Source: Polaromonas sp.
GTDB lineage: Bacteria > Pseudomonadota > Gammaproteobacteria > Burkholderiales > Burkholderiaceae_C
NCBI RefSeq assembly: GCF_012927455.1
Contig: NZ_JABBPE010000006.1
Location: 59,687-123,686, forward strand
Reading direction: 5' to 3'
Length of the DNA stretch: 64,000 nt
In this document: positions 1 to 64,000 of the stretch, in pieces
Position numbering within the stretch: position 1 is the stretch's first letter
How the letters are laid out: every line of letters starts with the position of its first letter
Translations under genes and position numbers: made by a program
The notes under the pieces: generated by a model
Databases searched by the model: none
What the model was told of the DNA's origin: nothing
What the model saw: only the letters and a program-made list of their open reading frames with translations

Positions 1-924
1 GCCGTTCCAGATCACTTCCTGATTGCCTTTGTCGCGCGGCGGCGGACTGCAGACGCAGCGCGCGCCGGCATAACTGTTGTCGATGCCCAGGTCCTCGGCG
101 GTCAAAAACAGGTACTGCGGGCAGGTTTCGGCAAAGACCTTGAGGCCCTGGCCGCGCGCCCAGCGAATCTGCTCAACCGCATCGCGCCCGGACACATGCA
201 CGATGAGGATGGGCACATCGACCAGCTCGGCCAGCGCGATGGCGCGGTGCGTCGCTTCGCGCTCGACCAGCATCGGTCGGCTGTGCGCGTGAAAGCGCGG
301 GGCAGTGCGGCCAGCCGCTTCGAGCTTCTTGGTGAGCCACTCGATACAGTCGGCGTTTTCGGCATGGATCATGGCCATCGCGCCGTGCTGGCGCGCGACG
401 TCGAGCACGTCCAGGATCTGGCCGTCATCGAGCTTGAGATCGTCGTAGGTCATGTAAACCTTGAAAGAGGTGTAGCCTTCGGCAATCAGCGCGGGCAGCT
501 CTTCGCGCAGGACCTGGGGCGTGGGGTCGCTCACGATCAGGTGAAACGCATAGTCGACATGCGCGCGGCCCTCGGCGCGGCGGTGGTAGTCATCGACCGC
601 CGCGCGCAGCGACTGGCCCTTGGCCTGGGCGGCGAAGGGGATGACGGTGGTGGTGCCGCCGCATGCGGCCGAGCGTGTCCCGCTGTCAAACCCGTCGGCC
701 ATGCGCACTGGCGCCTGCATCGGCTGGTCCAGATGGCAGTGCGCATCGACGCCGCCGGGCGTGACCACCCGGCCCAGCGCATCGATCTCGCGCTTGCCAT
801 TGGCCAGGCTGCTGCCCAGCTGCACGATGCGCCCGCCGTTCACGCCGATGTCGGCCGCGAAGGTATCGCTCGCCGTGGCTACCAGTGCGTTGCGGATGAC
901 GAGATCAAAAGTGGGAATGCTCAT
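1..924 (-). CDS. Dihydropyrimidinase / D-hydantoinase (partial, 3' end outside window)
   Basis: A zinc-dependent cyclic amidohydrolase that opens the ring of dihydropyrimidines or 5-substituted hydantoins to N-carbamoyl amino acids in the cytosol. I translated the minus strand by eye: the first 308 codons run open from an ATG to the window edge. The metal-ligand pair is H62-x-H64 in VDAHCHLDQP; the lysine carboxylated in this family is K155 in SFKVYMTYD; further ligands are in MIHAENAD and VHVSGRDAV. It is the last gene of a minus-strand run after an MFS carrier and a racemase-superfamily enzyme, 31 bases downstream of the latter, so the three probably form one ureide or hydantoin utilisation unit. 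The exact substrate (pyrimidine, hydantoin or allantoin-like) cannot be told from sequence alone. The C-terminal part is not in the window. Confidence 0.88.
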   Translation of the reverse strand, partial: MSIPTFDLVIRNALVATASDTFAADIGVNGGRIVQLGSSLANGKREIDALGRVVTPGGVDAHCHLDQPMQAPVRMADGFDSGTRSAACGGTTTVIPFAAQAKGQSLRAAVDDYHRRAEGRAHVDYAFHLIVSDPTPQVLREELPALIAEGYTSFKVYMTYDDLKLDDGQILDVLDVARQHGAMAMIHAENADCIEWLTKKLEAAGRTAPRFHAHSRPMLVEREATHRAIALAELVDVPILIVHVSGRDAVEQIRWARGQGLKVFAETCPQYLFLTAEDLGIDNSYAGARCVCSPPPRDKGNQEVIWNG

Positions 925-955
925 TGTTGTTTGTCCTTGCTTTGGCGCCAAGCCA

Positions 956-1684
956 TCAGGTCATTTCCCGGAACAGGCGGCCCCAGCCTTTGAGCTCGCG
1001 CGGGTCGACATCGATGGTCTTCAGGGCCTTCCAGACCACCGTGGCGACCGAGTCATAAATGGGAATGTCCAGCTCGCGCTCCAGCTCGTCGACCAGCTGC
1101 GCGGCACGCAGGTTGGTGCACAGCGTGGTCAGCGCTTGCGGGCGCTGCCTGGCTGATTCGCGCAGCAGGGCGCGCAGCGTGTCGGGCTCGACTTCGCTGA
1201 AGGCGAAGTTCACCGAAATGCCGAGGTGCTGTTCGGCGATGCACTCGATGCCGATGCCGGCGTAGTTGGCGATGATGCGGCGCTGCACGTCTTCGACATA
1301 GGGCGAGACCAGCCCCAGCGTGCGCGCGCCCTGCAGCGCAAGGATTTCGTTGAGCGCAAGCACCGAGGTCGTGGCCGGGATGCCGGTGGCGTCAAGGATG
1401 CGCGCGCACAGCTGGCGGTCCTTTTCGAAGCCGAGCCAGCTCGCCGACGTGCCGCTCCAGCAGATCACATCGACCCGAGCGTCGGCCAGCAGGCGTGCCG
1501 CCTCCAGGATCTTGCCGTCATCGAACTGTTGCAGCGACTGCTCGCGCAGCGAAATCTCGGTGACGGCAAAGCGCGAGAAATGAGCCGACACGCCCGGCAG
1601 CGTGCTGACCATGGCGCTGGTCAGCGGCTCCAGCGCGGTGTTGGATGACGGCGTCAGCACGCCGATGCGTTTGCGTTTTGTCAT
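956..1684 (-). CDS. Asp/Glu racemase superfamily enzyme (maleate isomerase / arylmalonate decarboxylase-like)
   Basis: A 242-residue cytosolic cofactor-free enzyme of the superfamily that holds Asp/Glu racemase, hydantoin racemase, maleate cis-trans isomerase and arylmalonate decarboxylase. The N-terminus IGVLTPSSNTALEP is typical of the maleate isomerase branch. The two expected catalytic cysteines are C75 (ICWSGTS) and C189 (TLCTNLRA), matching the usual spacing. The start is the ATG giving MTKRKRIGVL; a longer open frame upstream runs into the MFS gene in another frame and is not credible. It lies between the MFS carrier (14 bases upstream) and the dihydropyrimidinase, so it may racemise the hydantoin or act on a related small acid. 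Family call is firm; the substrate is inference. Confidence 0.82.
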   Translation of the reverse strand: MTKRKRIGVLTPSSNTALEPLTSAMVSTLPGVSAHFSRFAVTEISLREQSLQQFDDGKILEAARLLADARVDVICWSGTSASWLGFEKDRQLCARILDATGIPATTSVLALNEILALQGARTLGLVSPYVEDVQRRIIANYAGIGIECIAEQHLGISVNFAFSEVEPDTLRALLRESARQRPQALTTLCTNLRAAQLVDELERELDIPIYDSVATVVWKALKTIDVDPRELKGWGRLFREMT

Positions 1685-1698
1685 GCTGCTGCGGTCAA

Positions 1699-3021
1699 TC
1701 AGACCGGCAGTTTCTTGCTGTAGTCGATCAGCAGCGTCGAGCAGATGAACAACCCTGCGCCCGCGCCGGCAAACAGCATGAGGGCGAGAAAATACGAGCC
1801 CGTCGCCTGCACGATCAGGCCGACCACGATAGGCACGCCTATGCCCGCCACGTTGCCGCCCAGGTTCATGGTGCCGCCCAGAAAGCCGACCCGGTCGCGC
1901 GTCCCGAGGATCGATGGAACGCACCAGAACAGTCCGCACCAGCGCAGGAAAAACAGCGTGACCGAGAGCATCACCACCACGGTGACGGGGTCGGTGATTC
2001 TGGAAACGCTGTAGATCGAGAGCGTGGCAATGATCGAGGAGATGCCGAACAGCGTGCGCAGCACCTTGCTTTGCGAAGCGCCCGCAGCCTTCCATTTGTC
2101 GGCGATCCAGCCGCCGACCATTTCCCCGACGAAGCCCGAGAAAAACATGATGAACACCGCGCCGCCCATCTGCTTGATGTCAAAACCGTGGACCTTGGAC
2201 AGGTAGTTGGGCATCCAGGTCAAGAGGCCGTAAAACAGCGCGTTAAAGCACATCCAGCCAAAAAACATTCCCCAGACCGAGCGGTACTTGAAAAAGTCCA
2301 ACGCGCGGCCGCTGAGGACAGCCGGTTCCCTGGCGCTGTCTTGCGCGTGGGAGGCTTCGATGTAGCGCGCTTCGGCCTCGTTCACGCCGGGATGCTCGCG
2401 CGGATGATTGCGGATATAGCTCCAGGCAAAATATCCTGCGATCACCGTCCCGACGCCGGCAATGACAAAAGCCAGGCGCCAGGAACCCAGCAGTGCGATC
2501 AAGCCGGAGATCAGGATGGCTCCGAGTGCTGCGCCCAGCGGCGCGCCGCCGTCGAGCAGGGTCGCGCCGCGACCGCGTTCGTTCTGAGTCATCCAGATGC
2601 CGTTGAGCTTGCCGCCGGCCGGATAGATCGGCGCCTCGGCCGCTCCCAGCCCGAGCCGCGTCAGGAACAGGGGGACCCAGCCGGTGCAAAGCGCCGCGAT
2701 GGCCTGGAAAAAGCCCCAGCCCAGCGTGGCCGAGGCAATCACGACGCGCGGGCCGTACCTGTCGGCCAACATGCCGCCGGGAATCTGCATCAGCGCGTAA
2801 GTCCAGAAAAACGAGCTCAGCAGCAGTCCCTGCGTCGCCGGCCCGATATCAAACTCCTTGGCGATCAGCGGCATCGCCACCGAGAGCGAGGCCCGGTCGA
2901 TGTAGTTAATCGAAATAAGAAACAGCATCATCAGAAAAATCTTCCATCGCACCTTGGTCGGCGCGGCGTCGGCCACGGCGTTGTCGGCCACGGCGGTTTT
3001 CGCCATCACTAAAGTTTCCAT
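1699..3021 (-). CDS. MFS transporter, anion:cation symporter (ACS) family
   Basis: A 440-residue inner-membrane carrier, 12 membrane segments expected. The first segment and loop read ISINYIDRASLSVAMP and LADRYGPR, the pattern of the ACS family that takes up organic acids such as galactonate, glucarate and hexuronates. I chose the ATG giving METLVMAKTA, which has GGAG ten bases upstream; a second ATG five codons on is possible. The longer frame to 3111 reads through non-conserved sequence. It is the first gene of a minus-strand unit with the racemase and dihydropyrimidinase, so its cargo is more likely a ureide or its acid product than a sugar acid, but its divergent neighbour is a 2-ketogluconate operon, so a sugar acid cannot be excluded. 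Confidence 0.85.
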   Translation of the reverse strand: METLVMAKTAVADNAVADAAPTKVRWKIFLMMLFLISINYIDRASLSVAMPLIAKEFDIGPATQGLLLSSFFWTYALMQIPGGMLADRYGPRVVIASATLGWGFFQAIAALCTGWVPLFLTRLGLGAAEAPIYPAGGKLNGIWMTQNERGRGATLLDGGAPLGAALGAILISGLIALLGSWRLAFVIAGVGTVIAGYFAWSYIRNHPREHPGVNEAEARYIEASHAQDSAREPAVLSGRALDFFKYRSVWGMFFGWMCFNALFYGLLTWMPNYLSKVHGFDIKQMGGAVFIMFFSGFVGEMVGGWIADKWKAAGASQSKVLRTLFGISSIIATLSIYSVSRITDPVTVVVMLSVTLFFLRWCGLFWCVPSILGTRDRVGFLGGTMNLGGNVAGIGVPIVVGLIVQATGSYFLALMLFAGAGAGLFICSTLLIDYSKKLPV

Positions 3022-3163
3022 GGTTTCAGTGCTCCAGTTGTTCCGTTTACGCTTGCGACAAAAAATGCGTCGCCCACCGAGGGCCGGTAGGCCCGGACTT
3101 CGACTGCGCAAGCACCGTAGAAGTCGACCGGTAAAAATATTTTTCCGATGCTTGTCACTTTAT

Positions 3164-3207
3164 ATGTCGACACAAGTGTCGACATTAGTATTTACCATAG
3201 TGTCGAC
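3164..3207. promoter_or_regulatory. GTCGAC-repeat operator region of the MFS operon
   Basis: Two 10-base arms, ATGTCGACAC and GTGTCGACAT, form a perfect inverted repeat around AA (3164-3185), and a third GTCGAC follows at 3202. The GTCGAC cores start at 3166, 3178 and 3202, i.e. 12 and 24 bases apart, so they sit on a regular helical spacing. A minus-strand TATAAA (3164-3159) abuts the palindrome and could be the -10 of the MFS operon, which would place the repeat over the promoter. The binding protein is unknown; a GntR- or similar dimeric repressor is a guess. Confidence 0.55.
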
Positions 3208-3313
3208 TCTAATTTGTAAAAATATGAAAGCCGGAAATCTGGCCTTGAGCCTGTTATCGCACCCTATTTTGCGGGGTCGTGGCCAAGAGCGGCACCCAAG
3301 GGTATTGACGGAG

Positions 3314-3361
3314 TTACAACACAGGCATGTTTGCTTTTATAATGCGTTGAAACCGGTTTCA
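3314..3361 (+). promoter_or_regulatory. kgu operon promoter with PtxS/LacI-type operator
   Basis: A -35-like TTACAA (3314-3319), an 18-base spacer and a perfect TATAAT (3338-3343) are followed at 3348-3361 by the perfect palindrome TGAAACCGGTTTCA. This is the 14-base site described for PtxS, the LacI-family regulator of the Pseudomonas 2-ketogluconate operon. It lies where transcription should start, so a bound repressor would block the promoter. No ptxS gene is in the window. The genes downstream include kguE, kguK and kguD, which supports the reading. Confidence 0.75.
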
Positions 3362-3462
3362 GAGCTTGTTGACAGTAGCTCTCCAGCCAGGCTTTGAGGA
3401 AATCTTGTACCAACCAAAGTGACTCAAGCGCTCGCGTCGTTTCCAAGGCCATCGTCTCGTTG

Positions 3463-4134
3463 ATGAACTACACATTCCAATTCGGCGCCGTCTTTGCGGC
3501 TTGGCCGCTGCTGCTCAAAGGCACCTGGAACACGATTGAGCTGTCGCTGCTGGCCATGCTGTTCGGGCTGCTGGTGGCCATTGTTTGCGCCTGGGGCAAG
3601 ACCGCCGGACCGAAACCGCTGCGCTTTGTGATCAACGCTTACATCGAGCTGATCCGCAACACTCCGTTTTTGGTGCAGCTGTTCTTTTTCTTTTTCGCCC
3701 TGCCCGCGCTCGGCCTGCGCTGGTCGGCCTACACCGCTGCGCTGACGGCGATGGTGATCAATCTGGGTGCTTACGCCACCGAGATCATTCGCGCTGGCAT
3801 CGAGTCCATTCCCAAGGGCCAGATCGAAGCCGGCCTGGCGCTCAACCTGAAGCACCACGAGATTTTCCGTTTTGTCATTTTGAAGCCGGCGCTGAAGGCG
3901 ATTTACCCGGCGCTGACCAGCCAGTTCATCCTGCTGATGCTGAGCTCTGCGGTGGTATCAGCCATTTCCGCCGACGACCTGACATCGGTAGCGGCTAATT
4001 TGCAGTCGCAAACCTTTCGCAGCTTTGAGATTTACATCGTCGTTGCTGCGATCTACCTGGTGCTGGCGCTGGCGTTTTCAGCGCTGTTTCGCGTGATTTA
4101 CAAGACCACCCTCAACTACCCGGACCGTCGCTGA
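3463..4134 (+). CDS. ABC transporter permease, polar amino acid (HisM/GlnP) type, kgu operon
   Basis: A 223-residue inner-membrane permease of the polar-amino-acid (PAAT) ABC family. The family loop that contacts the ATPase is seen as AGIESIPKGQIEAGLALNL, and the N-terminal region contains the typical LLLKGTWNTIELS. I start at the ATG giving MNYTFQFG; an in-frame TTG 69 bases upstream would add an unconvincing tail. It is the first gene of a plus-strand operon of two permeases, binding protein, ATPase and three kgu enzymes; its stop overlaps the next start (TGATG). Although the family usually moves amino acids, the operon partners point to 2-ketogluconate or a related sugar acid as cargo; that is inference. 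Confidence 0.85.
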   Translation: MNYTFQFGAVFAAWPLLLKGTWNTIELSLLAMLFGLLVAIVCAWGKTAGPKPLRFVINAYIELIRNTPFLVQLFFFFFALPALGLRWSAYTAALTAMVINLGAYATEIIRAGIESIPKGQIEAGLALNLKHHEIFRFVILKPALKAIYPALTSQFILLMLSSAVVSAISADDLTSVAANLQSQTFRSFEIYIVVAAIYLVLALAFSALFRVIYKTTLNYPDRR

Positions 4135-4787
4135 TGCGCACTTTCGGATTTCCTGAATTTTTGTTCATCCTTGAGGCGGCGAAGTGGACCGTGGCGCTGT
4201 CGCTGATCGCTTTCATAGGCGGCTCGATAGGCGGGCTGATCGTTGCGCTGAGCCGCACGGCCGACAACCGCGCAGCGCGCTGGATCTCGGGCATCTTCAT
4301 CCAGATCTTTCAGGGCACGCCGCTGCTGCTGCAATTGTTTCTGGTGTTTTTTGGCGCACCGGTGCTGGGCTTTGACATCAACCCCTGGCTGGCGGCCGGC
4401 GTGGCGCTGATCTTGAACAGCAGCGCTTTCCTCGGTGAAATCTGGCGCGGCTGCATTCAGGCGGTGCCAGCCGGTCAGACCGAGGCGGCGCACGCGCTCA
4501 GCCTGTCTTACTTTTCCCGCATGCGTGACATCGTCTTGCCGCAGGCCGCCAGGATTGCTCTGGCGCCCACCGTCGGCTACCTGGTGCAGATCATCAAGGG
4601 CACCTCGCTGGCGGCCATCATCGGTTTTGTCGAAGTCACGCGGACCGGCCAGATCATCAACAACGCAACCTTTCAGCCACTGATTGTGTTCAGCGTGGTG
4701 GCGGCGATTTATTTTGTCCTCTGTTGGCCCCTGTCCTTGCTGGCATCCCACATGGAGCGCCGGCAAGCGGCCGCGCTGGCACGCTGA
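4134..4787 (+). CDS. ABC transporter permease, polar amino acid type, second subunit, kgu operon
   Basis: A 217-residue partner of the preceding permease with the same fold. The ATPase-contact loop reads GCIQAVPAGQTEAAHALSL, and FQGTPLLLQLFLVFF is the family's second-segment signature. The ATG overlaps the TGA of the first permease, so the two are translationally coupled, as expected for a 1:1 membrane heterodimer. The binding protein follows 54 bases downstream. Substrate assignment rests only on the operon context. Confidence 0.86.
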   Translation: MRTFGFPEFLFILEAAKWTVALSLIAFIGGSIGGLIVALSRTADNRAARWISGIFIQIFQGTPLLLQLFLVFFGAPVLGFDINPWLAAGVALILNSSAFLGEIWRGCIQAVPAGQTEAAHALSLSYFSRMRDIVLPQAARIALAPTVGYLVQIIKGTSLAAIIGFVEVTRTGQIINNATFQPLIVFSVVAAIYFVLCWPLSLLASHMERRQAAALAR

Positions 4788-4841
4788 ACGGCGCCGCAAA
4801 CTTTCCGTCCTTTTTTTCCACTACAAACCGGAGTCTTCACC

Positions 4842-5648
4842 ATGATCAAACATTTGCAACGCCGCGCATTCACTGGAACCGCTTTGGCCTTGGGCCTGGC
4901 CGCCAACCTGTCGGCTTGGATCCCCGCCGCCAGCGCGCAAACCGTCGCCGATATCAAGAAAAAAGGCGAGTTGACCGTCGGCATGCTGGTGGACTTTCCG
5001 CCTTACGGCACCATGAACAGCGCCAACCAGCCTGATGGCTACGACGCTGACGTGGCACGCCTGATGGCCAAAGACCTGGGCGTCAAGCTCAATCTGGTTC
5101 CCGTCACCGGCCCCAACCGCATTCCGTTTTTACTGACCAACAAGGTCGATCTGCTGGTCGCCTCGCTGGCTGTGACGCCCGAGCGCGCCAAGCAGGTGCA
5201 GTTTTCCAAACCTTACGCTGCCGCCAGCATCGTGCTTTACGGCTCCCAAAAAGTCAGCCTCAAAACCCCGGCTGACCTCAAAGGCAAGCGCGTCGGCGTG
5301 GCCCGTGCCAGCACGCAAGACGTGGCGCTGACCGCCGCAGCCCCTGAAGGCACCGAAATCCGCCGCTTTGACGACGACGCATCGGCGATGCAGGCGCTGC
5401 TGTCGGGCCAGGTCGATGCAATCGGCTGCTCGACCACGGTGGCGGCGCAAATTGCCAAGCGTGCCCCGGCCAACGCCTTTGAAAACAAGTTTGTGTTGCG
5501 CCAGCAGGTGATGGGCGTGGCGATGCGCCCGGGCCAGGACGAGTTGCTGAAAACGGTGGACGACTTTGTCGCCCGCAACACGGCCAATGGCGAACTCAAC
5601 AAGCTTTACCGCAAATGGCTGGAAACCGACCTGCCAAAAATGCAATAA
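4842..5648 (+). CDS. Periplasmic substrate-binding protein, family 3 (PAAT), kgu operon
   Basis: A 268-residue periplasmic binding protein. Residues 1-32 form a secretion signal with a basic start (MIKHLQRRAF), a hydrophobic core and an AASA cleavage site before QTVADIKKKG. The mature part has the family-3 pattern: GELTVGMLVDFPPYG near the N-terminus, DGYDADVARLMAKDLG, and the arginine-bearing SLAVTPERAKQVQFS motif. In amino-acid members that arginine binds the alpha-carboxylate; in a sugar-acid transporter it could bind the C1 carboxylate of 2-ketogluconate. It sits between the permeases and the ATPase of the kgu operon. Confidence 0.87.
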   Translation: MIKHLQRRAFTGTALALGLAANLSAWIPAASAQTVADIKKKGELTVGMLVDFPPYGTMNSANQPDGYDADVARLMAKDLGVKLNLVPVTGPNRIPFLLTNKVDLLVASLAVTPERAKQVQFSKPYAAASIVLYGSQKVSLKTPADLKGKRVGVARASTQDVALTAAAPEGTEIRRFDDDASAMQALLSGQVDAIGCSTTVAAQIAKRAPANAFENKFVLRQQVMGVAMRPGQDELLKTVDDFVARNTANGELNKLYRKWLETDLPKMQ

Positions 5649-5666
5649 ATCCTGGAACTTGTTTTC

Positions 5667-6441
<775 letters not shown>

Positions 6442-6452
<11 letters not shown>

Positions 6453-7272
6453 AGTCCCGACCACTACCCGATCCACCCGCCCCTTGGCCGAACCACCTAT
6501 CCTGATTTCGCTGTCGGCCTTTGGCGCAGCCGAAGTGCGGCGCCACGGCCAGCGCTGGTTTGCCCAGCTCAGCCATGCGGCCGGTGCCGATGGCATTGAA
6601 GTGCGCAGCGAACTGCTGGTCGATGCTGCGAACGAACTGCCTGCCATCGCCCGCGCCGTTCAAAGCGCCGCCATGCAGGTGGTCTATTCCAGTGCCGACT
6701 ACCTGTGGGCCGCAGACGGCACGCTGGATGCGCCCGCGCTGGATCGAGCATTGGCCGCCGCCCAAGCTTTGGGCGCGCCGCGTCTGAAAATGGCTATGGG
6801 CGGTTTCGGCCCCGCGTCCCACGGCTCCTTTGCAGCGCTGCAAGACCGCCTTCTAGCCGCCAACACCGAGCTGGTGATAGAAAACGACCAGACCCCGGCA
6901 GCTGGCACGCTGGCTGCTCTGCAAGACTTTTTTGGCGCTGCCAAGACGCAGGGATTTTTTTGGGGTATGACCTTTGACATGGGCAACTGGCACTGGACCG
7001 GCGAATGTCCGCTGCAAGCTGCCAGCGCGCTGGCAGCGCAGGTGCGCTATGTGCATTGCAAGGGGGTGCAGCGTCAGCCGCAGCGCTGGGTCGCCGTGCC
7101 GCTGGCCGAATCGAGCGCGCCTTGGCGCGCCGTGCTGCGCGCCTTGCCGGCCGATGTGCCCTGGGCGATTGAATACCCGCTGGCAGGAGACGATCTGCTG
7201 GACGTGACGCGCCGGGAAATCGAGCAGTTGCGCAGCGTTGCCGTCAGCCTTCAGCAACGGGCAAGCCCATGA
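6442..7272 (+). CDS. kguE: KguE-like sugar epimerase/isomerase (TIM barrel)
   Basis: A 276-residue protein of the xylose-isomerase-like TIM-barrel superfamily. It corresponds to KguE, the first gene of the Pseudomonas 2-ketogluconate operon, whose exact reaction is not firmly known. Barrel features include [19 protein letters not shown] (acidic metal ligand), TFDMGNWHW and RYVHCKG. It begins inside the ATPase gene and ends with an ATGA overlap into the PfkB kinase. I assign the symbol from the order epimerase-kinase-reductase and the PtxS-type operator upstream; on sequence alone it is only a TIM-barrel isomerase/epimerase. Confidence 0.75.
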
Positions 7273-8216
7273 GCCACGCTTTGGACGTCATTACTTTTGG
7301 CGAAGCCATGATGCTGCTGGTCGCTGACCGGCCCGGCCCCCTGGAGCATGCCGAATTTTTTCACAAGCGCACGGCCGGTGCGGAAACCAACGTCGCCATC
7401 GGCCTGGCGCGTCTGGGACTCAAGGTCGGCTGGGCCAGCCGCCTGGGCACTGATTCGATGGGCCGCTATTTGCTGGACGCCATGGTTAGGGAAGGCATCG
7501 ACTGCTCGCACGTCGTCTGCGACCCCTCGCAGAAAACCGGTTTCCAGTTCAAGGGCCAGGTCAGCGACGGCAGCGACCCGCCGGTGGAATACCACCGCCA
7601 GGGCTCGGCGGCCAGCCATATGGACCTGCGCGATATTGACGTAGCCTGGCTGCTGTCGGCGCGGCATCTGCATGCCACCGGCGTGTTTGCCGCAGTCTCA
7701 GCCACCACTCTGCCGGCCGCCCGCAAAACCATGAACCTCATGCGCGCGGCCGGCCGCAGCGTGTCGTTCGACCCTAACCTTCGCCCGACGTTGTGGGCCA
7801 CGCCGGCTCGGATGCGCGAAGCCATTAATGACCTGGCGGCGCGCGCCGACTGGGTGCTGCCGGGGCTGGAAGAGGGCCACTTTTTGACGGGCGAAGCCAC
7901 GCCCGAGGGCATTGCGCGCTATTACCGCCAAGGCGGCGCCACGCTGGTGGTGGTCAAGCTGGGCTCGGAAGGCGCCTGGTTTGACAGCGACACGGCCGGT
8001 AGCGGCCATGTGCCGGGCTTTGCGGTCGCCGAGGTGGTTGACACCGTGGGTGCCGGCGACGGCTTTGCCGTCGGCGTGATCAGCGCGCTGCTCGATGGCC
8101 TGAGCGTGCCCGACGCCGTGAAGCGCGGCACCTGGATTGGCGCGCGCGCCGTACAGGTGCTCGGCGACAGCGAAGGCTTGCCGACGCGGTCCGAACTCGA
8201 CCACGCTAAACTTTAA
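7269..8216 (+). CDS. kguK: 2-ketogluconate kinase, PfkB family
   Basis: A 315-residue ribokinase-family sugar kinase that would phosphorylate 2-ketogluconate at C6. N-terminal PfkB features are FGEAMMLL and GAETNVAIGLARLG; the second PfkB signature DTVGAGDGF (residues 258-266) contains the catalytic base D264. The closely related 2-keto-3-deoxygluconate kinases have the same motifs, so the alternative name kdgK is possible; the flanking kguE and kguD favour 2-ketogluconate. Start overlaps the kguE stop (ATGA), and kguD starts three bases after its stop. Confidence 0.8.
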   Translation: MSHALDVITFGEAMMLLVADRPGPLEHAEFFHKRTAGAETNVAIGLARLGLKVGWASRLGTDSMGRYLLDAMVREGIDCSHVVCDPSQKTGFQFKGQVSDGSDPPVEYHRQGSAASHMDLRDIDVAWLLSARHLHATGVFAAVSATTLPAARKTMNLMRAAGRSVSFDPNLRPTLWATPARMREAINDLAARADWVLPGLEEGHFLTGEATPEGIARYYRQGGATLVVVKLGSEGAWFDSDTAGSGHVPGFAVAEVVDTVGAGDGFAVGVISALLDGLSVPDAVKRGTWIGARAVQVLGDSEGLPTRSELDHAKL

Positions 8217-8219
8217 TCC

Positions 8220-9266
8220 ATGGTCAACGACAGCCCCCGCAAAAAGGTTCTGGTCTTCCGCGAACTGCCGCCCGACCAGTTGGCGCGACTGCAGGCACAG
8301 CACGACGTGAGCGTGGCCAATCCGCGCGAGCCTGAACAACTGGCCGCGTTCAACGCGGCACTGGGCAGCGCCCAGGGCATGATAGGCGCCAGCTACCCCA
8401 TCAACGAAGCCGTGCTGGCCTGCGCGCCACGGCTCCAGGTAATTTCCAGCGTGTCGGTCGGCGTTGACAACTACACCCTGAGCGCGCTGGCGGCGCGCGG
8501 CATCGTGCTGTGCTACACGCCCGGCGTGCTGACCGAAACCACCGCGGACACGATTTTTGCGCTCGTCATGGCGACCAGCCGCCGCCTGGTCGAACTCGCC
8601 AACCATGTGCGCGAAGGTCACTGGTCGCGCAACATTGGCGAAGAACTGTTTGGCTGGGACGTGCATGGCAAAACACTGGGCCTGCTCGGTTTTGGACGCA
8701 TCGGCCAGGCCGTGGCGCGGCGCGCGGCGCTGGGCTTTGGCATGCCGGTGCTGTACCACAGCCGCCACCCGGTAAACCTGGCCACGGCGGCGCCCGATCT
8801 GCTCGGCAAGGCGGTGCACACCCCATTCGATGACTTACTGCAACGCGCCGACATCGTCGCCGCCGTGCTGCCCTTGTCGAACGAAACCCGTGGCCTGATG
8901 GGTCCGCGCGAATTTGGTCTGATGAAAGCCGGCGCCATTTTCATCAACGGCGCACGCGGCGCCATCGTGCAAGAGGCAGCCCTGCTGCAGGCACTTAACC
9001 AGGGCGGACTGCGCGCTGCCGGGCTGGATGTGTTTGCGACAGAGCCGCTGCCCATGGGTTCCCCCTTGCGCCGGCACCCCCGCGTAACCGCTCTACCGCA
9101 CATCGGCTCGGCCACCTTTGAAACGCGCCATGCCATGGCGGAACTGGCCACCACCAATTTGCTGCAGGCGCTGGCGGGCGAGCGGCCGCTCGCCGTGTTC
9201 GATACCTCGGCCGGCTTGTCGCCAGCACCGCTTGCAGGCCAGCGCGATGGGCCAGTCACCGGTTGA
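8220..9266 (+). CDS. kguD: 2-keto-6-phosphogluconate reductase, D-2-hydroxyacid dehydrogenase family
   Basis: A 348-residue NAD(P)H-dependent reductase that would turn 2-keto-6-phosphogluconate into 6-phosphogluconate, feeding the Entner-Doudoroff or pentose-phosphate route. The dinucleotide motif GLLGFGRIGQA lies near residue 155. Catalytic residues are the arginine in NGARGAIV, the glutamate in FATEPLP and the histidine in LPHIGSAT. VSVGVDNYTLSAL is the hallmark of the glyoxylate/2-ketogluconate reductase branch. It is the last gene of the operon. A short interspersed repeat starts five bases after its stop. Confidence 0.83.
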   Translation: MVNDSPRKKVLVFRELPPDQLARLQAQHDVSVANPREPEQLAAFNAALGSAQGMIGASYPINEAVLACAPRLQVISSVSVGVDNYTLSALAARGIVLCYTPGVLTETTADTIFALVMATSRRLVELANHVREGHWSRNIGEELFGWDVHGKTLGLLGFGRIGQAVARRAALGFGMPVLYHSRHPVNLATAAPDLLGKAVHTPFDDLLQRADIVAAVLPLSNETRGLMGPREFGLMKAGAIFINGARGAIVQEAALLQALNQGGLRAAGLDVFATEPLPMGSPLRRHPRVTALPHIGSATFETRHAMAELATTNLLQALAGERPLAVFDTSAGLSPAPLAGQRDGPVTG

Positions 9267-9270
9267 ATTT

Positions 9271-9320
9271 GCTATTATTTTCATAGCTTAACGCGCCCGT
9301 CCTGTATTGGCTTCAGGCCT
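9271..9320 (+). repeat. Interspersed double-palindrome repeat, copy 1
   Basis: Core GCTATTATTTTCATAGC followed by CGCCCGTCCTGTATTGGC and a GGCCT tail. Lies directly behind kguD. This is one of twelve copies described in the findings: a 17-base AT-rich palindrome next to a GCCC...GGGC palindrome. Confidence 0.8.
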
Positions 9321-9455
9321 ATTTAACCAATAAGTCCGGCATCTGACAGCCGCTTTGACGCCAGCCATGTGGCGCCGCGCCTATTTACGCCCTGGGCCGT
9401 GCCTTGGGGGGTAAACTTTGCAAGACCAACCTCACCGCTTTCATGGAGTTTCATC

Positions 9456-9785
9456 ATGGCCATTTCTCACGCCGCTTCGGGGCAGCTTCTTGACATTCAT
9501 TCCCTCACCGAGCAGTTCTCTGAAACGCGCACCTTCGCCGTGTTCAAAACCGACCAGCTCGAAGTCATGCGGTTGATGGTGCCTGCGCATAAAGCTGTGC
9601 CCTCGCACCAGGTCAAAGGCGAGGTCACGGTTCAATGCCTGGAAGGCGAAGTGGATTTCACGGCTGACGGAAAGGCCCAACGCATGAAAGCCGGACAGCT
9701 GGTGTGGCTGGCCGGTGGCGTGGCGCATGGTTTGACGGCCGTGCGCGACTCGACGCTACTGGTGACGCTGGTTTTACGCAAATAA
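9456..9785 (+). CDS. Cupin-domain protein
   Basis: A 109-residue single-domain cupin. The barrel motifs are seen in VPAHKAVPSHQVKGEVTVQ and GQLVWLAGGVAHGLTA, with possible metal-ligand histidines in both. Start is the ATG giving MAISHAASG, preceded by GGAG seven bases upstream. It stands alone between the kgu operon and the convergent gpsA. Single cupins of this kind bind small ligands or metals; no function can be assigned. The upstream in-frame extension to 9369 has no ribosome-binding site and is rejected. Confidence 0.75.
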   Translation: MAISHAASGQLLDIHSLTEQFSETRTFAVFKTDQLEVMRLMVPAHKAVPSHQVKGEVTVQCLEGEVDFTADGKAQRMKAGQLVWLAGGVAHGLTAVRDSTLLVTLVLRK

Positions 9786-9789
9786 CTGC

Positions 9790-9848
9790 TAATTTGAGGC
9801 CGCAACTCAATCACGACAGGCGCCACAAGCTATTGTTTTAATAGCAGG
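9790..9848 (-). repeat. Interspersed repeat, copy 2
   Basis: Core GCTATTGTTTTAATAGC at 9829-9845, preceded by a diverged GAGGCC...GGCGCCACAA arm, so it lies in the reverse orientation to copy 1. It fills the space between the convergent cupin gene and gpsA. Confidence 0.75.
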
Positions 9849-9888
9849 CATGGCCCTTGTCGCGGATGTTGACGGCGTCGCCGCGCAG

Positions 9889-10941
9889 CTAATGCAGCTC
9901 GGCCGTCGGGTCGCGACCCATCAGCAGGGCAACCGCCTGCTCGGGCAAAACCTGGCCATCGAGAAGCGCCACCACGCTTTGCGCAATCGGCATGTCTATG
10001 CCCAGCGACTGGGCGCGTTGCACCACGGTGCGGGCACAGTACACCCCCTCGGCGACATGGCCCAGCGACGCGACGGCTTGCTGCAGGGTTTGGCCCTGGG
10101 CCAGCAGCAGGCCGACCTTGCGGTTACGGCTCAGGTCACCGGTCGCCGTCAACACCAGGTCGCCCAGACCACTCAGGCCCATGAAGGTTTCGGCCTTGGC
10201 GCCGAGCGCCACGCCCAGCCGCATTATTTCTGACAGCCCGCGCGTAATGAGCGCGGCGCGGGCATTCAGACCTAGCTGCAGGCCGTCACACAAACCCGCC
10301 GCAATGGCCAGCACGTTCTTAACGGCGCCGCCGACTTCGACGCCAACCACGTCGTCGCTGGCGTAGACGCGCAGCGTGGCGCTGTGAAAGGCGGCCACCA
10401 GCGCCTCCCGGACTTCGGCGTGCTCGCTCGCGGCGACCAGCGCCGTTGGCTGGCCGCGCGCCACTTCCAGCGCAAAACTCGGGCCGCTGAGCACGCCTGC
10501 TCTTAAATTAATAGCTACCTGCGCCCGTATTTCATGAACCAGCAGACCAAATGAGGGTGAAGATGAGGCAAGGTGCGGTTCTGACGCGAACGGCGCTTCA
10601 AACCCTTTGCTAAGCCAGACGACGGGTACCGTGGCGTGTTGCAGGCTGTGCAGCAAACTGCGCGCCGCTGAAACCGGCGTCGCCATGACGATCAGGTCTT
10701 GTCCGCTGAGCGCCGGAGCCAGCGAAGCCGCGCCGCCGCCTTGCACCACCAAGCCGTCGGGCAAGGCAATGCCGGGCAGATAGCGGCTATTGGCGCGCTC
10801 GCGCTGCAGGGTTGTAACCAGCGCCGCATCGCGCGCCCACAAGGCGACTTGGTGCCGGGGCAGGCCGCCATCCGCAGCGCGTGCGGCATTGACAGCCAGT
10901 GCCGTACCCCAGGCGCCCGCACCGATCACAACTATTTTCAT
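9889..10941 (-). CDS. gpsA: Glycerol-3-phosphate dehydrogenase [NAD(P)+]
   Basis: A 350-residue cytosolic enzyme reducing dihydroxyacetone phosphate to sn-glycerol-3-phosphate for phospholipid synthesis. The NAD motif GAGAWGT is at residues 7-13; [15 protein letters not shown] and the catalytic lysine in [13 protein letters not shown] are present. The start is the ATG giving MKIVVIGAG; an upstream ATG in the same frame adds six unlikely residues. Odd point: the codons for [13 protein letters not shown] (about 10540-10500) are a copy of the interspersed repeat, with AT-rich codons unlike the rest, yet the length matches normal GpsA. It ends a conserved block with secB, grxC and the rhodanese gene. 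Confidence 0.95.
10499..10535 (+). repeat. Interspersed repeat inside gpsA, copy 3
   Basis: GCTCTTAAATTAATAGC then TACCTGCGCCCGTAT, matching copy 12 closely. It is translated in frame within gpsA (antisense) as AQVAINLRA. Confidence 0.7.
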
Positions 10942-10997
10942 GGCACGCAGGCCTGCCAACGCGGGTGACGCCTTGACAGGTCACTCAACACGGGCCA

Positions 10998-11465
10998 TCA
11001 AACAATGATTTGCGGTGGGGTCTGCGCTGCAGCGGCTGCTTCGGTCTGCTGCTGCTCGTACATGGCCTGGAAGTTGATTTCAGCCATGTGCACTGGCGGG
11101 AAGCCGCCGCGCTGGATAACGTCGGCCACGTTGCTGCGCAGGTAGGGGTAGACGATTTGCGGGCAGGCGATGCCCAAAATGGCGCCTAGCTGATCGGTCT
11201 GCACGTTGCGGATCTCAAAGATTCCCGCCTGCTTGGCTTCCACCAGAAACACCGTTTTGTCGGCAATTTTGGTGTGCACGGTGGCCGTGACGGTAACTTC
11301 AAACATGCCTTCGGCCACCGGCGTGGCACCGACACCGAGCTGAATGTCAACCCCTGGCTGCTCTTGATTCAAGAGAATGTCAGGCGAATTGGGTTGCTCT
11401 AGCGACACGTCCTTGAGATAGACGCGCTGGATCTGGAATACGGGGTCAAGATTGGCTTCAGCCAT
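10998..11465 (-). CDS. secB: Protein-export chaperone SecB
   Basis: A 155-residue cytosolic chaperone that keeps precursors unfolded for the SecA/SecYEG translocase. Recognised from [18 protein letters not shown] near the start, from [10 protein letters not shown], and from the conserved [18 protein letters not shown] segment with [13 protein letters not shown]. The C-terminus is longer than in E. coli and rich in Gln/Ala. It lies between grxC and gpsA on the same strand, the usual betaproteobacterial order. Confidence 0.95.
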
Positions 11466-11625
11466 GGTGCTCTTTCGGGGGTACTGAAAAAAACAGGGAA
11501 GGGGTGGAAATGCCTGCGCCTTGCAACAACAGGCCAGCGCGCATTATCACAGGGCCGAAGCGAAGACTGGCCGGCACAAGAGACGAGGGCAAAAGACGCT
11601 GGCCGCAAGACTCTATGACGGCTTA

Positions 11626-11889
11626 TCAGGCGGCACGGCCCAGCAGTGGCAGCAAGCCGCCACGGCCATCCAGTGCCACCAGGTCGTCACAGCCGCCTAC
11701 ATGCGTGTCGCCGATGAAAATTTGCGGCACGGTGCGCCGGCCGGTCAGTTCCATCATGGCCTGGCGCTCACCTGGCAGCATATCGACACGTATTTCCTCC
11801 AGTTCGGTCACGCCGCGCTCTTTGAGCAACTGCTTGGCCCGGATGCAGTAAGGGCAAGAGCCCGTGGCGTAGATCTTGACGGTTGGCAT
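11626..11889 (-). CDS. grxC: Glutaredoxin 3
   Basis: An 87-residue dithiol glutaredoxin that reduces disulfides with glutathione. The active site C12-P-Y-C15 follows the first strand VKIYATG; TVPQIFIGDTHVGGCDDL provides the cis-proline and glutathione site. The ATG giving MPTVKIY has GGAG nine bases upstream; the longer frame is rejected. A 160-base gap before secB shows no clear feature. Confidence 0.94.
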   Translation of the reverse strand: MPTVKIYATGSCPYCIRAKQLLKERGVTELEEIRVDMLPGERQAMMELTGRRTVPQIFIGDTHVGGCDDLVALDGRGGLLPLLGRAA

Positions 11890-11991
11890 GTTTTCTCCAG
11901 GGTCGTACGGGCGGCTGCGAAGCACAGGAAACGGGACAAGCGGGGCTGGATTCGGTCCGCAGACCGGCCTGACGCTGTTGGGATCAGACTT

Positions 11992-12402
11992 TCAAGCCTT
12001 TTCTAAGGGCAGGTTAGCCTCTTTCCAGGATTTGAGCCCGCCACCGAGTGATTGGGCTTGCTGGTAACCAAGCTTTTTGGCAATGGCGACGGCGCGGCTG
12101 GCCCGCGCACCACTAGCGCACACCAGAATCAGCGGCAAGGCCTTGTTCTTGACGACTGCGGGCAGTCTGGTTTCGAACTCGCTGAGCGGCACATTTTTGG
12201 CGCCGGTGACATGGCCCGCTGCAAACTCTGCAGCCTCACAGACATCAACTACCACGGCCTTTTCGCGGTTGATTAGCTGCACCGCGCCACTGGCGCTCAG
12301 TGCATCGGCATTCAGGGCGCCTGAAATCATGGGCCACACCAGCATGCCACCGGAGGCAAGCGCTATCGAAATCAGCATCCAGTTATCAATCAGGAATTTC
12401 AC
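11992..12402 (-). CDS. Membrane-anchored rhodanese-domain protein
   Basis: A 136-residue protein with one N-terminal membrane segment (about residues 8-28, [17 protein letters not shown]) and a single rhodanese domain. The active-site loop is CASGARA with the sulfur-carrying cysteine, after [19 protein letters not shown]. It resembles YibN of E. coli, which lies beside grxC and secB in the same order. Likely a sulfur-transfer or thiol-redox role at the membrane; no specific acceptor is known. Divergent from gpmA across 136 bases that must hold both promoters. Confidence 0.88.
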
Positions 12403-12538
12403 TTTGTACCTTGTGTATATTTTTCAGCCAAGTAGAGATTTTAGAATAGCGAAAGGACACATTGCATCCCGGCTGTCTTTTATTCCCCGCCAATCCTCTT
12501 TTATTCTCTTTTTTTACTTCCCTCCAACCTCACACACC

Positions 12539-13282
12539 ATGCATAAACTCGTGCTCATTCGCCATGGCGAATCGACCTGGAATCTTGAAAACCGCTTCAC
12601 CGGCTGGACTGACGTCGACCTCACGGAAACCGGCATCGAACAGGCTAAAAACGCCGGCAAGCTGCTTAAAACCGAGGGCTATGAGTTCGATGTGGCCTAC
12701 ACCAGCGTGCTCAAGCGCGCTACCCGCACGCTCTGGCATGTGCTCGATGAAATGGACCGCACCTGGCTGCCAGTGGTTAACAGCTGGCGCCTAAACGAAC
12801 GGCATTACGGCGCCTTGCAGGGGCTGAACAAGGCGGAAACCGCTAAAAAATACGGCGACGAGCAGGTGCTGGTGTGGCGCCGCAGCTACGACACCCCGCC
12901 GCCGCCTCTGGACCCCCAAGACCCGCGCAGCGAACGCGGTGACCCGCGCTACGCCAGACTGCTGCCCGACCAGGTGCCGCTGACCGAGTGCCTGAAAGAC
13001 ACGGTGGCACGTGTTTTGCCTTTCTGGAATGAATCTATGGCACCGGCCATCAAGGTCGGTAAACGCATTGTGGTGGCGGCCCATGGCAACTCGATACGCG
13101 CTCTAGTGAAATACCTGGACGGGGTGTCGGACAACGACATCGTGGGGCTCAACATCCCCAACGGCATTCCACTGGTGTACGAACTCGACGCCAGCCTCAA
13201 ACCGCTGCGCCATTACTACCTGGGCGACCGCGAAGCGGTTGCCAAAGCCGCTGCCGCCGTGGCCGCGCAAGGCAAGGCTTGA
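12539..13282 (+). CDS. gpmA: 2,3-bisphosphoglycerate-dependent phosphoglycerate mutase
   Basis: A 247-residue glycolytic enzyme interconverting 3- and 2-phosphoglycerate. The phospho-accepting histidine is H9 in LIRHGES; the conserved NERHYG and the second histidine in [13 protein letters not shown] are present, as are [12 protein letters not shown] and the DPRYA stretch. I chose the ATG giving [10 protein letters not shown], which starts at the normal family position; the much longer open frame upstream overlaps the rhodanese gene antisense. No strong Shine-Dalgarno is visible. Confidence 0.96.
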
Positions 13283-13478
13283 AACGGCACACATCAATTG
13301 ACTAGTCAAGTCGCGCGATAGATTGTAAAAGTCCTGTAAAACGCGACGGTTTAGGCGCTTTTGCGGCGGCAGATGGTGCTACCGATGGAACTGTGGCGCA
13401 GGGCCTCTCTCCAAGGTGTATATTGCTTCTGGTTCAAGGGAGCAGAGGTTCCTCAACAGGCTTACTAAGGTATTTTTT

Positions 13479-14918
13479 ATGGGTCAAAAACTCAAAATAG
13501 CAGGCTGGATTTCAATCGGCGCCGTGGCGGGGGCCCTCACCACCGTACAACTGCAAGCCGTCGCCCGCGGCGGTCTTACGCCTTTGCCACTCGAAGAGTT
13601 GCAACAATTGGCGGCCGTGTTCGGGATGGTCAAGAGCGACTATGTTGAACCGGTGGACGAAAAGAAACTTATCACCGACGCCATTTCCGGCATGGTGGCC
13701 AGCCTTGATCCGCACTCGGTGTACTTCGATAAAAAATCCTTCAAGGAATTTCGCGAAGGCACGTCCGGCCGCTTCGTCGGCGTCGGGATTGAAATCAGTC
13801 AGGAAGACGGCCTGGTCAAGGTGGTGTCCCCGATTGAAGGATCGCCTGCCGACAAGGCAGGCCTGAAGCCCAACGACCTGATCACCCGAATTGATGACAC
13901 CGCCGTCAAGGGCTTGAGCCTGAACGAAGCGGTCAAAAAAATGCGTGGCGAGCCCAAGACCAAGGTGCTGCTGACGATTTTTCGCAAGGACGAAAATCGC
14001 ACTTTTCCGGTGAGCATCATTCGCGAAGAAATTCGCACCCAGTCGGTGCGCAGCAAGGTAGTAGAGCCCGGCTACGCCTGGATTCGCCTGAGCCAGTTCC
14101 AGGAACGCACAGTGGACGATTTCGTCACCAAGGTGGAGCAGATTTACAAGCAGGAGCCCAACCTCAAAGGCATGGTGCTCGATCTGCGCAACGACCCAGG
14201 TGGTTTGCTTGATGCCGCCGTGGCGGTGTCAGCAGCCTTTTTGCCAGAGAACGTGACCGTGGTGTCCACTAACGGGCAACTGGCCGAAAGCAAATTTACC
14301 TACAAGGCCTCACCCGAGTTTTACCAGCGCCGCAACGGAGCTGATCCGCTCAAGCGACTGCCGGCAGCGCTCAAGACCGTGCCGCTGATCGTGCTGGTCA
14401 ATGAAGGCTCTGCCTCTGCCAGCGAAATTGTGGCGGGAGCCCTGCAAGACTACAAACGCGCCACCATCATGGGCACGCAGACCTTCGGCAAGGGCTCGGT
14501 GCAGACGGTACGCCCGCTCGGCCCGGACACTGGAATCAAGCTGACCACGGCACGCTATTACACCCCAAGCGGCAAGTCAATTCAGGCACGCGGCATCGTT
14601 CCCGACGTGATGATCGACGAAACCGCCGAAGGCAGCCCGTTTGCCGCGCTGCGAACCCGCGAAGCGGATCTTGAGAAACATTTGGGCAGCGGTCAGGGCG
14701 CGGAAGTCAAGGAAGCAGGTCGGGAAAAAGCTCGTGAAGAAGCGCTGAAACGGCTCGAAGACGAAGCAAAAAAGACGCCAGAGCAGCGCCGCCCGCCCGA
14801 ACTCGGCAGCGACAAGGACTTCCAATTGGCCCAAGCCATCAACCAACTCAAGGGCCGACCCGTATTGGTCAGCAAGACCGCAGTGGTCGAGCCGAAAAAC
14901 GAGAAGAAGGAAAACTAG
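13479..14918 (+). CDS. ctpA: Carboxy-terminal processing protease, S41 family
   Basis: A 479-residue periplasmic serine protease with an N-terminal signal/anchor (about residues 5-25). A PDZ domain (about 85-165, GRFVGVGIEISQEDG and SPADKAGLKPNDLI) precedes the S41 catalytic part. The Ser/Lys dyad is S313 in GSASASEIVAG and K338 in TFGKGSVQT, 25 residues apart as usual. The C-terminal tail is charged and low-complexity. The ATG has AAGG eight bases upstream. It is followed 116 bases later by moeB. Such proteases trim envelope proteins or penicillin-binding-protein partners. Confidence 0.93.
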   Translation: MGQKLKIAGWISIGAVAGALTTVQLQAVARGGLTPLPLEELQQLAAVFGMVKSDYVEPVDEKKLITDAISGMVASLDPHSVYFDKKSFKEFREGTSGRFVGVGIEISQEDGLVKVVSPIEGSPADKAGLKPNDLITRIDDTAVKGLSLNEAVKKMRGEPKTKVLLTIFRKDENRTFPVSIIREEIRTQSVRSKVVEPGYAWIRLSQFQERTVDDFVTKVEQIYKQEPNLKGMVLDLRNDPGGLLDAAVAVSAAFLPENVTVVSTNGQLAESKFTYKASPEFYQRRNGADPLKRLPAALKTVPLIVLVNEGSASASEIVAGALQDYKRATIMGTQTFGKGSVQTVRPLGPDTGIKLTTARYYTPSGKSIQARGIVPDVMIDETAEGSPFAALRTREADLEKHLGSGQGAEVKEAGREKAREEALKRLEDEAKKTPEQRRPPELGSDKDFQLAQAINQLKGRPVLVSKTAVVEPKNEKKEN

Positions 14919-15034
14919 AACCACCGGGCAGGACCGAGGCCAAGGCGGCGTAATAGCTGCTCGCCTCCGTTCGGCCCTTGCGCTGGCTCCAGTTAGACAC
15001 GCTGCCAGGATTCGAGTCGCTTTTTTTTCCATTC

Positions 15035-15781
15035 ATGACCGACGAACAGCTGCTTAGGTATTCCCGCCACATCCTGCTCGATGAAATAGGAATCGAAGGC
15101 CAGGAAAAACTTCTGTCTTCGCACTTACTGATTGTTGGCGCCGGTGGTCTTGGCTCGCCAGTGGCCTTGTACCTGGGCAGCGCCGGTGTCGGCCGCATCA
15201 CCATCGTCGACCATGACCGGGTCGATGCCACCAACTTGCAGCGGCAAATCGCCCACAACCTGGCCCGCATCGGGCAGTTCAAGGCAGAGTCGGTGCGGCA
15301 GTCGATTGCCGCCATTAACCCGGACGTGCATGTGATTCCGGTCACTCAGCGCGCTGACGCCGACCTGCTTGACCAGCTCGTGCCCGGGACTGATCTGGTG
15401 CTGGACTGCACCGACAACTTTGTCACCCGTCACGCCATCAACCGCGCCTGTGTCAAACACTGCAAGCCGCTGGTTTCGGGTGCTGCCATCCGTTTTGACG
15501 GCCAGATCACCGTGTATGACCCGCGCAGTGCGCAGTCACCCTGCTATTCCTGTGTTTTTCCTGAGTTAGACCTGCCGGAAGAAACCCGCTGCGCCACCAT
15601 GGGCGTTTTCGCGCCGTTGGTGGGCATTGTGGGCACGGTGCAGGCCGCCGAGGCGCTCAAGCTGCTGTGCGATATCGGGCAGGCATTGACCGGACGACTG
15701 CTCATGCTGGATGGTCGAAGCCTGGCGTGGAATGAGATGAAGCTCATACGTAACCCGGCGTGCCCAGTTTGTAGCAGTTAA
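15035..15781 (+). CDS. moeB: Adenylyltransferase of the MoeB/ThiF (HesA) family
   Basis: A 248-residue cytosolic enzyme that adenylates the C-terminal glycine of a ubiquitin-like sulfur carrier (MoaD for molybdopterin, or ThiS for thiazole). The ATP site is VGAGGLGSP near residue 33; RYSRHILLDEIG is the family's N-terminal motif; LVLDCTDNF follows; zinc is held by CYSC and CPVC. MoeB and ThiF cannot be separated safely by eye; no mo- or thi- neighbour decides it. The start is the ATG giving MTDEQLLRYS, the normal N-terminus. Confidence 0.88.
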   Translation: MTDEQLLRYSRHILLDEIGIEGQEKLLSSHLLIVGAGGLGSPVALYLGSAGVGRITIVDHDRVDATNLQRQIAHNLARIGQFKAESVRQSIAAINPDVHVIPVTQRADADLLDQLVPGTDLVLDCTDNFVTRHAINRACVKHCKPLVSGAAIRFDGQITVYDPRSAQSPCYSCVFPELDLPEETRCATMGVFAPLVGIVGTVQAAEALKLLCDIGQALTGRLLMLDGRSLAWNEMKLIRNPACPVCSS

Positions 15782-15868
15782 TGCTGACTTGACGCGGCCT
15801 TCAAACCGCTTCTTTCGTCATTGCCTCGCCGCTGCGGGATTGCCGTGTCGGCCCGCCGCCATCCTGAA

Positions 15869-17905
15869 TTACTTTTTGGTCGCAGCGGGCGCTGGGGCGC
15901 CGGCTCTGGGCGGCGGCGCGGCGGCACCTGGCTTGGCGGCCTGAGCCAGCACGCCGGCGCAATCAGCATCGTGTCCGGGTCCTGTCTCCAATGTGGCCGC
16001 CAATGCCAGCAGCGGATTAATGGCCGCCAACGCCAGGGCAATACCGGCCCGTCCCGCGAGGGCCGCCTTGTCGGGTCCGGCAGAAGGAGCTGAAAAAGTG
16101 CCTCCGATGCGCAACGGCGATCTGAAGCTCAGAATGCTGCGGTCCTTCGGCAACGGATCGAGGACCAGATCCAGCGTTTCATGGGCGAGGCTTACTTGTC
16201 CCCGACCGTTGATCACCGTATCCGTCGTATCCAGCACGATGGCGCGACTTGTCATCAAACCCTGTTTGACACCGAAGGCGGCGGCGGCACAACGCAGCTC
16301 CACATTTCGGTCACCACGCAAAAAGAACTTGATGGCTTCCCCGCCGTCGAGTCCTATGAATTCGAGCAGGATGTTGCTGATCTCGCCTTTGCCCATCAAC
16401 ACCGCCACATCCCCCGAGGCCGAACCCAGCATTTGCGCCACCGAATTGCCTTGACCCTTTAGATCAAACTGCCCGCTGATCCTTCCTAAACTGCTTTTGG
16501 TCGTCTCGACCGCAGGGAACAGCTGATTCAACCTTAAGCCACGCACATCCAGCTTGGTATCGAAGGCGGCCGGTGTAACGTTGGCATCAATGCGGATACG
16601 CCCTGCAACTGTTCCACCAGCAACCCCCAGCGAGACCGGCTCTAGCTGCAAGACCCCCGCGTTAAGTTTGACTTGGACACTGCCCTTGTCCAGCGGGAGG
16701 TTTCGCGCATGCCGGATATCGGCCGCGGAATAGCTCACGTCGGCGTTCATGGCCTTGAGCTTGGCAACATCCAGCGGCGTGACAGGCAGGACTTTTCGCG
16801 AGGCGTCTTCGCTTCGCATATCTTTTTTCTGCACGTCGATTGCGGCGCCGTTGCTGGCAGACGACGCCGAATTCGCCGCAACCGGTCGGCGGGCCACAGG
16901 AGTTAAACCGATCACCGGCCCCAAATCCTCAAAATCAAGCAGTTTTGACTGAACCTTGCCGGTCAAGAGGGGCACTACCGACGATTGATCGAAACTCAGC
17001 GCGCCGCTGAGGTCGGACTTGCCCAGCACACCCTGAATCTGGCTGGCGGCCCACACTTGCCCGTGTTTGCTGAGCTTGCCGCGAAGCTTGTAGGCGGGCG
17101 TTGAGGGCAGCACGACGCCCAGCAGCTTGTACAACTCTTCGAGATTGCGGCCCTGCAAATCAAACGTAGCATCGACACCGGCAAGTTCCGCCAAATTGGC
17201 GATCACACCCTGAGCCTTCAAGCTGGTTCTTCCCGCCACCGCATTCACCTCGAGCGGAAAAGGCGCTCCAGTGTTCTGGCTCAGCTTGAGTACGCCGCCC
17301 GTGCGTCCGTTGGCCGTAAAGGACTCATTTTTCCATTTCCCCTTGGCTTCGTAGCTCAGGGGGAGCTGCTCGGCCGCCTCTTTCGCCACGGAAAACTGCG
17401 CCACCACATTGGCTCCTTGCGCCGTCGCCAGGTATTTCAAGGTTCCTTGATCGACCTGCAGGGTTCCAATGTCTGGCGCTGCACCCTTGTCGGAGGTGTC
17501 ACGTGCCAGCGCCCAGGTCCTGCGCCCGTCCGGCTCAATCTGCAAGCCAACTTTGGGCTGCGACAGCACAATGCGCGGCAAAATTACTTTGCCCACCAAC
17601 AGCGGCAACAATTCGATGTCAAATTCTGCCGCATTTGCTTGCAGAAGATAGGGCTCGCTGGCCCATTCAGGGTTGGCAATTTCCACGCCCTCCACCCGCA
17701 CCGTCGTGGTTCGCCCCAGATACACGGCCAGATGCTTGGTAATTTCAAAACGGCGTCCTAGCTGCCCCGAGACATAGCGATTGATCGGTCCGCGCAGTGC
17801 ATCCCACGGAAAGAAAAAAACCACCAAGGTCAGAACCACCAGCAACAGGGCGAGAACCGCGAGCACTTTTCGAAAGTGGGAGGATTTGATCAGGGAGTTG
17901 TTCAT
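15869..17905 (-). CDS. AsmA-family envelope protein
   Basis: A 678-residue protein with one N-terminal membrane segment (about residues 14-36, VLAVLALLLVVLTLVVFFF) and a long periplasmic part. The N-terminal FPWDALRGPINRYVSGQLGRRFEI and the C-terminal pattern ISNILLEFIGLDGGEAI, GRGQVSLAHETLDLVLDP and SPLRIGGTF are AsmA-like. AsmA relatives are thought to move phospholipids between membranes. The C-terminus is Pro/Ala-rich. It converges with moeB (87 bases between, nothing recognised) and is divergent from the receiver gene. The start ATG giving MNNSLIKSSH is preferred over one seven codons upstream. Confidence 0.85.
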   Translation of the reverse strand: MNNSLIKSSHFRKVLAVLALLLVVLTLVVFFFPWDALRGPINRYVSGQLGRRFEITKHLAVYLGRTTTVRVEGVEIANPEWASEPYLLQANAAEFDIELLPLLVGKVILPRIVLSQPKVGLQIEPDGRRTWALARDTSDKGAAPDIGTLQVDQGTLKYLATAQGANVVAQFSVAKEAAEQLPLSYEAKGKWKNESFTANGRTGGVLKLSQNTGAPFPLEVNAVAGRTSLKAQGVIANLAELAGVDATFDLQGRNLEELYKLLGVVLPSTPAYKLRGKLSKHGQVWAASQIQGVLGKSDLSGALSFDQSSVVPLLTGKVQSKLLDFEDLGPVIGLTPVARRPVAANSASSASNGAAIDVQKKDMRSEDASRKVLPVTPLDVAKLKAMNADVSYSAADIRHARNLPLDKGSVQVKLNAGVLQLEPVSLGVAGGTVAGRIRIDANVTPAAFDTKLDVRGLRLNQLFPAVETTKSSLGRISGQFDLKGQGNSVAQMLGSASGDVAVLMGKGEISNILLEFIGLDGGEAIKFFLRGDRNVELRCAAAAFGVKQGLMTSRAIVLDTTDTVINGRGQVSLAHETLDLVLDPLPKDRSILSFRSPLRIGGTFSAPSAGPDKAALAGRAGIALALAAINPLLALAATLETGPGHDADCAGVLAQAAKPGAAAPPPRAGAPAPAATKK

Positions 17906-18208
17906 GCGCTGGTGAGGACCCTGCAATGGCAGTTGGCGTGCTCAGAAGAGTTCACACACGCTTTGGATTACTTAGTTGCTACTATCGGGCGATTTTTCCT
18001 GCAAACGGGTCAGCAAGCACGATGTACGCCTGTGGGCAGGTACCTACAGTTACGCGGCCGTCTTCGTAGGTAGTTTCCTACAAACACTGGCCGTCCTCGC
18101 TGGCAGAATACTGCCAGCAACAAGATACATTAAAAAACAGGGTAAATTTGCTTTTTAAGTCTTTCGTAAGCTTCCGAAAGACACATTACCCGTACATGGA
18201 CCTCAGCA
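17906..18208. promoter_or_regulatory. Divergent intergenic region with two strong inverted repeats
   Basis: About 300 bases without a gene between the AsmA-like gene and the receiver gene. It holds GCTGGCAG-AATA-CTGCCAGC (18099-18118, perfect 8-base arms) and GTCTTTCG-TAAGCTTC-CGAAAGAC (18159-18182, perfect 8-base arms) just upstream of the receiver gene. GTAGG...CCTAC at 18066-18081 is a weaker repeat. They may be operators or an RNA leader hairpin; nothing else was recognised. Confidence 0.45.
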
Positions 18209-18589
18209 GTGAGATTGAAAACTTACATCGTCGAAGATAATCCCACAATCCGGGAGAATCTGATTGGCACGCTTGAAGAACTGGCGAGCATCAACTCCGT
18301 GGGCACTGCTGAGACCGAAAATGAAGGAAAGGCCTGGTTGGCCGCAAACCCTAACAACTGGGACTTGGCTATCGTGGACTTGTTCTTGAAGCAAGGGAGT
18401 GGGTTGGGTATTCTGGCATCTTGCCGCGACCGCTCCTCCAGCCAGAAGGTGGTTGTCCTCAGCAACTACGCCACGGCGGACATCCGCCAGCGGTGCGCGC
18501 AACTCGGAGTCGACGCGGTTTTCGACAAATCCAATGAAATTGACGCCTTGGTAGAGTATTGCCTCCAGCAGCGCGTCACCTGCGGTTGA
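18209..18589 (+). CDS. Receiver-only response regulator
   Basis: A 126-residue single CheY-like receiver domain with no output domain. The acidic pair is E9-D10 (IVEDNP), the phospho-acceptor D57 (LAIVDLFL), the Ser/Thr switch is in VVVLSNYAT and the conserved lysine in VFDKSNE. Start is GTG with GGA about ten bases upstream; a TTG two codons on is possible, so the exact start is uncertain. It points toward a convergent NarL-type regulator three bases past its stop, and the cognate-looking kinase lies beyond, so it may act as a phosphate sink or extra partner in that system. Confidence 0.8.
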   Translation: MRLKTYIVEDNPTIRENLIGTLEELASINSVGTAETENEGKAWLAANPNNWDLAIVDLFLKQGSGLGILASCRDRSSSQKVVVLSNYATADIRQRCAQLGVDAVFDKSNEIDALVEYCLQQRVTCG

Positions 18590-18591
18590 AA

Positions 18592-19224
18592 TCAGTCAAT
18601 CAGGCGGTTTTTGAGCGCGTAGTAGGTGAGATCGCTATTGGAAGCGAGGCTCATTTTTTCCATCACCCGGGTTCTGTAGGTGCTAACGGTTTTCACGCTC
18701 AGCGACAGCGCTTTTGCAATATCGCCCGCGGTTTCCCCTTTTGCCAATTTCAGAAAAACCTGAAATTCACGTTCGGACAGCTGCTCGTGCGAGGCCACGT
18801 CATTGGGCCGGTTCAACTGCTGCGCCAGCAACTCTGCCACCGCCGGGGTGATGTAGCGTTTGCCCAGAGAAATCACGCGGATTGCATCGACAATTTCAGA
18901 CGGGTCGCATTCCTTGTTGAGGTATCCGCTGGCGCCCTGACGGATCAGGTTGACGGCGTAATGCTCTTCAGGGTAGCCACTCAAAATCAGTATGCCCACG
19001 TCAGGTGCCTTGGCCCGGATCATGGCCAGCGCGTCGATTCCGCTTTGCCCGGGCATCGACAGGTCCATCACCAGAATGTCTAGTTCAACATTGCGCACCA
19101 GGTCAATCGCCTCGCGGCCGCTGGCGGCCTCGCCAACGACGCGCAAATCCACATGGTCCGAGAAAAACTGCCTCAGCCCCGAACGCACAATCGCATGGTC
19201 GTCCACAATTCCGATTTTTATCAT
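18592..19224 (-). CDS. NarL/FixJ-family response regulator
   Basis: A 210-residue transcription regulator. The receiver has DDHAIVRSGL, phospho-acceptor D54 (LVMDLSMPG), and the lysine in GYLNKECD. The output is a LuxR-type helix-turn-helix in LSEREFQVFLKLAKG and DIAKALSLSVKTVSTY. It is divergent from the CHASE3 kinase, its likely partner, and converges with the receiver-only gene. The target genes are unknown; the stress-type genes just beyond the kinase are candidates. Confidence 0.9.
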   Translation of the reverse strand: MIKIGIVDDHAIVRSGLRQFFSDHVDLRVVGEAASGREAIDLVRNVELDILVMDLSMPGQSGIDALAMIRAKAPDVGILILSGYPEEHYAVNLIRQGASGYLNKECDPSEIVDAIRVISLGKRYITPAVAELLAQQLNRPNDVASHEQLSEREFQVFLKLAKGETAGDIAKALSLSVKTVSTYRTRVMEKMSLASNSDLTYYALKNRLID

Positions 19225-19354
19225 GTCGCAGTCCTCCTATAAGCCAGCATAAAGCAGGCGATGCACTGAAAAAGAAATGGCCGAAGTGGTCATCTTTTGA
19301 TTTTCATGCCCATTATTGACGAATTCTTTAGCGATGTACCGAATGGAGCTTGCA

Positions 19355-20695
19355 GTGAAAAAGTTTTCGATCCCTCAAATGGCCGTCAGCCTGCCGCTGG
19401 CAGTGCTGGCCGCAGCCATCCTTATTTTTATCAATGAGCTAAGTTTTTACCAGTCCACTGATGCGGTAGCCAGCATTGAAGAGGCGCAAAAAACTCGCGG
19501 CTCAATCAATAAACTGCTGCAACAGGTACTGGATGCGGAAACTGGACAGAGGGGCTATTTGCTGACCGGCGACCCGCGCTATCTGGAGCCCTACAACACA
19601 GCCACCGCCGATATCAACCAAAATCTTGACGTTTTGCGCCTGCTGTTCGCGCCCTACAAAGACCAGCTTACCGAATTCGGCCTGTTGTCCCGGCATGTTT
19701 CGCGCAAACTGGCAGAGATGGACCTTAGCGTTCGCATGCGCCGCGAAGACAATGACGATGCCTGGAAATTTGTCTTGACCACCGACGTTGGCAAAGAGCA
19801 GATGGACGCCATCCGGGAGCGCTCCGCCACCCTGGCAGCCAGCAGTATCCGAAAAATGGAGCAGGGACAGGCGCAAATCCAGCGAACATTGCTGCTGTCG
19901 CGCATCGGCATTGCGATCATGGCAATGGCCGGGCTGCTGGCGTTTTATATGTACCTGCTGCAGACCAAAGCGGTGCTTGACTCGGGCATGCGCGAGCAAG
20001 CCATGCTGCAGCGCGAGCGTGATCTGCTGGAAACGCAGGTGCGCGAGCGTACCGCCAGCCTGGCCGAACTGGCGACCCATCTGCAAAACGTACGGGAAGA
20101 TGAGCGAGGCCACCTGGCGCGCGAACTGCACGACGAACTGGGTGCGCTTTTAACCGCCGCCAAACTCGATGTAGCCAGGCTCAAATCGCGTCTGGCCGGT
20201 AACTTGCCCGAAGCGGCAGAGCGTTTGCAACATTTGACTAACACACTGAACAGCGGTATTGCACTTAAGCGACGCATTGTGGAGGATTTGCGGCCGTCTT
20301 CGCTTTCCCACCTTGGCTTGGTGGCATCGCTGGAGATCCTGGCGCGGGAATTTGAGGACCGGTCCGGACTCTTTGTCACCACCGATCTGGAACACGTCGA
20401 ACTCGATGGCTCGTCGCAGCTGACCGTTTACCGGATGGTGCAAGAATCACTGACAAACATGGCTAAGTATGCGGACGCCAAGCAGGCAGACGTGAGCTTG
20501 CATAACTTCGACGGCTACGTCACGGCGGAGGTCAAGGACGACGGCAAGGGCTTCAAGCTCGACTCTTTAGGGCCGGCAAGCCACGGCCTGGCAGGCATGC
20601 GCCATCGTGTGGAAGCTGCCGGCGGCCGCCTGACGGTAGTCAGCGCCGAAGGGCACGGCACGAGAATTTCAGCGGTACTTCCCAAGTCAAGTTGA
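19355..20695 (+). CDS. CHASE3-domain sensor histidine kinase (HisKA_3/NarX type)
   Basis: A 446-residue membrane sensor. One membrane segment near the N-terminus is followed by a CHASE3 periplasmic domain (TGQRGYLLTGDPRYLEPY is its core motif), a second segment (IGIAIMAMAGLLAFYMYLL), a coiled region, and a HisKA_3 domain with H259 in LARELHDELGALL. The ATPase domain shows YRMVQESLTN (N box), DDGKGF (G1) and GLAGMRHRV (G2). I chose the GTG at 19355, which has GGAG six bases upstream; ATGs at 19334 and 19343 are alternatives. It most likely phosphorylates the divergent NarL-type regulator and perhaps the receiver-only protein. Confidence 0.88.
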   Translation: MKKFSIPQMAVSLPLAVLAAAILIFINELSFYQSTDAVASIEEAQKTRGSINKLLQQVLDAETGQRGYLLTGDPRYLEPYNTATADINQNLDVLRLLFAPYKDQLTEFGLLSRHVSRKLAEMDLSVRMRREDNDDAWKFVLTTDVGKEQMDAIRERSATLAASSIRKMEQGQAQIQRTLLLSRIGIAIMAMAGLLAFYMYLLQTKAVLDSGMREQAMLQRERDLLETQVRERTASLAELATHLQNVREDERGHLARELHDELGALLTAAKLDVARLKSRLAGNLPEAAERLQHLTNTLNSGIALKRRIVEDLRPSSLSHLGLVASLEILAREFEDRSGLFVTTDLEHVELDGSSQLTVYRMVQESLTNMAKYADAKQADVSLHNFDGYVTAEVKDDGKGFKLDSLGPASHGLAGMRHRVEAAGGRLTVVSAEGHGTRISAVLPKSS

Positions 20696-20770
20696 ATCAA
20701 ACGGAGGAGCGCCGCCCTCGCTGGCACTCTAGTACACCTATTTAGACGTGCTGGACGCGCGCGTAACAAA

Positions 20771-20813
20771 CTGTCAGCCCACTCCTACAGCCTGTCCTCC
20801 CCAGGGCTGACAG
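20771..20813. other. Long-loop inverted repeat upstream of the DUF1328 gene
   Basis: CTGTCAGCCC (20771-20780) and GGGCTGACAG (20804-20813) are perfect 10-base inverted arms around a 23-base loop. It lies between the kinase gene and the DUF1328 gene. There is no T-run after it, so a simple terminator is unlikely; a regulatory hairpin or operator is possible. Confidence 0.45.
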
Positions 20814-20919
20814 GGGCACCCGTTCATAGCTGATGGGGGAAAACGCTCATTTTCACTAATCTAACCATAGGCGTTTCGAAAGAAGCCCTGCCTAACCCAA
20901 TCAAAGCAAGGAGATTGAG

Positions 20920-21084
20920 ATGCTGCACTATTCCGTCGTTTTTCTGGTGATCGCTCTAATCGCCGCCGTCTTTGGCTTTGGCGGAATCGCGGCCGGAGCG
21001 GTTGAGATCGCCAAAATTCTATTCTTCATTTTCGCCATCATGGCGATCGTGAGTTTTGTCGTCAGCTTGTTGCGCAAGAACTGA
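20920..21084 (+). CDS. Small DUF1328 membrane protein (YtjA-like)
   Basis: A 54-residue protein translated by eye, starting [19 protein letters not shown] and ending LLRKN. It has two hydrophobic segments separated by [12 protein letters not shown], the exact layout of the DUF1328/YtjA family of tiny inner-membrane proteins found near stress genes. An AAGGAG lies six bases before the ATG. It opens a plus-strand series of small envelope or stress genes. Function unknown. Confidence 0.88.
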
Positions 21085-21173
21085 CGACTACGCGCCGCTT
21101 GAATGCAGCCTGAACGCTTCCGCCCAAAGCTTTCTCTTCGTAAATTTTTTAGTTAATTCACCAAGGATCTGAC

Positions 21174-21575
21174 ATGAACACCAATACACCCTTTCCCAAA
21201 TCAGCCCGCGAGGCGATGCCAGGTATCCGCGAAGGCTCCGACGAACTGCTTCAAAGTGCCGACAAGGCCGTCAGTTCAACCCGGCAGTATGCCAACGACG
21301 CCTTGGACAAAGCCGAAAACAAGGTTCGCGAATTGCGCGGCAGCGTTGACCCGATGGTCGACATGCTGGCGTCCAAAGCGCAAAAACTGGCCCGCCAGAG
21401 TCTGGACTTGGCTTCTGAAGCCAAGGACCGCGCCGAACAATCGTTTAGACGGGCCGCAGGCGTGACGACCAAGTACGTGGCTGAGCAGCCGCTTCGCTCT
21501 GTGCTCATTGCTGCGGCAGTGGGTGCAGCCGTCGCCTTGCTGATCAACGCATCTCGCCACCGCGACCGCTATTGA
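21174..21575 (+). CDS. YqjD/ElaB-like (DUF883-type) membrane-anchored protein
   Basis: A 133-residue protein with a long charged helical part (about residues 15-100, many Lys/Arg/Glu/Ala) and one C-terminal membrane segment (SVLIAAAVGAAVALLI) followed by a basic tail RHRDRY. This is the layout of E. coli YqjD/ElaB, ribosome-binding inner-membrane proteins made in stationary phase. The AEQPLRSVLIAAAVGA segment fits the DUF883 C-terminal motif. It is followed by YqjE-like and YqjK-like genes, the same order as E. coli yqjD-yqjE-yqjK. Confidence 0.75.
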   Translation: MNTNTPFPKSAREAMPGIREGSDELLQSADKAVSSTRQYANDALDKAENKVRELRGSVDPMVDMLASKAQKLARQSLDLASEAKDRAEQSFRRAAGVTTKYVAEQPLRSVLIAAAVGAAVALLINASRHRDRY

Positions 21576-21661
21576 GACCTTAGCCCTTAGACCTTAAACC
21601 TTAGACGCCTGCCAGTTTGCCAGCACCCACCTCTGCCCTTGACCTTTCATCTCCCACTCTA

Positions 21662-22027
21662 ATGCTCCACCCGTTTTTTTCTACCATAGTGAAAAGACCA
21701 GATCTGGTGATAGAGCATCTATCGGCCTATGCCGCGCTGCTGCATCAGGAAGCGGCAAGCGCCGGCGCGGAGTTGTTGACTCGCGTCGTGGCTTGGCTGG
21801 TGGTAGTGTTGCTGGGCGTGGTCTTTTTGGGGCTGGCGGGCACGGCACTGATGCTGGGCATGCTGAAAAATCAGTTTCACTGGGTACTGATAGCGGTGCC
21901 GGGGGTAGCGCTGCTGCTCACCATCATCGCCGTCTTTCAAGCCAAAAAGCCGTTTCAGAGCGAACGCTTTCCCGAACTGAAAGCGCAAATTGACAGCGAT
22001 ACCCGTGCTTTGCGCGGCGTTGCCTGA
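21662..22027 (+). CDS. YqjE-like phage-holin-family membrane protein
   Basis: A 121-residue protein with two membrane segments (about residues 45-70, VVAWLVVVLLGVVFLGLAGTALML, and 78-98, WVLIAVPGVALLLTIIAVF) and charged ends. The layout and position between YqjD-like and a YqjK-like gene match YqjE (putative Actinobacterial holin X family). I use the ATG giving MLHPFFSTIV; a TTG 45 bases upstream is less likely. Function unknown. Confidence 0.68.
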   Translation: MLHPFFSTIVKRPDLVIEHLSAYAALLHQEAASAGAELLTRVVAWLVVVLLGVVFLGLAGTALMLGMLKNQFHWVLIAVPGVALLLTIIAVFQAKKPFQSERFPELKAQIDSDTRALRGVA

Positions 22028-22039
22028 AAGGCTGGCGCC

Positions 22040-22486
22040 ATGTCATCGCTCCATGAAGCCTCACCCCAAGAGCGTCTAACCAACAGCCGCAAAGCGATAG
22101 TCCGGCACATGAGTCGCGACAGCAAGCCGCGGGACGACACCGGCGACCCCGACCTGGATGAAACCGAACAGCTGCGGTCCGCTTCCTCGGGAACATGGGG
22201 CGTTGTCAAGCACGCGATCCAGGCCTGGTGGCATCACCACCCAGTGAGCGTAGCCTTTGATCTGGCCCGTCCGGCCATCGGCCACTATGCAGAAGACAAA
22301 CCGTTCAAATTGCTGGGCATCGCCGCTGGCGTAGGCGCTGCAGCCGTATTGTTTCGGCCGTGGCGTCTGGTTTCCCTGGGCGGGGTGCTGCTAGCGGCGC
22401 TCAAATCGTCCGAGCTCTCGGGTGCCCTGCACTCCCTGATTTCCAGTTCCCGCCAAGATTCCACATACCCTGGAGAAAACTCATGA
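22040..22486 (+). CDS. Conserved hypothetical protein in the YqjK position
   Basis: A 148-residue protein with no motif I can name. Residues 1-60 are polar and charged; a WWHHHPVSVAFDLARPAIGHYAEDKPFKLLG segment leads to a hydrophobic stretch (about 98-125, IAAGVGAAAVLF and LVSLGGVLLAAL). It starts 12 bases after the YqjE-like gene and its stop overlaps the ferritin-like start (ATGA), so it belongs to the same transcript. By position it could do the job of YqjK, but no sequence likeness is evident. Confidence 0.6.
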   Translation: MSSLHEASPQERLTNSRKAIVRHMSRDSKPRDDTGDPDLDETEQLRSASSGTWGVVKHAIQAWWHHHPVSVAFDLARPAIGHYAEDKPFKLLGIAAGVGAAAVLFRPWRLVSLGGVLLAALKSSELSGALHSLISSSRQDSTYPGENS

Positions 22487-23022
22487 ACACCAAAACTGCC
22501 ACTTCCAATGAATTGGCCCTCGACGAAACCGGCTTGAATGCCGCTAGGCAAAGCCTAGACGAGGGCGCAATGACCCCCGCCTATGGACCGCACCGTGATG
22601 CCATCGTGAAGCTGCTTAACGATTCGCTGGCGACCGAGCTCGTTTGCGTGCTGCGATACAAACGCCACCACTTCATGGCCAGCGGGGTGTCGTCTGCCAA
22701 AATTGCCGAGGAGTTCATGGTCCATGCCAATGAAGAGTCTGCGCACGCCGACCGCATTGCAAAGCGGATTGTGCAACTGGGCGGAGAACCTGATTTTTCA
22801 CCCGATACCTTGCTGCAACGCAGCCACGCCGACTATGACGAATCGAACGACCTGCAGACCATGGTGCGAGTCAACCTGGTGGCCGAACGGATCGCCGTCG
22901 AAAGCTACCGCCAGATGATTGCGCTGCTTGGCGACAGGGATCCCACCACCCGCCGCCTGCTGGAGGACATTCTGGCCGATGAGGAAGAACACGCCGACGA
23001 GCTCAAGGACTGGTTGGAGTAA
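22483..23022 (+). CDS. Ferritin-like diiron protein (bacterioferritin-like)
   Basis: A 179-residue four-helix protein. Diiron ligands are visible: E in LATELVCVLRY, E..H in ANEESAHADR, E in LVAERIAVESY and E..H in DEEEHADEL, with the helix spacing of bacterioferritin and ferritin. It has about 40 extra N-terminal residues and lacks the clear haem-binding methionine context. It probably stores iron or detoxifies peroxide. The start overlaps the previous stop, and TGGAG precedes it. A longer frame from 22360 has no support. Confidence 0.83.
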   Translation: MNTKTATSNELALDETGLNAARQSLDEGAMTPAYGPHRDAIVKLLNDSLATELVCVLRYKRHHFMASGVSSAKIAEEFMVHANEESAHADRIAKRIVQLGGEPDFSPDTLLQRSHADYDESNDLQTMVRVNLVAERIAVESYRQMIALLGDRDPTTRRLLEDILADEEEHADELKDWLE

Positions 23023-23129
23023 TAAAGATTACCGCAGGTCGATTGGCGTGGTGCCGCCGATTGATTGGCTTTTTAAACTTGCACCACATCTGTTATCAGT
23101 TAATAAATACCGATTCAAGAGGAAATAAT

Positions 23130-23444
23130 ATGAAATACGCTCGCGCAATTGCATTCGCCGCCCTGGCTGGCATCACCATTATTGGCAGCGGCTGCGCCGT
23201 TGGGCGTGGTCAAGAGACCACTGGCGCTTACGTGGATGACGCAGCGATCACCACTACCGTCAAGGCCAAGTACGTCTCGGACATGACGGTTGCCGCTACC
23301 TCCATCAGCGTTGAAACGCTCAATGGTGTGGTTCAGTTGTCCGGTTTTGCCAAATCCAACAACGAGAAAATACAGGCAGAAAATATTGCCCGTGGCGTCA
23401 AGAACGTCAAGGGTGTGCGCAACGACATCGTTGTCCGTCCTTAA
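23130..23444 (+). CDS. BON-domain envelope protein
   Basis: A 104-residue exported protein with one BON domain (about residues 38-102: DDAAITTTVKAKYVSD, LNGVVQLSGFA, GVKNVKGVRNDIVV). The N-terminus has a hydrophobic signal ending in IGSGC; this could be a weak lipobox, but the -3 position is not typical. A GAGGAAATA sequence gives a good ribosome-binding site. BON proteins bind the envelope and often respond to osmotic stress (OsmY-like). A -35/-10-like pair TTGCAC and TAATAA lies about 50 bases upstream. Confidence 0.85.
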   Translation: MKYARAIAFAALAGITIIGSGCAVGRGQETTGAYVDDAAITTTVKAKYVSDMTVAATSISVETLNGVVQLSGFAKSNNEKIQAENIARGVKNVKGVRNDIVVRP

Positions 23445-23480
23445 ACACGACTACTAGCATTCGGCCCCTAGCGGTGGCCT

Positions 23481-23522
23481 AAAAAAAAGCAGGCGATGAA
23501 ACTATTTCATCGCCTGCTTTTT
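23481..23522. terminator. Bidirectional intrinsic terminator
   Basis: GCAGGCGATGAAA (23489-23501), a CTA loop and TTTCATCGCCTGC form a perfect 13-base stem, with eight As before it and five Ts after it. It separates two convergent BON-domain genes and should end both transcripts. Confidence 0.92.
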
Positions 23523-23579
23523 ATTGAGCGCTTGTACTCAAGCGGTGGCGACCGACTACGCCGGCCAGCTGCAGCACCT

Positions 23580-24086
23580 CTACCCCGCTTTGACTTGCAA
23601 CTTGTTGTCAACCGCACGCACGCCTTTTGTAGCCTTGGTGATAGCGCTTGCCTTGTCGACAGCCGCTTGACTGGGGGCTATGCCGTTCAACGTCACGGCG
23701 CCATTTTTGGTGTCGACGTTGATTTTAAGCGCGCTCAGATCCGGGTCTTTACCCAAGCTTGAAGACACAGCGGCGGTGATTGTCATGTCGTCGAGCTTGT
23801 CGCCCGCTTTGCTGGCAGCCTCTATCCCTGAGGATTCGGCTTTTTGGGTGGCATCTTTCAGCGCCGCCCCTGCCTTAGCCAATGCGCTTTCTGTTTTAGC
23901 CTTGGCTTGCTCGCCGGCCTGTTCAGTTTTGGCAAGGGCTGAATCGAGTTGTTGCCCGGCCGTTTTACCATCTTCCTGTTTGCCGCATGCGCTCAATGCC
24001 AGTGTCAGCGTCAGCGCGTTGGCTAGCAGCAGCGAGCTGCGCAAACGCAGGCAAGCTGCAAAACGGTTTTCAAGTTGGTTTTTCAT
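23580..24086 (-). CDS. BON-domain lipoprotein
   Basis: A 168-residue protein with a lipoprotein signal (LTLTLALSAC, cysteine about residue 36), a long Ala/Lys/Glu-rich helical spacer (about 40-95) and a C-terminal BON domain (MTITAAVSSSLGKDP, GAVTLNGIAPSQ, TKGVRAVDNKLQV). AGGAG precedes the ATG giving MKNQLENRF; the longer upstream frame is not used. It converges on the other BON gene across a shared terminator. Probably an outer-membrane or periplasmic stress protein. Confidence 0.88.
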   Translation of the reverse strand: MKNQLENRFAACLRLRSSLLLANALTLTLALSACGKQEDGKTAGQQLDSALAKTEQAGEQAKAKTESALAKAGAALKDATQKAESSGIEAASKAGDKLDDMTITAAVSSSLGKDPDLSALKINVDTKNGAVTLNGIAPSQAAVDKASAITKATKGVRAVDNKLQVKAG

Positions 24087-24245
24087 AGTGACTCCTGGAA
24101 TAATGATAGGGTTACAAGAAAAGTCGAGCACGCGCGACCTTACCCATGGGACCGCCATTCCTAACTTTAGCAGGCGCGCGGCGTATGGCGGATCAGCATT
24201 TACCGAAATGCGGGTAGGACAAATCAACCAACCCAGGCAGCCGGA

Positions 24246-24770
24246 TTAAAAACAGCGCCCATGCTGCTTTCGGAACTCTCGTGGATAGACCGGACGCGGC
24301 CCCTGCGCTGGCGAGAACAGTCCCAGCCGAGCCGCTTCTGCCTGACCTTGCTGACGCGCATAGGGGCCCGAATCGTTTCGATAGCGGTAGGACCATGCCA
24401 GCCCCTGCGTAACCATCCATTCCCCGAGGTCATCACCGCCCAGAACCAGCCGAGCCAGCTGCCGCCCGTATGCGTCATGCAGCCGGCCGTGAACGGTGAC
24501 TCGCTGGCCCAACGCACGGCGCATCAAGGCATCGCGCGACGCCACGCCACCGGGCTGGCAAATCTCGGGCGCGTCAATGCCGTCAACGCGAATGCTGAGC
24601 GGTTTGCCGCCCTCCTCCGGCCGCACCCAGACAGTATCGCCATCAACGACATAGCTCACGACACCCCACCAGACGCGCGCGCTATGCGTCGATGCGCGAG
24701 CCTGAACGCTCCAGAGCAGCAACACGGAACAGGCCAGAAGAAGCAATATTTTCGCCCTCGAAAGAAGCAT
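24246..24770 (-). CDS. Exported thermonuclease-family (SNase-like) nuclease
   Basis: A 174-residue protein with an N-terminal signal peptide (about residues 1-26, ILLLLACSVLLLWSVQARAS) and a staphylococcal-nuclease fold. Catalytic and calcium-site residues are visible: D in VVDGDTVWV, R and D..E in IRVDGIDAPE, R in DAYGRQLARL. It would cut DNA or RNA in the periplasm or outside. It stands alone; repeat copy 4 lies just upstream of its start. Confidence 0.88.
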   Translation of the reverse strand: MLLSRAKILLLLACSVLLLWSVQARASTHSARVWWGVVSYVVDGDTVWVRPEEGGKPLSIRVDGIDAPEICQPGGVASRDALMRRALGQRVTVHGRLHDAYGRQLARLVLGGDDLGEWMVTQGLAWSYRYRNDSGPYARQQGQAEAARLGLFSPAQGPRPVYPREFRKQHGRCF

Positions 24771-24782
24771 CTGATTTTAATT

Positions 24783-24835
24783 ACTATTGAATTGATAGCA
24801 CATTGCGCCCGTATTCATTGGGCTAGAAGCCTAAA
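24783..24835 (+). repeat. Interspersed repeat, copy 4
   Basis: ACTATTGAATTGATAGC, then GCGCCCGTATTCATTGGGC and TAGAAGCC. The GCCC...GGGC palindrome is perfect here. It sits between the nuclease and DUF429 genes. Confidence 0.8.
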
Positions 24836-24882
24836 ACTATACCCAATCTGGCAACAGAGCGACTACCAGCCGCCGACTGGCG

Positions 24883-25701
24883 CTAAGCCGTGACAATCCA
24901 GCCTTCCAGCCGGTCCATCTGCGGCGGCAGGCCATACAGCGGGGCGCCCTGCCCGGCCGCCCAGGCCGCCTGCATCAGGCACAGCACGGCGTCCAGACGG
25001 TCACCGCTGGCGTCGTCAATCAGTGCGTCGCGCTGCGCATGGCTGACTTTCAGGCGCAGGCCGAGCCGGCTCTGCCCATGCTCCAGCGCGGTGATCAGGT
25101 CCTTGCGCGCAATCAGTCGCTCCGGAGTTTGTTTGGCCTTGTCATCGCTCTTGTAGGAACGGCTCCCCAGCAGTTCGCGCGCCAGCAGGCCCGGGTAACC
25201 CTCCAGCGCAACCCGGCTGACATCGCCGTCGTGCAATCCGGGCAGGTGCACGCCGGCGGCGAGCAGGCGCGGCACGCCGGCGTGCAGCATGTAAGCGACC
25301 GGCGGATTGACCCATTTCATCGACGGACTGGAACCGGCCGGCCGGTCCGCCGCGCGATGGGCGAACTTTTGCCCGGGCGGACGCGCATCGCAAAAGGCCG
25401 CAAAGAGCGCGCGAATCTCCGGCCGAGTCAAGGCGGCGTAATGACGAATCAATTCAGGCCAGCGCTGCGGCCAGCCCAGATGCGCAACCAGTTCACGCGG
25501 CAGGCCAAAGGGAAAGTCGAATGCCGCTGTCCACGCGCGCGGCTGACTTAGCCAATGCGCAAAGCCGTCGAGCGACTCAATGCATTCCAGACCGGCCAGC
25601 AGTACCCGCCCTTTGGCGGCTGAGCCGGTGGCCATCACGATCGGTTTGCGGTGACTCGGACTGCTGGAAAAGTCGCAACCGATCAGCACGGCCGGCGTCA
25701 T
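24883..25701 (-). CDS. DUF429-family protein
   Basis: A 272-residue protein with the RNase-H-like start LIGCDFSSSPSHRKPIV and the family's FDFPFGLPRELV, LEGYPGLLARELLG and SGDRLDAVLCLMQAAWAA (acidic cluster). DUF429 proteins are predicted nucleases of unknown role. I use the ATG giving MTPAVLIG; a GTG five codons upstream is equally open. It follows the BLUF gene by 73 bases on the same strand and may share its transcript. Confidence 0.75.
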   Translation of the reverse strand: MTPAVLIGCDFSSSPSHRKPIVMATGSAAKGRVLLAGLECIESLDGFAHWLSQPRAWTAAFDFPFGLPRELVAHLGWPQRWPELIRHYAALTRPEIRALFAAFCDARPPGQKFAHRAADRPAGSSPSMKWVNPPVAYMLHAGVPRLLAAGVHLPGLHDGDVSRVALEGYPGLLARELLGSRSYKSDDKAKQTPERLIARKDLITALEHGQSRLGLRLKVSHAQRDALIDDASGDRLDAVLCLMQAAWAAGQGAPLYGLPPQMDRLEGWIVTA

Positions 25702-25774
25702 GCTGTCACTGCTCACACCGCGCAGCCGTGAAGCCGACCGGGATCGGGCGGGCGTGCTGTCCGGCCACGCCGCG

Positions 25775-26197
25775 TCAGGCGCGGCCGATGATGGCAGCGG
25801 TGGCCATCAGTTCTTCAAGCAGCGCCAGCGACACTTTGCCCGACACCGAATAGGGGTCGAGCTCGGGCTTTTCTGAATACTTCAGCAGGACCGCGTGGTT
25901 AAGCTTGAGCAGATTGACCTGCCCCATGGTCCAGCCACCAAAGCGGCGCTCGGAAATTTCTTCATAGTGCAGCAGCGCCACATCTTTGTGACGCGGGTCG
26001 CGCTGAATGTGGCCGTAAAGCTCGCTGACCGGCATGCGGCCGCCTTCAATGGCCTGCAGAAAAATACCGCCGCCGTAGCAAAGAATGCCGGTAATGCCGC
26101 AAGTCGGGTTGTACTCGCGTGATTGCGTAAGAATGGCATTGATGGCATCCGGAGTGGTGTCCAGGGCGCGGCTGGCGTAAAGCAAACGTACCAACAT
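25775..26197 (-). CDS. BLUF-domain blue-light photoreceptor (short type)
   Basis: A 140-residue flavin (FAD) blue-light sensor consisting of one BLUF domain plus short C-terminal helices. All key flavin-pocket residues are in place: Y7 (LLYASRA), N30 (REYNPTCG), Q48 (IFLQAIEG), W89 and M91 (GGWTMG). The spacing equals that of Slr1694 and similar short BLUFs, which act by binding a separate effector protein. It begins three bases after the folE stop on the same strand, so the two are almost certainly co-transcribed. No output domain or partner is evident nearby. Confidence 0.92.
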   Translation of the reverse strand: MLVRLLYASRALDTTPDAINAILTQSREYNPTCGITGILCYGGGIFLQAIEGGRMPVSELYGHIQRDPRHKDVALLHYEEISERRFGGWTMGQVNLLKLNHAVLLKYSEKPELDPYSVSGKVSLALLEELMATAAIIGRA

Positions 26198-26200
26198 CGT

Positions 26201-26923
26201 TTAACCTTTCTGGGGAAGCAGAGCAAGAAATTCGCGGCGCAGCGTCGGATCCTTCAGAAACACGCCGCGCATCACCGAGTTGATCATCTTGCTGTCCATG
26301 TCTTTGACGCCGCGCCAGGCCATGCAATAGTGGCTGGCTTCCATCACGATGGCCAAGCCATCGGGCTGGGTTTTCTCCATGATGAGATCAGCCAGCTGCA
26401 CCACGGCCTCTTCCTGAATCTGCGGCCGGCCCATGACCCATTCGGCCAGCCGCGCGTACTTGGACAGGCCGATCACGTTGGTGTGCTCGTTGGGCAGCAC
26501 ACCAATCCAGATCTTGCCTATCACCGGACAGAAATGGTGTGAACAGGCACTGCGCACGGTAATTGGCCCGACGATCATCAGCTCGTTGAGGTGTTCGGCA
26601 TTGGGAAACTCGGTGATCGCCGGCGCAGCCACAAAGCGGCCTCTGAAGACCTCGTTGACGTACATCTTGGCGACGCGGCGCGCGGTGTTGTGGGTATTGT
26701 GGTCGCCGGCGGTGTCGATGATCAGGCTGTCGAGCACGCCCTGCATCTTGATTTCGACCTCGTCGAGCAGCAACTCCAGCTCGCCCGGTTCAATGAACTG
26801 GGCGATGTTGTCGTTGGCATTGAAACGCTTGCGTGCCAGCGCCAATCGTTCGCGAATTTTGACGGAGACCGGTATGCCTTCGTCCGTTGTAGCGTGGGGG
26901 AGCGTTGTGATGTTCATAAGCAT
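26201..26923 (-). CDS. folE: GTP cyclohydrolase I
   Basis: A 240-residue cytosolic enzyme that converts GTP to 7,8-dihydroneopterin triphosphate, first step of folate and pterin synthesis. Zinc ligands are in SACSHHFCP and in HYCMAWRGVKD; IGLSKYARLAEW and RPQIQEEAVVQLADLI are family motifs. I use the ATG giving MLMNITTLP; a second ATG two codons on is possible. The BLUF photoreceptor follows three bases after its stop. nudB, the next pathway step, lies 1.6 kb away in this window. Confidence 0.93.
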   Translation of the reverse strand: MLMNITTLPHATTDEGIPVSVKIRERLALARKRFNANDNIAQFIEPGELELLLDEVEIKMQGVLDSLIIDTAGDHNTHNTARRVAKMYVNEVFRGRFVAAPAITEFPNAEHLNELMIVGPITVRSACSHHFCPVIGKIWIGVLPNEHTNVIGLSKYARLAEWVMGRPQIQEEAVVQLADLIMEKTQPDGLAIVMEASHYCMAWRGVKDMDSKMINSVMRGVFLKDPTLRREFLALLPQKG

Positions 26924-26980
26924 GTCGAATATTACCAGCCCGCTCCGAAAAGGGTATTGAATCATTTTTTTCAGTGTTTT

Positions 26981-27036
26981 AGAGCTCTAGCCCTTTATGG
27001 GCGGGCGTAAGCAGCTATTAATTTAATAGCAACTGA
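26981..27036 (-). repeat. Interspersed repeat, copy 5
   Basis: CTCTAGCCCTTTATGGGC, then GGGCGTAAGCA and GCTATTAATTTAATAGC. Reverse orientation. It lies between clsB and folE; the core palindrome is perfect. Confidence 0.85.
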
Positions 27037-27075
27037 AGTCTTGTTGCGGGGTGGACTATTCAGCCCCCCTTCGGC

Positions 27076-28335
27076 TCAGTAACGTTGCCCCGTCACCAGC
27101 AGCGCGAGGCGCATCACGGCGTATGCCATCCAGCCCTTAAAACGCTGAAGCAAGGGCCGACGGTTGTAGGCTGCCGGGTCTATGCGCCGCCCGTGATGGG
27201 CCATGGCCTCATGCAGGCGGCGGCCCAGCTCTTCGGCGAACGCCCGGTCTTCAACCACCACATTGGCTTCACGGGCGAGCAGCAGGCTCAGCGGATCGAG
27301 GTTGGACGAGCCGACAGTCGCCCAATGGCCATCCACGACGGCCACCTTGGCGTGCAGAAAACTCGCCGCGTATTCATGAATCTCTACGCCGGCCGCCAGC
27401 AGCGCGCCATAAACCGGCCGCGCCGCGTGGTATTGCATGAAGTATTCGTACCTTCCCTGCAGCAGCAATGTCACGCGCACCCCGCGTTGGGCCGCCCGGA
27501 TCAGGGCATGGCGCAGTTTGCCACCAGGCAGAAAGTAGGCATTGGCAATGATGATTTCCTGACGCGCCTTGCCAATGGCACGGCGGTAGGCGCGCTCGAT
27601 GCTGCTGCGGTTGCGCAGGTTGTCGCGCAATATCAGCGCCGCTTTAGCGCCTGGCTTGCCCGCTTGATTGCGAGCCGGGTCGGCTGGCGGGGCGGCGAGC
27701 TGCCGGGTAGTGGTGCGCCCACCATAGCCCGCAGCCTTGAACTTTTCCCACGCGACACTCAAATGCCGCTGCCGCGCGCTGTAGCCCGCCTGCACGCGCC
27801 ACCACAGCAGCGCCATGGCATCGGCGGCCTCCAGCGCCAGCGGCCCGCTGACGGCTACTGAAAAATCAAAGCGCGCCGCTGGCAGTTCGCCGTGGTTGGG
27901 ATCGTAGAAATCGTCCAGCACGTTGATGCCACCACAAAATACCAGCGCCTGGTCCACCACGCAAAGCTTGCGGTGCAGCCGGCGCCAGCGGTTCGGCACC
28001 AGCAGGCCCAGCCCGCGCCGGCCCAACCAGCCGACGCCCAGCGGCGAGTACATGAACCACTGCACGCCCGCTGCGGCGAATTTTTCCTGCCACTCTGCAG
28101 GCAAGGCAGCGGTGCCAATGCCGTCGACCAGCACCTGTACCGTCACGCCGCGCGCGGCAGCCCGCACCAGCGCGTCGGCCACCTGCGCGCCGGTCCCGTG
28201 AAAGTCAAAAATATAGGTTTCCAGCTGTATCCACCTGGTCGCGCCATCAAAGGCCTTGATCAGCGCCGGGAAAAGCGCCTCTCCGCCCTGAAGCAGTTGC
28301 AGCGCCCCGGATTTGCGGAGTTGGGATAGGGGCAT
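27076..28335 (-). CDS. clsB: Cardiolipin synthase B-type phospholipase D-family protein
   Basis: A 419-residue membrane-associated enzyme joining phosphatidyl groups to make cardiolipin. Two HKD motifs are complete: HRKLCVVD (first half) and HAKVAVVD followed by GSSNLDPLSL (second half). LETYIFDFHGTG and IIIANAYFLPGGKLR are typical of ClsB/YbhO. The start is the ATG giving MPLSQLRKSG; the 92-codon upstream extension is Cys/Arg-rich and unlike the family. It is downstream of nudB on the same strand with a 169-base gap holding nothing recognised. Confidence 0.88.
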   Translation of the reverse strand: MPLSQLRKSGALQLLQGGEALFPALIKAFDGATRWIQLETYIFDFHGTGAQVADALVRAAARGVTVQVLVDGIGTAALPAEWQEKFAAAGVQWFMYSPLGVGWLGRRGLGLLVPNRWRRLHRKLCVVDQALVFCGGINVLDDFYDPNHGELPAARFDFSVAVSGPLALEAADAMALLWWRVQAGYSARQRHLSVAWEKFKAAGYGGRTTTRQLAAPPADPARNQAGKPGAKAALILRDNLRNRSSIERAYRRAIGKARQEIIIANAYFLPGGKLRHALIRAAQRGVRVTLLLQGRYEYFMQYHAARPVYGALLAAGVEIHEYAASFLHAKVAVVDGHWATVGSSNLDPLSLLLAREANVVVEDRAFAEELGRRLHEAMAHHGRRIDPAAYNRRPLLQRFKGWMAYAVMRLALLVTGQRY

Positions 28336-28504
28336 CAGCGGGGGCGCGTTGTTGGAGATAGAGGTGTAAGGGCGCTGGCGGGTGTCAGGCCATTGGACCC
28401 GACTGCCTCGCCTTTGCCAATGTGGCGCGGCCCAAAGACCGGCCCGGCCTTGCAACAGTCTGCTGCAAACAACAGCGCCGCGAAACGGCCAGCCGCCCCT
28501 GCAC

Positions 28505-28951
28505 TCAAGCCAGGAATCTCGGCAGCAGCAGCACTGCTTCAGCATTGGAGGGGGAAAAGCAGCGGTCAGCGGCGGCCTTGTAAGGCAACCACTGCCAGGC
28601 CGTGTGCTCACGCGGTGCTAGCGTCACGGCACAGGCGCTGGGCAGGCACAGTCCAAACACATGCTCGGTGTTGAAGCGAACGCCCGGTGCATAACGATGG
28701 CGCCAGGCCGGGTAAATTTCGTACACATTCGACAGGCCCCAATCGCGCCATTGCGCAGGCTTGGCTGCAATGCCGGTTTCTTCCATCACTTCGCGCCGCG
28801 CCGTCAGCAGCAAAGGCTCGTCCAGCGCATCCCTGGAGCCGGTGACGCTTTGCCAGAAGCCCGGATGGTCCGCGCGCTCTATCAACAACACCTCGAGCTG
28901 CGGCGTGTAAATGACCACCAAAACCGACTCGGGAATTTTGAAGGGCTGCAA
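28505..28951 (-). CDS. nudB: Dihydroneopterin triphosphate diphosphatase, Nudix family
   Basis: A 148-residue Nudix hydrolase that removes pyrophosphate from dihydroneopterin triphosphate in folate synthesis. The Nudix box runs from GSRDALDEP to REVMEETGI (about residues 38-60). ESVLVVIYTPQLEVLLIERAD, FWQSVTGS and the RHRYAPGV-RFNTEH stretch match E. coli NudB closely. It sits 36 bases downstream of aspS, the usual neighbour. Confidence 0.92.
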   Translation of the reverse strand: MQPFKIPESVLVVIYTPQLEVLLIERADHPGFWQSVTGSRDALDEPLLLTARREVMEETGIAAKPAQWRDWGLSNVYEIYPAWRHRYAPGVRFNTEHVFGLCLPSACAVTLAPREHTAWQWLPYKAAADRCFSPSNAEAVLLLPRFLA

Positions 28952-28987
28952 AGCGTCCCTTTCCGTTATTCCGGCAGTGTCGAGAGA

Positions 28988-30826
28988 CTAGACGGGCTGG
29001 GGATTGCGCAGCCGGATATGCAGTTCGCGCAGCTGCTTTTCGTCGACGACGCTGGGCGCATGGGTCAGCAGACACTGCGCGCGCTGGGTTTTTGGGAAAG
29101 CAATCACGTCCCGAATTGACTCGGCGCCGGTCATCATGGTCACGATGCGGTCCAGGCCAAAGGCCAGTCCGCCGTGCGGCGGCGCACCATACTGCAGGGC
29201 GTCGAGCAGAAAGCCGAACTTTTCCTGGGCTTCTTCAGGGCCGATCTTCAGGGCGTTGAACACCTTGCTCTGCACGTCAGCCTGGTGGATACGCACTGAC
29301 CCGCCACCGAGTTCCCAGCCGTTGAGCACCATGTCATAGGCCTTGGAAATGCAGCGCCCCGGATCGGTGTCCATCCAGTCTTCATGCCCGTCTTTGGGCG
29401 CCGTGAAGGGATGATGCACCGCGCTCCAGCGCTGGCCTTCCTCGTCGAACTCAAACATCGGAAAGTCAACCACCCACAGCGGCCTCCAGCCCTTGGTGAG
29501 CAGGCCGGATTTTTTGCCGAATTCGCTGTGTCCAACCTTCAGCCGCAGTGCACCTATGCTGTCGTTGACCACCTTGGCCTTGTCGGCGCCAAAGAACAGG
29601 ATGTCGCCAGACTGGGCACCGGTGAGCTGGAGGATTTCGGCCATCGCCGCATCGTGAATATTCTTGACGATGGGGCTTTGCAGGCCCGGCCACCGAAGGG
29701 CCTTGTCGCCGGGCCCCTTGCTCACATCGTTGACCTTGATCCAGGCCAGGCCCTTGGCACCGTAAATCTTGACAAACTCGGTGTAGCCGTCAATTTCGCC
29801 CCGGCTCATTACCGCGCCGCCAGGCACACGCAGCGCCACCACACGGCCGCCCGGGGTCGTCGCCGGGGTACTGAAGACCTTGAAGTCCACCGTCGCCATC
29901 ACCTCGGTGAGCTCGGTGAACTCCAGGTTGACGCGCAGGTCAGGCTTGTCGGAGCCGTAGCGCTGCATGGCTTCGGCATAGGCCATGACCGGGAACTCGC
30001 CCAGGTCAGTGTTCAGCACGGTCTTGAATATCTTGCTGATCATGTCCTGGAACAGATCGCGAATTTCCTGCTCGCCCATGAAGGACGTTTCGATATCGAT
30101 CTGCGTGAATTCCGGCTGGCGGTCGGCGCGCAGATCTTCGTCGCGAAAGCACTTGGTGATCTGGTAATAGCGGTCAAAGCCGGCCACCATCAGCAACTGC
30201 TTGAACAACTGCGGGCTTTGCGGCAGCGCAAAAAAGTGGCCTTCGTTGACGCGGCTGGGCACCAAGTAATCGCGCGCGCCCTCGGGCGTGCTTTTGGTCA
30301 GCATCGGGGTTTCAATGTCGATGAACCCATTGGCGTCGAGAAACTTGCGCGTTTCCATGGCTACGCGGTAGCGCAGCATCAGGTTGTTTTGCATGTAAGG
30401 ACGGCGCAGGTCCAGCACCCGGTGCGTCAGGCGCGTGGTTTCCGACAGGTTGTCGTCATCGAGCTGGAACGGCGGCGTCACGCTGGCGTTCAGCACGATC
30501 AGCTCGTGGCACAGCACCTCGACCTTGCCGCTTTTCAGGCTGTCGTTGGTCGTGCCTTCGGGGCGCGCGCGGACCAGGCCTTTGACCTGCACGCAGAATT
30601 CATTGCGCACGCCTTCGGCGGTGCTGAACATGGCTGCGCGGTCCGGGTCGCACACCACCTGCACATAACCCTCGCGGTCACGCAGGTCGATGAAGATCAC
30701 GCCGCCGTGGTCGCGCCGGCGATTCACCCAGCCGCACAGGCTGACGCTTTGGTCCAACTGGGCCTCGGTCACCAGACCGGAGTAATGCGTACGCATTTGA
30801 GAAACTTGTGTCACGGGGGTAGTCAT
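28988..30826 (-). CDS. aspS: Aspartate--tRNA ligase
   Basis: A 612-residue class II synthetase that charges tRNA-Asp (in betaproteobacteria often also tRNA-Asn). The anticodon-binding OB fold is at the N-terminus ([26 protein letters not shown]); motif 2 is [24 protein letters not shown] in part; motif 3 [17 protein letters not shown] use the ATG giving [10 protein letters not shown]; starting at MRTHYSGLV ten codons on is an alternative. It heads aspS-nudB and lies downstream of DUF502 and fmdB. Confidence 0.97.
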
Positions 30827-30865
30827 AAAACTCAAACTTTCAGCGCCCATTGCGCATTTTCGTAT

Positions 30866-31495
30866 TTATAGGGGGGGGTTCAGCGGTGAGCCGGCAGGCC
30901 TTGCGGGAACCACAACACCCATGGAAATCACATAGGTCAGCGCCTGGTCAACACTCATTTTCAATTCGATGCAGTCCGATTTCTTTAGCATCACGAAATA
31001 GCCTCCGGTCGGGTTGGGCGTCGTCGGCACGTAGACACTCAGATAGTCGCCCGGCAGATGGTTGACCACGTCGCCGCCAGGGACACCGGTCAGAAAGCCA
31101 ATGGTCCAGACACCCTCCCGCGGCCACTGCACCAGCAAAGCCTTGCGAAAGGCGTTGCCGTTTTCTGAGAACAACGTATCGGAAACCTGCTTCACGCTGG
31201 AATAAATGGAGCGAACAATGGGAATGCGACGCAGCAGGGAATTGCCCCAGCCGCCCAGCTTTTTGCCAAAAAAGTTGCTGGCGATGGCACCCATCAGCAA
31301 GATGATCACCAGCGTCAGCAGCACTCCAAAGCCGGGAATGTGAAAACCAAGCAGTTTGTCGGGGTGCCAGGCCAGCGGCAAAATCAGCAGTGTCTGGTCC
31401 AGCGTTCCCACAATCCAGTTGAGCACCGCCAGCGTGATAGCCAAGGGCACCAGCACCAGCAGCCCGGCCAGCAACCACCTGCGAATCGAGCTCAT
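30866..31495 (-). CDS. DUF502-family membrane protein
   Basis: A 209-residue inner-membrane protein with two N-terminal segments (about residues 8-28 and 55-75) and a soluble remainder containing the conserved RRIPIVRSIYSSVKQV, FLTGVPGGD and VYVPTTPNPTGGYFVML. These are the DUF502 hallmarks. The ATG overlaps the fmdB stop (TGATG). Function unknown; the fmdB-DUF502-aspS order is common in betaproteobacteria. Confidence 0.9.
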   Translation of the reverse strand: MSSIRRWLLAGLLVLVPLAITLAVLNWIVGTLDQTLLILPLAWHPDKLLGFHIPGFGVLLTLVIILLMGAIASNFFGKKLGGWGNSLLRRIPIVRSIYSSVKQVSDTLFSENGNAFRKALLVQWPREGVWTIGFLTGVPGGDVVNHLPGDYLSVYVPTTPNPTGGYFVMLKKSDCIELKMSVDQALTYVISMGVVVPARPAGSPLNPPL

Positions 31496-31875
31496 CACGA
31501 GGTTTTGGAAGAGTCGCCGCCGCCGCTTTTGCTGGCGGACACTGCCGGAGCTGCGGTCGGCGCCGGCGTTGCCGACGCCGGTGCGCTGGCGGGGGTGGCT
31601 GCTGCTGCGCCGCTATCTGCAGCCTTGGTGCCGTTGCCGGCCGATCCAGCCGCTTCCGTGTCGCCAGATTTGGCGCCCGCAGCAGCGCTGTTGCCGCCGC
31701 GAAAATCAGTCACGTACCAGCCCGAGCCCTTGAGTTGGAAACCGGCTGCCGTGAGCTGCTTTTTAAAGCTCGACTCTCCGCACTGCGGGCAAACCGTCAA
31801 AGGCTCATCCGACATTTTTCGCAAGATGTCCTTGGCATAACCGCAGGACTCACATTTATAGGCGTAAATTGGCAT
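31495..31875 (-). CDS. FmdB-family zinc-ribbon protein
   Basis: A 126-residue protein with an N-terminal zinc ribbon: MPIYAYKCESCG, CPQCGESSFKKQLTAAGFQLKG, then GSGWYVTDFRG. The C-terminal half is an Ala/Ser/Thr/Gly-rich tail without structure. The FmdB/CxxC ribbon family is proposed to regulate gene expression but this is weak. The start is the ATG giving MPIYAYK, the universal start of the family. Confidence 0.9.
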   Translation of the reverse strand: MPIYAYKCESCGYAKDILRKMSDEPLTVCPQCGESSFKKQLTAAGFQLKGSGWYVTDFRGGNSAAAGAKSGDTEAAGSAGNGTKAADSGAAAATPASAPASATPAPTAAPAVSASKSGGGDSSKTS

Positions 31876-32017
31876 GGTGCTAGCGCTTCTGTCTGGGAAA
31901 ATAGCCTGAAAAAGGCTTGTAATGCAAAGCTCTCGATTATAGGCGTTGCCCCTTACCCCGCAGACCGATTCCTTTAGGGGTGCGCAGGCGCTTTCGATGG
32001 GCTTACCAACCGGGGCT

Positions 32018-33571
32018 TCAAAAGACCTGGACGCGCATAACCATCTGCATTGCCAGCAAGCCCAGGAGGAAGCCGAACCCGCCATAAATAATGGCCTGCA
32101 GCAGTTTATTGGTGCGCTTTTGCTCTGCCAACAATGCCTCAAGCTCGCGGCGGTTGGTGCCGGGCGGCGCTTTCAAGTACTGTGACAACAGACGCGGCAG
32201 GCCGGGCAGCAATTTGGCGTAGGTAGGCGCTTCGGCCTTGAGCTGGGCCAGCAGTTTCTCGGGGCCTACCTGTTCCAGCATCCACTTTTCCAGAAAGGGT
32301 TTGGCGGTACTCCACAGGTCCAGGTCAGGATCGAGTTCCCGCCCCAGGCCTTCAATATTGAGCAGGGTTTTTTGCAGCAAAACCAATTGGGGCTGGATTT
32401 CTACCTGGAAACGACGCGACGTCTGAAACAGCCGCATCAGCACCATGCCAAGTGAAATTTCTTTGAGCGGCCGGTCAAAGTAGGGCTCGCAGCAGGCCCG
32501 AATGGCGGCTTCGAGCTGATCGGCGCGGGTTGAGGCCGGTACCCAGCCCGATTCAATATGCAGTTCAGCCACCCGCTTGTAGTCACGCTGAAAAAAAGCA
32601 CTGAAATTCTGCGCTAGATACTCCTTGTCGACCTCGGTGAGCGTGCCCACGATGCCGAAATCCAGCGAGATATAGCGTCCGAAGGTTTGGGGCGCGAGAC
32701 TGACCTGAATATTGCCGGGGTGCATGTCGGCGTGGAAAAACCCGTCACGGAATACCTGCGTAAAAAAAATGGTGACGCCATCGCGCGACAGTTTTTTCAT
32801 GTCCACGCCGGCATCGCGCAGACGCTGGGTCTGGCCTATGGGCACGCCTGTCATGCGTTCCATCACCATGACGTCAGGCATGCAGTAGTCCCAGATCATT
32901 TCCGGAATCATGACCAGATGCAGACCCTGCATATTGCGTCGCAGTTGCGCGGCATTGGCTGCCTCGCGCAGCAGATCGAGTTCATCGTGCAGATAATTGT
33001 CAAACTCTGCAACCACCTCGCGCGGTTTGAGGCGCTTGCCGTCGGCCGATGCTCGCTCGATCCAGCCCGCCATCATGCGCATCAACGCCAGATCTTTTTC
33101 AATCGCCGGCAGCATGTTGGGTCGCAGCACCTTCACGGCCACCTCGCGGCCGCCGGGCAGGGTGGCAAAGTGAACCTGGGCAATCGACGCGCTGGCGACG
33201 GGCGTGTGCTCAAACGTCGCAAAAATGCGGTCCAGCGGCCTGCCAAAAGCCTTTTCGATCATGGCGACGGCCACGGCGGAATCAAAGGGCGGCACGCGGT
33301 CCTGCAGACGCGCCAGTTCATCGGCAACGTCGGGTGGCAACAAGTCGCGCCGCGTGGACATCACCTGCCCGAACTTGACAAATATCGGCCCCAGGCTCTC
33401 CAGTGCCTCGCGCAAACGCTCACCGCGCGGGGCCTTCAGATTGCGCCCCAGTGAGACGATGCGCGTCAGCAGCCGGATCCAGGGCTTCTGAAAGCTGGAA
33501 AGAACCAGTTCATCCAAACCAAAACGCAGCACGGTCCAGACAATGAAGAAACTCCTGAAAATCCGGCTCAT
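32018..33571 (-). CDS. ubiB: UbiB, atypical kinase-family ubiquinone biosynthesis protein
   Basis: A 517-residue membrane-associated ATPase needed for ubiquinone synthesis. The KxGQ motif is K66-F-G-Q in [17 protein letters not shown]; the Ala-rich loop is [10 protein letters not shown]; the metal site is in [20 protein letters not shown] is present. Two C-terminal membrane segments ([20 protein letters not shown]) anchor it. Its start overlaps the ubiJ stop (ATGA), so the two are coupled. Confidence 0.95.
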
Positions 33572-34410
33572 TCAGAGACCTTGGGGGATGTAGCCCCCAC
33601 GCTTGTCGCTTCGCGTACTACGCTGCCCCCCGAGGGGGCTGAACTTGCTTGGGGCGGCCCGGCGTTGCGTTCGCTGGCCCCCTCGCTTGTCGCTTCGCGT
33701 ACCACGCTGCCCCCCGAGGGGGCTGAACTTGCTTGGGGCGGCCCGGCGCTGCGTTCGCTGGCCCCCTCGCTTGTCGCTGCGGGTACCTCCGGCGTGTCGC
33801 TGCTCGTTTCACCAGGAAACGGGACTGAACTCGATTGGTACGGCTCGGCGCTGCGTTCTGACGCAGGGCTGGCCGCTGCTGACGCAACCGAACCAGTCGA
33901 CAGCGGTGCCTTGGCCAGAAACTGTTTCAGGCCGGTCATCAAGCGCCGCCCAACATCAGCAAGGGCATGGGCCGGCGCATCGCCTATTAGGCGAGACAAA
34001 TCCTCCTCGGCATCCCATCGCAGGTTTTCGGCCAACCATCCCAAGTCGGCTGCCAGCTGCACATCCCCCTCAATTTTCAAAGGTGGTGGCTTGCCGGCCA
34101 ATACCGACTGCACGACAGCCCGGGGCGACTCGGGGGCCAACGACAGCAACAGATCAGGCTTCGCGGCGGGCGGCGCACGATCAACAAGGCCGGCCGCAGT
34201 CACTATTAAATCAATAGCAAATAAACCCCATTTGACGTGGACCACCCGGCCTTTTTGTCGCACCAGACGGTCTTGCGCCGCTTTCTCCTGCATCAGCACA
34301 TGGTTTAGAAACAGCACTAGGCGCTGCTGCCCTTCATCGACCACCCAGACAGGTGGCTGAAAACGGCTGGCAATGGACTCAAGAAACGAAAATGGGGGCG
34401 TGTTATTCAT
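33568..34410 (-). CDS. ubiJ: UbiJ-like SCP2-domain protein with repeat-derived tail
   Basis: A 280-residue protein; the first 170 residues match UbiJ (SCP2 lipid-binding fold: [64 protein letters not shown]), which gathers ubiquinone enzymes and precursors with UbiK. The last about 100 residues are three copies of a 28-34-residue unit; two are near identical and are the translation of a GC-rich interspersed DNA repeat. Residues near FAIDLIVTA carry a piece of the other repeat family. It sits between the Tim44-like gene and ubiB. Confidence 0.88.
33591..33787 (-). repeat. GC-rich REP-like repeat, two tandem 84-base copies plus a partial third
   Basis: GCTTGTCGCTTCGCGTA starts at 33601 and 33685, and a truncated form at 33769, so the period is 84 bases. 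Each unit has CTGCCCCCCGAGGGGGC, a near-palindrome, and TTGGGGCGGCCC. All of it is inside the ubiJ reading frame. The same element recurs between ugpA and ugpE. Confidence 0.85.
34202..34218 (-). repeat. Interspersed repeat fragment inside ubiJ, copy 6
   Basis: ACTATTAAATCAATAGC on the plus strand; the minus strand reads GCTATTGATTTAATAGTGA, with an ACTGC flank as in copies 5 and 8. Translated in UbiJ as AIDLIVT. Only the core and one flank remain, so this copy is less certain. Confidence 0.5.
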
Positions 34411-34492
34411 ACGCCCCCATTTTGCAGGATAAAAAGATTTGAATTCGGCAAAACTTCTTTGACGCGCCTAGTTGCGGTGCTTTGCCACTCTC

Positions 34493-34533
34493 AAAAAAAA
34501 ACAGCTCCGCGGCGGATTGCCGCCCGGAAGCCG
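34493..34533 (-). terminator. Terminator after the Tim44-like gene
   Basis: On the minus strand an imperfect GC-rich hairpin containing GGCGGCAATCCGCC ends in GGAGCTG and nine Ts. It lies 12 bases past the Tim44-like stop and before ubiJ. Confidence 0.65.
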
Positions 34534-34544
34534 CCCGTTTCACA

Positions 34545-35552
34545 TCACTGCAGCGCCTGTACGCCAGCGACCAACCAGCCACTGCCACCGCTGCGCGGCT
34601 TGGTCATGTTCCAGACCTCGCGGAAAGGACTGGCGCCTGCTGAAGCATCTTCGCGGATCATGCCGGAGAACTCCACGCTGGCCATGTAAACATCTTCCAT
34701 TTCCTCAATGCCGAGCAGCTGCGCATCCAGCACCACAACATCGGTTTTGTTGGCCACGCCGCCGGTGTGCGATTCCCGGTCCGCCAGCTGCGCCTTAATC
34801 TGCTCAAGCATGTCATCGGTCATCATGGCACGCAGATTCTGGATATCAGAATGGTCCCACGCATCTTGCAGCGTGATGAAATTGGCCTTGCAGGCCTTGA
34901 GAAAGCCGTCGGCATCAAAACCTGCGGGAACACCCCAGGACTGGGATCCGCCTAGCGCCGAACCAATTTGCGACCCGCCAGCAACTGCGCCGACATCGGG
35001 CTTGTTGGCGTCAAAAGCCATGGGGCTTCGCTCCCAGGGCCGGGCCGATGAATCGTTACCTACATTTTCGGGGCTGTAGTTTTTCGGTGTGGTGGCGTTT
35101 GCTGCACCGCCAGCACCCTGAAAAGCAAAGGGCGTCTGGGAACGCGTGGCGCCGGGTGCGTTGGCCGCCCCACCCTTAAGCTTGCGCATGACAAAGCCAA
35201 TCACTACCATGACTACCAGCGCCAGCAAGGCAAACATGATGATCTGGCTGAACGCCCCACCCAGGCCCAGCGACGAAGCCAGCCAAGCCAAGCCTAGACC
35301 CGCAGCCAGGCCGCCGAGCATGGCGCCCCATGGCTTTTTGGGCGCGACCGGAGCCGGTGCGGCTGCCGGGGTTACGGGTTTTGCCGCGGAATTCGCGTTA
35401 TTGGCACCGCTGGGCGCCTGGCGCTGCGTCACGTTAGGAGACTGCTTACCAAACGACGAGCCGCCCCCCATGCGCTTGGCATCAGCCGCGGTTCCTGCCA
35501 ATGTCAGAGTTACGGCGAGCACCGTGGAAAGAATTGCCGACCAGATTTTCAT
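34545..35552 (-). CDS. Tim44-like domain protein
   Basis: A 335-residue envelope protein. A signal/anchor (residues 1-25, AVTLTLAGTAADA) is followed by a low-complexity linker, two hydrophobic segments (about 78-100 and 103-125, WGAMLGGLAAGLGLAWLASSLG and IIMFALLALVVMVVIGFVM), and a C-terminal Tim44-like domain (about 215-335: FLKACKANFITLQDAWDHSD, MLEQIKAQLADRE, FREVWNMTKPRSGGSGWLVAGVQAL). In bacteria its role is not settled. It lies between ubiE and ubiJ. Confidence 0.85.
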   Translation of the reverse strand: MKIWSAILSTVLAVTLTLAGTAADAKRMGGGSSFGKQSPNVTQRQAPSGANNANSAAKPVTPAAAPAPVAPKKPWGAMLGGLAAGLGLAWLASSLGLGGAFSQIIMFALLALVVMVVIGFVMRKLKGGAANAPGATRSQTPFAFQGAGGAANATTPKNYSPENVGNDSSARPWERSPMAFDANKPDVGAVAGGSQIGSALGGSQSWGVPAGFDADGFLKACKANFITLQDAWDHSDIQNLRAMMTDDMLEQIKAQLADRESHTGGVANKTDVVVLDAQLLGIEEMEDVYMASVEFSGMIREDASAGASPFREVWNMTKPRSGGSGWLVAGVQALQ

Positions 35553-35598
35553 ATCGTCTCCTTGAGCAGGGTTTCAAACCTGATTACTTTTCAACTTT

Positions 35599-36330
35599 TC
35601 AACACTTGATTCCAACATGCAAGGCCACTACGCCGCCCGCCATGTTGTGATAGTCCACATGACCAAAACCACCTTTGCGCATCATGGTTTTGAGTTCTTC
35701 CTGTCCGGGATGCATGCGAATCGACTCGGCCAAGTACTGGTAGCTCGCATCGTCATTGGCCACCAGTTTGCCAATCCTGGGCAAGACCTTGAAGGAATAC
35801 CAGTCGTAAATCTTTTCCAGGGGCTTGGCCACACTGGAGAATTCCAGCACCAGAAGCTTGCCGCCGGGTTTGAGCACCCGGTTCATTTCACTGAGCGCAA
35901 CGTCCTTGTGCGTCATGTTGCGCAGACCAAAAGCCACCGTGACCAGATCAAACCGAGCATCGGCAAACGGCAAATGCTCGGCATCACAGACCAGCGTGGG
36001 CAGGTTCACGCCCGCGTCAATCAACCGGTTGCGGCCTTCGCGCAGCATGGCTTCGTTGATGTCGGTGTGCACCACGCGCCCGCTGGCGCCCACCTTGGGC
36101 GCGAAAGCCATGGCCAGGTCACCCGTCCCGCCGGCAATATCCAGCACCTGCTGGCCCTCTTTGACGTTGGCGACCAGCACCGTGTAGGCCTTCCAGGCGC
36201 GGTGCAGTCCCATCGACATCAGGTCGTTCATCACGTCGTATTTGGGCGCGACAGAATCGAACACGCCGCGCACGCGCCGCGCCTTTTCCCGCTCGTCGAC
36301 AGATTCAAAACCGAAATGGGTATTGCTCAT
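35599..36330 (-). CDS. ubiE: Ubiquinone/menaquinone C-methyltransferase UbiE
   Basis: A 243-residue SAM-dependent methyltransferase of ubiquinone synthesis. The SAM motif is [32 protein letters not shown] and [18 protein letters not shown] are the two UbiE signatures; [15 protein letters not shown] is near the end. Start is the ATG giving MSNTHFGFE. It heads the ubiE-Tim44-ubiJ-ubiB group. Confidence 0.96.
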
Positions 36331-36442
36331 AAATTGAATGCTAGCGGGCAAAGCCCGAATTGAAGGTTACAACCTCTGAAAATTCAGGGCATTGTCGGGT
36401 TTCAGACTGGAAAAGCAACAAGAAATCAGCCAGAGGCCGCCG

Positions 36443-36856
36443 TTAATGACTGCCGCAGGCATGCCCACCCGCTTCAAGCATGGGCGCGTCACGCTCGGCC
36501 CCTGCAGCCTGTAGTCGACTGAGGTAGTCGTCCCAGAGGCGGCTTTGCTCGGAGCCCAGGTAGTACAGATAGTCCCACGAGAAAATGCCGCTTTCGTGTC
36601 CATCGGAGAAGACCGGTTTGACGGCATAGTTGCCAATCGGCTCCAGCTCAACCACATCCACTTCGCGCTTGCCGGTTTGTAAGACCTCCTGCCCCGGCCC
36701 GTGGCCCTGAACTTCTGCGGACGGCGAGTACACACGCATCAACTCAAACGGAATCTTGAATTCGGCACCATCCGAGAACGCCACTTCGAGAATGTGCGAC
36801 TGGCCGTGAACCGTTAACGCTGTAGGCGTCGGTGACCCTGCTTGAAGACCTGCCAT
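36443..36856 (-). CDS. DUF971-domain protein
   Basis: A 137-residue protein with the DUF971 fold that also forms the N-terminus of gamma-butyrobetaine hydroxylase: ILEVAFSDGAEFKIPFELMRVYSPSAEVQGHG, VVELEPIGNYAVKPVFSDGHESGIFSWDYL. The conserved FSDGH..GIFSW is intact. AAGGA precedes the start. Role unknown; it is usually beside ubiE in this group of bacteria. The 112 bases to ubiE hold nothing recognised. Confidence 0.9.
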   Translation of the reverse strand: MAGLQAGSPTPTALTVHGQSHILEVAFSDGAEFKIPFELMRVYSPSAEVQGHGPGQEVLQTGKREVDVVELEPIGNYAVKPVFSDGHESGIFSWDYLYYLGSEQSRLWDDYLSRLQAAGAERDAPMLEAGGHACGSH

Positions 36857-36895
36857 GGTGATGTCCTTCTTTCTGAAAATTAAGCTGCAGACGCA

Positions 36896-37324
36896 TCAGT
36901 GCGCCATTTTTTCGGCAATCAGCCGGTTCACATCCAGGCAACGGGTCGCGAGCGCCGCCACCTTTGCCTCATCCGGCGCACGCTGCGGCGCACTCCACAC
37001 CGGCGCCGGGAAATGGCTGTCCCAGTCAAAGCGAGCCACTACATGCCAGTGCAGGTGCGGCACCGCATTGCCCAGGGCGGCCAGGTTGATTTTGGTCGGC
37101 TGCAGTGCGCTGCGCAGAATCTGCTCGACCGTCACGACGGCATTTATGCAGACCGCACGTTCGTCCGCTGAAAGGTCGGAAAACTCGGCCACATGGCGAT
37201 TCCAGACCACGCGGTAAAACGCCGGAAAGCCCGCTTCGCTGGCTTGGATGATGCGCCACTGCTGGTTGCGATACACCAGCAATCCGCCGTCACTCTCGCA
37301 CAGGGGACAAGCACTGTCATTCAT
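36896..37324 (-). CDS. HIT-family protein
   Basis: A 142-residue nucleotide-binding hydrolase/transferase of the histidine-triad superfamily. The triad is HLHWHV in VPHLHWHVVARF, with the expected KINLAALGN upstream. The N-terminal CPLCES pair may bind zinc. I use the ATG giving MNDSACPLCE; the longer frame overlaps the next gene antisense-like in another frame. Substrate unknown. It is separated from the large dehydrogenase by 4 bases, so probably co-transcribed with it. Confidence 0.88.
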   Translation of the reverse strand: MNDSACPLCESDGGLLVYRNQQWRIIQASEAGFPAFYRVVWNRHVAEFSDLSADERAVCINAVVTVEQILRSALQPTKINLAALGNAVPHLHWHVVARFDWDSHFPAPVWSAPQRAPDEAKVAALATRCLDVNRLIAEKMAH

Positions 37325-37328
37325 GGGG

Positions 37329-40300
37329 CTAGACCAGCACCCGCTCGATGCCGCCGCGGTTGGCCGCAGCCACATAGTCGGGCAACCACTGCTTGCCGAG
37401 AATTTGATTGGCCATCTCGACCACGATGTAGTCAGCCTCCAGCAGACCGTTTTGCAGATCATTGCCGTAGCGCGTCAGGCCCTGCAAGCAACTCGGGCAA
37501 CTGGTCAGAATCTTCACGTTGGCGGTTTCGCTGACAGCGCCCGAGGCGCGAAGTTCAGCCTCGCCCTTGCGGATTTCCTCTTCTTTGCGAAAACGCACCT
37601 GCGTCGAAATGTCCGGCCGCGTCACGCCCAGTGTGCCCGACTCGCCGCAGCAGCGCTCGCTTTTAAGCACGTTCTCGCCAATCAGCGCCTTCACCGTTTT
37701 CATCGGGTCGCCCAGCTTCATCGGGTTGTGGCAAGGCTCGTGGTACAAAAAGCCGCCCTGACCCGCCGGCAGAGTGATGCCTTTTTCCAGCAGGTATTCA
37801 TGAATGTCAATGATGCGGCTGCCCGGGAATATCTTGTCAAACTCGTAGCCCTGCAACTGGTCATAACAGGTGCCGCAGCTAACCACCACGGTCTTGATGT
37901 CCAGGTAATTGAGCGTATTGGCCACGCGATGAAACAGTACGCGGTTGTCGGTGATGATTTTCTCGGCCTTGTCGAACTGGCCGCTACCGCGCTGCGGATA
38001 ACCGCAACACAGGTAACCCGGTGGCAGCACGGTCTGCACACCGGCGTGCCACAGCATGGCCTGCGTCGCCAGACCGACCTGGCTGAACAAGCGCTCGGAA
38101 CCGCAACCCGGGAAATAAAAAACCGCCTCGGTTTCAGCCGTGGTGTTTTTTGGATCCCGGATGATGGGCACGTAGTCCTTGTCCTCGATGTCCAGCAGCG
38201 CCCGCGCGGTTTTCTTGGGCAGGCCACCGGGCATTTTCTTGTTGATGAAGTGAATCACCTGCTCTTTGACGGGTGATTTGCCGACGGTCGCCGGTGGTTG
38301 GGCGGTCTGTTTGCGCGCCACGCGGCGCAGCAAGTCGTTGGCCAGGCGCTGCGCCTTGAAGCCGACGTCCACCATGGCGCTGCGCATGAACTTGATGGTT
38401 TGCGGATTGGTCGCATTCAGGAAGAACATCGCCGCTGCATTGCCCGGCCGGAAGGACTTCTGGCCCATCTTGCGCAGCAAATTGCGCATGTTCATCGACA
38501 CTTCGCCAAAATCAATGTCCACCGGGCACGGGCTCAGGCACTTGTGGCAAACCGTGCAATGGTCAGCCACGTCTTCAAACTCTTCCCAGTGCTTGATGCT
38601 GACGCCGCGCCGGGTCTGCTCTTCGTACAAAAAGGCCTCGACCAGCAGCGAGGTCGCCAGAATCTTGTTGCGCGGGCTGTACAGCAGGTTGGCACGCGGC
38701 ACATGGGTGGCGCACACCGGCTTGCATTTGCCGCAGCGCAGACAGTCCTTCACGCTGTCGGCAATCGCGCCGATGTCGCTTTGCTGCATGATCAGCGACT
38801 CATGCCCCATCAAGCCGAAGCTGGGCGTGTAGGCGCTGGTCAAATCGGCCTGCAGCCCAATAGATTCGGGTGCAAGCTGCTCCTTATTTCGTAGCAACTT
38901 GCCTTTGTTGAAGCGCCCTTGCGGATCGACCCTGGCCTTGTATTCGGTGAACGGCCGCAACTCCTCGTCGGTCAGAAACTCAAGCTTGGTGATGCCTATG
39001 CCGTGTTCGCCGGAAATCACGCCATCGAGCGAGCGCGCCAGCGCCATGATGCGCGCCACGGCTTCGCGCGCGGTTTGCAGCATCTCGTAGTCATCGCTGT
39101 TGACCGGCAAATTAGTGTGCACATTGCCGTCACCCGCATGCATGTGCAAGGCCGCCCAGACGCGGCCCTTGAGCACGCGCTTGTGGATGGCATTGCATTC
39201 CTCGAGAATCGGCAGAAAGGCGCCACCGCTGAAAATGGCCTTGAGCGGCGCGCGCAGCTGGGTTTTCCAGCTGGCACGCAGCGAGTGGTCCTGCAGTTGC
39301 GGGAAAAATTTGTCCACGCCCTGCAGCCAGCCGGCCCAGAGGGCGCGCACCTCGGCAATCAGCGCCAGCGCCTGGTCGACTCGGTCTTCTAGCAACTCCG
39401 CCGACGGCATCTCGCTGGCATCGTCCGATTTACCCAGAGGCAGCTTGCCCTTGAGGAAAAATGCCTGTAACTCGTCACACAGCGCGATCTTGTTGCGCAG
39501 GCTCAATTCAATGTTGATTCTCTCTATGCCGTCGGTGTACTCGGCCATGCGCGGCAGCGGGATCACCACGTCTTCATTGATCTTGAAGGCGTTGGTGTGG
39601 CGCGAAATCGCCGCCGTTTTCTTGCGGTCCAACCAGAATTTCTTGCGCGCTTCCGGGCTGATGGCGACGAAGCCTTCGCCACTGCGCGAGTTGGCGATGC
39701 GAACGATTTCGCTGGTGGCGCGGGCCACCGCATCGGCGTCGTCACCGGCAATGTCGCCAATCAGCAGCATCTTGGGCAGGCCGCCGCGTTTGGATTTGGT
39801 GGCATAGCCGACAGCGCGCAGGTAGCGGTCGTCCAGATGCTCCAGGCCGGCCAGAATCGCGCCGCCGCGCTTTTGCTCGGCGAACATGAAATCCTTGATT
39901 TCCACAATACTCGGAACGGCATCCTTGGCATTGCCGAAAAACTCCATGCAGACGGTTCGGGTGTGGGCCGGCATGCGGTGCACAATCCAGCGCGCGCTGG
40001 TAATCAGGCCGTCGCAGCCTTCTTTCTGGATGCCCGGCAAGCCGCTTAAAAACTTGTCGGTCACGTCCTTGCCAAGACCTTCCTTGCGGAAGGTCTTGCC
40101 CGCAATATCCAGCCGCTCGGTGCGGATCAGCGTCGTGCCGTCGGCTTCAAAATACTGAAGGTCAAAGCTCGCCATTTCAGCGTCGTGGATCTTGCCCAGG
40201 TTGTGGCCCACGCGTGTCACTTCCAGCCACTGGGCGTCGGGCGTGACCATGCGCCAAGACGCCAGGTTGTCCAGCGCCGTACCCCACAGCACAGCCTTCT

Positions 40301-41222
40301 TGCCGCCGGCGTTCATGGCAATGTTGCCGCCAATGCAGGACGCTTCGGCCGAAGTCGGATCGACCGCAAAGACGAAACCGCCGCGCTCGGCCGCATCGGC
40401 CACACGCTGGGTGACCACGCCGGCTTCGGTCCACACCGTGGCAACGCTTTGCGCAACGCCGGGCAGCGACACCATCTCAACCTCTGTCATGGCTTCGAGC
40501 TTTTCGGTATTGATGACAGCCGACTTCCAGGTCAGCGGAATCGCCCCGCCGGTGTAGCCGGTACCGCCGCCGCGCGGAACAATCGTCAGGCCGAGCTCGA
40601 TACAAGCCTTGACCAGGCCAGCCATTTCTAACTCGGTATCGGGCGTGAGCACCACAAACGGATATTCGACACGCCAGTCGGTGGCGTCGGTGACATGCGA
40701 GACGCGTGACAGCCCGTCAAACTTGATGTTGTCCTTGAGCGTCAGCTTGCGCAGTTTGCGCTCGGTCTGGCGACGCAGGCTGGCTATTTCCTCAAACGAG
40801 GCGGAAAAACGGCTGACCGCACTGCGCGCGGACTGCAGCAACTCGCCCACCATGGCATCGCGCTGGCTGTCGGCCTCGGGCGTGCGGCGCTTTTCAACTT
40901 CGCTGAGGCGATGCTGCAAGGCCTCGACCAGCATCTTGCGGCGTTTGGGGTTGTCCAGCAGGTCGTCTTGCAGGTAGGGGTTGCGCTGAACCACCCAGAC
41001 GTCGCCCAGCACTTCATACAGCATGCGGGCCGAGCGGCCAGTGCGCCGCTCTTCGCGCAGCAGGACCAGCAGATCCCAGGCCCGCGCCCCCAGCAGGCGA
41101 ATGACGACTTCGCGGTCGGAAAAGGAGGTGTAGTTGTAAGGAATCTCGCGGATGCGCGATTCACTGGCTTTTGCCTCATCGGCAAAAGCGGTCATTTCTT
41201 GAAGGGTGGTAGGTGCGTTCAT
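37329..41222 (-). CDS. Giant FAD/Fe-S dehydrogenase fusion (DUF3683, FAD-oxidase, ferredoxin, CCG domains)
   Basis: A 1297-residue protein with, in order: an N-terminal DUF3683-type region (about 1-180); an FAD-binding type 4 domain (about 185-400, [18 protein letters not shown] and [19 protein letters not shown]); FAD-oxidase C-terminal domain with [13 protein letters not shown] and [12 protein letters not shown] (about 700-770); two 4Fe-4S motifs ([11 protein letters not shown] and [14 protein letters not shown], about 840-920); and two CCG domains ([22 protein letters not shown] and [19 protein letters not shown]). The family oxidises D-2-hydroxyacids (D-lactate, glycolate or 2-hydroxyglutarate) and passes electrons to quinone; here what are normally two or three subunits are one chain. 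The exact substrate is unknown. Confidence 0.9.
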
Positions 41223-41383
41223 CGTAGAAATTCAGCTGCTTTCGGACCCACAATCCGGACTCCCGGATCAACATCCCGCGCTGTCACGCTATGGTACCGC
41301 AGCACCGTTGCCGCGCACGACGCGCGGGTATGGCGTCAAGGAAAGCCCGCTTGCCTGAAAGACACTCGCTCGCTTAAATGGCG

Positions 41384-41412
41384 CTGTCACAAACAGTTTT
41401 TAGACTGTTACA
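41384..41412 (+). promoter_or_regulatory. Pho-box-like site upstream of ugpB
   Basis: CTGTCAC (41384) and CTGTTAC (41405) are half-sites like the PhoB consensus CTGTCAT, about two 11-base steps apart with a poor middle repeat. AACAGT-N6-ACTGTT is also an inverted repeat here. It lies 33 bases before the ugpB start. ugp operons are known members of the phosphate-starvation regulon, so the reading is plausible but the match is weak. Confidence 0.4.
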
Positions 41413-41444
41413 TTTAAATCGACACGTTCCCTTCAGGAGTCCTC

Positions 41445-42758
41445 ATGAAAATCCGTTTATCCACCCTTGCTTTCGCGGCTTGCGCCCTGTGCGCGCCACT
41501 GGCCAGCCAAGCGCAAACCGAGATCCAGTGGTGGCATTCGATGACCGCCGTCAACAACGAGTGGGTCAACGACTTGGCCAGGCAGTTCAACGACAGCCAG
41601 AAGGACTACAAGGTGGTGCCGAGTTATAAGGGCAGTTACGACGAATCGATGACAGCAGCCATTGCCGCCTTTCGCGCTGGCAATGCGCCCAACATCCTGC
41701 AGGTGTTCGAAGTTGGCACGGCGACCATGATGGCGAGCAAGGGCGCGATCGTCCCGGTCGCCAAGGTCATGAAAGACGCCGGCGAGAAGTTTGACCCCAG
41801 CGATTACATCTCGGCCGTGGCGGGCTACTACACCGCGCCCAACGGCCAGATGCTGAGCTTTCCGCTGAACAGCTCGACCACCATTTTCTATATCAACAAA
41901 GACGCCTTCAAGGCTGCCGGCCTGCCCACCGACAAGGCACCAGCGACCTGGCCGGAAGTTGTGGCAGCCGCCGCCAAGCTCAAGGCTGCCGGCCACAAGT
42001 GCCCGTTCACCACCGCCTGGCAGGGCTGGACCCAGCTGGAAAGCTTTTCAGCCTGGCACAACGTCGAATTCGCGACCAAAAGCAACGGCCTGGCTGGCCT
42101 GGACGCACGCATGAAGATCAACTCGCCACTGCATGTGCGGCATATCGACAACCTGGCCAACATGGCCAAGCAAGGCCTGTTTGTCTATAAGGGCCGCGGC
42201 AACGTGCCAGAAGCAAGCTTTGTTTCGGGTGAGTGCGCCATGATCAACACCTCGTCTGGCTTTTACGGCAACGTGGCAAAGAATGCCAAGTTCGCCTATG
42301 GCCTGGCGCCGCTGCCGCACTACCCAGATGTAGCGGGCGCTCCGCAAAACACCGTGATTGGCGGCGCCAGCCTGTGGGTGATGTCGGGCAAGAAGCCGGC
42401 CGAGTACCAGGGCGTCGCGAAGTTCTTCAGCTTCATCTCCACGCCTGAAGTGCAGTCGGCCAGCCACAAGCGCACTGGCTACCTGCCGGTCACCACGGCG
42501 GCTTACCAGCTGACGGAAAAATCGGGCTTCTACAAGGAAAATCCCGGCACCGACGTGGCGGTGACGCAGATGATTCGCAAGGTGACCGACAAGAGCCGCG
42601 GCATCCGGCTGGGCAACTACGTGCAGGTGCGCGCGATCGAAGACGAGGAACTCGAACAGGTCTGGAGCGGCAAGAAGACGGCTAAAGAGGCGCTGGACGC
42701 GATTGTGACGCGCGGCAACGAACAGCTCGAGCGCTTCCAGAAAGCCAACAAGGGTTAA
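41445..42758 (+). CDS. ugpB: sn-glycerol-3-phosphate ABC transporter, binding protein
   Basis: A 437-residue periplasmic protein that captures glycerol-3-phosphate and glycerophosphodiesters. Signal peptide about 1-23 (ASQA cut before QTEIQWWHSM). It follows E. coli UgpB closely: FNDSQKDYKVVPSYKGSY, GNAPNILQVFEVGTATMMAS, WQGWTQLESFSAWH, NTVIGGASLWVMSGK, HKRTGYLPVTTAAY and LGNYVQVRAI. AGGAG precedes the start. First gene of a plus-strand ugp operon. Confidence 0.94.
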   Translation: MKIRLSTLAFAACALCAPLASQAQTEIQWWHSMTAVNNEWVNDLARQFNDSQKDYKVVPSYKGSYDESMTAAIAAFRAGNAPNILQVFEVGTATMMASKGAIVPVAKVMKDAGEKFDPSDYISAVAGYYTAPNGQMLSFPLNSSTTIFYINKDAFKAAGLPTDKAPATWPEVVAAAAKLKAAGHKCPFTTAWQGWTQLESFSAWHNVEFATKSNGLAGLDARMKINSPLHVRHIDNLANMAKQGLFVYKGRGNVPEASFVSGECAMINTSSGFYGNVAKNAKFAYGLAPLPHYPDVAGAPQNTVIGGASLWVMSGKKPAEYQGVAKFFSFISTPEVQSASHKRTGYLPVTTAAYQLTEKSGFYKENPGTDVAVTQMIRKVTDKSRGIRLGNYVQVRAIEDEELEQVWSGKKTAKEALDAIVTRGNEQLERFQKANKG

Positions 42759-42800
42759 AACCCCATTTTTGCCGACGCCGTGATGGCGCTGGCCCTTCCT

Positions 42801-42835
42801 GCCCGCCAAACCCGTGGTCCGGCGGGCTTTTCTTT
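42801..42835 (+). terminator. Attenuator-like hairpin between ugpB and ugpA
   Basis: GCCCGCC (42801-42807) and GGCGGGC (42821-42827) form a 7-base GC stem with a 13-base loop, followed by TTTTCTTTT. It ends ten bases before ugpA. Partial termination here would give more binding protein than permease, as is common in ABC operons. Confidence 0.7.
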
Positions 42836-42844
42836 TGAGGTTGT

Positions 42845-43726
42845 ATGGAAAAACGCGTTGTCTTTCGCTCAGGCTGGCTGCCCTGGCTGCTGCTGGCGCC
42901 GCAAATGGCCGTCATCCTGGTGTTTTTCTTCTGGCCGGCAGCCCAGGCCATCGTGCAGTCGCTGCAGCAGCAAGACGCCTTTGGCACCTCCATCGAGTTC
43001 GTCGGCCTGGATAACTTTCGCCAGCTTTTTCAGGATCCGAGCTACGTCGAATCTTTCAAGACCACCGCGCTGTTTTCGGTATTGGTCGCCGGGATTGGCA
43101 TCAGCCTGGCGCTGCTGCTGGCCGTGTTCGCCGACCGCATAGTGCGCGGCGCCATGCTTTACAAGACCTTGCTGATCCTGCCCTACGCCGTGGCGCCCGC
43201 GGTGGCCGCCGTGCTGTGGGTCTTCATGTTCTCTCCCTCGCTGGGCGTGGTGGCTTACGCGCTCGGCAAGGTTGGCATCGACTGGAACCACCTGCTCGAC
43301 TCGGGACACGCCATGACGCTGATCGTCATGGCCTCGATCTGGAAGCAGATTTCGTACAACTTCCTGTTCTTCCTGGCGGGCCTGCAGTCGATTCCCAAGT
43401 CGCTGATAGAAGCTGCCGCGATGGACGGCGCGCGCCCGTGGCGGCGATTCTGGACCATCCAGTTTCCGCTGCTGTCGCCCACCACTTTTTTCCTGCTGGT
43501 GATCAACGTGGTCTACGCCTTCTTCGACACCTTCGCCATCGTCGACGCGGCCACCCAGGGTGGCCCGGGCAAGGACACGGCGATCCTGGTTTACAAGGTG
43601 TATTACGACGGCTTCAAGGCGATGGACCTGGGCGGCTCGGCGGCGCAGTCGGTCGTGTTGATGGTCATCGTGGTGGCGCTTACCGTGGTCCAGTTTCGGT
43701 ACGTCGAAAAGAAAGTTCAATACTAA
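42845..43726 (+). CDS. ugpA: sn-glycerol-3-phosphate ABC transporter permease
   Basis: A 293-residue inner-membrane permease (six segments expected) of the carbohydrate-type MalF/UgpA class. [22 protein letters not shown] is the first segment; the ATPase-contact loop is [56 protein letters not shown] matches UgpA. Starts after the attenuator-like hairpin; ugpE follows across a repeat. Confidence 0.93.
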
Positions 43727-43744
43727 TGATCTCCAAAAAAGGGG

Positions 43745-43850
43745 CGCATCTTCAAGCAGCAGGGGCCGCGGAACTGGCTTTGCCAGGCCGCAGGCGCAAC
43801 GGCCCCCTCGGGGGGCAGGGCGCTACACGCAGTGAGCAACCGTGGGGGCC
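43745..43850 (+). repeat. GC-rich REP-like repeat between ugpA and ugpE
   Basis: Contains GCCCCCTCGGGGGGCAG-like sequence and CGTGGGGGCC at its end, matching the 84-base element in ubiJ in the opposite orientation. It fills the 129 bases between ugpA and ugpE, and its final GGGGG lies 8 bases before the ugpE ATG, where a Shine-Dalgarno would be. Confidence 0.75.
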
Positions 43851-43855
43851 ATGTC

Positions 43856-44707
43856 ATGGTTGAAAAACGCGGCGCCCACGGCATCCTGGCGCACGGCGTG
43901 ATGCTGTTGGGCGTCTTCATCGTGGCTTTTCCGCTTTATCTTGCGTTTGTCGCCTCCACCCACACTGCGCAAGAGATCGTGCAGGCGCCGATGCCGCTGC
44001 TGCCCGGCAGCAACCTGTGGGACAGCTACAAGGCCGCGCTGTTCGGGCGCGCGTCCAGCGCCGGCTCGAATGCGCCGGTGGCCCACATGATGTGGGTCAG
44101 CCTGGTGACGGCGCTGGTAATTTCCATCGGCAAGATCGCGATTTCTCTGCTGTCGGCGTTTGCCATCGTCTACTTCCGTTTCCCCTTCAAGAAAATCTGC
44201 TTCTGGGCCATTTTTGTCACACTGATGCTGCCGGTCGAGGTGCGCATCCTGCCCACCTACCAGGTGGTGTCGGACCTGGGCATGCTCAACAGCTACGCCG
44301 GCCTGACGATTCCGCTGATTGCATCGGCAACGGCGACTTTTCTGTTCCGCCAGTTTTTCCTGACGGTGCCCGATGAGCTGGTGGAGGCGGCGCGCATGGA
44401 CGGCGCCGGCCCGATGCGCTTTTTCTGGGACATCTTGCTGCCGCTGTCCAAAACATCGATCGCGGCGCTGTTCGTGATCCAGTTTATTTACGGCTGGAAC
44501 CAGTACCTGTGGCCGCTGCTGGCCACCACCAGTGAAGACATGTACCCGGTGGTGGTCGGCATCAAGCGCATGATCGCCGGCGGCGACAGCCAAAATGAAT
44601 GGAACGTAGTGATGGCCACCGCCATTTTGGCCATGCTGCCGCCGGCCATCGTGGTGGTGCTGATGCAAAAATGGTTCGTCAAGGGCCTGGTGGATACTGA
44701 AAAATAA
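43856..44707 (+). CDS. ugpE: sn-glycerol-3-phosphate ABC transporter permease, second subunit
   Basis: A 283-residue inner-membrane permease of the MalG/UgpE class. VMLLGVFIVAFPLYLAFVAS is the first segment; the contact loop is VPDELVEAARMDGAGPMRFFWDILLPLSK; QFIYGWNQYLWPLL is UgpE-typical. I choose the ATG giving MVEKRGAHG because the upstream in-frame GTG lies inside the repeat. Its last codons, GAA AAA TAA, are followed by two further in-frame copies of the same three codons. Confidence 0.92.
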   Translation: MVEKRGAHGILAHGVMLLGVFIVAFPLYLAFVASTHTAQEIVQAPMPLLPGSNLWDSYKAALFGRASSAGSNAPVAHMMWVSLVTALVISIGKIAISLLSAFAIVYFRFPFKKICFWAIFVTLMLPVEVRILPTYQVVSDLGMLNSYAGLTIPLIASATATFLFRQFFLTVPDELVEAARMDGAGPMRFFWDILLPLSKTSIAALFVIQFIYGWNQYLWPLLATTSEDMYPVVVGIKRMIAGGDSQNEWNVVMATAILAMLPPAIVVVLMQKWFVKGLVDTEK

Positions 44708-44731
44708 AGCGAAAAATAAGTAGAAAAATAA
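44699..44731 (+). repeat. Triple tandem GAAAAATAA at the ugpE stop
   Basis: GAAAAATAA occurs at 44699, 44711 and 44723, a 12-base period, so Glu-Lys-stop is repeated three times in the ugpE frame. Only the first stop is used. Confidence 0.9.
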
Positions 44732-44744
44732 GGGCAATTCAAGC

Positions 44745-45785
44745 ATGGCATCGGTCTCACTTCACAACGTCATCAAGCGCTACGGCGCGGGCAAAAGCGC
44801 CGTACAGGTGCTGCACGGCGTCAGCGCCGACATTGACGATCACGAGTTCATCGTCATCGTCGGGCCGTCCGGCTGCGGCAAATCGACATTGCTGCGCATG
44901 GTCGCCGGGCTGGAAGAAGTCACCGAAGGGCAGATAGCCATTGGCGGCAAGGTCGTCAACGAACTGGAGCCTTCCGAGCGCGACATCGCCATGGTGTTTC
45001 AGAACTACGCGCTGTACCCGCACATGAGCGTGTTTGACAACATGGCTTACGGCTTGAAGATAGCCAAGGTGCCCAAGGAAGAAATCAGGACGCGCGTCGA
45101 CAAGGCCGCCAACATTCTGGAGCTGAGCGCCTTGCTGGAGCGCAAGCCGCGCGCGCTGTCGGGCGGGCAGCGCCAGCGCGTGGCGATGGGCCGGGCCATA
45201 GTGCGCCAGCCGCAGGTGTTTTTGTTTGATGAGCCGCTGTCCAACCTTGACGCCAAGCTGCGCGTGCAGACGCGGCTGGAAATCCAGAAACTGCACCGAG
45301 AGCTCGGCATTACTTCGCTTTTCGTCACGCACGACCAGGTTGAAGCCATGACGCTGGCGCAGCGCATGATGGTGATGAACGCCGGACGCATGGAGCAATT
45401 CGGCACGCCCGAAGAGGTCTACAACCGGCCGGCCACCACCTTTGTCGCCAGCTTCATGGGCTCGCCGCCGATGAACCTTTTAAGACTGGCGCCCAACGCC
45501 GATTTCGGCGGCCAGCCCGGCGCCATCATGGGCATCCGCCCCGAACACCTGCACGTCAGCTCCAGCAGTAGCGACAACGGCAGCCGGGGCTGGCCGGTGC
45601 AGGTTGACAGTATTGAGATGCTGGGCGCAGAGCGCTTGCTGTATTGCCGACTGGGCGCAGAATTCGTGATCGTGCGCACCGACGAAAGCTTGTCGTCCGC
45701 CCCTGAAATTGGCGCGACGATTTACCTCACGCCGCGCGCCGATCGCATGCACTGGTTCGATGCCGGGACTGGCATGCGACTTTAG
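44745..45785 (+). CDS. ugpC: sn-glycerol-3-phosphate ABC transporter ATP-binding protein
   Basis: A 346-residue cytosolic ATPase of the MalK/UgpC class. Walker [10 protein letters not shown] (about residues 40-48), Q-loop [11 protein letters not shown], signature [14 protein letters not shown], Walker [15 protein letters not shown], switch VTHDQVEAM. The C-terminal TOBE region ([10 protein letters not shown]) is present. It drives UgpA/UgpE; ugpQ follows 26 bases later. Confidence 0.94.
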
Positions 45786-45811
45786 CCTGGCCAGCCCCGA
45801 CCCTCTTACTC

Positions 45812-46570
45812 ATGTCCCAAGCGATCACCTCCCCCTGGCCCTATCCGCGCTGGATTGCCCACCGCGGCGCCGGCAAGCTGGCGCCTGAAAACACGCTGGC
45901 GGCCTTTCAGCTAGGCGCCAGTCATGGCTACCGCATGTTTGAATGCGATGTGAAGCTGAGCGCTGACGGCATGCCATTTTTGCTGCATGACGACACCCTG
46001 GCGCGCACTACCAATGGCCACGGCGTGGCGGGCGAGCAGCCTTGGCAAGCCCTGGCCAAGCTGGACGCGGGCCGCTGGCATTCGCCACCCTTCGTAGGCG
46101 AAAGCTTGCCACTGCTGGACAGCATGGCGCGCTTTTGCCTGTACCACGGCTACGCCCTGAACATCGAGATCAAGCCCACGCCCGGACAGGAAAGCCGTAC
46201 CGGCCGCGTCGTCGCCAACGAGGCTGCCAGACTCTGGAACACGGCGACCCGGCCAACCGCGCCCCCGCTGTTGACCTCGTTCGCGCCGGCCGCACTGCAG
46301 GCGGCCCGCAACGCCCAGCCGCAACTGCCGCGCGGCTTGCTGCTCGACGCCTTGCCCGGTGGCTGGCTGGGAAGCGCTCAAGCGCTGCAATGCGTGGCCA
46401 TCATCTGCCAGCACCAGCTCTGGAACACGGAAACCGTGGCGCAGGCCAAACAGGCCGGCTTCAGGCTGCTGAGCTACACCGTCAATGACGAGGCCAGTGC
46501 CAGCCGGCTGATCGTACTGGGCACCGACGGCATCATCACGGACCGGGTTGACAGTTTCAAACCCGACTAG
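45812..46570 (+). CDS. ugpQ: Glycerophosphodiester phosphodiesterase
   Basis: A 252-residue cytosolic enzyme that splits glycerophosphodiesters brought in by Ugp into glycerol-3-phosphate and an alcohol. The TIM-barrel GDPD motifs are WIAHRGAGKLAPENTLAAF (catalytic His, Arg, Glu), MFECDVKLSADG and FLLHDDTLARTTNG (second catalytic His), with LNIEIKPT later. Last gene of the ugp operon. Confidence 0.93.
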   Translation: MSQAITSPWPYPRWIAHRGAGKLAPENTLAAFQLGASHGYRMFECDVKLSADGMPFLLHDDTLARTTNGHGVAGEQPWQALAKLDAGRWHSPPFVGESLPLLDSMARFCLYHGYALNIEIKPTPGQESRTGRVVANEAARLWNTATRPTAPPLLTSFAPAALQAARNAQPQLPRGLLLDALPGGWLGSAQALQCVAIICQHQLWNTETVAQAKQAGFRLLSYTVNDEASASRLIVLGTDGIITDRVDSFKPD

Positions 46571-46590
46571 GCCATAGCGAAATAGCGCTG

Positions 46591-46890
46591 TCAGGCTTTC
46601 CAGCCGCGCAGCAGCAGCCACTGGCACAGCGCTGCGCCCAGCACCAGCGCGGCATAGGTCGCCATCTTTCCGTCACGCCCAAACAGCAGCAGACCGGCCG
46701 TCAACGTAGCCAAATTTACTACAAAAATAATAGCTGCCTGCACCCACCAGCTCTCGACAAAAGGTCTTTTTGACTGGAAAAATCCAAAAAAAAGACGCAA
46801 ACACACAATCAGTAACAAAGCCACCAGCGCCGCAGGCGCCATGAAGTTGAGCAGATGATTTGTCAGCAGATATGCGGTCATGGCAGCCAT
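46591..46890 (-). CDS. Small hydrophobic membrane protein of unknown function
   Basis: A 99-residue protein with three probable membrane segments (about residues 15-35 APAALVALLLIVCLRLFF, 48-70 WVQAAIIFVVNLATLTAGLLLF, 75-95 MATYAALVLGAALCQWLLL). I do not recognise it. The segment VQAAIIFVV is coded by a copy of the interspersed repeat. No ribosome-binding site is clear, and ATGs at 46890 and 46881 are both possible. It converges with ugpQ and diverges from hemA. Confidence 0.6.
   Translation of the reverse strand: MAAMTAYLLTNHLLNFMAPAALVALLLIVCLRLFFGFFQSKRPFVESWWVQAAIIFVVNLATLTAGLLLFGRDGKMATYAALVLGAALCQWLLLRGWKA
46718..46748 (+). repeat. Interspersed repeat inside the small membrane protein gene, copy 7
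   Basis: ACTACAAAAATAATAGC then TGCCTGCACCCA, a diverged form of the core and its TGCGCCC flank. Read on the minus strand as codons for VQAAIIFVV. Confidence 0.65.
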
Positions 46891-46985
46891 TTAAAGTCAA
46901 CGCGAATACCCCTGAAATAAGCCAGAAACAGGATTTTCAAGGCGATTGATGGAAGCCAGATGGCACTCCCTGCGTACTTCAATTT

Positions 46986-46991
46986 TATAAT
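46986..46991 (+). promoter_or_regulatory. hemA -10 element close to the start codon
   Basis: A perfect TATAAT ends six bases before the hemA ATG. No Shine-Dalgarno lies in between. A -35 is not clear (TGGCAC at 19 bases is the best). If used, transcription would begin at or next to the A of ATG, giving a leaderless message. Confidence 0.45.
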
Positions 46992-46997
46992 CAGCAC

Positions 46998-48278
46998 ATG
47001 TCAGTCTGGGCCTTAGGGCTAAATCATCACACCGCACCGCTCGATTTGCGCGGCCGCTTTGCCTTTGCGCTGGACCAGATTGCACCAACCTTGCGCGGCT
47101 TGTGCGCCTCGCTGGAGCGCCAGTCCGAGGCGACGCTGCTGTCCACCTGCAACCGCACCGAGATTTACTGCACCGGCGACGATGACGCCCTGAACCACAC
47201 GCTGGATTGGCTGGCGCACAACGGCGGCGTGTCCCCGGCTCTGCTGCGTTCGCATGCCTACACGCTACAGGGCGACCAGGCCGCGCGTCACGCTTTTCGC
47301 GTGGCCAGCGGGCTTGACTCCATGGTGCTGGGCGAGCCGCAGATCCTGGGGCAGATGAAAGATGCGGTGCGCGCCGCCGAAGAGGCGGGCGCCATGGGCA
47401 CCACGCTGCACCAGCTGTTCCAGCGCTCTTTCGCAGTGGCCAAAGAAGTACGCACCAGCACCGAAATTGGTGCGCACAGCATCAGCATGGCGGCGGCCTC
47501 GGTACGGCTGGCCGGCCAGCTGTTTGAAAACCTTGGCGACATCAAGGTGCTGTTTGTAGGCGCCGGCGAAATGATTGACCTGGCGGCGACCCACTTTGCC
47601 GCCAAAAATCCCAAGTCGATGGCGATTGCCAACCGCACGCTGGAACGCGGCGAAAAGCTGGCTAGCCGCTTTGGCGCTGAAGTCATGCGGCTGGGCGATT
47701 TGCCCGGTCGCCTGCACGAATTTGATGCCGTGATCAGCTGCACGGCCAGCACGCTGCCCATCATCGGCTTGGGCGCGGTGGAGCGCGCGTTAAAGCTGCG
47801 CAAACGCCGCCCTATCTTCATGGTCGACCTGGCGGTGCCGCGCGACATCGAGCCCGAAGTCAAGGCGCTGTCCGATGTTTACCTCTACACCGTGGACGAC
47901 CTGGCACAGGTGGTGCAAACCGGCAAGGACAGCCGGCAGGCGGCGGTGGCGCAGGCCGAGGTCATCATCGACGCCGGCGTGCAAAACTTCATGCACTGGC
48001 TCGGCCAGCGGCACACCGTGCCGCTGATCCAGCAACTCACGGCACAGGCCGACAGCTGGCGCGCGCTGGAGATCGTGCGGGCCAAGAAAATGCTGGCCAA
48101 AGGCGAGTCGATTGATGTGGTGCTGGAGGCGCTGGGCCGCGGCCTGACGCAAAAAATGCTGCACGGCGCGCTGGTGGAACTGCATGCAGGCAACGCGCAA
48201 ACGCGCGAGGCCACCGCGCACACCGTGTCCAAGCTGTTCTTGCGCGGTCAGCTGCCCAAAGAACACAAAGAGCATTAG
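46998..48278 (+). CDS. hemA: Glutamyl-tRNA reductase
   Basis: A 426-residue enzyme that reduces Glu-tRNA to glutamate-1-semialdehyde, first step of haem synthesis by the C5 route. The catalytic cysteine is in [13 protein letters not shown] (about residue 50); [31 protein letters not shown], and the NADPH motif [14 protein letters not shown] are present. It heads hemA-prfA-prmC-grxD, the standard order in this group. Confidence 0.97.
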
Positions 48279-48405
48279 CGGCGACAAACTGCCGCCTTGC
48301 CGCAGTGCTTGACTGTGGCCGCCCCGCTGCCAGCGCCTGCGCCGGTGTGAACTCCCTCTCTTTTGCGTCCGCTATCTCCGCTATTCACGCTTTTACCGCT
48401 ATTCC

Positions 48406-49527
48406 ATGAAACCCTTTCTTCGCCAAACCCTGGAGCGCCAGCTGCTGCGCCTGCACGAGCTCGACGCCTTGCTGTCCGCCAGCGACGTCGTGAGCGACCT
48501 GGACCGCTTTCGCGCCCTGACGCGCGAACATTCCGAGGCCAGCGTACTGGCCGATCAATACAACCGGCTGACCGGCCGCGAGGCTGATTTGGCCAGCGCC
48601 GATGGCATGCTGCTGGAGGCCAAAGCCGACCCCGAGATGGCAGCCATGGCTGAGGAAGAAATCACTGCCGCCAAGGCCGACATTGCACGACTCGACGAAG
48701 CACTGCAGCTGATGTTGATTCCCAAAGATCCCGACGACAGGCGCGCGGCCTTCATCGAAATCCGCGCCGGCACGGGCGGCGATGAATCGGCGCTGTTTGC
48801 CGGCGACCTGTTTCGCATGTACACGCGGTTTGCCGAGCGCAGCCGCTGGCAGACCGAGATCATCAGCGAATCGGCCGGTGAACTGGGCGGCTACAAAGAA
48901 GTGGTTCTGCGCATAGACGGGCCACTTGACGCCATGGGCGTGGGCGTTTACGGCAAGCTGCGTTTTGAGTCGGGCGGACACCGCGTGCAGCGCGTGCCGG
49001 CGACCGAAACCCAGGGGCGCATTCACACCAGCGCCTGCACCGTGGCGGTACTGCCCGAACCCGACGAAGCCGTCGCTATCCAGATCAACCCGGCCGACCT
49101 GCGCATTGACACCTACCGCGCCAGCGGCGCCGGCGGCCAGCACATCAACAAGACCGACTCTGCCGTGCGCATCACGCACATTCCGACCGGCATCGTCGCC
49201 GAATGCCAGGACGACCGCAGCCAGCACCGCAACAAGGCCAAGGCGTTGCAGGTGCTGTCGGCGCGTATTGTGGAAAAAGACCGCGCCGAGCGCGCCGCCA
49301 AGGACGCGGCGACGCGCAAGGGCCTGATAGGCAGCGGCGATCGCAGCGACCGCATCCGCACCTACAACTTCCCGCAAGGCCGGCTGACCGACCACCGCAT
49401 CAATCTGACGCTGTACAAGCTTGCCCTCATCATGGAGGGCGACTTGGGCGACGTGGTCACGGCGCTGCAGGTGGCGCGCGGCGCCGAACAGCTGGCAGAA
49501 CTGGAAACGGCCAACAATGGCGGCTGA
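48406..49527 (+). CDS. prfA: Peptide chain release factor 1
   Basis: A 373-residue release factor that reads UAA and UAG. The codon-recognising PAT motif is in [18 protein letters not shown], and the peptidyl-hydrolysis GGQ in [41 protein letters not shown] is conserved. It lies 127 bases after hemA. prmC, which methylates the GGQ glutamine, follows. Confidence 0.97.
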
Positions 49528-49556
49528 CCGTGAAAATCGACGTTTTACTTATTAAA

Positions 49557-49615
49557 TCGGCCTCTAGCCCAATATCCACGGGCGCAAGCAGCTATTATTT
49601 TAATAGCAACTGCAA
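49557..49615 (-). repeat. Interspersed repeat, copy 8
   Basis: CCTCTAGCCCAATATCCACGGGC, then GCAAGCA and GCTATTATTTTAATAGC and CAACTGC. Both palindromes are intact. It ends four bases before the prmC start. Confidence 0.9.
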
Positions 49616-49621
49616 ATCGTG

Positions 49622-50488
49622 ATGGCGACACAGTCGACCTGCCTGCAGGCGCTGGCTGACGCGAGAAGCCTCGGACTGGAGCGGCTGGACGCCCAGTTGT
49701 TGCTGCTGCACGCGCTGGGCAAAACCGGCGACGCCAGCGCTGGTCGGGCTTGGCTGCTGGCGCACGATAGCGATGAACTGAGCGACGCCATCACCCGGCA
49801 GTTTAGGGCGCTGAGCCTGCGCCGCGCCGCTGGCGAGCCGCTGGCTTACATCGTCGGCAGCAAGGAGTTTTTTGGCCTGGCGCTGCAGGTGGACGCGCGC
49901 GTGCTGGTACCGCGGCCCGACACTGAAACTTTGGTGCAGTGGTCGCTCGATCTGCTGCAACTGCCCTGCACGGCGCAGGTGCCGCATATTCTTGACCTGG
50001 GCACCGGCAGTGGCGCCATTGCGCTGGCGCTTGCGCACCAGCTGCAGGCAGCCGGCCGCCAGGTCCAAGTGGTCGCCGTCGATGCCAGCGCCGACGCACT
50101 CGACGTGGCCCGCGCAAATGCCGGGCGACTGGGACTGCAAGTGCAGTTCATGCAGAGCCACTGGCTGCAGGAAGTCAACGGCAACTTTCACCTGATTGCC
50201 AGCAACCCGCCCTATATTGCCAGCGCCGACCCGCACCTCGCTGCGCTGCGGCACGAGCCGCTGCAGGCACTGACGGCGGGCGCCGATGGATTGGACGACC
50301 TTCGGCAGATCATTGAACAGGCGCCAGCGCATCTGCGGCCAGGCGGATGGCTGTTGCTGGAGCACGGCTACGACCAGGCCGCCAGCGTGCGCGCACTGCT
50401 GGCGCGCCGCGGTTTCTTGCAGCTGCAGAGCCGCCGCGATCTGGCGGGTATTGAACGCTGCTCGGGCGGCCAGTGGCCGATTGATTGA
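49622..50488 (+). CDS. prmC: Release factor glutamine methyltransferase
   Basis: A 288-residue SAM-dependent enzyme that methylates the GGQ glutamine of RF1 and RF2. The catalytic NPPY motif is at about residues 195-198 (IASNPPYIAS); the SAM motif is ILDLGTGSGAIALALA; VPRPDTETLVQW is family-typical. ATG at 49622 or the GTG one codon before it can serve as start; no good Shine-Dalgarno is seen because the interspersed repeat occupies the leader. Confidence 0.93.
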   Translation: MATQSTCLQALADARSLGLERLDAQLLLLHALGKTGDASAGRAWLLAHDSDELSDAITRQFRALSLRRAAGEPLAYIVGSKEFFGLALQVDARVLVPRPDTETLVQWSLDLLQLPCTAQVPHILDLGTGSGAIALALAHQLQAAGRQVQVVAVDASADALDVARANAGRLGLQVQFMQSHWLQEVNGNFHLIASNPPYIASADPHLAALRHEPLQALTAGADGLDDLRQIIEQAPAHLRPGGWLLLEHGYDQAASVRALLARRGFLQLQSRRDLAGIERCSGGQWPID

Positions 50489-50636
50489 CTGAAAATCCCC
50501 ACAAAATCAGTGCCAGGCGTCAAACAGCGGGATAATCGTGAGCTTGAATTTCAATGTTTAGATTTCATGCATGCAACGCGGCCCGCCTGAGACGCCAGTC
50601 TCGGTCTGCACGGCGCCGCACTCCAAAGGATTTTTC

Positions 50637-50966
50637 ATGAGCCATACCGACCCCACCCAGCAACGCATAGAAGAGATCGTCAAGTCCAGCGACGTTGTCC
50701 TGTTCATGAAAGGCACGGCCCAGTTTCCGATGTGCGGCTTTTCCGGCAAAGCCATCCAGGTGCTTAAGGCCTGCGGCGTGAGCCAGCCCGCAACCTTCAA
50801 CGTGCTGGAAGACGAAAACATCCGCAACGGCATCAAGGAATACAGCAACTGGCCGACCATTCCGCAGCTCTACGTCAAGGGCGAATTCGTCGGTGGCTCC
50901 GACATCATGATGGAAATGTACGAGAGCGGCGAGCTGCAGCAAGTGCTGGGCACGCCAGCGGTCTGA
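50637..50966 (+). CDS. grxD: Monothiol glutaredoxin Grx4
   Basis: A 109-residue CGFS-type glutaredoxin that carries or delivers 2Fe-2S clusters. The active site is C33-G-F-S36 in FPMCGFSGKAI; WPTIPQLYVKGEFVGGSDI is the glutathione site. AAAGGA precedes the ATG giving MSHTDPTQQR. Last gene of the hemA group. Confidence 0.95.
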   Translation: MSHTDPTQQRIEEIVKSSDVVLFMKGTAQFPMCGFSGKAIQVLKACGVSQPATFNVLEDENIRNGIKEYSNWPTIPQLYVKGEFVGGSDIMMEMYESGELQQVLGTPAV

Positions 50967-50973
50967 TGCCAAG

Positions 50974-50997
50974 CGCCCGGCGCGGTGCGGGCGTTTT
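50974..50997 (+). terminator. Short terminator after grxD
   Basis: CGCCCG-GCGCGGTG-CGGGCG followed by TTTT. A 6-base GC stem just past the grxD stop and before the convergent small secreted protein gene. Confidence 0.6.
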
Positions 50998-51016
50998 GCA
51001 AGCCCGCGCTGCCTGA

Positions 51017-51292
51017 CTAGCGGGAATAGCCTTCGCAAGCGCCCGCGTTAACGCGGCCCTTGCATTCGCGTTTCAGGCGTGTGTTGCGTTCGCCGGTCGT
51101 TTCCTCGGACCCACGTACATATTTGACCTTGTTGCCGCGCACCACAGCCGTTTTTTTCTTGGCCTTGGTTTTGGCTTTAGTCGGCTGAGTCACTCCGTCT
51201 GACGATTGCGCCTGGACGCTGCCCATTAGGCCCAGCGCCACGGCGGCGCTGACCATCCATGCGCACGCCGACTTTTTGAAAAATTTATTCAT
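51017..51292 (-). CDS. Small exported basic protein, hypothetical
   Basis: A 91-residue protein with a clear signal peptide (about residues 1-28, ACAWMVSAAVALGLMGSVQA, cut before QSSDG). The mature part is rich in Lys/Arg/Thr (TKAKTKAKKKTAVVRG) and ends with two cysteines in CKGRVNAGACEGYSR. I do not recognise the family. Start ATG fits the signal. It is separate from yacG by 79 bases. Confidence 0.65.
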   Translation of the reverse strand: MNKFFKKSACAWMVSAAVALGLMGSVQAQSSDGVTQPTKAKTKAKKKTAVVRGNKVKYVRGSEETTGERNTRLKRECKGRVNAGACEGYSR

Positions 51293-51371
51293 CGCCCTCT
51301 GCCCTCTTTTCAGTGCGGTTGAACACCGCTTTGCTTGTCTTTGCTTATTTTTTGATTCTTGCCCTAAAAAC

Positions 51372-51593
51372 TTATTGCAGATTGGGATCGCTTAATTTCG
51401 GGTCGCCATAGGCCTCGTCATCGGGCGGCGTGTCGGCCGGCAGACGGAAGCTTTCACTGGCCCAGGCGCCAAAATCGATGTTTTTGCAACGTTCGCTGCA
51501 AAAGGGGCGAAAGGGATTGCTGGGCGCATAAACGCTTTCGCCACCGCAACCAGGACAGACGACAATTTTCAACGGTAATTTGGCTTTAGTCAT
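51372..51593 (-). CDS. yacG: DNA gyrase inhibitor YacG
   Basis: A 73-residue zinc protein that binds GyrB. The C-x2-C...C-x3-C site is in VVCPGCGG and [19 protein letters not shown]. The acidic C-terminus is typical. It sits downstream of zapD and coaE, as in E. coli. Confidence 0.94.
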
Positions 51594-51659
51594 GGTGCAT
51601 GGCGCCGCAAGCGGTGCATCGGAATACCGGATTGCCGCAGCAATTAAATCAGGATTACA

Positions 51660-52415
51660 TCAGGAGCACAGCGTCAATTCGAACATCGAATCGCCGGTAC
51701 TCGGATGCAGCCGGTCATCGCTTTCGTGGCGCATGAGGCGCACCGAAACCATCAGGCGGTTGCCGCTGATTTCAGGAATCAGCCCCAGCGCCGGATCGAT
51801 GCGCAGGCGCAGCAGATGAAAGGTCCGTCCTTGCGGCAGCGTCTGCTGGAATTGCCCGCTTGGCGCCACCACTTTTTGCGCAGCGCCGGAATCGCGCAGC
51901 AGCGTCAGCAGCACACGTATTGATTCGGCCAGCGGCACCAGCGGCGCCACCCAGCGCTGCAGGTCCAGCTGACGCGCGGCGGAAGGCAGAAACTGCCAGG
52001 CATAGTAGGCTGGCAAATCAAACTCGCAAGTGCCTCCCGGGATGCCGACACGGCTGCGAATGCTCATGAGCCAGTCGTTTTCAGTCAGGGAATGGCCGAT
52101 TTTTCCGGGCAGATTGTTGACGGCGGCAAAACAGGCTTCAAGCTGGCCGGTCACCTCATCGAGCGCCACCTCAGAAATGACCGGGTTGCCGCGGTAACCA
52201 TTGAGGACATGCTTTTGCTTCTCAAGGTCCTTAAGCACGTCGGTTTTTAGATCCGCGCGCGCGCCCACGTCCATGATTTCAAAAATGGTCGTGATGGCAA
52301 AGTGATGATCCGTCGGACTTGGCCGCTCCACCAGTTCGCCAAGTCGGCGAAACAGGTGCTCCAGCCGCAAATAGGTGCGTATGCGTTCGTTGAAAGGATA
52401 CTCGTAAAGGATCAC
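51660..52415 (-). CDS. zapD: Cell division protein ZapD
   Basis: A 251-residue protein that cross-links FtsZ filaments at the division site. MILYEYPFNERIRTYLRLEHLFRRL is the family's N-terminus; HSLTENDWLMSIRSRVGIPGGTCEFDLPAYYAW and the C-terminal IPEISGNRLMVSVRLM are conserved. Gene order coaE-zapD-yacG is standard. Confidence 0.94.
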   Translation of the reverse strand: MILYEYPFNERIRTYLRLEHLFRRLGELVERPSPTDHHFAITTIFEIMDVGARADLKTDVLKDLEKQKHVLNGYRGNPVISEVALDEVTGQLEACFAAVNNLPGKIGHSLTENDWLMSIRSRVGIPGGTCEFDLPAYYAWQFLPSAARQLDLQRWVAPLVPLAESIRVLLTLLRDSGAAQKVVAPSGQFQQTLPQGRTFHLLRLRIDPALGLIPEISGNRLMVSVRLMRHESDDRLHPSTGDSMFELTLCS

Positions 52416-52458
52416 AGTGCTATTTTCGTCAGCTTTATTGAGGAGGTTTGGCTATGCA

Positions 52459-53085
52459 TCATAGCCCGAAGCGCACGGCCAGTTGGCGCACCAGCAGCGC
52501 CAATGTTTCAAGAAGCAAACCATCGTTATAGATGCAAATATCAGCGGCCGTTACCCGCTGCGCCCGGCTGGCCTGGCCGCCCATGATCTTTTCGACGGCT
52601 TGCGACGTCCAGCCATTTCGCGCCACCACGCGGGCTACCTGCGTGCTTTCGCGGCAGTCCACCACCAGCACCCGGTCCAGTTGCTGGCGCCAGCGCCCCG
52701 ACTCCACCAGCAAGGGAATATCAAAGATGATGCAGCGGCTGCCGGCCTGCTGTGCTTGCGCGGCCTGCTTCAGGGTCTGCTGGCTGACCAGGGGGTGAAT
52801 AATCGTCTCGAGCCGCTGCCGGGCGGCTGGGTCATTGAAGGCCAGCTTGCGCATTTTTTCGCGGTTCATTGCGCCATCGGCGCCGATGGCGGCAGCACCA
52901 AACTGGCTGGCGATCTCCTTGACAGCGGCGCCTCCTGCGGCGGTGAGCTCCCTGGCAATGGCGTCGGCATCGACCAGCGTGGCGCCCAAGGCAACCAGCA
53001 TGCCGGCCACCGTGCTTTTGCCGCTGCCAATGCCGCCGGTCAGACCGATGCGCTGTGCTGCTAAAGCTGCCCCGCTGCATGACAT
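52459..53085 (-). CDS. coaE: Dephospho-CoA kinase
   Basis: A 208-residue enzyme for the last step of coenzyme A synthesis. The P-loop is GLTGGIGSGKSTVAG; LVDADAIARELT and IIFDIPLLVESGRW are family motifs. The correct start is the ATG giving MSCSGAALAAQRIG, which overlaps the pilD stop (TGATG); the longer frame upstream is a shadow of pilD. Confidence 0.94.
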   Translation of the reverse strand: MSCSGAALAAQRIGLTGGIGSGKSTVAGMLVALGATLVDADAIARELTAAGGAAVKEIASQFGAAAIGADGAMNREKMRKLAFNDPAARQRLETIIHPLVSQQTLKQAAQAQQAGSRCIIFDIPLLVESGRWRQQLDRVLVVDCRESTQVARVVARNGWTSQAVEKIMGGQASRAQRVTAADICIYNDGLLLETLALLVRQLAVRFGL

Positions 53086-53945
53086 CACAAACCGATGAAA
53101 CGCAAAATGGACTGCGGCCCAAAGACCATGGCGGTGAACCCCGCGCCCGCCAAAAAGGGGCCGAAGGGGACGTAGCCGCCCTCGCGCAGGCCACTGGAAA
53201 ATTTCATCGCAATGCCGATGACGGCACCGATCACGGAGGCCATCAAGATCATGGGAATCAACGCAGGCCAGCCAAACCAGGCACCAAGCGCCGCAAACAG
53301 CTTGAAGTCGCCGTAGCCCATGCCTTCCTTGCCGGTTGCCAGTTTGAAGGCCCAGTACACCAGCCACAAGGACAGATAACCGGCGACCGCGCCCCACAGT
53401 GCGCTGTTCAGGCTGATGGCAGGATTCCACTGCAATGCAGCTACCAGCAAACCGGCCCACAACAAGGGCAAGGTCACGTCGTCGGGCAACAAGGTGGTGT
53501 CCCAGTCGATCAGCGCCAGCACCAGCAGCGCCGCAGAAAAACCGCTCCATGCCAGCGCGATCGGCGTCCAGCCCCAGCGCCAGACGCAAAAGAAAAACAA
53601 AACGCCAGTCAGCGCTTCCACGATGGGATAGCGCACGCTGTAAGGATTGCCGCAGGCCGCGCATTTGCCTTTGAGGAACAGATAACTGACAACGGGGATG
53701 TTTTGATACCAGCGTATGACATGGCCGCAGGCAGAGCAGCGCGAGCGCGGCACCAGCAAATTGAATGTCGCGGCGGGCTGCGGCGCCACCCCGCTCAACT
53801 CGGCGGCCTCTTGCGCCCACTGCTGCTCCATCATTTTGGGCAGGCGGTAGATCACCACGTTGAGAAAGCTGCCTATCAGCAAGCCCAAAATGCCTGCCAG
53901 CAAGGCATCGAACTCCAGCCCCAGACCCATTCCCACCCCCATCAA
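53085..53945 (-). CDS. pilD: Type IV prepilin peptidase / N-methyltransferase
   Basis: A 286-residue inner-membrane aspartic protease that trims and methylates prepilins. The catalytic aspartates are in ALIDWDTTLLPDD and GMGYGDFKLF; zinc-binding cysteines are in RCSACGHVIRW and CAACGNPYS. GSFLNVVIYRLPKMM is the N-terminal signature. Overlaps pilC upstream (ATGA) and coaE downstream. Confidence 0.95.
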   Translation of the reverse strand: MMGVGMGLGLEFDALLAGILGLLIGSFLNVVIYRLPKMMEQQWAQEAAELSGVAPQPAATFNLLVPRSRCSACGHVIRWYQNIPVVSYLFLKGKCAACGNPYSVRYPIVEALTGVLFFFCVWRWGWTPIALAWSGFSAALLVLALIDWDTTLLPDDVTLPLLWAGLLVAALQWNPAISLNSALWGAVAGYLSLWLVYWAFKLATGKEGMGYGDFKLFAALGAWFGWPALIPMILMASVIGAVIGIAMKFSSGLREGGYVPFGPFLAGAGFTAMVFGPQSILRFIGL

Positions 53946-55159
53946 ACGACTTGACCCAGCTTGAAGATGGGCAGGTACATGGACACCACAATGCCGCCAA
54001 TCAGCGTGCCCAGAAACACAATGATGATGGGCTCCATCAGGCTGGACAGGCCGGCCACCATTTCATCGACTTCGGCTTCATAAAAGTCTGCGGCTTTGCC
54101 CAGCATGTGGTCAACCGAGCCGGATTCTTCGCCAATGGCGCACATCTGCAGCACCATGCTGGGAAACAGGTTGGCATTGCTCATGGCCGCCGTCAGGCTG
54201 GTGCCGGTAGAGACTTCCTGCTGGATTTTCTGGGTGGCGTCGGCATACAGGGAGTTACCGGATGCGCCCCCCACCGAGTCCAGTGCCTCGACCAGCGGCA
54301 CGCCGGCGGCAAACATGGTCGAAAGCGTGCGAGTCCAGCGCGCAATGCAGGACTTGTCGATCAAGGGACCAAACACCGGCAGCTTGAGCAGCAGGCGGTC
54401 CATGACTTTCTGCATTTTTTCATTGCGTTTCCACGCCTGCATGAAAAAGTAGAGGCCGCCGCCAATACCGCTAAAAATCAGCCACCAGTACGACACGAAG
54501 AACTCGCTGATGGCAATCACGATCAAGGTGGGCGCGGGTAGATCTGCACCGAACGAGGAGAAAACGCTCTTGAACGACGGAATCACAAAAATCATGATCA
54601 CCGCGACCACCACAAAAGCCACGACCACCACCGAAATCGGGTACATCAGTGCGGATTTGATCTTTGACTTGATGGCCTCGGTTTTTTCCATGTACACCGC
54701 CAGCCGATCCAGCAAGGCCTCCAGAATACCGGCGGCCTCGCCAGCCTCGACCAGATTGCAATACAGCGCATTGAAGTGCATCGGGTACTTGCGAAAGGCC
54801 GAACTCAGCGAGGTGCCGGTTTCGACATCAGTGCGCACGTCATTGAGCAGTTTGGTCACGCTGGCATTGGGGTTGCCGCGGCCGACGATGTCAAAAGACT
54901 GCAGCAGCGGAACGCCGGCCTTCATCATGGTGGCAAGCTGGCGCGTGAAGATGGCAATGTCACGGGGTTTTATGGACTTGCCAGCGCGCATACGGCGCTT
55001 TTTGATCTTGCTGGCCAATACGCCCTGGCGGCGCAAGGACGCCTTGACCTGATTCTCGCCAGCGGCACGTATTTCGCCGCGCACCTGCTTGCCGCCCCGA
55101 TCCTTGCCCTCCCATTCGAAAACAAATTCCTTGATGCCTTTAATTGCTGCAGTTGCCAT
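53942..55159 (-). CDS. pilC: Type IV pilus inner-membrane platform protein
   Basis: A 405-residue protein with two GspF/T2SSF domains (about 70-195 and 275-400). Motifs include IAIFTRQLATMMKAGVPLLQSF and its repeat IARWTRTLSTMFAAGVPLVEAL, and NLVEAGEAAGILEALLDRLA versus CAIGEESGSVDHMLGKAA. Three membrane segments. It joins the PilB motor to pilin assembly. Confidence 0.95.
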   Translation of the reverse strand: MATAAIKGIKEFVFEWEGKDRGGKQVRGEIRAAGENQVKASLRRQGVLASKIKKRRMRAGKSIKPRDIAIFTRQLATMMKAGVPLLQSFDIVGRGNPNASVTKLLNDVRTDVETGTSLSSAFRKYPMHFNALYCNLVEAGEAAGILEALLDRLAVYMEKTEAIKSKIKSALMYPISVVVVAFVVVAVIMIFVIPSFKSVFSSFGADLPAPTLIVIAISEFFVSYWWLIFSGIGGGLYFFMQAWKRNEKMQKVMDRLLLKLPVFGPLIDKSCIARWTRTLSTMFAAGVPLVEALDSVGGASGNSLYADATQKIQQEVSTGTSLTAAMSNANLFPSMVLQMCAIGEESGSVDHMLGKAADFYEAEVDEMVAGLSSLMEPIIIVFLGTLIGGIVVSMYLPIFKLGQVV

Positions 55160-55252
55160 GATGCCTTCTTGCCTTCTTGTTTTGCAGGGGGTATTCAGAC
55201 CAACTCGCCGTTAGCGTCGCGCGCCAATGTGCCCGCTCTTACACGCGTCTGG

Positions 55253-56983
55253 CTAAACATTGGTGCAGCCCAACACCTCTTCCATCGAGGTCATGCCGAA
55301 TTTGACTTTCTGCAAGCCGGACTGACGCAGACTTCTGACGCCTTCCGCCTCGGCCTGCGCCGCAATCTCCAGCGCACTGCCGTCGCGCAGCACAATGCGC
55401 TGAATCTCTTCGGAAATCGGCATGACCTGGTAGATGCCGACACGGCCTTTGTAGCCATTGGTGCACATCGAGCAGCCGAGCGGCCGGTAAGGCGTCCACG
55501 AGCCATCCACGTCGTCTTCTTTGAAGCCGGCCTCCAGCAGCGTCTCGCGCGGAATATCCGCCGGGGTCTTGCAGTTGGGGCAAAGCCTACGCGCCAGTCG
55601 CTGGGCCGTGATCAGGATCACACTGGAGGCAATGTTGAAGGGCGCGATGCCCATGTTGCGCATGCGCGTCAGCGTCGACGGCGCATCGTTGGTGTGCAGC
55701 GTGGACAACACCATGTGGCCGGTTTGCGCGGCCTTGATGGCGATATCGGCAGTTTCAATGTCGCGAATCTCGCCAACCATGATGATGTCGGGATCCTGCC
55801 GCAAAAAGGCCTTGAGCGCGACCGTGAAGGTCATGCCGGCTTTTTCGTTCATGCTGACCTGGTTGACGCCGGGCAGGGTGATCTCGGCCGGATCTTCAGC
55901 GGTGGCGATGTTCACGCCCGGCTTGTTCAGAATGTTCAAGCAGGTGTAGAGGGACACGGTTTTGCCGGAGCCGGTAGGACCGGTCACCAGCACCATGCCA
56001 TAGGGTCGGGCAATGGCTGCCAGCAGGCGTTCTTTTTCAATCGCCTCGTAGCCCAGTGCGTCGATGCCGAGCTTGGCGCTGCTCGGATCCAGAATACGGA
56101 TGACGATTTTTTCGCCAAACATGGTGGGCAGGGTGCTAACCCGAAAATCGATAACGCGATCGGGACCTATCTTGAGCTTCATCTTGCCGTCTTGCGGCAC
56201 CCGCTTTTCGGATATGTCCATGCGCGAAATGACCTTGATGCGCGCCGCCAGCTTGTCCTTGATCGCGACCGGCGGCGAGGCAATTTCGCGCAGCTCGCCG
56301 TCAATCCTGAAACGCACCCGGTAGGTATGCTCAAACGGCTCAAAGTGCAAATCGGACGCTCGCATGCTGAAGGCGTCAAGCAGCATTTTGTGTAGAAACT
56401 TGACGACTGGCGCGTCTTCCACCTCAGCCACGGTGGCATCGTCTTCCATGGCCGAATCCGGGCCGGCGTCGTCAAACTCGAAGTCGTCGCCGATGATGTT
56501 TTCCATCGCCTCGGCCGCCGTGGCGTTGGAAGCCTCGACCAGCTTGGACAGCTTGTCGTATTCGGCGATGACCCAGTCAACTCCCATCTGGGTAGAAAAT
56601 TTGATCTTTTCTGCTGCCTCCTGATCAGAGGGGTCGGCCGTTGCAACAATCAGGCGATTGTTGCGTTTGCTCAGCACCACAATGCGCAAGGTCTGGCAGA
56701 TCTTGGCGTCCAGCAGCCCCTTTGGCAAACGCTGCACATCGATGGCGTCCAGGTCTAGCAGGGGCGCCGCGAAAGCAGTCGACATGATGTGCGCCAGGTC
56801 AAACGCCGACACCGCGCCCGAACCGGTCAACTCGGCGATGAAATTGCTGCGCCCGATTTGCGCCTTGCGAAAAATGTCTTCGGCCGCCTTTTGCCCCAGT
56901 TTGCCCGCCACCACCAACGCCCGACCCAAGCCAGGTAAAGCGATTGCAGAAGGTGAGTTGATAGCAGTGTCGACAGCGGCCAT
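55253..56983 (-). CDS. pilB: Type IV pilus assembly ATPase
   Basis: A 576-residue hexameric motor for pilus extension. An MshEN-type N-terminal domain is followed by the ATPase: Walker A GPTGSGKT (about residues 335-342), Asp box ATAEDPAEI, Walker B IIMVGEIRDIETADIA, His box STLHTNDAPS. A tetra-cysteine zinc site reads CPNCKTP and GCSMCTNGY. It starts pilB-pilC-pilD-coaE-zapD-yacG. Confidence 0.96.
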   Translation of the reverse strand: MAAVDTAINSPSAIALPGLGRALVVAGKLGQKAAEDIFRKAQIGRSNFIAELTGSGAVSAFDLAHIMSTAFAAPLLDLDAIDVQRLPKGLLDAKICQTLRIVVLSKRNNRLIVATADPSDQEAAEKIKFSTQMGVDWVIAEYDKLSKLVEASNATAAEAMENIIGDDFEFDDAGPDSAMEDDATVAEVEDAPVVKFLHKMLLDAFSMRASDLHFEPFEHTYRVRFRIDGELREIASPPVAIKDKLAARIKVISRMDISEKRVPQDGKMKLKIGPDRVIDFRVSTLPTMFGEKIVIRILDPSSAKLGIDALGYEAIEKERLLAAIARPYGMVLVTGPTGSGKTVSLYTCLNILNKPGVNIATAEDPAEITLPGVNQVSMNEKAGMTFTVALKAFLRQDPDIIMVGEIRDIETADIAIKAAQTGHMVLSTLHTNDAPSTLTRMRNMGIAPFNIASSVILITAQRLARRLCPNCKTPADIPRETLLEAGFKEDDVDGSWTPYRPLGCSMCTNGYKGRVGIYQVMPISEEIQRIVLRDGSALEIAAQAEAEGVRSLRQSGLQKVKFGMTSMEEVLGCTNV

Positions 56984-57382
56984 GTGTTCTAAATTGGACT
57001 CAAATCTCTATCATCGTCTATACATTACAAGGTGTAAATGGAAAACGCCTGACCAACCCATCTGGCACTGGAACTGTGAGAAGAATCGCACACTAAATGC
57101 CAATAATGAGAAAAATTGGCCTGCACCAGCAAATTCGGGCGAGGGACCATCCTAAAAAACCACGCGCCCCGGTCTTGCCGGCCCGAGCGCTGCAGGTGGT
57201 CGAACGGCGTCAACCAGCAGGCCGCCACCAATTCGGCCTTATATTGCTATTAAAATAATAGCTGCTTACGCCCGTCCTGTATGGGCTAGAAGCATATATC
57301 ATGCTTTTTTTCCAACAGCCGGGCTTCAAGCGATGTGGCTGGCCGGTCGAACCTGCGGTGACAACGCACACCAGTGCGCAGA
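56984..57382. other. Gene-free stretch between pilB and galE
   Basis: About 400 bases with no credible reading frame. It contains repeat copy 9 and must hold the pilB promoter, but I could not define -35/-10 or a sigma-54 site with confidence. Confidence 0.5.
57245..57295 (+). repeat. Interspersed repeat, copy 9
   Basis: GCTATTAAAATAATAGC, TGCTTAC, then GCCCGTCCTGTATGGGC and TAGAAGC. Both palindromes perfect; one of the best copies. Confidence 0.9.
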
Positions 57383-58390
57383 TCAGTAACCCCCGGGATT
57401 CTGACTTTGCCAGCGCCAGGCGTCCGCGCACATATCCGCCAGCGTGCGGCGCGCCTGCCAGCCCAGCTGTTGCTGTGCCAGCGCCGGGTCGGCATAGCAA
57501 TGCGCCACATCGCCGGGGCGGCGCGGCATGATTTGGAAGGGCACGGCGCGGCCGCTGGCCTGCTCAAAGGCGCGCACCACCTCCAGCACGCTATGGCCCT
57601 GGCCGGTGCCCAGGTTCACGGTCAGGCTTTGGCCGCGCTGCAGCAGCGCGTCCAGCGCGGCGACATGCCCTTCAGCCAGATCGAGCACATGAATATAGTC
57701 ACGCACGCCGGTGCCGTCGGGCGTGGTGTAGTCATCACCATAGACGTTCAGATAAGGCCGTTTGCCCACCGCCACCTGCGTGATGTAAGGCATCAGGTTG
57801 TTCGGGATGCCGCTCGGGTTCTCACCGATCAGGCCGCTGGTGTGCGCGCCCACGGGGTTGAAATAGCGCAGCACGGCCATAGCCCAGACCGGGTCGGCCG
57901 CGCCCAGCGAGGCCAGCATGTCTTCAATCATCAGCTTGGTGTGGCCGTAAGGGTTGGTGTGGCTGCGCGGGAAGTCTTCGGTAATCGGCACCGTGGCCGG
58001 GTCGCCATAGACCGTGGCGCTGCTGGAAAACACCAGCTTGCGGCAACCCACGGCAGTCATCGCCTCGAGCAGCCCCAGCGTGCTGCCCAGATTGTTGCGG
58101 TAGTACTTGAGCGGCTCGGCCACGCTTTCACCCACGGCCTTGTAGCCGGCAAAATGCAGCACCGCCTGCACCTTGTGGCGGCGCAGCACATCGGTCATGA
58201 AAGCCGCGTCTGCCACATCGCCCTGCTCGCAAGCAATGGTCTGGCCGGTGATCTGCTGCAAACGCTGCAGCACCGCCGGGTGGCTGTTCGAAAAGTCATC
58301 GACGATAACCGGTGTGTATCCCGCCTGAGCCAGCGCAATGCAAGTGTGGCTGCCGATGTAGCCAGCGCCGCCGGTTAAGAGAATATTCAT
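57383..58390 (-). CDS. galE: UDP-glucose 4-epimerase
   Basis: A 335-residue cytosolic enzyme interconverting UDP-glucose and UDP-galactose for polysaccharide synthesis. NAD motif GGAGYIGSH at residues 7-15; active-site Ser/Tyr/Lys in SSSATVYG and NPYGHTKLM; RYFNPVGAHTSGLIGE and VRDYIHVLDLAEGH are GalE hallmarks. Monocistronic as far as seen. Confidence 0.95.
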   Translation of the reverse strand: MNILLTGGAGYIGSHTCIALAQAGYTPVIVDDFSNSHPAVLQRLQQITGQTIACEQGDVADAAFMTDVLRRHKVQAVLHFAGYKAVGESVAEPLKYYRNNLGSTLGLLEAMTAVGCRKLVFSSSATVYGDPATVPITEDFPRSHTNPYGHTKLMIEDMLASLGAADPVWAMAVLRYFNPVGAHTSGLIGENPSGIPNNLMPYITQVAVGKRPYLNVYGDDYTTPDGTGVRDYIHVLDLAEGHVAALDALLQRGQSLTVNLGTGQGHSVLEVVRAFEQASGRAVPFQIMPRRPGDVAHCYADPALAQQQLGWQARRTLADMCADAWRWQSQNPGGY

Positions 58391-59030
58391 GGAGGGTGAT
58401 ATGGGGAAAATGAGACCGGGTTAAAAAAAAGGCTCGACATCAATTTTGTCGCATTCCGCGTGCGTATTGATGAGAATCGACAAGCCGCTACGTGATCTTG
58501 CCCGCAGCTGGTGGGTACCTGGCGCTATTTTTAGTATTTCAATCGACTGGGTTCCGGCTTGAATCCAAGGATAAAATCAGCCTCCAGCCCAATACCTATC
58601 GACGCAAGCAGCTATAAATTTCATAGCATTTTGTAAGTCGGGTTAGCCAAAAACGTCACCCGACAGCAGCGCTACAGACTCAAAAACCCGCCGCCCTGCC
58701 CCGCCACCGCCTAGGCCGCCAGGCCTGACCACTTGTGCGTCACCAGTTGTCAGCGCGACGCACCCCGAGCCAGCGAATAATCCATCCACGCTGCCCGGCT
58801 GCCGGTGCTGTAAGCCACCGGGTACGGCATCACGTTCCAGCTTACGACCTGAAAAACAGCCAAGGGGCGACATCCGCGAGGCGGTGGTGATCAGCAGCCG
58901 GCGCTGCGATATGTCCACACCCGGCACCGCATCGCCCAACGCAGTGTTTTCATAGGTGCTGCGCGAAGCGCGCTCATACAGAGTACGCCCCGCAGGTACG
59001 CCCATGCGCGTAAAAAACGCAACCGCAGCC
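58391..59030. other. 640-base stretch without a recognised gene
   Basis: Contains the galE promoter region and repeat copy 10. A minus-strand frame of 142 codons (58643-59071) overlaps the end of the RNB gene; its translation matches nothing I know and its start lies inside the other gene, so I do not call it. It could be the remains of a gene. Confidence 0.4.
58572..58628 (-). repeat. Interspersed repeat, copy 10
   Basis: AAAATCAGCCTCCAGCCC, AATACCTATCGACGCAAGCA, then GCTATAAATTTCATAGC. The GCCC...GGGC arm is mutated. Reverse orientation, upstream of galE. Confidence 0.85.
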
Positions 59031-60503
59031 TCACTCCAGCAGCACAAAGTCGATAAAGCCGCGCTCCACATTGGTCGCCACCAGCTTGACGTGAACTTTG
59101 TCCCCGACCTTGAGGCCGGCCGCGCCGCTCACCAGCTTTCCCTCGGCGGGCGGGGAGAACAGCCGGACCCAGACACCGTCGGCGGTGGCGCCGGTCACGA
59201 GGGCGTCATAGCGCTGGCCCACATGCGATTCGAGTAGCAGCGCCGCCTCGGACTTGCGCATCTGCCGCTCCACTTTTTGGGCGGCGTCTTCTTGCCGGGT
59301 GCAGTGCAGGGCCAATGCGCCCAGCTCGGCGTTGGAGTAAGGCGGCGGCTTGGCCGCCAGCGCCGCCTTGAGCAGGCGCGAGGTGATCAGGTCGGGGAAG
59401 CGCCGATTGGGCGCGGTGGAATGGGTGTAGTCGCGCACGGCCAGGCCAAAGTGGCCGATGGGCGGGCCGCCAGGTGTCTCGACCACGTACTCGCCCCGGC
59501 CCATGAGCTTGACGATGATCAGCGACAGATCGGGAAAGCGCAGCGGGTCGGCCTTGTGGCGTTTCGCCAGAAAGGCTTCAAGCGCTTTGGAATCGGGCTC
59601 AGGCGGCAGTGTTACGCCGTACTCCAGGGCCACCGCCGCGATGCGCAGCCAGCGTTCGGGTGAGCGCACCACGCGCCGCAGCGAGGCACCGCCCCTGGAT
59701 GCCAGATAGCGTGCGGCGCAGCCGTTGGTGGCGATCATCACCTCCTCGATCAATTGGCGCGCCCGGTTTTGCACCTGCTGGGCAATAGCGATCACGCGCT
59801 CACCCTCAAACACGGCGCGCGGTTGGAAGGTTTCAAACTCAAGCGAGCCCTCGGCATGCCGCAGCACCCGCAGTTGCTGGGCCAGCGCATCTTGCGTGCG
59901 CAATTGCGCCTCCATGCCGGGCACGGCTGCAGCAGCGGCGGGCAGCGCGCCCTCGCCGTCCAGCCAGGCACTGACGGCGTCGTAGGCCAGCTTGGCCTTG
60001 CTGCGCACCCTGGCCCGGTACAGCGTGGCGCTTGCCAGCGTGGCGTCGGCGTGGAAGACCATCTCGGTCACCAGGGCCAGCCGGTCCTCATCGAAGTTGA
60101 GCGAGCTCAGGTCGGTAGACAAACGCTCGGGCAGCATCGGGAAGATGCGTGCGGAGGTGTAGACAGAGGTGGTGTTGGCGCGCGCGTGCTCGTCAATGGC
60201 GCTGCCTTTTTTGACCAGCGCGTCCACATCGGCGATGGCCACCAGCAGTTTGACGGACCCGTTGTCAAACACCTCGCATACGGTGAGCTGGTCCAGATCG
60301 AGCGAGTCGTCATTGTCGATGGAGCACCAGAGCAGGTGTGTGAGATCGCTTATGTCTGCGCTGGCGGCTTCGCTGGCGGGGCCGGCGATGGATCTAAGCT
60401 GCTTTTCGACACCGACCGAAAACTCGGCTTGCAGGCCGCGCTCAGACATGGCACGGATGGCGAAGCGGACGAGGTCGGAGCGGCGGTGGTGGTTGGCGTT
60501 CAT
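59031..60503 (-). CDS. RNB-domain exoribonuclease (RNase II-like, short form)
   Basis: A 490-residue 3'-5' exoribonuclease. The metal-binding aspartates of the RNB domain are D63, D65, D66 and D71 in SIDNDDSLDLDQL; NGCAARYLASRGGASLRR, RDYTHSTAPNRRFPDLITSRLL and the C-terminal S1-like GKLVSGAAGLKVGDKVHVKLV are present. It lacks the N-terminal cold-shock domains of E. coli RNase II, so it is 150 residues shorter. Start ATG is near the domain edge; no upstream extension is open. Confidence 0.85.
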   Translation of the reverse strand: MNANHHRRSDLVRFAIRAMSERGLQAEFSVGVEKQLRSIAGPASEAASADISDLTHLLWCSIDNDDSLDLDQLTVCEVFDNGSVKLLVAIADVDALVKKGSAIDEHARANTTSVYTSARIFPMLPERLSTDLSSLNFDEDRLALVTEMVFHADATLASATLYRARVRSKAKLAYDAVSAWLDGEGALPAAAAAVPGMEAQLRTQDALAQQLRVLRHAEGSLEFETFQPRAVFEGERVIAIAQQVQNRARQLIEEVMIATNGCAARYLASRGGASLRRVVRSPERWLRIAAVALEYGVTLPPEPDSKALEAFLAKRHKADPLRFPDLSLIIVKLMGRGEYVVETPGGPPIGHFGLAVRDYTHSTAPNRRFPDLITSRLLKAALAAKPPPYSNAELGALALHCTRQEDAAQKVERQMRKSEAALLLESHVGQRYDALVTGATADGVWVRLFSPPAEGKLVSGAAGLKVGDKVHVKLVATNVERGFIDFVLLE

Positions 60504-60542
60504 GCGACCAATATACCTTCAGCATTGGCAGGTGGCGTCTAT

Positions 60543-60596
60543 CGCTATCAAATAAATAGCAGCTTGCGCATATCCCACCTGGTCTAGAGGCCAAAA
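60543..60596 (+). repeat. Interspersed repeat, copy 11
   Basis: GCTATCAAATAAATAGC, AGCTTGCGCATATCCC, then GGTCTAGAGGCC. The second palindrome is decayed. Just upstream of the RNB gene. Confidence 0.75.
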
Positions 60597-60602
60597 TAAT
60601 GT

Positions 60603-60950
60603 TCAGTAGGTACCTGCTACCGCATGGAAGCAGCTTTCAACCGGCTGTGAACCGCGCCCCAACGCGGCTTCATACCTGTCGTGGTGGCGCACACGGCCCA
60701 TGGTTAAGGGCAACTGGTCTTCGTCGCGCCTCTTGGGCATCAGGTCAATGTACTTGTAGGCGCCCAGCAGCAGATCGAAGCGGCGCGAAAAAAAAGGGCT
60801 TGGCTACCCTGACCCAGGGCAGCTTGCGCCGCTCGACGCTCAACTGGTCGCGCAGCAGGGTGAACTTTTTTTCCTGGCCAGGAGTTGCCGGCGGGCGGCG
60901 ATCCATTCCTCTTTTGGGACAACGGGGTGGCGGGCTGGGTTTGCATTCAC
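60603..60950 (-). pseudogene. DUF899-family pseudogene with internal deletion
   Basis: Reading the minus strand from a GTG with AAAGGAG before it gives NPARHPVVPKEEWIAARRQLLAR, the DUF899 N-terminus. A one-base shift in an A-run then opens EKKFTLLRDQLSVERRKLP and WVRVAKPF. A further shift joins this to AYKYIDLMPKRRDEDQLP and RVRHHDRYE, the DUF899 C-terminus. So both ends of the thioredoxin-like DUF899 protein are here but roughly 130-150 residues of the middle are missing and the frame is broken twice. It sits downstream of the VOC gene. Confidence 0.8.
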
Positions 60951-61012
60951 GGTTGATCTCCTTTCAAAACATGCGATGAGGGCTTGGTGTGCGGCTTAGC
61001 AGATGATTTCAG

Positions 61013-61390
61013 CTACTGATTGAAAATGTGCAGGATGTTGCCGTCTGGGTCCTTGAACCAGGCGCCCTTGAAATCACCCGCTACATGGGCGTCACCCTGC
61101 AGCGTCAAGCCGGGCAGGTCGTAGTGTTCGAACGTCACGCCTTTGGCCTTGAGCTTTTGCATGATGGTGTCAAACTCATCGCCCACTTCCCATGTAGCGG
61201 ACGTTGCTTTATTGGTGCCTGCATGGGGCGAGACATACACCACTACCGTGGAAGCGCCGCTCTGATAGTTGAGCACGCTTTCTTCGCTACTCTCAAGAGC
61301 TTGTAGGCCCAGCGTGCGTTCATAGAATTTTTTGGCCACATCAATATTCCTGACAGCGATGGTGGCCATGACGTTTCTGTTTGCGAGCAT
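61013..61390 (-). CDS. VOC (glyoxalase/bleomycin-resistance) family protein
   Basis: A 125-residue single VOC domain: MATIAVRNIDVAKKFYERTLGLQ, STVVVYVSPHAGTNKATSATWEVGD and AWFKDPDGNILHIFNQ, the last with the usual metal-site Glu replaced by His at the DGNILHIF position. It appears intact. Function unknown; this type often accompanies ArsR regulators and SRPBCC proteins, as here, where its partners are damaged. Confidence 0.85.
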   Translation of the reverse strand: MLANRNVMATIAVRNIDVAKKFYERTLGLQALESSEESVLNYQSGASTVVVYVSPHAGTNKATSATWEVGDEFDTIMQKLKAKGVTFEHYDLPGLTLQGDAHVAGDFKGAWFKDPDGNILHIFNQ

Positions 61391-61402
61391 TGTGATTTTC
61401 TT

Positions 61403-61680
61403 TCAATTAGTGGATCCGCTAAAAAGAAGGTCCAGCTTGGCAAAAGCACCAGCCCAGCCCCGATTGTGGCCGTCACGCACGGCCTGGTCGAAGGACTGCT
61501 CGTGCACAAAAAAGAGTTCAGTGCCCACGCCCAAAGGCCGCAACCGCATACTGACCCGCAACACCCGTTCGGTGTGCTTTGCCAGGCCCAGCTGAACACG
61601 AGCTTGCTGTTGCGCACAACCTCCTGGTAATCGCCGCTTACGTTGTAAGGCGCGCGAACCAGAATTTTGCATAACGCGAC
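61403..61680 (-). pseudogene. SRPBCC/AHSA1-family pseudogene, N-terminus lost and frameshifted
   Basis: One frame gives PYNVSGDYQEVVRNSKLVFSW and AWQSTP; a one-base deletion near 61570 shifts to ERVLRVSMRLRPLG, GTELFFVHEQSFDQAVRDGH and NRGWAGAFAKLD. Together this is the C-terminal half of an AHSA1/START-like protein. The first 60-odd residues are missing: the sequence runs straight out of the ArsR gene's last codons, so a deletion joined the two genes. Confidence 0.85.
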
Positions 61681-61940
61681 AACCACACAGCGGCCTCCTG
61701 CATCGGTTCGGGCGCAATCGCCAGACTGACGACGCGACCGTCCTTGGCGCGGCTGACCAGACCGGCGTCTTCCAACACCTGCAGATGTTTCATGAAGCCG
61801 GGCAGCGACATGCCATGCGGGGCGGCCAGCTGCCCCACGGACAGACTGCCCTGCTCCAGCGTTTGCAACACCGTGCGGCGGGTCGGATCGGCCAGCGCGG
61901 CAAACACAACATTCAACACCTCGTTTTTATACTTAACCAT
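61638..61940 (-). CDS. ArsR-family transcription regulator, probably truncated
   Basis: A 100-residue winged-helix repressor: FAALADPTRRTVLQTLEQGSLSV, the recognition region AAPHGMSLPGFMKHLQVLEDAGLV, and the wing RAKDGRVVSLAI. It ends AVWLSRYAKFWFARLTT, where relatives continue about 5-15 residues (LDAL.RYL); the end is in the SRPBCC pseudogene, so a deletion clipped it. The ATG giving MVKYKNEVLN is used; a TTG upstream is less likely. No metal-binding cysteines are seen, so it belongs to the SRPBCC-associated ArsR type. Confidence 0.8.
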   Translation of the reverse strand: MVKYKNEVLNVVFAALADPTRRTVLQTLEQGSLSVGQLAAPHGMSLPGFMKHLQVLEDAGLVSRAKDGRVVSLAIAPEPMQEAAVWLSRYAKFWFARLTT

Positions 61941-62138
61941 AGGGATTAATATTTGGCGGCTTGAAACGCTTGCCAACTAGGTAAATCCAAGAAATTTGTG
62001 TCTTTTTGCTGTGGCCCGCTAGCGCCGCGCAGTGCCCTCCTTGCGCGTCATTTCGCGAGTCATTTCATGCGCCTGTCCGCTTGAACCTTGCCTGTCCACT
62101 GGCTAAACTGCCTTGCTCACCCAACCGAAAGGCCTGCC

Positions 62139-63176
62139 ATGCTGCTGTGCAATTTCAACGTCAACAACCTGTTTGTGCGCTATAAGTTCGGCAAGACCTT
62201 TCCCGGCGATCAGAGCGGAAAAAGCGGTGTGCTGGACCCCAACGTGGGTTATTTGCCGCTCTACCAGAAGGGAGCTTTCGATGTCTTCAACCCCGAGCAG
62301 CGCAAACTGGGCGCGCTGGCCCTCACGCGGGGCAACACCGTGCTGCCCGATGTGGTGTGCGTGCAGGAGGTGGAAAGCCTGATCGCGCTGCGCGAGTTCA
62401 ATGAGCGCTTTCTGGCCAACGCCTATCCCTATGTAGTGGTGCTCGACTCGCGTGACTTGCGGCAGATCGACGTCGGCATTTTGTCGAAGTACCCGATAGA
62501 CGGCATCACCACGCATGTGGACGACATGGCCGCAGGCAACTACATCTTCAGCCGTGACTGTCTGGAGGTGCGACTGCAGCTTAAAAAGAATGTTTTTGTG
62601 ACGCTGTTTATCAACCACTTCAAATCCAAGCTGGCGCTGGGCGCCAATGAAGAAGCGCGCAACAACGAACGCACGCGGGCCAATGAGCGGCGCCAGCTGC
62701 AGGCCGAAACGGTGGTCAGCCTGCTGAAAGCCCGATTTTCCGCTGCGGCTTTCAAGTCGGAATATTTTGCTGTTCTGGGCGACTTCAACGACACGCCGCT
62801 GGCGCCGCAGCTTGCCAAGCTCTGCCAGAAGTCTGGCTTGGTCGATGCACTGGCGACGCTGGCGCCGCGAGAGCGCTGGACGCATTACTGGAAAGCCAAA
62901 AACAGCGTGTCGCAGCTCGACCATGTGCTGCTCTCGCCCGCGCTGGCCGGCAAGCTGAAGAAAAACGGCGTGAGCCTGGAGCGGCGCGGCCTGGGTTTTC
63001 GCTCCGAATCGAAAAAAGCCGACGGCGGCACCCTGCCCAGGCAGGTGCGGCTGGAGACCATCGAAGACGACCCCAATGCGCTGGCCATCGATTTCCAGTT
63101 CGAGCGCTTTACAGAGATCTCTAGCAGCAACGTCGCCTCGGACCACTGCCCGATCTTTCTGTCATTCAACCTTTGA
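62139..63176 (+). CDS. Endonuclease/exonuclease/phosphatase (EEP) family protein
   Basis: A 345-residue metal-dependent phosphoesterase. Family motifs in order: CNFNVNNLF near the start, VVCVQEVESL (metal-ligand Glu), FINHFKSKLA, YFAVLGDFNDTPLAP, LDHVLLSP and ASDHCPIFLSF (catalytic Asp-His). No signal peptide is seen. DNase-like, phosphatase or sphingomyelinase-like action are all possible. Start ATG has GAAAGG six to eight bases before it. Confidence 0.85.
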   Translation: MLLCNFNVNNLFVRYKFGKTFPGDQSGKSGVLDPNVGYLPLYQKGAFDVFNPEQRKLGALALTRGNTVLPDVVCVQEVESLIALREFNERFLANAYPYVVVLDSRDLRQIDVGILSKYPIDGITTHVDDMAAGNYIFSRDCLEVRLQLKKNVFVTLFINHFKSKLALGANEEARNNERTRANERRQLQAETVVSLLKARFSAAAFKSEYFAVLGDFNDTPLAPQLAKLCQKSGLVDALATLAPRERWTHYWKAKNSVSQLDHVLLSPALAGKLKKNGVSLERRGLGFRSESKKADGGTLPRQVRLETIEDDPNALAIDFQFERFTEISSSNVASDHCPIFLSFNL

Positions 63177-63314
63177 GCGCTCGCGCCGCCTTGGCAAAGA
63201 AATGTGTCTGGCGCGGCCGCGTATGTAAACCATAGAAACACCTTGCAAGCGCACTGGCGCTCAAACCACTATTCGCATCAAATGGATTATGTTTTACTCC
63301 CGGCCCAACCACCG

Positions 63315-63731
63315 ATGAAGTTTCTTGCCGCCAAACTGACGCCCTCACAGCGCCCTGTTCACTCCGCTTTCTGGTATCTTTTTGGCTGCGCAACGCTGCT
63401 CACCCTGAGCGCTGGCGGGGCGCTGTTCGGCATGCGTGCGCAGGCCCAGCCGGCGGCAGACGCACCGGCTGCGGCGGCGTCGCAAACTCAAGCCGAACCA
63501 TCGGCCAGGGCCGCATCGGCAAGCCCGGCAGCGAGATACAGCGCCAAAGACCTGGAGCGCGCATTTAACTTTATGGATGCAAACAAGGACGGAAAAGTCA
63601 GCCGTGACGAAGCCGCCAGCTTTCGCAATGTGGCCAAACATTTTGATGAAGCCGACACCGACAAGGACCAGATGCTGTCGCCAGAAGAATTTGAAAATGC
63701 GATGAACCGCTCGAAAACCAAAGCGCCCTGA
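63315..63731 (+). CDS. Exported EF-hand calcium-binding protein
   Basis: A 138-residue protein with an N-terminal hydrophobic signal or anchor (about residues 17-38, FWYLFGCATLLTLSAGGALFG), an Ala/Gln/Ser-rich linker, and a pair of EF-hands: DANKDGKVSRDE and DTDKDQMLSPEE, both with acidic ligands at positions 1, 3, 5 and 12. Likely a periplasmic or membrane-tethered calcium sensor or buffer. The ATG giving MKFLAAKLTP is preferred over two upstream ones. Confidence 0.78.
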   Translation: MKFLAAKLTPSQRPVHSAFWYLFGCATLLTLSAGGALFGMRAQAQPAADAPAAAASQTQAEPSARAASASPAARYSAKDLERAFNFMDANKDGKVSRDEAASFRNVAKHFDEADTDKDQMLSPEEFENAMNRSKTKAP

Positions 63732-63798
63732 TCCACGCGATCTGGTTGCTGGTGTTTCAGACCGGCCGTGCTGTGCGGCGCGACGCAGGAGCCCGACT

Positions 63799-63850
63799 TG
63801 CTATGTTATTAATAGCTACCTGCGCCCGCCCCGTATGGGCTGCAGGCACT
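63799..63850 (+). repeat. Interspersed repeat, copy 12
   Basis: GCTATGTTATTAATAGC, TACCTGC, then GCCCGCCCCGTATGGGC and TGCAGGC. It lies between the EF-hand gene and the response regulator. Confidence 0.88.
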
Positions 63851-63877
63851 TTTTGCCCCTGAAATGGGCCGGACGAC

Positions 63878-64000
63878 TCAAGCTTGCGCGGCCCAGATCT
63901 TCTGAATCTGCGCGGCCAGCGTCATCGGGTCGAAAGGCTTGGCAATCACTTCGAGCGCGCCGAGCGCCTTGTACATCGCCACCTCGGTGGCCTGCACCTT
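63878..64000 (-). CDS. Response regulator receiver domain (C-terminal end only)
   Basis: The last 40 codons of a minus-strand gene that continues beyond the window. The translation KVQATEVAMYKALGALEVIAKPFDPM and the end IQKIWAAQA show the last strand and helix of a CheY-like receiver, including the conserved Lys-Pro-Phe. Whether an output domain preceded it cannot be seen, but nothing follows, so a receiver-at-C-terminus or single-domain protein is likely. Confidence 0.75.
   Translation of the reverse strand, partial: KVQATEVAMYKALGALEVIAKPFDPMTLAAQIQKIWAAQA

What the first reader, a model, noticed from the sequence alone, without database searches (positions are those of the whole stretch)
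3314..9266. 2-ketogluconate operon with an exact PtxS operator and an ABC importer in place of KguT
Seen: a promoter (TTACAA, 18 bases, TATAAT) with TGAAACCGGTTTCA at the start site, followed by two PAAT permeases, a family-3 binding protein, an ATPase, then KguE-, KguK- and KguD-like genes with overlapping or 3-base junctions. Known: in Pseudomonas the kguE-kguK-kguT-kguD operon uses an MFS carrier and is repressed by PtxS at that 14-base palindrome. Inference: here a polar-amino-acid-type ABC importer has taken the place of KguT, so this transporter family has been recruited for a sugar acid, and a PtxS homologue elsewhere in the genome controls it. I know of no description of a PAAT importer for 2-ketogluconate, but cannot search.
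Basis: partly seen in the sequence, partly recalled or inferred. Interest (0 to 1): 0.75.

Follow-up and report, generated by a model that had tools for sequence, protein, structure and literature searches.

The report
ABC importer for 2-ketogluconate
In this bacterium, four genes for an ABC importer of the amino-acid type lie directly ahead of three genes resembling those that break down the sugar acid 2-ketogluconate, behind a likely shared promoter and a perfect copy of the known PtxS repressor site, so the importer is predicted to take up 2-ketogluconate rather than an amino acid.

Summary
In detail: promoter-like sequence, exact 14-base PtxS palindrome, two PAAT permeases, a family-3 binding protein, an ATPase, then kguE-, kguK- and kguD-like genes. 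The regulator exists: the one LacI-family gene of the assembly above the Pfam cut-off lies about 6.5 kb upstream, outside the window, with its own one-mismatch palindrome. The arrangement is widespread: of 62 related loci with the first permease, upstream DNA and a kgu gene, 59 have the palindrome (54 exact) and 59 a ptxS-like gene; none of the 85 loci shows a KguT-like carrier in the DNA held. The binding protein keeps the conserved Arg but has Ser where seven of seven E. coli family-3 binding proteins have Asp; 11 pocket positions are identical in 64 of 64 kgu-linked copies. Best reading: an ATP-driven 2-ketogluconate scavenger that databases name an amino-acid transporter. The ligand is inferred, not shown. 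Against it: seven Pandoraea genomes keep the same pocket without the kinase, and 10 of 26 control proteins also lack the Asp. New variant of a known operon.

The parts
3314..3343 (+). predicted promoter: TTACAA, 18 bases, TATAAT
   Evidence: sequence; TATAAT lies 4 bases before the operator here and in L008, L010, L011, L013, L014, L017, L018, L019, L021 and L084 (3 in L020, 5 in L009); Variovorax- and Acidovorax-type loci have other sequence there
3348..3361 (.). PtxS operator, exact TGAAACCGGTTTCA, near the expected transcription start
   Evidence: same site footprinted in Pseudomonas (passages of PMC11678583 and PMC3402500); within one mismatch in 59 of 62 kgu-linked loci
3463..4134 (+). 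PAAT-type permease 1
   Evidence: BPD_transp_1 and HEQRo_perm_3TM
4134..4787 (+). PAAT-type permease 2
   Evidence: BPD_transp_1 and HEQRo_perm_3TM
4842..5648 (+). family-3 solute-binding protein; R115 kept, S197 at the position of the ammonium-binding Asp
   Evidence: SBP_bac_3; alignments; AlphaFold2 model pLDDT 87 with PAAT-fold matches
5667..6452 (+). PAAT-type ABC ATPase
   Evidence: ABC_tran; best NCBIfam match GlnQ, below its cut-off
6442..7272 (+). KguE-like TIM-barrel protein
   Evidence: matches PA2260 (1yx1); 38% to a Klebsiella protein annotated KguE
7269..8216 (+). KguK-like PfkB kinase (predicted 2-ketogluconate kinase)
   Evidence: PfkB; 56% to a Klebsiella protein annotated 2-ketogluconate kinase; full-length match to 4du5
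8220..9266 (+). KguD-like 2-hydroxyacid dehydrogenase (predicted 2-keto-6-phosphogluconate reductase)
   Evidence: 2-Hacid_dh; best solved relative 'Probable 2-ketogluconate reductase'; 50% to a Klebsiella protein annotated 2-ketogluconate 6-phosphate reductase

Best explanation
The seven genes at 3463-9266 form one predicted operon that likely imports 2-ketogluconate with a binding-protein-dependent ABC transporter of the polar-amino-acid (PAAT) type, and whose other products would phosphorylate it (KguK) and reduce it to 6-phosphogluconate (KguD). Shown by sequence: gene order, tight junctions, a promoter-like sequence and the exact PtxS palindrome; a PtxS-like gene with its own near-palindrome about 6.5 kb upstream; conservation of this set in dozens of Burkholderiales loci; no KguT-like carrier in the held DNA of those loci; a pocket that keeps the conserved Arg but has Ser at the Asp position. 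Inferred: the ligand, PtxS binding at the site, induction by 2-ketogluconate, and the enzyme steps. Likely working: free PtxS sits on 3348-3361 over the start site and blocks transcription; 2-ketogluconate releases it; the binding protein catches external 2-ketogluconate by its carboxylate through R115 and hands it to the permease pair; KguK and KguD feed it into the Entner-Doudoroff route. The assembly has a KDPG aldolase but no detectable Gluconate_2-dh3 subunit, so the cell probably scavenges 2-ketogluconate made by others.
For: Operator and regulator. Conserved cluster: (best 80 of 150 confirmed loci kept). Of 85 loci examined (those 80 plus L106-L110), 73 had an intact first permease start and at least 300 upstream bases; 62 of these had a kgu gene, of which 59 had the palindrome within one mismatch (54 exact; none in L025, L106, L110) and 59 a ptxS-like gene (not found in L025, L032, L106); E, K and D were all found in 48, K and D without E in 10. 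MFS clusters without these ABC genes: L111-L113, Klebsiella L123, Enterobacter L171. No KguT-like hit at 1e-5 in the 85 loci; best own-genome relative 29% identical, against 74-75% between L111-L113 and Klebsiella. Pocket: Arg in 86 of 86 aligned binding proteins; Ser in 64 of 64 with at least two kgu genes within 6 kb (L110, with Pro, counted apart); Asp in 7 of 7 E. coli family-3 binding proteins (six with an assigned amino-acid ligand, ArtI putative) and 6 of 6 other family-3 proteins of this assembly. Eleven pocket positions are identical in those 64. KDPG aldolase present; Gluconate_2-dh3 not found.
Against: I found no binding or growth data for any of these proteins. Seven of seven Pandoraea genomes with the identical 11-position pocket have no KguK-like kinase at 1e-50; five of them show the binding protein without the partner genes nearby and without a close permease-1 orthologue in the genome. 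The Asp is also missing in 10 of 26 non-orthologous family-3 proteins of relatives, and a sister group without it sits near nitrogen-metabolism-like genes, so its loss argues against a common amino acid but not specifically for a sugar acid. L025 (E, K, D) and L106 (K only) have the importer with neither palindrome nor ptxS-like gene in the held DNA. Another MFS carrier of the assembly (29% to KguT) could also take up the compound.
Confidence: 0.8

Rival explanations
1. The importer takes up a related sugar acid or conjugate (for example 2-keto-gulonate, 2-keto-3-deoxygluconate or gluconate) that feeds the same kinase and reductase.
For: [quoted passage not shown] A related PAAT importer in L115 lies beside altronate-dehydratase, mannitol-dehydrogenase, alcohol-dehydrogenase and PfkB genes.
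Against: Operator and PtxS-like regulator are those of the 2-ketogluconate regulon (passages); K, D and mostly E occur together as in MFS-type clusters.
Confidence: 0.12
2. The importer is an ordinary amino-acid transporter that merely shares the promoter.
For: Where a source names its homologues, the names are of the amino-acid type or generic; nearly all structural neighbours listed are amino-acid or opine binding proteins or cyclohexadienyl dehydratases.
Against: Ser at the ammonium Asp, Leu at the D11 position and Gly at the F52 position in 64 of 64 kgu-linked copies; the loci would then show no dedicated 2-ketogluconate carrier.
Confidence: 0.05
3. Uptake runs through another carrier of the genome and the ABC system is an accessory or sensor.
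For: An MFS protein 29% identical to KguT exists on contig 15; five Pandoraea loci show only the binding protein.
Against: The ABC genes are kept together with kgu genes across many genera.
Confidence: 0.03

Closest known systems
Pseudomonas kguE-kguK-kguT-kguD operon under PtxS
   Same: E, K and D relatives; identical 14-base operator at the start site; LacI-type regulator with a site at its own promoter (passages)
   Different: KguT carrier absent; four PAAT-type ABC genes come first instead
   Same: PtxS-like, KguE, KguK and KguD relatives together
   Different: MFS carrier between K and D; near-operator TGGAACCGGTTCCA in L111-L113
PAAT amino-acid importers (GlnHPQ, HisJQMP, ArtJMQP)
   Same: Fold, gene make-up, conserved Arg of the binding protein
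   Different: Ser at the position of the ammonium Asp; linked to sugar-acid genes
PAAT binding proteins of opines and sugar conjugates (NocT, OccJ, SocA)
   Same: Precedent for PAAT binding proteins with larger, sugar-derived ligands (structure titles)
   Different: Those ligands still carry an amino-acid part (recalled); 2-ketogluconate has none

Membership tests
PtxS-controlled kgu operon | exact PtxS palindrome at the promoter | tested here: met
PtxS-controlled kgu operon | PtxS-like LacI regulator in the genome with its own site | tested here: met
   own site has one mismatch
PtxS-controlled kgu operon | kguE, kguK and kguD relatives together | tested here: met
PtxS-controlled kgu operon | KguT MFS carrier in the operon | tested here: not met
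   best own-genome relative 29% identical. Hence filed as a variant.
PtxS-controlled kgu operon | repression relieved by 2-ketogluconate | not testable with these tools
   needs purified protein
PAAT ABC importers (3.A.1.3, number recalled) | family-3 binding protein, two HEQRo-type permeases, PAAT-type ATPase | tested here: met
PAAT amino-acid binding proteins | Arg for carboxylate and Asp for ammonium (roles recalled) | tested here: not met
   Arg met (R115), Asp not met (S197)
2-ketogluconate importer | binding and uptake of 2-ketogluconate | not testable with these tools
   needs binding or growth assays

The most novel reading that the evidence does not exclude
A branch of the polar-amino-acid importer family has become a set of sugar-acid importers by dropping the amine clamp of its binding protein while keeping the carboxylate Arg. 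It serves 2-ketogluconate in the kgu clade, was brought into a kgu cluster a second time in the L110 lineage with a different pocket, and serves an altronate- or galactonate-like route in L115; such proteins pass under amino-acid names in databases.
Probability: 0.45. Interest if true: 0.62.

Novelty: new variant of a known kind. Interest (0 to 1): 0.52.

Why it matters
If true, a widespread Burkholderiales importer now named as an amino-acid transporter is a scavenger of 2-ketogluconate, a compound that glucose-oxidising neighbours release. It would change carbon-source predictions for Variovorax, Acidovorax, Polaromonas, Rhodoferax and Alcaligenaceae, and would suggest a sequence mark (Arg kept, Asp lost) for finding other non-amino-acid ligands in a very large transporter family.

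Tried and rejected
A class-wide kinase search was meant to reach Pseudomonas but found only the own genome among 274 at 1e-70, so MFS-type references came from plasmid records and order-mates. The Cupriavidus record H10 had no listed gene over the stretch, and the Mycetohabitans record H1 showed a sugar kinase without kgu partners. Loss of the Asp as proof of a sugar-acid ligand was rejected once 26 control proteins gave Asp in only 16. That the whole Asp-lacking clade is sugar-acid specific was not supported by the sister group L144/L146/L160/L161, judged by eye from ORF translations of three of its neighbourhoods. The third near-palindrome (contig 17) was set aside as intragenic. The MFS gene at 1699-3027 was rejected as the missing KguT: 24-26% identical to the Klebsiella KguT and next to the hydantoin-type genes. 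The LacI-regulon paper PMC4052901 (outline and passages only) has no occurrence of PtxS or ketogluconate in its main text; supplements could not be searched. A fold comparison gave the PAAT fold but no sugar-acid-bound relative among the rows shown.
Full report
What is there. The window holds a promoter-like sequence (TTACAA, 18 bases, TATAAT, 3314-3343), an exact TGAAACCGGTTTCA at 3348-3361 and seven tightly packed genes to 9266: two PAAT permeases, a family-3 binding protein, an ATPase, and relatives of KguE, KguK and KguD. Solved relatives fit: E matches 'hypothetical protein PA2260' (1yx1; that PA2260 is kguE of P. aeruginosa is recalled), D's best match is 'Probable 2-ketogluconate reductase' (9m0t), and K matches the 'PfkB' chain 4du5 over its full length. 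Identities to a Klebsiella cluster annotated as 2-ketogluconate utilisation are 38% (E), 56% (K), 50% (D), and 35% and 53% for the two pieces of its split PtxS gene.

Regulator. The assembly (4.47 Mb, 22 contigs, 99.65% complete) has one LacI-HTH match above the Pfam cut-off and one weaker, partial match below it. The first belongs to a 358-residue protein at contig 2, 56558-57634, ending about 2 kb before the window starts, with TGAAACTGGTTTCA 42 bases before its start codon. Three places in the assembly lie within one mismatch of the palindrome (the reversed control pattern has one): this operon, the regulator, and an intragenic one on contig 17. In Pseudomonas the same palindrome is the footprinted PtxS site and overlaps the kgu start site, PtxS also binds its own promoter, and 2-ketogluconate is the effector (passages of PMC11678583 and PMC3402500).

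Conservation. Of the 62, 59 had the palindrome within one mismatch inside 900 bases (54 exact), 59 a ptxS-like gene, 48 all of E, K and D, and 10 K and D without E. Exceptions: no such palindrome in L025, L106, L110; no ptxS-like gene found in L025, L032, L106 (the DNA held for L032 ends soon after kguD). Of the 11 loci without kgu genes in the held DNA, four have the palindrome (L009, L040, L067, L084, where little or no downstream DNA is held) and seven do not (L056, L057, L064, L075, L076, L080, L081). Flanking bases drift while the 14 bases stay, which is what a binding site in use looks like.

Transporter in KguT's place. An order-wide kinase search found 18 of 300 genomes; besides the own genome I fetched 16 of the other 17 neighbourhoods (the weakest, in G259, was left out). 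Four carry this importer (L106 with K only, L107-L109), one a divergent PAAT importer (L110), three the MFS order E-K-T-D-PtxS (L111-L113), and eight (L114-L121) no full kgu cluster of either kind; of these L118 has an E relative, L117 a distant MFS gene beside K, and L115 the related PAAT importer described below. Klebsiella and Enterobacter records have PtxS-E-K-MFS-D. The Klebsiella KguT finds 74-75% matches in L111-L113 and no match at 1e-5 in the 85 loci; in the own genome its best match is 29% identical. In a kinase tree of 30 rows, the 16 kinases with this importer lie on one side of a branch (support 80/98) with L110 apart. Which carrier came first is not shown.

Binding protein. The model (pLDDT 87) has the PAAT fold. 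On an alignment, 11 pocket positions of E. coli ArgT (mature numbering; the choice is partly recalled, partly taken from mutants named in structure titles) read D-Y-F-S-S-S-R-L-T-Q-D in ArgT and L-F-G-A-S-A-R-A-T-Q-S in the window; the window pattern is the same in 64 of 64 copies with at least two kgu genes within 6 kb, L110 counted apart. The mapping rests on sequence alignment, not on coordinates. The Arg is kept in 86 of 86. The last position is Asp in 7 of 7 E. coli family-3 binding proteins (ArtI is annotated only as putative) and 6 of 6 other family-3 proteins of the assembly, Ser here. In 26 non-orthologous family-3 proteins of relatives (28 of the matches whose loci were given to the script; one yielded no usable protein, one was an orthologue set aside) it is Asp in 16, Gly in 7, Ser in 2, Asn in 1, so its loss speaks against a standard amino acid but is not unique. 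In a tree of 63 rows (25 of the 87 importer-related proteins were given) the clade of 17 kgu-linked rows plus Pandoraea L056 has 100/100 support and a wider 29-row clade lacking the Asp 100/99. The wider clade holds L115, next to altronate-dehydratase, mannitol-dehydrogenase, zinc alcohol-dehydrogenase and PfkB genes, but also a group near nitrilase- and lyase-like genes (judged by eye).

Against. In seven of seven Pandoraea genomes with an orthologous binding protein and the identical 11-position pocket, no KguK-like kinase is found at 1e-50. Two loci keep all four ABC genes; five show only the binding protein, and their genomes have no close permease-1 orthologue (best about 47-48%). In the one of these five whose ORFs I read (L060), the gene lies between histone-like and PadR-like genes, as the full set does in L056 (by eye). 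In four other outgroup genomes (L075, L076, L080, L081) a kinase was found only in L080's, far from the importer. Either these use 2-ketogluconate by another route or the ligand is wider than I propose. The own assembly lacks a Gluconate_2-dh3 match and has a KDPG aldolase, which fits scavenging rather than periplasmic production, but other gluconate dehydrogenases were not searched.

Literature. Eight full-text searches (three listings were capped, at 40 of 186, 15 of 834 and 12 of 80) and passages of PMC4052901, PMC6651773, PMC2842291 and PMC9007349 showed me no ABC importer for 2-ketogluconate. [quoted passage not shown]

Verdict. A real, conserved PtxS-type kgu operon in which a PAAT-type ABC importer stands where other clusters have KguT; 2-ketogluconate as its ligand is likely but untested.

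Noticed in passing
contig 2 57636-62713 (L004 12637-17714; window 1-3027 in part): A GntR-type regulator, Asp/Glu/hydantoin racemase, amidohydrolase, arylmalonate-decarboxylase-like gene and MFS carrier lie between ptxS and the operon; in relatives such as L008, L014 and L019 ptxS is directly adjacent, so this cluster looks inserted here.
   Followed up: partly
L060, L061, L062, L066, L068: Five Pandoraea loci show the binding-protein gene with an unchanged pocket but no permease or ATPase gene beside it; in L060, the one read in detail, it lies at the place where L056 has the full set.
   Followed up: partly
L110 1853-9146: A second, divergent PAAT importer (binding protein about 43% identical, order SBP-P1-P2-ATP) inside a PtxS-E-K-D cluster, with sites TGGAACCGGTTCCA and TGAAACCGGTACCA.
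   Followed up: partly
L115 6973-13968: A related PAAT importer lacking the ammonium Asp next to altronate-dehydratase, mannitol-dehydrogenase, zinc alcohol-dehydrogenase and PfkB genes, possibly a galactonate or altronate importer.
   Followed up: partly
L111-L113: MFS-type kgu clusters carry TGGAACCGGTTCCA upstream of kguE, a two-base variant of the PtxS palindrome, together with a more distant PtxS (37-39% identical).
   Followed up: no
window 9456-9785: A small cupin gene (109 residues) follows kguD about 190 bases downstream; it had no tblastn hit at 1e-8 in the 80 related loci.
   Followed up: partly
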